Source: a virus
Virus record (IMG/VR): IMGVR_UViG_3300047310_000254
Coordinates: 1-20,564 of that record
Direction: 5' to 3' (one strand)
DNA length: 20,564 nucleotides
This document shows, piece by piece, positions 1 to 20,564 of the stretch. A model generated the notes under the pieces. It made no database searches. It saw nothing but the letters and a program-made list of their open reading frames with translations, and was not told where the DNA came from. A program made the translations under genes and the position numbers. Position 1 is the first letter of the stretch. Each line of letters opens with the position of its first letter.

Positions 1-637
1 GCGGATGCCTGTCACTGGTGGAGGACAGATCGACCCGAAGTATCTGAACCTGCACCCTCAGGGCGATACCGCCCTGTATCTGCAATATCAGGACTTCCTG
101 AAGCGCGAGATTGCCATCGCCTTTGACCTATCCCCTCAGAACCTCGGCATCGAGCACGACATCAACCGGAATACCGCCGAGGTTGCTGAGGATCGTGACA
201 TCGCACAGGCGATATCACCAATCGGTCGCAAGTACGCGAAGTCGCTGACCAAGGAGGCGATCCACAACAAGCTCGGCTTCTCACAGGTCATGTTCCGCTT
301 CAAGGGACTGGACCGGGAGGACGAGCTAGAGAATGCTCAGGTCTTCGAGCATGAGTATCGCAACAACGCCGTCACGCCAAACGAGTATCGCTCACGCAGG
401 GGCCTCCCCCCGCTCAACTCACAGTGGGCCGATGTCACCAAGGCGGACGTCGACATTGCGGTCGCGGCGGCTCGCGGCACGAAACTTATCGCAGACGAGA
501 GTGCTACCTCGTTCGATGAGAACAAGACGCCAAAGAGCCCAGATGCAACAACTTCCGATGGTCGTGTTGATACCACGATCACGGCTCGTCCGGCACGGAC
601 CTCTCCGCCATCCCGGCGCGGCGACCAGACGAAGTAG
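1..637 (+). CDS. Phage portal protein, C-terminal fragment
   Basis: The gene is cut by the left edge; the first complete codon starts at base 2 and the frame is open to the edge, so the Met at base 5 is not the true start. The visible part, about 211 residues, matches the C-terminal third of HK97-type portal proteins: the segment GDTALYLQYQDFLKREIA followed by an 'afdLSPQNLGIE' helix and NRNTAEVAEDRD are typical of the clip/stem region. The portal is the dodecameric ring at one head vertex through which DNA is packaged and to which the tail is attached. The last 50 or so residues are low-complexity, rich in Thr, Ser, Pro, Asp and Arg, as is usual for disordered portal tails. Its position just ahead of the protease and capsid genes fits. 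Family assignment is by recognition of motifs, not by a search. Confidence 0.85.
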   Translation, partial: RMPVTGGGQIDPKYLNLHPQGDTALYLQYQDFLKREIAIAFDLSPQNLGIEHDINRNTAEVAEDRDIAQAISPIGRKYAKSLTKEAIHNKLGFSQVMFRFKGLDREDELENAQVFEHEYRNNAVTPNEYRSRRGLPPLNSQWADVTKADVDIAVAAARGTKLIADESATSFDENKTPKSPDATTSDGRVDTTITARPARTSPPSRRGDQTK

Positions 638-661
638 AGAGAGGACAGAAAGGGAACTGAC

Positions 662-2125
662 ATGCGCTATCGTCACACAATCGCAATGCTCGACGGTTCG
701 AAGAACAAGAATTCGGCGAGTCTTATCTGTGGTCTCAAGACATCGGTCGCCATCCCAGCAGCCTCCGGCGCTGCGACGGGTGCCGTCGTCCTCAGTCCCG
801 GTTCTTTCGCTGCCATCCCGACCCTCGTCGCGGCCGACGGTTCTGGCGCGACATTCGCGGCGAGCATGGGTGGACTCACCAGTGACGTCGCGGCTGCGGG
901 AACCGGCTACGCTCCGGGTGATACCAGCACGCTGACGGGTGGTACAGGAACGAAGGCCGTCATGGCTGTCGATACGACTCAGCTCGTCTCCGTCGCCATC
1001 AATGCGAAGGGAACCGGGTACGTTCCCAACGACACGGTGCGTCTGGCGGGTGGGTCATTCAATACACGAGCCATCCTCACGGTCAGCACGACCGAGCTGG
1101 CATCACTCGCTCTCAACGCGCCGGGCACGGCCTACGTCGTGAATGATACTGTCACACTCGCGGGTGGGACTCACACAACTGCGGCGATCGCCACAGTCAG
1201 CAAGATCCAACTCGTCACCGTCGCCATGAACGCCGCCGGAACGCTCTACACACCGGGCGATGTCATCACTCTCGTCGGTGGAACCCACACCACCTCTGCG
1301 ACGGTAATGGTCGACACAGTCGATGGAGTCACCGGCGCGATCACGTCATCTCACATCATTCAGGGCGGCGTCTACACGGTCGGTGCGACGACGTTCACCT
1401 CGAGCGGTGGTTCGGGGAGTGGCGCGACGTGGCAGACCGGCGTCTTCGGCATTCAGGCGTTCACCATCTCGAACGCTGGTGTCTACTCCGTCAACGCCGC
1501 GACCTTCACCCAGACCAGCACATCCGGCAGCGGCGTCGGCGCGACATTCCAGACCGCCGTCTATGCGATCCACGCCGTTACGATCACGACGGCTGGCTCC
1601 TACACGCTGAATACTTCTACGTTTACCCAAGCCAGCACCTCAGGTGCTGGCTCGGGTGCAACGTTCCAGACGGCGCTCTTCGGTGTCAACACGGCGCACA
1701 TCTATCAGCCGGGTCTCTACTCTGTGCTGGCGAGCAACCCGATCAGTCAGGGTTCCAGTTCTGGAGCTGGAACTGGAGCAACATTCGACATCCTCACCTA
1801 CGGCGTCGCGTCGATCGCCGAGAGCGGTGGTGGATCGGGGTATAACAACGGTAGTGCGATCACCGTCTCAGGTGATCTCACTGGCTTCCTCGGTGCCGTC
1901 ACGACAATCGCTCAGGGTGCGTCGATCGAGATGGCAATCTCAGGTCTCAACAATACGGGCCTGTCGCCACTTCCGTCGGACTACGGCGTGTTCGTGACAC
2001 CGAATGGACCGTGCAATGTCTCGGTGAACAGCAAGACGGCGAATGGGTTCAACGTCGTGTTCACACCATTCTCCGCCACGGCCTACGTGACGGCGTCTGC
2101 ATTCGATCTCGCAATCTTCGCATAG
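662..2125 (+). CDS. Repeat-rich structural protein between portal and protease
   Basis: A 487-residue protein of unknown exact role, preceded by a good ribosome site (AAAGGGA, 6 bases before ATG). Residues 1-75 are a unique head. Residues 80-234 hold four repeats of about 38 residues starting G-T-x-Y-x-P-x-D-T and ending in a V-x-V strand. Residues 235-386 hold four repeats of 37-39 residues of a second type, beginning G-x-Y-(S/T)-x-N and containing GSGxGATFQTA. The C-terminal 100 residues are a compact, probably beta-rich domain. The pattern of alternating short strands and Gly/Thr turns suggests a beta-solenoid or string of small beta modules. Such repeats occur in virion surface and fibre proteins of phages (general knowledge). 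Position in the head cluster suggests a head fibre, decoration or adhesion protein; this is inference. No signal peptide or membrane segment is visible. Confidence 0.75.
   Translation: MRYRHTIAMLDGSKNKNSASLICGLKTSVAIPAASGAATGAVVLSPGSFAAIPTLVAADGSGATFAASMGGLTSDVAAAGTGYAPGDTSTLTGGTGTKAVMAVDTTQLVSVAINAKGTGYVPNDTVRLAGGSFNTRAILTVSTTELASLALNAPGTAYVVNDTVTLAGGTHTTAAIATVSKIQLVTVAMNAAGTLYTPGDVITLVGGTHTTSATVMVDTVDGVTGAITSSHIIQGGVYTVGATTFTSSGGSGSGATWQTGVFGIQAFTISNAGVYSVNAATFTQTSTSGSGVGATFQTAVYAIHAVTITTAGSYTLNTSTFTQASTSGAGSGATFQTALFGVNTAHIYQPGLYSVLASNPISQGSSSGAGTGATFDILTYGVASIAESGGGSGYNNGSAITVSGDLTGFLGAVTTIAQGASIEMAISGLNNTGLSPLPSDYGVFVTPNGPCNVSVNSKTANGFNVVFTPFSATAYVTASAFDLAIFA
899..1363 (+). repeat. Protein repeat block A, four units of about 38 codons
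   Basis: Units begin at residues 80, 117, 155 and 193 of the 487-residue protein. The shared core is G-T-x-Y-x-x-x-D-T-x-x-L-x-G-G-T followed by a short Val/Thr strand and a hydrophobic (V/L)-A-(I/L)-N-A segment. The units differ at many codons, so this is an old protein-level repeat rather than a recent DNA duplication. Confidence 0.8.
1364..1819 (+). repeat. Protein repeat block B, four units of 37-39 codons
   Basis: Units begin at about residues 236, 273, 312 and 351. Each has G-x-Y, a TFTQ-like strand, a Ser/Gly-rich turn with GSGxGATF, then a strand ending F/Y-(G/A)-(I/V). The unit is different in sequence from block A but almost equal in length, which suggests that both blocks build one continuous repetitive fold. 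The last unit runs into a block-A-like motif (GGGSGYNNGSAITV). Confidence 0.75.
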
Positions 2126-2135
2126 GGAGAATTCC

Positions 2136-3497
2136 ATGGCACTGACGAAGGAAGCGCGCGACGCGCTCCCAGAAGAGCACTTCGCTGTTCCGGGGAAACG
2201 CCAGCTACCAATCCAGGATGAGACGCACACGCGTCTCGCATGGGATATGGTTGATCGCACGAAGGGACTCACGCCCGGAGAGCGGAAGGCTGCGCGCTCG
2301 CACATCCTTCGTCGGGCCAAGGAACTCGGCATGGATACCAAGGGCTGGACGATCAAGGCGCTGGACATCAGCGCAATGGCTCTTTCAGTCCCGAATACGC
2401 CCGACCATCCGAACAAGATGCCCTTCTCTGGCATCTTGGTTCGGTTGGACGAACCGTCCGACGGCGCTCCCCACGGAGCGATGGGCTGCAAGATTCTACT
2501 TCCGGAGGCCGCCGCCGCTGCTGCCCTCCCATCACTACTCGGTATGGCCGTCAACTATCAGGGCGCTCAGCTCGTGGGTCACGACCCACAGGCAAAGATC
2601 GGCCTGATAACGGAAGCCACCATCGAGGAAGGTGCAATTCATATCAGTGGCTTCTTCTACGCGTCCGACTTTCCCGCAGTCACTACTCAGATCAAAGCCG
2701 AGAAACAGTTGCTCGGCTTCAGCTTCGAGGCTGAGAATATCCACCTCGAGAGTGCTGAGACAGACCCGCTGGTCATCAAGTCGCTCACGTTCACGGGTGC
2801 CGCCGTTCTTCAGAAAGCGAAGGCGGCGTATCAGACGACACGGATCGCGGCACATGCCGATGATCCCAACCAATCAACCAACGGAGATTTCACAGTGACT
2901 GAGTCTGAAAAAATCCTCGCGGCTATCGGTGATATCAGCGATCGCCTCGCAAAAGTCGAGTCGGGCGAGACAGCCCGTCTCGCAGCGGCCTCGGTGGCCG
3001 ATAAGGTCCAGAAGCACGCCGACGCACTCCATCAGTGTGCCGACAAGATGGCAGCGGCGGGGATCGGAATGCATCCCACTCGCGGCCACGTCCAGGTTCT
3101 CCACCACATGGCCGACAGCCTGATGGCCGAAGCTCACAATGGGAACATGGCGGCTGCCTACTCCGGTCCGAGCATGTACTCCTCGGCTGTCGTCGAGCCG
3201 ACGAAACCCGTCGTGGTCGACCCGGAAGTGGCAGCTCTGAAGGCCAGCGTCGCTGACCTGACGACCAAGCTGGCCGACGTCAGCGCACGCCGCGCTGCCG
3301 AGACTCCGGCGCCCGAGCGTCGCACCGTCCCCGCTCAGATCATGAAGCTCTTGGCGAAGGAGGGTCTGGAAGTCCCCGAGGCGGGGAAGACCCTGGAGAT
3401 CTCTGCGGTCGACAATGCCCTCAAGGGTATCCCCGATCCGCAGAAGCGTATGGAGATCAAGGCTGGTCTTCGCAACGCTGGCGTCCTCGCAGCCTAG
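2136..3497 (+). CDS. Prohead protease fused to scaffold
   Basis: A 453-residue protein in three parts. Residues 4-72 are a helical domain with FAVPGKRQLPIQD...H, resembling DUF6582. Residues 95-237 look like the herpesvirus-type serine protease fold of phage prohead proteases: strand FSGILVRLDEPS, His149 in VGHDP as candidate catalytic His, Ser196 in LLGFSFEAE as candidate nucleophile, then SLTFTGAAVL in the usual last-strand position. Residues 254-453 are helical and Ala/Lys/Glu-rich with a coiled-coil stretch near 362-390 and a basic C-terminus, like scaffolding proteins. The protease would cut scaffold and capsid N-termini during prohead maturation. Strong ribosome site GGGAG, 6 bases before ATG. 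It lies directly before the capsid gene, the standard order. Catalytic residues are assigned by motif only. Confidence 0.8.
   Translation: MALTKEARDALPEEHFAVPGKRQLPIQDETHTRLAWDMVDRTKGLTPGERKAARSHILRRAKELGMDTKGWTIKALDISAMALSVPNTPDHPNKMPFSGILVRLDEPSDGAPHGAMGCKILLPEAAAAAALPSLLGMAVNYQGAQLVGHDPQAKIGLITEATIEEGAIHISGFFYASDFPAVTTQIKAEKQLLGFSFEAENIHLESAETDPLVIKSLTFTGAAVLQKAKAAYQTTRIAAHADDPNQSTNGDFTVTESEKILAAIGDISDRLAKVESGETARLAAASVADKVQKHADALHQCADKMAAAGIGMHPTRGHVQVLHHMADSLMAEAHNGNMAAAYSGPSMYSSAVVEPTKPVVVDPEVAALKASVADLTTKLADVSARRAAETPAPERRTVPAQIMKLLAKEGLEVPEAGKTLEISAVDNALKGIPDPQKRMEIKAGLRNAGVLAA
2895..3497 (+). CDS. Nested scaffolding protein from an internal GTG start
   Basis: Codon 254 of the protease gene is an in-frame GTG at 2895 with GGAG at 2883-2886, 8 bases upstream. 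Starting there gives a 200-residue protein beginning MTESEKILAAIGDISDRLAK, which reads as a natural N-terminus just after the linker that follows the protease domain. The product would be the free scaffold: helical, with a probable coiled coil and a basic tail ending AGLRNAGVLAA. This mirrors lambda, where the scaffold Nu3 is made from an internal start within protease gene C. The start signal and domain boundary are seen; use of the start is inferred. The alternative is that scaffold is released only by proteolysis. Confidence 0.55.
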   Translation: MTESEKILAAIGDISDRLAKVESGETARLAAASVADKVQKHADALHQCADKMAAAGIGMHPTRGHVQVLHHMADSLMAEAHNGNMAAAYSGPSMYSSAVVEPTKPVVVDPEVAALKASVADLTTKLADVSARRAAETPAPERRTVPAQIMKLLAKEGLEVPEAGKTLEISAVDNALKGIPDPQKRMEIKAGLRNAGVLAA

Positions 3498-3527
3498 CCC
3501 CAACACAGAACAAGGAAAGAAATCACA

Positions 3528-4526
3528 ATGACGCGCAATATCGGGGCCAAATTCGTCACCCGCATGGAGGCCGACGCCGACTTTCTCGGCAACGGTGCCA
3601 TCGAGACAAATATGTACGAGACCGAAATTTTCGACCTCGTGCGTCGCAGTTCGCCCACTGCTCAGCGATTTGAAGCTCCTCCGGCGACCGGTCATCCGCA
3701 TCGCTACTTCGAGGAAACTTCAATCCAGACTGCAACATTCACCGATCCTCGCAACATCAGCCCGACTCCTTCCAGCCCGACACGTGTCGAGCAGTCGGTT
3801 CTGGTGCGCGCCCTCGTCGATCAGACCAACTTCTCTCTGTTCGACGTCGACGTGACCCGTCAGCAGGGTCAGTTCGCCTATCTTGAAGCCAAGGACATCA
3901 ACGATCTCATCAACTCCATCATCGTCCTTCGCGGCAAGGCACTCTGGAACGGTACGGCGACGAGCAACAACGACTCTGGCTCGACGCAGTACTGTGGACT
4001 TCTCAAGCAGATCACACTCCAGGCGACGATCGACCAGTCCAGCTCGATCATCGACGGTCTGAAGGCGCAGGTCGCGTCCATGGTCGCCGATCCCAACCAC
4101 GTCGTCCGCATCACCAGCATCTACGTCAACGCGGTGCTGGGCGACTACATCGATCGCGAGGCTCGCTCCGGGCAGATCTTCCTCGGAACGACCACGGTGG
4201 AGGGTGGTCTCGTCGTCAAAACTCTCCAGACGCAGGCGGGCCCTCTCCCGCTCATTCCTGATGCGTTCATGCCGTCCGACACGGTTGCGAAGTACGGCTT
4301 CGCAGCTCCGCCGGCGACCTACAAGAACTACTATGCGGCGATCATTGGTGACAAGGACGTGGAGATGCCCTACGTCGGCGGCGCCGATCAGAACCCGAAC
4401 CCCCGTCTGTTCCAGCTCGGGTTGCTCGGCGGTCTGCAGGGTCAGTACGTCGCAATCAAGTTCGACACCTTGCTCGCGAAGGGTCCCTCCTACGCGCACG
4501 CTGTCGTCGCGGTGGTGCGTCCGTAA
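3528..4526 (+). CDS. Major capsid protein
   Basis: A 332-residue protein with the look of an HK97-fold major capsid protein. N-terminal residues 1-60 would form the N-arm; the segment with FLVRRSSPTAQRF-like character and the long middle region TRQQGQFAYLEAKDINDLI followed by a conserved LWNGTAT are typical of phage capsid spine helix and adjoining loop. The C-terminal part (YVGGADQNPNPRLFQLGLL...) carries the final strands of the A and P domains. No separate delta-domain scaffold precedes it, which fits a scaffold supplied by the gene upstream. A ribosome site AAGGAAAG precedes the ATG, and a strong terminator follows, so it can be expressed at high level. Capsid assignment rests on position, length and pattern; the exact capsid family is not certain. 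Confidence 0.85.
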   Translation: MTRNIGAKFVTRMEADADFLGNGAIETNMYETEIFDLVRRSSPTAQRFEAPPATGHPHRYFEETSIQTATFTDPRNISPTPSSPTRVEQSVLVRALVDQTNFSLFDVDVTRQQGQFAYLEAKDINDLINSIIVLRGKALWNGTATSNNDSGSTQYCGLLKQITLQATIDQSSSIIDGLKAQVASMVADPNHVVRITSIYVNAVLGDYIDREARSGQIFLGTTTVEGGLVVKTLQTQAGPLPLIPDAFMPSDTVAKYGFAAPPATYKNYYAAIIGDKDVEMPYVGGADQNPNPRLFQLGLLGGLQGQYVAIKFDTLLAKGPSYAHAVVAVVRP

Positions 4527-4546
4527 CGCATCGTATTCCCTCAACT

Positions 4547-4576
4547 TGGGGTCGCTAAGGAGCGGCCCCAGTTTTT
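4547..4576 (+). terminator. Intrinsic terminator after capsid gene
   Basis: A 10-base-pair stem (4547-4556 pairing with 4561-4570, one G-U pair, otherwise Watson-Crick and G/C-rich), a four-base AAGG loop, and five T residues at 4572-4576. It lies 20 bases after the capsid stop. It would end or attenuate most transcripts, separating the abundant capsid message from the connector and tail genes. The loop region also contains the ribosome-site-like TAAGGAG (4556-4562). Confidence 0.8.
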
Positions 4577-4585
4577 CCCGGTGTG

Positions 4586-4831
4586 ATGATGATCGTGTAT
4601 CAGAGAACAGCAGAACCTCAAGCGAGACATCGACTCATCGTCACACCCGGAAAGACTTCCGACTGTTCAGACTTCTGGGAATATGGCAAGCCTCGTATTA
4701 TCACCGTGGAATTCTTCCACGGTAGCACTGAAGTCCCAGACAATCTTGGTCGATGGCTCATCGATCACTCATATGCCCGCGCGACTCGTCAGCGCATCAT
4801 CGTTCCAGAAGGAGTGAGACTACATGGCTGA
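4586..4831 (+). CDS. Small hypothetical head-region protein
   Basis: An 81-residue basic protein of unknown function. Codon choice and protein composition resemble the neighbours, and its stop overlaps the next start by 8 bases, which supports a real gene. It contains VEFFHGSTEVPDNLGRWLID, a pattern (hydrophobic strand, short Gly turn, then 'v.d.LG..li') that I have a vague sense of from other small phage head-cluster proteins. The start is unclear: GTG 4583, ATG 4586 and ATG 4589 are adjacent, with no good ribosome site at normal distance; the nearest one (TAAGGAG 4556-4562) sits in the terminator loop about 23 bases upstream. Translation may depend on transcripts that read through the terminator. 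Confidence 0.6.
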   Translation: MMIVYQRTAEPQARHRLIVTPGKTSDCSDFWEYGKPRIITVEFFHGSTEVPDNLGRWLIDHSYARATRQRIIVPEGVRLHG

Positions 4832-5114
4832 TCCCGTCGTCATCAAACCCAAGGAGACAGTTCTCGAGGCCAACTTCACAGCTCCATTTACTGGATCGGC
4901 TGATGTTGCTGCATCCAACACGGTGAAGGTCACTCCGGGGCGCTCACTCGTTATCAACTGTACGGTCGCCGGCAACGTCAAGGTTGGGTTCGCAGATGGA
5001 TCTACTCTGACGATTGCCGTAGCGATCGGAACGCTGATTCTTCCGTGGGCCGTCGCGCAGGTCTTCGTCGCCGGCACGACAGCGACGGCAACCTACGCGA
5101 ATCTGCTGCTCTGA
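4824..5114 (+). CDS. Small beta protein, spike-base-like (Rcc01079 type)
   Basis: A 96-residue protein, almost all predicted beta strand, with no Cys-rich or catalytic motif. The segment NTVKVTPGRSLVI, then AGNVKVGFADGSTLT, AIGTLILP and AQVFVAGTTAT follows the order seen in the RCAP_Rcc01079 spike base family of the Rhodobacter capsulatus gene transfer agent: a strand after 'T-P-x-R', a G-x-V-x-V strand, a hydrophobic L-P turn and a terminal 'GTTAT' strand. In that agent the protein anchors fibres on the head. Its location right after the capsid fits a head-surface role. The ribosome site AAGGAG lies 9 bases upstream of ATG. A general head decoration protein is the alternative. Confidence 0.65.
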   Translation: MADPVVIKPKETVLEANFTAPFTGSADVAASNTVKVTPGRSLVINCTVAGNVKVGFADGSTLTIAVAIGTLILPWAVAQVFVAGTTATATYANLLL

Positions 5115-6034
5115 TGCCCGGCTCTCAGTACCTCGATTCTGACGAGTACGTCGCGTATGGTCTTCCAACGACTATGACGCAGGCGATCGTCAAAAATGCG
5201 AGTTCAATTATTGACGCCTATCTGGGCCGTCCACAGGGCCTAGCATGGTCGCCAGACGCCGGGGGTACGCCCGCCTATATGGTGGCTCCAACGCCGCGCT
5301 TGACCCTCACCTGTGTCTCAGCGGTGTCACCGGGCGCGGGTGTAGTGGTGGCATACGCAGGAGCAAAGTTGGACAACAACGTCGTCGGTGAGGCGGTCGT
5401 TCTAGATCGTGCGAATATCAGTGCTGTGGAGACTTGTGTGATCACAGCGATTGATCCCGCAGCCAAGACGATTACGTTGCAGAATGTCCAATTCGCACAT
5501 GCTCCGGCATGTACGGTGGAATTCGGTATGACCATCATGGAGGAGCGAGAGCTCCCGAGTGATCGTTCCATCACGCGCGTTGCTCAGCACCCGATTATGA
5601 CGCTTCTCAGCGGTGCTGGACGATACGGCTACGGACGCAGAAGTCAGCAGACCGCTGGCAACTTCCAAGAATTCAATCTTCTTGCGGTGGTCTCCTCCTT
5701 CGGTGGACCCCCACTGTGGATACCTTGGGACGTCAACAACGCGTCGGTCTCCAATCTGACAGGGGAGATCTGGGTTCCAGCGGGTGTTCTTCTCGCATAC
5801 TATACCGATGTTCGCGTCTGGTACATCGCGGGCTTCGCGTACGATGAGATACCTCAGCCTGTGAAGCAGGCGTGCGCCAACATCTGCACTCTTCTGAAGG
5901 AGACAGGTCTCGGAGCCAATATCCGCTCGCGCAACGTGCGCGACGGCACCGTCGTCGGCAAGTTCGAGAACAACATGATCGACTTCAACAGTCGTCAACT
6001 CCTCGACCCATATCTGGCGCGTCGGTTCATCTGA
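5114..6034 (+). CDS. Head-tail connector (adaptor) protein
   Basis: A 306-residue protein starting at the ATG that overlaps the preceding TGA by one base; an in-frame start further upstream at 5045 would overlap the previous gene and is unlikely. The N-terminal helix (YLDSDEYVAYGLP, then AIVKNASSIIDAYLGRP) and the C-terminal part (AYYTDVRVWYIAGFAYDEIP, PVKQACANICTLLKE, LLDPYLARRF) match gp6/gp15-type head-tail adaptors that form a ring under the portal. Between them, residues about 50-200 form an inserted beta-rich region (strands RLTLTCVSAV, VVVAYAGAKL, ETCVITAIDPAAKTITL), so the protein is two to three times longer than the simple adaptors. The role is structural. Assignment comes from end motifs plus position before a gp10-like gene. 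Confidence 0.75.
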   Translation: MPGSQYLDSDEYVAYGLPTTMTQAIVKNASSIIDAYLGRPQGLAWSPDAGGTPAYMVAPTPRLTLTCVSAVSPGAGVVVAYAGAKLDNNVVGEAVVLDRANISAVETCVITAIDPAAKTITLQNVQFAHAPACTVEFGMTIMEERELPSDRSITRVAQHPIMTLLSGAGRYGYGRRSQQTAGNFQEFNLLAVVSSFGGPPLWIPWDVNNASVSNLTGEIWVPAGVLLAYYTDVRVWYIAGFAYDEIPQPVKQACANICTLLKETGLGANIRSRNVRDGTVVGKFENNMIDFNSRQLLDPYLARRFI

Positions 6035-6516
6035 TGCGTATGTATCTCAAGGTGACTGGTGACGACGCCATCGAGGCTCGTCTATCTGGTCTCCCAACCG
6101 CGTATATCGCGGTTGCAGAAAAAGAGATGCAGAATATCGTCAATCTCATCGTTGGCAAGGTCCACGAAAATCTTGACGGAGGAGTACTCAATCGTCGCAG
6201 TGGTGAGCTGTATGACTCTATCCAGAGTAATGTGGTGGAGGATGCAGGGACACGCGTCATCGGTACGGTCTGGTCTACATCCCCACTGGCAAAGATTCAT
6301 ACCGAGGGTGCGTATATCCGTCCTCATGAGATTGTCCCGCGCACGGCTCGCGCACTCCGGTATCTCGGTCAAGGGTTCGACTTTACATTCGCAGCACGAG
6401 TTCAGCATCCCGGAGTCACCCTCCCCGCTCGGCCCTTCATGGAAATATCACTTGCTGAGGTGAGTGGTGCTATCCGAGAAATTCGCAAATCTATGACGAA
6501 ACAGGTCGTTGGATGA
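6034..6516 (+). CDS. Head-tail joining / tail completion protein (HK97 gp10-like)
   Basis: A 160-residue protein starting at the ATG fused to the TGA of the connector gene (TGATG). A second ATG lies two codons downstream. It shows the gp10-like sequence of features: N-terminal helix EKEMQNIVNLIVGKVHENL, then VLNRRSGELYDSI, a strand 'TRVIGTVWSTSPLAKIHTEG' carrying the typical 'x-Y-A/L-x-I-x-E-G' turn, and the C-terminal ARPFME motif before a final helix. HK97 gp10 family proteins act at the head-tail joint and help seal the filled head or complete the tail. It overlaps the following start by four bases (ATGA), so the two are probably translated together. Confidence 0.75.
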   Translation: MRMYLKVTGDDAIEARLSGLPTAYIAVAEKEMQNIVNLIVGKVHENLDGGVLNRRSGELYDSIQSNVVEDAGTRVIGTVWSTSPLAKIHTEGAYIRPHEIVPRTARALRYLGQGFDFTFAARVQHPGVTLPARPFMEISLAEVSGAIREIRKSMTKQVVG

Positions 6517-6974
6517 CACAGATCGCACAAGATGTTGAAAGTGTCATGGAGGCATTCTACACTTCCATGGTTGCACAACAATCTGCGATTGGTGCGTTGA
6601 CCATAACTCGCATCTGGCAGCCGTGGGATCAGCTTTCAGCGATAGCGCAGCCCGCCATCATCATCGTTGAACCATCTGAGCAGCAAGAGCAGACGATTGC
6701 GATGCGCTCGAAGGTGAGACTGAATGTTCAGCTCGTCTGCTACATTCGTGTTGATAATGCGGATGTGAGTAATCCTCCGTCTAAAATCTTGAATGATTTT
6801 ATTCGGAAGATTAGAACGGCGATACTTCCGCAGGGCAGAGATATTGTGAAGAATACGAATACTCTTGGTGGACTCGCCGCCGGAGTGTTCGTGAATGGAA
6901 AAATCATCAAGGACGCTGGGGTTCTAGATGAGCAGGCGAGCCTTCTAATCCCAGTAACCATCATTCTACCTTAA
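6513..6974 (+). CDS. Probable tail terminator protein
   Basis: A 153-residue protein in the slot where siphophages encode the tail terminator (lambda gpU, HK97 gp11 type), which caps the tube and joins it to the head. Visible features fit that fold: an N-terminal helix (IAQDVESVMEAFYTSMV), strands AQPAIIIVEPSEQQ and KVRLNVQLVCYIRVD, a helix SKILNDFIRKIRTAIL, and a closing strand LIPVTIILP. No specific motif proves the family, so this rests on position (after gp10-like, before the tube) and secondary-structure order. The ATGA overlap with the gene before means it needs no ribosome site of its own. A minor head-tail connector is the alternative. Confidence 0.6.
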   Translation: MTQIAQDVESVMEAFYTSMVAQQSAIGALTITRIWQPWDQLSAIAQPAIIIVEPSEQQEQTIAMRSKVRLNVQLVCYIRVDNADVSNPPSKILNDFIRKIRTAILPQGRDIVKNTNTLGGLAAGVFVNGKIIKDAGVLDEQASLLIPVTIILP

Positions 6975-6988
6975 AGGAGAAAGACATC

Positions 6989-7735
6989 ATGGCCTTCGCA
7001 GTCTTCGGGCCGGGCTCGCTCTACATCACTCGTACTGACGTCGTGAGCACACCCATCAACATCGGCTACTGTCAGTCCTTCAGTCTCGATGAGACAGGAG
7101 AGACGAAACAGCTCTACGGTCAAAATCAGTACCCGCTGGCAGCGGCGAGAGGAACAATCAAGGCGACCGGAAAGGCCGTCGCCGCTGAAGTTTCTGGCAT
7201 CGCTCTCAACTCTGTCTTCCACGGGGACTCATTCGCCACAGGAATGATCATCCCGAATTGGGCAACGGCCCATCCTATTCCTGGATCTGGACCGTACACC
7301 ATCACGATCACCCCTCCTGGACCTCTCACATTCGATCAAGATCTTGGTGTCGTGTATGCGACGACTGGTCTTCCGTTCCAGAGAGTGTCATCGCTGACGG
7401 CTGTCGGGCAGTACACGAATACTGGAGGTCTGTACACGTTCTTCAGTGGTGACGCAGCCGCCGCCGTTCTGATCTCCTACACGACGGCTGGAGGTACGTC
7501 CGGTCAGACACTCACGATCACCAACAAGCTGATCGGAACGGCGCCGATCTTCCAGATCGACTATGCTACGACTTTGGAGGGGAACGCATACTATCTGAGG
7601 ATCTTCCAGTGTGTCGCGAACAAGCTGTCGCAGTCGTTCAAGATCACGGACTTCATGCTGCCCGAGATTGACTTCGACATCTTCGCGAATACGTCTGGCA
7701 ACGTCTATACCGCCAGCTATCCAAACGTCAGCTAG
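6989..7735 (+). CDS. Tail tube protein, copy 1
   Basis: A 248-residue major tail protein. It has the typical order for alphaproteobacterial phage tube proteins: MAFAVFGPGSLYITRTD, an ELYGQNQYPLAAARGTIKATGK-like core (here TKQLYGQNQYPLAAARG), an Ala-rich helix, an inserted central beta region, then IGTAPIFQIDYATTLEG and the C-terminal SQSFKITDFMLPEIDF...IFAN strand. Hexameric rings of this protein stack to form the tail tube. AAAGGAGA gives a strong ribosome site 6-8 bases before ATG, as expected for an abundant protein. It is followed 12 bases later by a paralogue about 83% identical. The two differ mostly in the middle and share almost identical N- and C-terminal parts. Confidence 0.85.
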   Translation: MAFAVFGPGSLYITRTDVVSTPINIGYCQSFSLDETGETKQLYGQNQYPLAAARGTIKATGKAVAAEVSGIALNSVFHGDSFATGMIIPNWATAHPIPGSGPYTITITPPGPLTFDQDLGVVYATTGLPFQRVSSLTAVGQYTNTGGLYTFFSGDAAAAVLISYTTAGGTSGQTLTITNKLIGTAPIFQIDYATTLEGNAYYLRIFQCVANKLSQSFKITDFMLPEIDFDIFANTSGNVYTASYPNVS

Positions 7736-7747
7736 GGAGATATTACT

Positions 7748-8497
7748 ATGGCATTCGCAGTCTTCGGGCCTGGATCTCTGTACGTCACGCGTACAGACAT
7801 CGTCAGTACGCCCATCAACATCGGTTATTGCCAGTCATTCAGCTTGGATGAAACTGGTGAGACGAAACAGCTCTATGGACAGAACCAGTATCCTCTGGCG
7901 GCGGCGCGTGGTACGATCAAGGCGACGGGCAAGGCCGTCGCAGCAGAGATCTCTGCCATCGCGCTTAACTCCGTCTTTCACGGGGACACGTTCTCCACTG
8001 GTCAGATCGCACCGAACTGGGCGACCCCTCATACAGTCCCAGCGCCGAGTGGACCGTACACTGTCCTCATCGCACCTCCAGGTGGTCTGACATTCGATCA
8101 GGACCTTGGCGTTATCTACGCGTCGACAGGTCTCCCACTCCAGAGAGTTGCGAGTGGCCCAACGATTGGTCAGTACGTCAATCTCGGAGGTCTGTACACA
8201 TTCGCCGCTGCTGATGCTTCCATCGCCATGCTTATCTCCTACACGACATTAGGAGGTTCCTCAGGTCAGATAGTGACGGTCACCAACAAGCTGATCGGAA
8301 CGGCGCCGATCTTCCAGATCGACTACGCCACAACGCTGGAGGGGAATGCCTACTATCTCCGCATCTACCAGTGCGTGGCGAACAAGCTGTCGCAGTCTTT
8401 CAAGATCACCGACTTCATGCTTCCGGAGATCGACTTCGACATCTTCGCGAATTCCTCCAATCAGGTCTATACAGCGAGTTATCCAAATGTCAGCTAG
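7748..8497 (+). CDS. Tail tube protein, copy 2 (tandem paralogue)
   Basis: A 249-residue protein that aligns over its full length with the preceding gene: by hand count about 42 differences including a one-residue insertion (about 83% identity). Differences cluster in residues 68-185, for example HPIPG versus HTVPAPS and SSLTAVGQY versus ASGPTIGQY; the N-terminal 67 residues and the last 65 are nearly unchanged. It has its own ribosome site (GGGAG, 7 bases from ATG). Both copies keep a full reading frame and all core motifs, so neither looks like a decaying pseudogene. One may build the bulk tube and the other a specialised ring set, or they may mix; this is not decidable from sequence. Its last 11 bases overlap the chaperone gene. 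Confidence 0.85.
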   Translation: MAFAVFGPGSLYVTRTDIVSTPINIGYCQSFSLDETGETKQLYGQNQYPLAAARGTIKATGKAVAAEISAIALNSVFHGDTFSTGQIAPNWATPHTVPAPSGPYTVLIAPPGGLTFDQDLGVIYASTGLPLQRVASGPTIGQYVNLGGLYTFAAADASIAMLISYTTLGGSSGQIVTVTNKLIGTAPIFQIDYATTLEGNAYYLRIYQCVANKLSQSFKITDFMLPEIDFDIFANSSNQVYTASYPNVS

Positions 8498-8846
8498 TAT
8501 CACACTCGCCGGCGTCGTCTACCAACTCCCCGAGAAGCCGCTGCTCGGGGAGGTTCGTGCGGTCAGCATGGCGATGTCTCGCAAGTTGCCTCCGTATGGT
8601 GAGGAACTTGAGGCATACGCTTGGGATCAGGCTGCTGACGTTGTCGTCGTTGCCCTGAAACGTCCACAGCCAGACTGGACGCGTGACAGCTTGTTCTCAC
8701 AAGCTATTATCCCAGATGAACTTTGGGCGGCGCGTCGCATCATCCTCACACACTTCGGTCTACTCAAGGAGCCCAAACCGGGGGAAGAAGTGGCCGGGGT
8801 GGAGCAAGTTGGGAGTGGGTCTACGGAGAACTCTGCACCGGCCTAG
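8487..8846 (+). CDS. Tail assembly chaperone, short form (gpG-like)
   Basis: A 119-residue protein in the lambda gpG position, between tail tube and tape measure. The chosen ATG lies inside the last codons of tube copy 2 (11-base overlap), suggesting coupled translation; it gives MSASITLAGVVYQLPEKP, a sensible small-domain start, while an in-frame codon farther upstream would lie deep inside the tube gene. The body is helical (EVRAVSMAMSRKL, ELEAYAWDQAADVVVVALKR, DELWAARRIILTHFGLL), followed by an acidic linker GEEVAGVEQVGSGSTENSAPA that ends where the frameshifted extension takes over. Such chaperones bind the tape measure and load tube subunits; they are not in the finished virion. Sequence similarity to lambda gpG itself is not visible; the call rests on position, size and the frameshift arrangement. 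Confidence 0.75.
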   Translation: MSASITLAGVVYQLPEKPLLGEVRAVSMAMSRKLPPYGEELEAYAWDQAADVVVVALKRPQPDWTRDSLFSQAIIPDELWAARRIILTHFGLLKEPKPGEEVAGVEQVGSGSTENSAPA

Positions 8847-9070
8847 CCAAGACTCCAGATGAGGTAGGTTCTCTCACCATGGATGACGCCATGGAAATCC
8901 TCAATCACTGGAGAAAACATCCTCCGACACACCGTATCTTGGCATCGGTGCATAATGTCAAACCCCAACTCACTGTTGAGGAACAGTGGGCTCAGGGAGC
9001 GATGGGACCAGCCGATTTCTTGGGTTGGGTGAAGTCTACAAGCGGAAAGAAGGCTGGCCCGAATGGCTGA
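8487..9070 (+). CDS. Tail assembly chaperone, frameshifted long form (gpGT-like)
   Basis: A second frame, -1 relative to the short form, is open from upstream of the overlap to a stop at 9070 and encodes SWEWVYGELCTGLAKTPDEV, then a helical stretch TMDDAMEILNHWRKHPPTHR and a C-terminal EEQWAQGAMGPADFLGW. It has no credible start of its own (only a TTG at 8723 without ribosome site). A -1 slip on the G run 8780-8784 joins the frames as bases 8487-8783 then 8783-9070, giving a protein of about 194 residues. This is the classic GT arrangement, where the T part contacts tube subunits. It ends 8 bases inside the tape measure gene. Confidence 0.7.
8766..8843 (+). promoter_or_regulatory. Programmed -1 frameshift signal
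   Basis: Three elements are in the order known from dnaX-type sites: a perfect internal ribosome-binding sequence AAGGAG (8766-8771) with no start codon at suitable distance, 8 bases to a run of five G (8780-8784) read in the zero frame as CCG GGG GAA, and 7 bases later a stem in which 8792-8797 pairs with 8838-8843 (six G-C pairs; 8800-8801 with 8836-8837 can extend it past a two-base bulge). The P-site GGG can re-pair perfectly after a -1 slip; the A-site GAA to GGA is imperfect, so the heptamer is not ideal. Confidence 0.6.
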
Positions 9071-11909
9071 TGACACAGAAACTATCATCATAACTGGTGA
9101 CGTCAGCAGTTTGAAAGAGCAACTCAATGTTGCTCAGATTGAACTGACATCGTTCAACAGTGCCATCAAAGAAACAACAACTTTGATGTCTCGGATGGGT
9201 TCATCTGGGGCGGCGTCTCTCCAACCATATCTCACAGAATTGAGGCAACGCGCTGCTGACACGACGGCGGAGATAAATCAACTCACCATTGCGATCAAGA
9301 ATTACGGGAATGTCCAGAATAGTGTCGTCACCCAGACACCATCCTCCAGCTTCAATCGTATGGTGTCTGATCTTGCTGATGTCAAGACCAGCTATCTGTC
9401 GGCGAAGGGTAGCGCTGAGGTCTTCTCATCAGCCGCAGCCGCTGGACTCCTCGGAACTGCCGAGGCTACCGGAACTCTCAACCTAGCAACATCAGGAGCG
9501 ATACAGGAGTATATCCGCCTCGGCCACGAGGCTATGACAGGCAACTATTCTAGAATGCCCGGCTCTGCAGTCGTGCTCGCCTCCCGTATGGGGGGCCTGA
9601 CACTGTCGACCCTCGGGACCGTCGCGGCCTACGTCGCACTTGGCGCAGCACTCGTCGCACCAATCGCCACTCTCGGTATTCTCACACTTCGTCAACATGA
9701 GGCGGATGAGGAGGCAAAAAATCTCGCTGAACAATTCGCCCTGACAGGTCGTGGTGCGACCAATACGAAGGATGCTATCGAGGGTGAGATCAGTACACTC
9801 CAGCAGATGACTGGGGTCACGCGCGCTATCGCGTCAGAGACTGTCGCGTGGGATGCAGCCCACGCTGACGTTAATGACAAGATTGCTAATGCTGCGAATC
9901 AACTTCTTCCACAATTCGTCAGCTATGGTAAGAACGCTGTCTCGGTGCTCGGCGGTATCAAGCAATCTCTTGCTGAGATCAACGATTCTCCAATCAAAAA
10001 TGCTGTGTCGGCATTTGATGAGTTGAATACCAAGTTTCTGCGTCTTCCTCAGAGTGAGGCCAATGCCATCAGTCGTATGATTGAACTTGGTCAGCGCACC
10101 GAGGCAGTCACTCGTATTCTTGCTGATCTTGCTGCTCAGGGTGGAGGCAGCATACAGAAGATTGATCAGCAGGTCATTGAAGCAAAGGAAGATGTCCAGA
10201 GAGCGAAGGATCAACTAGAACTTCTTCAGCATACTGCTGCTCTTCCAGGTAATCCAGAATCTATCTACGCAATTCAGGAGGCAGCGCTCCTCGCTCGTCA
10301 TGAGGTGGATACACTCGAGGCCAGTCTTAAGAAACTCCTCGGTGAGCAGTCTGCTAGAAATCCGATTATTCCGATCGACGCCTCGCAAGTCTCTGATCAG
10401 TTGACACGCATTGCACAGGATGTACAGAAGACCAATGCACAGATCCTTCAGGATCAGGTCACGTATCTGAAGCAGGAGGAGCAGGCTCACAATCTCTCCG
10501 CCAGCGCGCGTCACTACATCGAGACCACACTCCAGTCCAAGTTGGTCGATCTGGCGCGAAAGACGAGTGCCGATAACATCGAGACGATGCACGCTACGGA
10601 GAATGCGGCCGGTCTCATCGGCACGGCGCGTCTGAACCGTGAAATCGCAGACGATCGCAAGGCAATTGCTGATAAGAATACGACGGCTGAGGATCGGCTG
10701 CGGCTTGAGCGTGAACTCGGTGATAAGCTGTCTCAACTTCATCAGCTCCAGTTCAATGCTGAGAAGAAGTTGGAGAACGACAAGCACTCGTGGCTTCAGC
10801 AACTCTACGATGAGCAACTTCAGGTAATGAAGACTGCTCTCAAGGAAGAAGCTGATGCTGAGAAGAGTGCCGCGCAGGCTGATCTATCGATTGCACGCTC
10901 CGTTCTTGATCAAAAGAAGGATATCCTCAACCGAGAACTCACCGACTTTCAGATCACCGCTCAAGAGAAGTTTCAGATGGAGAAACAGTACGCCATCGAG
11001 GCTGAAATGGCTGAGGAGAAGGCCATCATGGCCGAGGGTCTCACTGCTCAGCAGACATACGACAAAATTCGGGTGCTGCGCGCCAAGCTGAATACCGATC
11101 TCGCCAAGTTAGACACTCAGATGGAGCAAGAATCTGTCCATACTTGGAGGGACATTCTCGCTCCAATCCAAACAGCTACGACTTCAATATTCTCCAATAT
11201 CGTCACGCGAGCTCAGACCGTCGGTCAACTCATGCGTGGAGTTCTTCAGCAGTTGGTTCTGGACTTCGCGACGGCTCGCATCAAAATTGAGTTTGACTGG
11301 CTGGCGGGTCAGGCCGCGATGGCTCTCGGTGCTCAGAAGTGGGCGTCCAAGTCACTTATCGAGTGGGTTGCTAGTGAGCTAGGTATCCAAACAGCAAAGG
11401 AAGAAACTGCTGCAACGACTGAGTCGACCGATGCCGCGCTGGCAGCGTCAGGTGCGACGACAGCATATCTCACCGCTGCCAGTCAAATCGCGACTGACGC
11501 AGCGGTCGCCGGGGCGGGTGCCTACGCTGCGACTGCTATGATCCCCTATGTGGGTCCAGCACTGGCTCCAGGTGCAGCGGCGACGGCCTACGCCGGAGCA
11601 TTATCGTTTGAGGGTGCGCTGGCTCTCCCAGCCCTCGCTACAGGCACGATGAATGTCCCACAAGATATGCTCGCGTTCATTCATGAGGGCGAGTCTGTCG
11701 TACCAAAAGAATTTGCACAGGGACTTCGTGAGTCAGGTTCTATATTCAACAATCAGCGCGGTGGTGACATCAATCTTCACTACGGTCCTCACATCATGGG
11801 AGATCATCAGAAATCTCTCACAGAACTCTTGGATGATCAGCCCTACGCGCTGCTCGACATGTTGACGAGACTTAATCGTAATGGTGCGCTTCAGCAGGCC
11901 CTCAGATGA
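9063..11909 (+). CDS. Tape measure protein
   Basis: A 948-residue protein whose length sets tail length; it fills the tube and probably helps DNA cross the cell envelope. The N-terminal third has helices and the SRMPGSAVVLASRMGGL region seen in lambda gpH-type proteins. Residues about 174-209 form a hydrophobic stretch long enough for a membrane helix. Residues about 360-700 are a long coiled coil rich in Gln, Glu, Lys and Leu. Residues about 790-885 are Ala/Gly-rich and hydrophobic with MIPYVGPALAPGAA. The C-terminus has AFIHEGESVVPKEFAQ, the typical end motif. The start overlaps the chaperone stop by 8 bases. By the usual rule of about 1.5 angstrom per residue for a helical tape measure, the tail would be roughly 140 nm; this is a rough inference. 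Confidence 0.9.
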   Translation: MADDTETIIITGDVSSLKEQLNVAQIELTSFNSAIKETTTLMSRMGSSGAASLQPYLTELRQRAADTTAEINQLTIAIKNYGNVQNSVVTQTPSSSFNRMVSDLADVKTSYLSAKGSAEVFSSAAAAGLLGTAEATGTLNLATSGAIQEYIRLGHEAMTGNYSRMPGSAVVLASRMGGLTLSTLGTVAAYVALGAALVAPIATLGILTLRQHEADEEAKNLAEQFALTGRGATNTKDAIEGEISTLQQMTGVTRAIASETVAWDAAHADVNDKIANAANQLLPQFVSYGKNAVSVLGGIKQSLAEINDSPIKNAVSAFDELNTKFLRLPQSEANAISRMIELGQRTEAVTRILADLAAQGGGSIQKIDQQVIEAKEDVQRAKDQLELLQHTAALPGNPESIYAIQEAALLARHEVDTLEASLKKLLGEQSARNPIIPIDASQVSDQLTRIAQDVQKTNAQILQDQVTYLKQEEQAHNLSASARHYIETTLQSKLVDLARKTSADNIETMHATENAAGLIGTARLNREIADDRKAIADKNTTAEDRLRLERELGDKLSQLHQLQFNAEKKLENDKHSWLQQLYDEQLQVMKTALKEEADAEKSAAQADLSIARSVLDQKKDILNRELTDFQITAQEKFQMEKQYAIEAEMAEEKAIMAEGLTAQQTYDKIRVLRAKLNTDLAKLDTQMEQESVHTWRDILAPIQTATTSIFSNIVTRAQTVGQLMRGVLQQLVLDFATARIKIEFDWLAGQAAMALGAQKWASKSLIEWVASELGIQTAKEETAATTESTDAALAASGATTAYLTAASQIATDAAVAGAGAYAATAMIPYVGPALAPGAAATAYAGALSFEGALALPALATGTMNVPQDMLAFIHEGESVVPKEFAQGLRESGSIFNNQRGGDINLHYGPHIMGDHQKSLTELLDDQPYALLDMLTRLNRNGALQQALR

Positions 11910-12586
11910 CCATTCTCACGTATCCCCAACTCCCCGGTCTGCTGCCTAATGTTATCTGGCGTCCAAAGTGGTCCGCTGAGGTCCAGCAGCACACCTCAGG
12001 AGCTGAATTTCGTATCAGCTACTGGGGGGCACCGATGTGGGAGTGGGATTACAGCTATGAACTCTTGCGGGATGGCTTCTCCACTAATGCTGAATTTGAC
12101 GAACTTCGCAAACTCGTCGGGTGCTTCAACGCATGTATGGGACAGGTTCTCGGTCTGAAGCTATTCAACCCTGATGACAACAACGTCGAGCGCCAACTCA
12201 TCGGTGTAACGGATGGTTCGACTACGACATACACCCTGACGAGAACCTACGGGGCCGATAATCCAAACCTCGGGTTCAATACGACGGAGCCGGTTGGCTT
12301 CGTCGATACCACGCAGCCGTTCTATCTATACGTTGATACGTCCAACGTGCCGAAGCGTACTGATGATGCGACGTATGCCTACTCGCTCGTCACTACGACT
12401 CCTGTACTCCAACAACTCGTCTTTGCAGTCGCTCCTCCAGCCGGGCACAATCTCTACGTTCAGATGTCCTATCTGTACTATGCTCGGTTTAAGGATAGCT
12501 CGCAGGACTTTCAGAAATTCATGAACAAGTTGTGGATGTTGCAGAAGGTGACACTCCAGTCACTGCGTTCTGAGGCAGCGTCGTGA
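11906..12586 (+). CDS. Distal tail protein (DUF2460)
   Basis: A 226-residue protein of the DUF2460 family (gene 12 of the Rhodobacter gene transfer agent). The N-terminal half shows the expected order: P-N-V-I-W-R-P-K-W then the conserved SGAEFRISYWG, a strand YELLRDGF, then the helix AEFDELRKLVGCFNACMGQVLGLKLFNPDD. It ends with a hydrophobic YLYYARF strand and a helix that is richer in Lys/Gln. Distal tail proteins form the ring at the end of the tube on which the hub is built. ATGA overlap at the start with the tape measure stop, and GTGA overlap with the next gene, suggest strict coupling. Residues 95-180 (TTTYTLTRTYG...) form the beta domain typical of the long version of the family. Confidence 0.8.
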   Translation: MTILTYPQLPGLLPNVIWRPKWSAEVQQHTSGAEFRISYWGAPMWEWDYSYELLRDGFSTNAEFDELRKLVGCFNACMGQVLGLKLFNPDDNNVERQLIGVTDGSTTTYTLTRTYGADNPNLGFNTTEPVGFVDTTQPFYLYVDTSNVPKRTDDATYAYSLVTTTPVLQQLVFAVAPPAGHNLYVQMSYLYYARFKDSSQDFQKFMNKLWMLQKVTLQSLRSEAAS

Positions 12587-13437
12587 GATATACCTCTCCT
12601 CAGAAGGCATTTCTACGAACGAGACAGCCGTGTCTCAAGGCTGATCTATTCACGCTGACACTCATCGGTGGTACAGTGGTGAGATTGACCACGTTCGACA
12701 GTAATGTCGTAGTCGGTGGTCATACATTCAGCGCCTACGGGCCGGCGATGAGTCGTACTGGATTATCATATCGGAACACTGTTGAAGTTCCTGAGATGAA
12801 TATTCGGTTCCTCGCACGTGTGACTGATCTTATTCTTGGATTGCCGATAAAGCGTCAGGTGGTGACTGGAGTTTTTGATGGAGCGACTGTCCAGCTCGAT
12901 CGTATCTTCATGCCAACACTCGGTGATGTTTCTCTCGGAACAATCTTGATGTTCATTGGTCGGATGAGCACGGCGAAGGTATCTGCTGCTGGAATCGACA
13001 TGACTGTCAAGGGCGATAACGTCCTGATGAACCAGTACATGCCGAAGAATGACTATCAGACCAACTGTCTCCACACATTCTGTGACGTGGGCTGCACACT
13101 CAATCCCGCATCTTTCACTATATCGTGCACAGTCGGTTCGAGTCCGACTACGATATTCCTTCCATGGGGTAGCGTTCCGGCGAATCCTACATTCTATACT
13201 CTTGGTAAAGTCACAATGACTTCCGGTGCTACCAGCGGTCAGGTGAGAACTGTCAAGAGTGCAGATTCAAGTGGCGTTACACTCGTTTTCCCACTCGATG
13301 GGACACCAATCGCTGGTGATACATTCAACATTCTTCAAGGTTGTGATAAGACTCAACCAACCTGCCTCAGCAAATTCTCGAATCTCCAGCATTTTCGCGG
13401 ATTTCCATACATTCCACCAGCGGAGACTGGAGTATGA
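12583..13437 (+). CDS. Tail hub protein (DUF2163 / phage BR0599 domain)
   Basis: A 284-residue protein starting with GTG overlapping the previous TGA (GTGA); a Met in the coding frame further in would remove the conserved N-terminal domain. It corresponds to gene 13 (hub) of gene transfer agents. Residues 1-150 form the DUF2163 beta domain. Residues 158-284 carry the BR0599 C-terminal domain with CxxxxCxxxC (Cys162, 167, 171) and a second pair Cys254 and Cys261 before HFRGFPYIPP. In lambda, the equivalent hub gpL holds an iron-sulfur cluster (established knowledge), so a cluster or metal site is likely here. The hub connects the tube tip to the large tail-tip protein and peptidase. The 'GFPYIPPAETG' end is characteristic. 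Confidence 0.85.
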   Translation: MRYTSPQKAFLRTRQPCLKADLFTLTLIGGTVVRLTTFDSNVVVGGHTFSAYGPAMSRTGLSYRNTVEVPEMNIRFLARVTDLILGLPIKRQVVTGVFDGATVQLDRIFMPTLGDVSLGTILMFIGRMSTAKVSAAGIDMTVKGDNVLMNQYMPKNDYQTNCLHTFCDVGCTLNPASFTISCTVGSSPTTIFLPWGSVPANPTFYTLGKVTMTSGATSGQVRTVKSADSSGVTLVFPLDGTPIAGDTFNILQGCDKTQPTCLSKFSNLQHFRGFPYIPPAETGV

Positions 13438-13892
13438 CCGAGGAAGAAGGTCGAGCGGCTGTCGTCGCATATTCCAAGAAGTGGCTCGGGACACCCTTTC
13501 GTGATCAGGCCGACACGATGGGCGGAGGTGTCGACTGTGCGATGCTTATCATACGCTGCTTCGTCGATACGGGCATACTCCCCCCGTTCGACCCTCGTCC
13601 TTATCCTCCTCGGTGGCATCTCCATCAGAGTCGTGAGCGATTTCTTGAGTGGGTTGAGCAATTCGGGATTCAGACGGATGAGGAGAAGGTCGGGAACGTA
13701 GTCGTCTATCGTGAGGGTCGCTGCTTCAGTCATGGTGGTATCATCGTGGATAATGAGAATATTGTTCATGCCGCGTGGCTTCGCAGAGAGGTTATTGCGA
13801 CACCAATATTCGATATCAAGCTGACACACTATCCTACAGGCAAGGTAAGACCTCGTCGTATTTATGATATTTGGAAGAAGTTGGCGGCATGA
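13434..13892 (+). CDS. Tail-tip peptidase, NlpC/P60 family
   Basis: A 152-residue cysteine peptidase of the NlpC/P60 superfamily, equivalent to gene 14 of gene transfer agents. The triad is visible: Cys35 in GGGVDCAML, His100 in FSHGGII and a possible third residue at His112 in IVHAAW. It begins with the family helix (AAVVAYSKKWLGTPF). It sits at the tail tip and probably cleaves peptidoglycan cross-links during infection, so DNA can pass the wall. The length is close to minimal for the domain with no extra binding module. The start overlaps the hub stop (ATGA) and its own stop overlaps the next start. No signal peptide is present, as expected for a virion-packaged enzyme. Confidence 0.88.
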   Translation: MTEEEGRAAVVAYSKKWLGTPFRDQADTMGGGVDCAMLIIRCFVDTGILPPFDPRPYPPRWHLHQSRERFLEWVEQFGIQTDEEKVGNVVVYREGRCFSHGGIIVDNENIVHAAWLRREVIATPIFDIKLTHYPTGKVRPRRIYDIWKKLAA

Positions 13893-16465
13893 CACAGAAG
13901 GGTGGAGCGAACGCCTATAGTTCCCCGAAATATACGGGGATTAGTATCCAGACATCTGCTCAAGGTGTCGCCATACCATACATCGCCGGGAAGGTTCGCG
14001 CTGGAACGAATCTTATCTGGTATGGAGATTTCAAGAAGGTTGCGGTCAAGCGGGGAGGTAGCGGCGGAGGAAAGGGTACTCAGCTCTATAAATACAGCGC
14101 GGCGGTGATGCTCGGTCTGTGCGAGGGGCAGATCCAGAGTATTGATCAAGTCTGGGTTGATCAGGCAACATCAACTCTTGCTGCACTTGGACTGACTTTA
14201 TTCACTGGATCTGCTTCCCAGTCTCCTTGGTCGTACATGGTGAGCAAGCATCCGAGTGAAGCTCTCTCCTATGCCTACACCGCATATCTTGCGAATGAGT
14301 CATATCAGCTCGGTAACGTCCCCACCCTCCCCAATCATAATTTCGAGATCGTGAGTCTATTTTCTGGTACGATGCCTGGTACGGTCGATGTCAATTTCGC
14401 CGATGTTATCCCAGATTTTTTGAACAATCCTCAGTATGGACTCGTCTCGACGAATATTGACTCTACGTCGCTCGCATTCTACAAGACGTACTGTCAGGCT
14501 CAGGGTCTGTGGTTCTCCGTACTGCGCGATAAGGCCGAGCAGGTCAGTCAGACTTTAGATCGTTGGGCTACTCTGACGAATACCTGGATTGGATGGTCTG
14601 GCTCTTCACTCAAGTTCATACCATTGGGGGATACTGCGATTACGGCGAACGGGGTGACATATACCCCGAATACGACGGTCCAGTATGCTTTAACTGAGGA
14701 TGATTTCTTTCCAGGAAATGGCCCTCCGATTATCACCGAGCGTTCTGATCCTGCAGATCGCCCTAATCATGTGAAATTGCAGGTAAAAGATCGTGTGAAT
14801 GCGTACAACGTCGCATCTGTCGAGTGGCAAGATCAGGGTCTAGTTGATCAGTTTGGGCGCGTAGACAATTCGGTCACAGATGCTTCTGAGATTTGTGATC
14901 TCACAGTTGGAAATCTTGTAGCTCAATTCATCGGTCAGCGTGGAGCATACATCCCGAACACATACTCGTTCAAGTTGGGGTATGAATTAGGATCAGGTCT
15001 CGAGTTTGGAGATATCTGCACAATCCAGAGTGGAAAGTCTGGCATCCCTAATCCCATTTCTGTTCGCATTCGGACATTGGATGAGGACAACGCCGGAGCG
15101 TGGAGCATTCTAGCTGAGGGGATTGTGCAGGGTACAGGAACTGTCGTTCCTGGGAATCAACCATCGAGTGATGGTGGGTTTATCGACACTCAGGTTGATC
15201 CTGGCGATGTCAATTTCCCGATGATTTTTGAACCAACGTCAGACTTGACAGCTGGAATTCCACAACTCTGGCTCGCTGCATCTGGTGGTCCGGACTGGGG
15301 TGGCGCAGTCGTCTACGTCAGTTTCGACGATATCACATACACCCCGATGGGCGCCATCACATCACCAGCACTACAGGGTCATATCACAACGACCTTGGGT
15401 CCTCACAGTGATCCTGATCCTTCTGGAGCGTTCACTGCTGATCTCACATTGAGTGATGGTATCATGGATACCACAGCAACTCATGCAGATGCTGACGCAT
15501 TCCGGACATTAGTGCTGATCACAAACAATATCCCCGGATTTATTATTCCTCATAATGGAGAGATGATCTCGTACGGTTCTGTGGCTCCTGGATCGGGATC
15601 ATTTCTGTTCAATATCAGTTATCTACGTCGTGGACTATATGGAACCACGATTGCCAATCATCCGGTGGGTAGCAACTTCTGCAGATTTGATCTAAATGCT
15701 GTAGAGGGACTTGGCAATTCTGTCTTCACATATTTGATTCCTTCTCAGTATATCGGAACAACCATCTACTTCAAACTCGCCAGCTTTAACTCCTTCGGAA
15801 ATGCAGCACAGGATATCTCTCTTCTTAGTTCATACTCGTATGTCTCAAGTGGTGTCGGGTATGGACCTGTGAATGGTCTGCCTGCACAACCGACCGGATT
15901 TGCCGGATCTCCGAGTGCGAACGGTGCTCTGTTCTCGTGGACCGCCAATGCGGTCAACGATAATGTCGAGACGTATCAAATCTGGGGAGCCCTCGGGACT
16001 GGGACGGCGTTCGGCAGCACGTCTCTCATGTACACGACCAACAGTCTCAACTGTCTGGTGCCAAATCTCACAGCGAACACGGCCTACACGTTCTATCTCG
16101 TAGCTGTGAATTCTGTCGGATCGTCCACTCCTTCGGCATTACAGAATGTGACGACGGGCGCAGCTCCCATCACTGGTAGCAGCTATCGCGCCGTCACGTA
16201 CAGCACGAGCCCGGTCACTCTTCTCAATTCGGACGCCTATGTCGACATCACCAATACATTCGGTCCGAACCTTGTGGTTAAGATGCCCCCTGCACCGACG
16301 AGTGGTCAGCGCATTGTGCTGATGGATGCAGGCGGCAACGCTGGGACGAATACTATCCTGCTCAAGAACAATGCTGGATCGACGCAGCTCGACCAGATCA
16401 TCGTTAATAGTGGTTGGACCAATCCAGAGATGTGGAATGGTTCGACGTGGAGGCAGACGGCATGA
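13889..16465 (+). CDS. Large tail-tip protein (host-specificity / megatron type)
   Basis: An 858-residue protein starting at the ATG overlapping the peptidase stop; the TTG 18 bases upstream in frame is a worse choice. It corresponds to gene 15 of gene transfer agents and lambda gpJ by position. Residues 1-330 hold the hub-like tail-protein domain (AQGVAIPYIAGKVR at the front; VWFSVLRD-like helix-strand, here LWFSVLRDKAEQVSQ; LTNTWIGWSGSSLKFIP). Residues 330-650 hold further beta domains (GFIIPHNGEMISYG, YLRRGLYGTTIANHP). Residues 664-757 look like a fibronectin type III domain (PTGFAGSP, SWTANAV, YTFYLVAVNSVGSS). Residues 758-858 form a fibre-cap type domain with MPPAPTSGQRIVLMD. It ends in the fibre gene start (ATGA). 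The role is tail-tip assembly, envelope contact and attachment of the fibre; the FnIII and cap domains are typical of tail proteins. Confidence 0.82.
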   Translation: MTQKGGANAYSSPKYTGISIQTSAQGVAIPYIAGKVRAGTNLIWYGDFKKVAVKRGGSGGGKGTQLYKYSAAVMLGLCEGQIQSIDQVWVDQATSTLAALGLTLFTGSASQSPWSYMVSKHPSEALSYAYTAYLANESYQLGNVPTLPNHNFEIVSLFSGTMPGTVDVNFADVIPDFLNNPQYGLVSTNIDSTSLAFYKTYCQAQGLWFSVLRDKAEQVSQTLDRWATLTNTWIGWSGSSLKFIPLGDTAITANGVTYTPNTTVQYALTEDDFFPGNGPPIITERSDPADRPNHVKLQVKDRVNAYNVASVEWQDQGLVDQFGRVDNSVTDASEICDLTVGNLVAQFIGQRGAYIPNTYSFKLGYELGSGLEFGDICTIQSGKSGIPNPISVRIRTLDEDNAGAWSILAEGIVQGTGTVVPGNQPSSDGGFIDTQVDPGDVNFPMIFEPTSDLTAGIPQLWLAASGGPDWGGAVVYVSFDDITYTPMGAITSPALQGHITTTLGPHSDPDPSGAFTADLTLSDGIMDTTATHADADAFRTLVLITNNIPGFIIPHNGEMISYGSVAPGSGSFLFNISYLRRGLYGTTIANHPVGSNFCRFDLNAVEGLGNSVFTYLIPSQYIGTTIYFKLASFNSFGNAAQDISLLSSYSYVSSGVGYGPVNGLPAQPTGFAGSPSANGALFSWTANAVNDNVETYQIWGALGTGTAFGSTSLMYTTNSLNCLVPNLTANTAYTFYLVAVNSVGSSTPSALQNVTTGAAPITGSSYRAVTYSTSPVTLLNSDAYVDITNTFGPNLVVKMPPAPTSGQRIVLMDAGGNAGTNTILLKNNAGSTQLDQIIVNSGWTNPEMWNGSTWRQTA

Positions 16466-19400
16466 CAAAGAAAATCTGGCTGGTCGGGGCGTTCATGATA
16501 TTGGCGACCCCGGTGTTCGGAGGAGGAGTTCCGAACCCCGCAAACATCGATACCCTCCCCGGAAGCGGTCTGACGAATAATGACTTCGTCCTTGGAAGTT
16601 CGATCCAAGGATTGAAGGATGCCAGCTTCGCCACAGTCCCGGTCTCAAAGGGTGGAACCGGGCTGACATCTGGAACGTCCGGTGGTATCCTCGGGTTTAC
16701 AGGTTCAACAACTCTTACCTCGAGCGCTGCACTGACCATCCACGCCATCACAATAGGCGGCGGGGCCGGGGCAACACCCTACCCTCTGGCGAGCCTTGGG
16801 AGTACTCATACGCTCCTCCACGGTGGCACGGGAGACCCTACGTGGGGTGCGGTGGACCTTGCCACGGAGACCACCGGGACACTTCCTGCTGGATCATGCC
16901 CGATCCCGACGGGAGTAACTCTCGGCTGCGTCTACGCACCGGCGAATCCACCAGCCGCGCACAACTGGCTGACAGGGTATAATGGAACGACGTGGCTCAC
17001 AGCTCAGCCTGACTATACAGACATCACAGGATTGGGGACAGCCGCTACTCAGAATACTGGAACTTCAGGTGCCACAATCCCGATGCTCAACGGAGCTAAC
17101 CAGTGGGGCGCTGATCAAATCTTTGCTCCTGGATCATGTTCTCTACCGGGTGTGGCTCTCGGTTCTCCTGGAGATTCAGGATTTTTCAACTATGGTGTAT
17201 CTGACGATATTGGTTTCTGCGCGGCGGCGCATCTGAGAGCAGTATTCTATGGATCAACGAGTAATGCTCCTGTCGTTTTCGGGAATACAACGGCGAATGT
17301 AGTACCGACGAGTATCCTCGGTGGTAATAACGGGATTGAGAATATCGGGACTGTGACACAGTACGGAGCGTACCGGGCGCTCTCGTTGAAGAATACCGCT
17401 GGTGGATCTCCGCTTATCGCTCTCTCACACTCGAGATCTGCAACGAATGGATCATTCTCAGCACTCACCAGTGGTGATTTTCTCGGGTTTGTTTCCTTCG
17501 GTGGTGATGATGGAGCATCGTACGATACAACCGGAGCTACCATCGTCGCCATATCGAAAGGAACATGGACAGGTGGTGTCGGACCGTCCGATTTAATTCT
17601 CGGAGTGCAGAACAATGCGGGGGCGTTGGTGAAGGTCGCCTGTCTCGATGCAGATACAGGCTGGTGGAATGGGAGTGGTGGTGTATCAACCATATGCTCT
17701 GGATCAAATTTTCTTGATCGATCCAACAATGCGACATTCCTCAGTGCCGTCTTCGGTTCTCCCACCGGGGGGAACAAGGGTTCTGGAACAATCAATGCAA
17801 CGACAATCTATCAGAATGGTACCGTACTCGCCACTATTGCGACGAGTGGTAGTGCGAGTGATCTGACGACTGGCACCGTCGCGGCTGCGCGGATGCCAGC
17901 CTACACCGGAGATGTGACATCTCCAGTCGGCACAACCGTCAACACAGTTGCGAAGATACAGGGGACCACCGTCTCAGGAACGACTGGCTCCGGCAACGTC
18001 GTCTTCTCAGCCAGTCCAACATTCACTGGCACCATCACAGGTGCAAGCGTCGCATTCTCAGGTGCGGGCGGTACATGCACGAATCAGTTTGTTCGGATCA
18101 TATCCACAGCTCTAATTCCGACATGCAACACGGTCAATCTTGCATCTGACGTTACCGGAACTCTCCCATCAGGATCATTTGGTCCACTGACCGGAGACGT
18201 CACAACTTCTGGGTATGCGGCGACAGTTGCGAAGATACAGGGCACCGTCGTCTCTGGAACGACCGGATCGACCAACGTCGCATTCTCAGCATCACCAACA
18301 TTCACCGGCACAGTCCAGATGGCTGCGAGCCATTCCTCCGGCAGCTCGTTCATCGACGCTGACTTCTACTGGACTAACGACATTACACCCCCGCTCATCA
18401 CAGCAAATCAGGACGACTATGCTCCAACTGGCAACGCGACGGCAGTCGTCTTTCGTCTCTCAGGTGATGTGACTCCTCGTACAATCACGGGATTGGCGGG
18501 AGGGGCCGACGGGCGTCTCGTCATGTTTATCAACGTGGGAGCAAACAATCTGATTATTGCGACGGACAATATAGGATCATCTGCAGCCAACAGATTCCGT
18601 CTGGGAACGAGTACCGATATCACACTCACACCAGATGATACGATGGTGTTTGAGTATGATGCTACAGTATCCAGATGGCGTTGGGTCAGTTCTCAGCTCC
18701 CCACACCTGGTCCTGCTCAATTAGGTGGTATCAACTCAGCACCATGCACCGGAAGCAATTGGGTGAAGGGATATAACTCGACAGGATCGGCGACCTGCAC
18801 TCAGCCAACCTATGGTGATATCTCCGGTCTCGGCACGGCTGCGACTCAGAATACTGGAACATCTGGTGCGACGTTACCATTCCTCAATGGTGTGAATACG
18901 TGGTCGGCAGCGCAGACATTCAGTAATGGTGCGACGATCAACAGTGGTCTCACCCTCGGTACTCCTCTGACGGGAGCGAATGGTGGCACAAATAATGGAT
19001 TCATGCAGTTCAGTGGCCCAGCATCAACACTGAAAACGTACACACTTCCGAATTCTACCACTACTCTACTCTCACTTCTTGACATCAACGTAAATGTCGC
19101 ACCGGCGACCAGTGGCTCCACAGTTCTTCTCGGAAATGGTACTGGTGGATTTGCGAACTATACTGGAGTGACGTGTACGGGCCAATTCATCAGAGCACTT
19201 AACTCTTCTGGTGGTGGATTGTGTGCCGCCGTCAGTCTTGTTGGGGACGTTTCTGGCATACTCCCGATCGCCAATGGTGGGACGAATGCGTCGACGACTT
19301 ATGGCGCTCTGACAAGTCTCGGAGTTCCGCTGCACGACATACTGGAAAATCCATCATTCGACGTCTGGCAGGAGAATACCACCTATTCTCCGAATACAGG

Positions 19401-20316
19401 TGCAAATACATTCATCGCAGATCGATGGAAGGTTCGTACATTTACAACGGCGACTAATGGATCGAGAACTTTCTCACAAGTTGCTGGTTACTCGGGAGCG
19501 CAGTTCGCACTGAAGATACAGAGAGCAGCGGCGAATGCTGAGACAGCGCAGGCGACCGTTGGTCAGCAGATATACACCAAGGATTCAATCCCACTGCAGA
19601 GCACAACACTGCACCTCGCGTGTGATGTCAAGTGGGGAGCGAATTATAGCCCCAATGGATTGAATGGTGTTCTATTCTCTGGTACAGGTATAGACGAGAC
19701 AGTCAATCTGAATGGTGGGTTCGCCACTGGAGCGGCGTCAGCAAATTTCTCGACAGTTCCAACTTCATCTGTTGGGAATACGACACATGCAGATTTTGGA
19801 ACCGTGGCCGTTCCGTCAACCGAGACAGAACTTGCTGTGCGAATTTCGACCAATACGTGGATCGGTACGGCTGGAGCGGATGATAGTGTATCCATCACCA
19901 ACTGCAATCTCACCGTCGCAACGGGTGATGTCCCATATTCTAAGCCACAGTACGAGGTCGAGCTGCGTAACGCTCAGTTCACATATCGTAAATCTTTCAC
20001 ATATGCGACTGTTCCAGTTCAGAATGCTGGAGCACTGACAGGTGAATCTCTGTGGTCTGCCGGTGTCGCTGGAGCAGCCGCCGAGAAGTATTACGTCTTC
20101 TTCGGTAACATGATGCGTGCAGCACCAACGATCACATTCTATAACCCGGCTGCTGCGAATGCGAATTGCCGGGATGAGACAGCGGCGGCGGATGGAGCGG
20201 CGGGAGCATCCAGCAATGTGTCGGAGAAAGGATTCTTCATCACGTGTAACGGCAACGCGGCGACAGCGGTCAACAATACGATGGGGATCCATTGGGTCGC
20301 TGACATTCGCCTTTAA
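16462..20316 (+). CDS. Tail fibre, probable receptor-binding protein
   Basis: A 1284-residue protein starting at the ATG inside the TGA of the tail-tip gene; an in-frame codon 48 bases upstream would lie within that gene. The N-terminus MTKKIWLVGAFMILATPVFG is a textbook signal-peptide pattern: two Lys, a hydrophobic core, then G-G. The middle is a chain of Gly/Thr/Ser-rich beta modules with fibre repeats (GTLPxG, KGGTGLTSG, GDVTxxxxxTVAKIQG, SASPTFTGT) and three Cys-bracketed segments. Residues about 960-1284 form the C-terminal domain: ENPSFDVWQ and ADRWKVR are typical of phage receptor-binding beta-sandwich tips. It most likely forms a trimer. The signal-like start is odd for a virion protein made in the cytoplasm. 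Placing it last in the coupled tail-tip operon fits a side or central fibre. Confidence 0.82.
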   Translation: MTKKIWLVGAFMILATPVFGGGVPNPANIDTLPGSGLTNNDFVLGSSIQGLKDASFATVPVSKGGTGLTSGTSGGILGFTGSTTLTSSAALTIHAITIGGGAGATPYPLASLGSTHTLLHGGTGDPTWGAVDLATETTGTLPAGSCPIPTGVTLGCVYAPANPPAAHNWLTGYNGTTWLTAQPDYTDITGLGTAATQNTGTSGATIPMLNGANQWGADQIFAPGSCSLPGVALGSPGDSGFFNYGVSDDIGFCAAAHLRAVFYGSTSNAPVVFGNTTANVVPTSILGGNNGIENIGTVTQYGAYRALSLKNTAGGSPLIALSHSRSATNGSFSALTSGDFLGFVSFGGDDGASYDTTGATIVAISKGTWTGGVGPSDLILGVQNNAGALVKVACLDADTGWWNGSGGVSTICSGSNFLDRSNNATFLSAVFGSPTGGNKGSGTINATTIYQNGTVLATIATSGSASDLTTGTVAAARMPAYTGDVTSPVGTTVNTVAKIQGTTVSGTTGSGNVVFSASPTFTGTITGASVAFSGAGGTCTNQFVRIISTALIPTCNTVNLASDVTGTLPSGSFGPLTGDVTTSGYAATVAKIQGTVVSGTTGSTNVAFSASPTFTGTVQMAASHSSGSSFIDADFYWTNDITPPLITANQDDYAPTGNATAVVFRLSGDVTPRTITGLAGGADGRLVMFINVGANNLIIATDNIGSSAANRFRLGTSTDITLTPDDTMVFEYDATVSRWRWVSSQLPTPGPAQLGGINSAPCTGSNWVKGYNSTGSATCTQPTYGDISGLGTAATQNTGTSGATLPFLNGVNTWSAAQTFSNGATINSGLTLGTPLTGANGGTNNGFMQFSGPASTLKTYTLPNSTTTLLSLLDINVNVAPATSGSTVLLGNGTGGFANYTGVTCTGQFIRALNSSGGGLCAAVSLVGDVSGILPIANGGTNASTTYGALTSLGVPLHDILENPSFDVWQENTTYSPNTGANTFIADRWKVRTFTTATNGSRTFSQVAGYSGAQFALKIQRAAANAETAQATVGQQIYTKDSIPLQSTTLHLACDVKWGANYSPNGLNGVLFSGTGIDETVNLNGGFATGAASANFSTVPTSSVGNTTHADFGTVAVPSTETELAVRISTNTWIGTAGADDSVSITNCNLTVATGDVPYSKPQYEVELRNAQFTYRKSFTYATVPVQNAGALTGESLWSAGVAGAAAEKYYVFFGNMMRAAPTITFYNPAAANANCRDETAAADGAAGASSNVSEKGFFITCNGNAATAVNNTMGIHWVADIRL
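17014..17133 (+). repeat. Fibre module, copy 1 (paired with 18811-18930)
   Basis: About 40 codons, Y-x-D-I-(T/S)-GLGTAATQNTGTSGAT(I/L)P(M/F)LNG(A/V)N, repeated 1.8 kb downstream at 18811-18930 with very high protein identity in the first 24 residues. It probably encodes a fibre shaft turn that has been copied during fibre growth. Confidence 0.7.
17860..18315 (+). repeat. Two fibre modules of 59 and 56 codons
   Basis: Units at 17860-18036 and 18148-18315 share D-(L/V)-T, a GDVT strand, TVAKIQGTxVSGTTGS and FSASPTFTGT. They are separated by a Cys-bracketed segment. The DNA has diverged at many third positions, so the copies are old. Confidence 0.75.
18811..18930 (+). repeat. Fibre module, copy 2 (paired with 17014-17133)
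   Basis: Starts YGDISGLGTAATQNTGTSG and continues through TLPFLNGVNTWSAAQTFSNG. The sequence before it in both copies also matches loosely (NWLTGYNGT versus NWVKGYNST), so the true repeat is longer than the conserved core. Confidence 0.7.
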
Positions 20317-20319
20317 CCC

Positions 20320-20348
20320 TTGTGCAGAAGGTACTTCTGCTGTATGAT
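20320..20348 (+). promoter_or_regulatory. Possible promoter with inverted repeat in the spacer
   Basis: In the 52-base gap after the fibre gene, TTGTGC (20320-20325) and TATGAT (20343-20348) are 17 bases apart, like a weak sigma-70 promoter. A perfect 7-base inverted repeat, GCAGAAG / CTTCTGC with a 3-base loop (20324-20340), lies between and over the -35. No T-run follows, so it is not a standard terminator. It could be an operator or a message-stabilising hairpin. Confidence 0.3.
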
Positions 20349-20368
20349 TCACATTAACGGAGATCACA

Positions 20369-20564
20369 ATGATCCTCATGGTAGCGCCGGGTCCAAACAT
20401 CAACTACGGACCACTTGGTTCAGGGGCGACCTACGTGTCGGACGCTCTCAGTCTCATCTACATCTACAATAACTCGACGGCTGATCAAGCATCGCTGACA
20501 GCACTCGGCGTCTCACTTCTCGCTGCGTTCGGACCTCTCGGTAGTCTGGGATTTGCTCTTCTCA
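20369..20564 (+). CDS. Unknown small protein, cut by the window edge
   Basis: ATG at 20369 with a clear ribosome site GGAG (20359-20362, 6 bases before). The frame is open for 65 codons to the right edge, so the end is not seen. The visible protein begins MILMVAPGPNINYGPLGSG, then TYVSDALSLIYIYNNSTADQ, ALGVSLLAAFG and a hydrophobic end. I do not recognise it firmly; the pattern of G-x-x-Y-x-(S/A)-D followed by a short strand and a 'D-x-x-x-L-x-x-x-G' helix reminds me of small proteins next to phage fibres. It is the first gene after the coupled tail-tip series and may have its own promoter. Confidence 0.6.
   Translation, partial: MILMVAPGPNINYGPLGSGATYVSDALSLIYIYNNSTADQASLTALGVSLLAAFGPLGSLGFALL

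Follow-up and report, generated by a model that had tools for sequence, protein, structure and literature searches.

The tail gene module of the virus record studied here very probably encodes two tail assembly chaperones of the lambda G and G-T type, the longer of which would be produced by −1 programmed ribosomal frameshifting. This reading is drawn from the DNA of the window and of its relatives. The window is the whole IMG/VR virus record IMGVR_UViG_3300047310_000254 (20,564 bases), and its tail module contains a tail-tube-like gene, a 119-codon gene, an open −1 frame, and a tape measure gene. The 119-codon G-like gene (8487–8846, plus strand) runs in the zero frame from ATG to the TAG at 8844–8846. 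The T-like domain (8786–9070, plus strand, stop at 9068–9070) was recognized by a T-domain profile in the −1 frame; it comprises 94 codons after the slip and is proposed to be reached by frameshifting. The pair sits between the tail-tube (major tail) protein gene upstream (7748–8497, plus strand; phrog_8234, E=1.7e-47, and a weak match to the major tail protein family phrog_4971) and the tape measure protein gene downstream (9063–11909, plus strand; phrog_2854, tail length tape measure protein, E=3.5e-16), as in lambda G/G-T. The tail-tube gene is the second of two tandem copies, the first of which (6989–7735) is 83% identical to it in protein. Both copies are intact, and they possibly supply two tube proteins within one tail or reflect a recent duplication.

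The zero-frame codons at the site are CTC AAG GAG CCC AAA CCG GGG GAA GAA. They include the Shine-Dalgarno (SD)-like stimulator AAGGAG (8766–8771, plus strand), an 8-nt gap (8772–8779), and a GGGGG run (8780–8784), which forms the first part of the slip heptamer G_GGG_GAA (8780–8786, plus strand, in the zero frame). The G run is followed by a 7-nt spacer (8785–8791) and by the 5' arm GGCCGG of a putative stimulatory stem (8792–8797, plus strand), whose complementary 3' arm CCGGCC (8838–8843, plus strand) directly abuts the zero-frame stop. All these elements, their spacings, and the position of the 3' arm against the TAG had been described in the initial annotation and were recovered here. Besides G_GGG_GAA, the overlap in the window contains no in-frame heptamer of the slippery type. 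Most ribosomes would stay in the zero frame and make the 119-residue G-like chaperone. We infer that a minority, arriving at G_GGG_GAA with AAGGAG paired to the anti-SD of the 16S rRNA behind and the stem ahead, slip at the heptamer. The glycyl and glutamyl tRNAs would then move back by one base, the former from GGG to GGG with exact pairing and the latter from GAA to GGA, where the middle position would be a G.U pair. The slipped ribosomes would enter the T-like domain and make a 194-residue G-T fusion with the predicted tandem-slip junction …Lys-Pro-Gly-Glu-Arg-Ser-Gly-Arg….

Protein and DNA searches of phage records with the chaperone region gave no match, and the search of IMG/VR with the chaperone protein returned only two further records, both with 100% protein identity. 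Since the chaperone found only these identical records and no annotated phage, relatives were gathered via the tail-tube protein, giving 14 and then 80 viral loci, 35 genome loci, and 7 phage records. The named relatives are mainly proteobacterial, chiefly alphaproteobacterial. A T-like domain profile was built on the first relatives and then iterated, and the domain was present in 114 of 124 loci, which were grouped into 90 divergent clusters by joining at ≥80% nucleotide identity. The initial annotation had noted a −1 overlap of the two chaperone frames. In the window the downstream frame is indeed −1 relative to the gene starting at 8487, and 113 of the 114 loci have their T-like and G-like frames in this relation. 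Errors in sequencing or assembly often break a frame by a single base, and such an artefact, or gene decay, could in principle give the same picture. The probability of this explanation is practically nil, as it is refuted by the two further IMG/VR records carrying the same gene and is opposed by the same frame break in all loci but one.

The exception (L135, Anaerospora hongkongensis genome, 3761–4436) is the sole locus with the T-like frame in +1 relative to the G-like gene, and it could rely on a shift of +1 or −2 or on translating the two frames separately. The T domain was not matched in ten loci, several of which are cut off at the end of a contig or look rearranged. Five of these ten were inspected by hand, together with L012, L116, and L135. 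In two loci (L063 and L065), the tail-tube gene was followed by non-tail ORFs and no G-like or T-like gene was found there; prophage decay or contig rearrangement may account for this. Another locus (L008) has an extra ORF between the tail-tube gene and the G-like gene, at about 4710–5333. This ORF starts with GIYRISNLVNGHHYVG and, by eye from the translation of its start, looks like a GIY-YIG homing endonuclease.

The slip heptamer is strongly conserved in the family. An in-frame G_GGG_GAA was observed within the overlap in 67 of the 90 clusters and G_GGG_GAG in 6, together 73. As a background, the long ORFs of these loci contained 7 in-frame G_GGG_GAR among 98,725 codons (7e-5 per codon), and only 4% of background Gly-Glu pairs were coded GGG GAA. 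The remaining clusters carried A_AAC_CCT (5), A_AAA_AAG or A_AAA_AAA (5), G_GGA_AAA (2), C_CCA_AAC/AAA (2), and G_GGG_GGA (1). The last two clusters were that of L012, which had no such heptamer, and that of L135. Relatives that lack the G run and keep both frames had been named beforehand as a case against the cassette. Such relatives do exist, but nearly all of them have another recognized slip heptamer of the A_AAC_CCT, A_AAA_AAG, G_GGA_AAA, or C_CCA_AAC type, and they thus support frameshifting instead of refuting it.

In the 73 G_GGG_GAR clusters, the codon before the heptamer is always NNG, yet it encodes 10 different amino acids. The A-site codon is GAA in 67 of the 73 sites (92%), compared with 48% of background Glu codons; because the 73 sites were preselected as GAR, this argument concerns the use of GAA over GAG, and how rarely the overlap holds any other G_GGG_Gxx heptamer. 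The constancy of NNG over 10 amino acids and the GAA bias point to selection at the nucleotide level. The Gly-Glu of the slip site were the only invariant residues among 63 aligned G-like proteins of this otherwise ∼20%-identical family. Their invariance is partly built in, as these proteins were chosen for carrying the site, and the informative part of the alignment is that no other residue is invariant.

In the canonical X_XXY_YYZ heptamer, both tRNAs re-pair at least their first two bases in the Watson-Crick manner. The site described here fails on this point because the GAA to GGA step needs a middle G.U pair, and G_GGG_GAA belongs instead to the GGGGGAA class. It had been noted before that the heptamer is not of the lambda type and that only the P-site codon re-pairs perfectly. 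Both statements hold, but the motif is not unusual, since GGGGGAA was reported as the 'fivetwo' slip motif for about a thousand actinobacteriophage tail assembly chaperone sites by the PRFect authors, who already proposed G:U re-pairing of the second tRNA (PMC10885494). The perfect re-pairing of the P-site codon alone is also what would be expected if the glycyl tRNA slipped by itself on G_GGG while the A site was empty. GGA would then be read as Gly and the junction would be Pro-Gly-Gly-Arg, as the initial annotation had predicted. A slip of only the peptidyl-tRNA is experimentally supported for a dnaX variant (PMC5009743). Such a slip would have no obvious need for the GAA bias, unless slow decoding of GAA is the trigger, and we regard it as possible but rather unlikely here. 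That the A-site codon is almost exclusively GAA suggests, without proving it, that both tRNAs slip and that the junction is Pro-Gly-Glu-Arg, while Pro-Gly-Gly-Arg would hold only for the P-site tRNA slipping alone.

The internal SD sequence is the second conserved element. When the pairing of the mRNA with the 3' end of the 16S rRNA was scanned by distance across the family, it was strongest at a gap of 8 nt, which is the spacing of the window itself. The mean pairing energy at this gap was −5.05 kcal/mol, compared with about −1 to −2.5 kcal/mol beyond a gap of 12 nt. The family mean of the best anti-SD energy was −6.18 kcal/mol, compared with −3.90 ± 0.36 kcal/mol after codon permutation, and none of 100 permutations reached the observed value. 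The AAGGAG of the window pairs with −7.7 kcal/mol, ranks 18th of 73, and is equalled in 2.25% of its own codon permutations. The GG core is placed mainly in two codon phases, so the SD is not simply an amino-acid motif, and an exact SD match of at least 4 nt is absent in 29% of the clusters, which makes the SD helpful but not obligatory.

The AAGGAG could also act as a ribosome binding site. Reinitiation or coupling would then yield the T domain from a start codon of its own, without any frameshift. Some GenBank records, those of Acinetobacter phages 5W and vB_AbaSI_5, do have the T-like ORF annotated separately. Against such an independent start, the T frame between the slip and the T domain has no ATG in any of the 73 clusters and none of ATG, GTG, or TTG in 68 of them, and the conserved heptamer would be left unexplained. 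Thus, an own start codon is highly improbable. In the two Acinetobacter phage records (L021, vB_AbaSI_5, and L023, 5W; 3775–4349), the G-like ORF and the T-like ORF each stand as a hypothetical protein of their own, although GGGGGAA directly precedes the zero-frame TAG; the G-T fusion appears to have been missed in their annotation.

The third element is the downstream stem. Across the family, the sequence 4–84 nt downstream folds better than its shuffles (mean z of −1.2 to −1.5), and the upstream and farther regions show little or no excess folding (z of −0.1 to −0.4). The probability of the 5' arm of the stem is highest 7–13 nt after the heptamer, and at 7–10 nt it is 0.81–0.88, compared with 0.53–0.56 in shuffled sequences. 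The stem of the window starts at nt 6 after the heptamer, which is nearly the family position. Taken by itself, it is no stronger than shuffled sequence (z = 0.02 for 8787–8860), and its z value ranges from −1.9 to +1.0 with the choice of boundaries. The stem of the window alone therefore gives no evidence, and it is the family signal that makes it credible. As far as the sequence signals tell, the SD and the stem are both real stimulators throughout the family. The check proposed in the initial annotation, conservation of the AAGGAG, the G run, and the stem in relatives, was thus positive for all three at the family level.

The homopolymer also brings RNA polymerase slippage into consideration, in which length-altered mRNAs would give a transcriptional fusion, an alternative route that is used by some bacterial genes (PMC5009743). 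A run of five G is short compared with the roughly nine A or T for which slippage is reported (PMC5009743). Furthermore, polymerase slippage explains neither the GAA, the SD at a fixed gap, and the stem nor the A_AAC_CCT-type heptamers of other clusters, and we consider it even less probable than an own start codon of the T domain.

The identity of the two products was approached by sequence and fold searches. The G-like proteins of 23 relatives match phrog_7947 and the T-like proteins of 24 relatives match phrog_8018, both families without an assigned function. The two proteins of the window had no convincing Pfam or PHROG match, and the PDB sequence search named neither of them. Among relatives, the best matches to named families were weak, one to Pfam TAC_12 (0.0085) and one to phrog_1442 (0.0088). 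The AlphaFold models were confident (pLDDT 91), and fold searches with them gave nothing below E=0.001; N15 GT was found with a TM score of 0.58 but at E=3.4. No sequence homology to lambda G/G-T was detected. The gene order and the frameshift match those of lambda G/G-T, and we infer the chaperone role from this position and architecture. Lambda also shares the −1 frameshift near the end of G and a T domain that occurs only as a fusion. In lambda, G binds the tape measure protein and T binds the tail-tube protein. By analogy, the G-T fusion of the window may link the tape measure protein to the tail-tube protein, and the ratio of G to G-T may be important for tail assembly. The slip site is different, as lambda uses G_GGA_AAG and the family described here uses G_GGG_GAA with a conserved SD and stem. 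The G-T shift of lambda is low-level, and certain tailed phages seemingly have no stimulatory signals (PMC5009743).

Stimulation of −1 frameshifting by an SD sequence is known from dnaX and IS elements (PMC5009743). E. coli dnaX has an internal SD, a slip heptamer, and a stem-loop in the same order as the window, but it slips on A_AAA_AAG and ends early to give a shorter product, whereas the shift described here lengthens the protein. The closest arrangement in the tail gene context is gp14/14A of Corynebacterium phage phi16, for which an internal SD, GGGGGAA, and a downstream pseudoknot were described (PMC5506516). A check of the phi16 sequence (KY250482) placed GGGGGAA in frame close to the end of ORF14. 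This site shares with the window the internal SD, the heptamer, the downstream structure, and the position between the tail-tube and tape measure genes. It differs in having a predicted pseudoknot and the SD GAGG, where the window has a simple stem and AAGGAG. The fivetwo sites of actinobacteriophages have the same heptamer, gene context, and shift direction. Those sites come from SEA-PHAGES actinobacteriophages, whereas the named relatives described here are mainly proteobacterial, and their chaperones fall in PHROG families that have no assigned function.

Within the open-access papers that the literature search covered, both the heptamer and the cassette of three parts were thus already published for actinobacteriophages and phi16, and what is added here is their conservation across dozens of distant relatives. 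We propose, at even chances, that GGGGGAA is a distinct slip class that needs re-pairing of the glutamyl tRNA (UUC anticodon) via a middle G.U pair, that it is fixed at the RNA level over a mainly proteobacterial phage clade in which it interchanges with A_AAC_CCT and A_AAA_AAG, and that phrog_7947 and phrog_8018 constitute a formerly unassigned G/G-T family. The GAA bias makes the slip of the A-site tRNA through the middle G.U pair a testable question. Beyond the actinobacteriophages, the conservation gives independent evolutionary support for a working frameshift cassette made up of GGGGGAA, an SD placed 8 nt before it, and a stem ∼7 nt after it. Two PHROG families that had no assigned function thereby acquire a likely one, and some deposited phage records are seen to carry the two halves of the chaperone as distinct genes.
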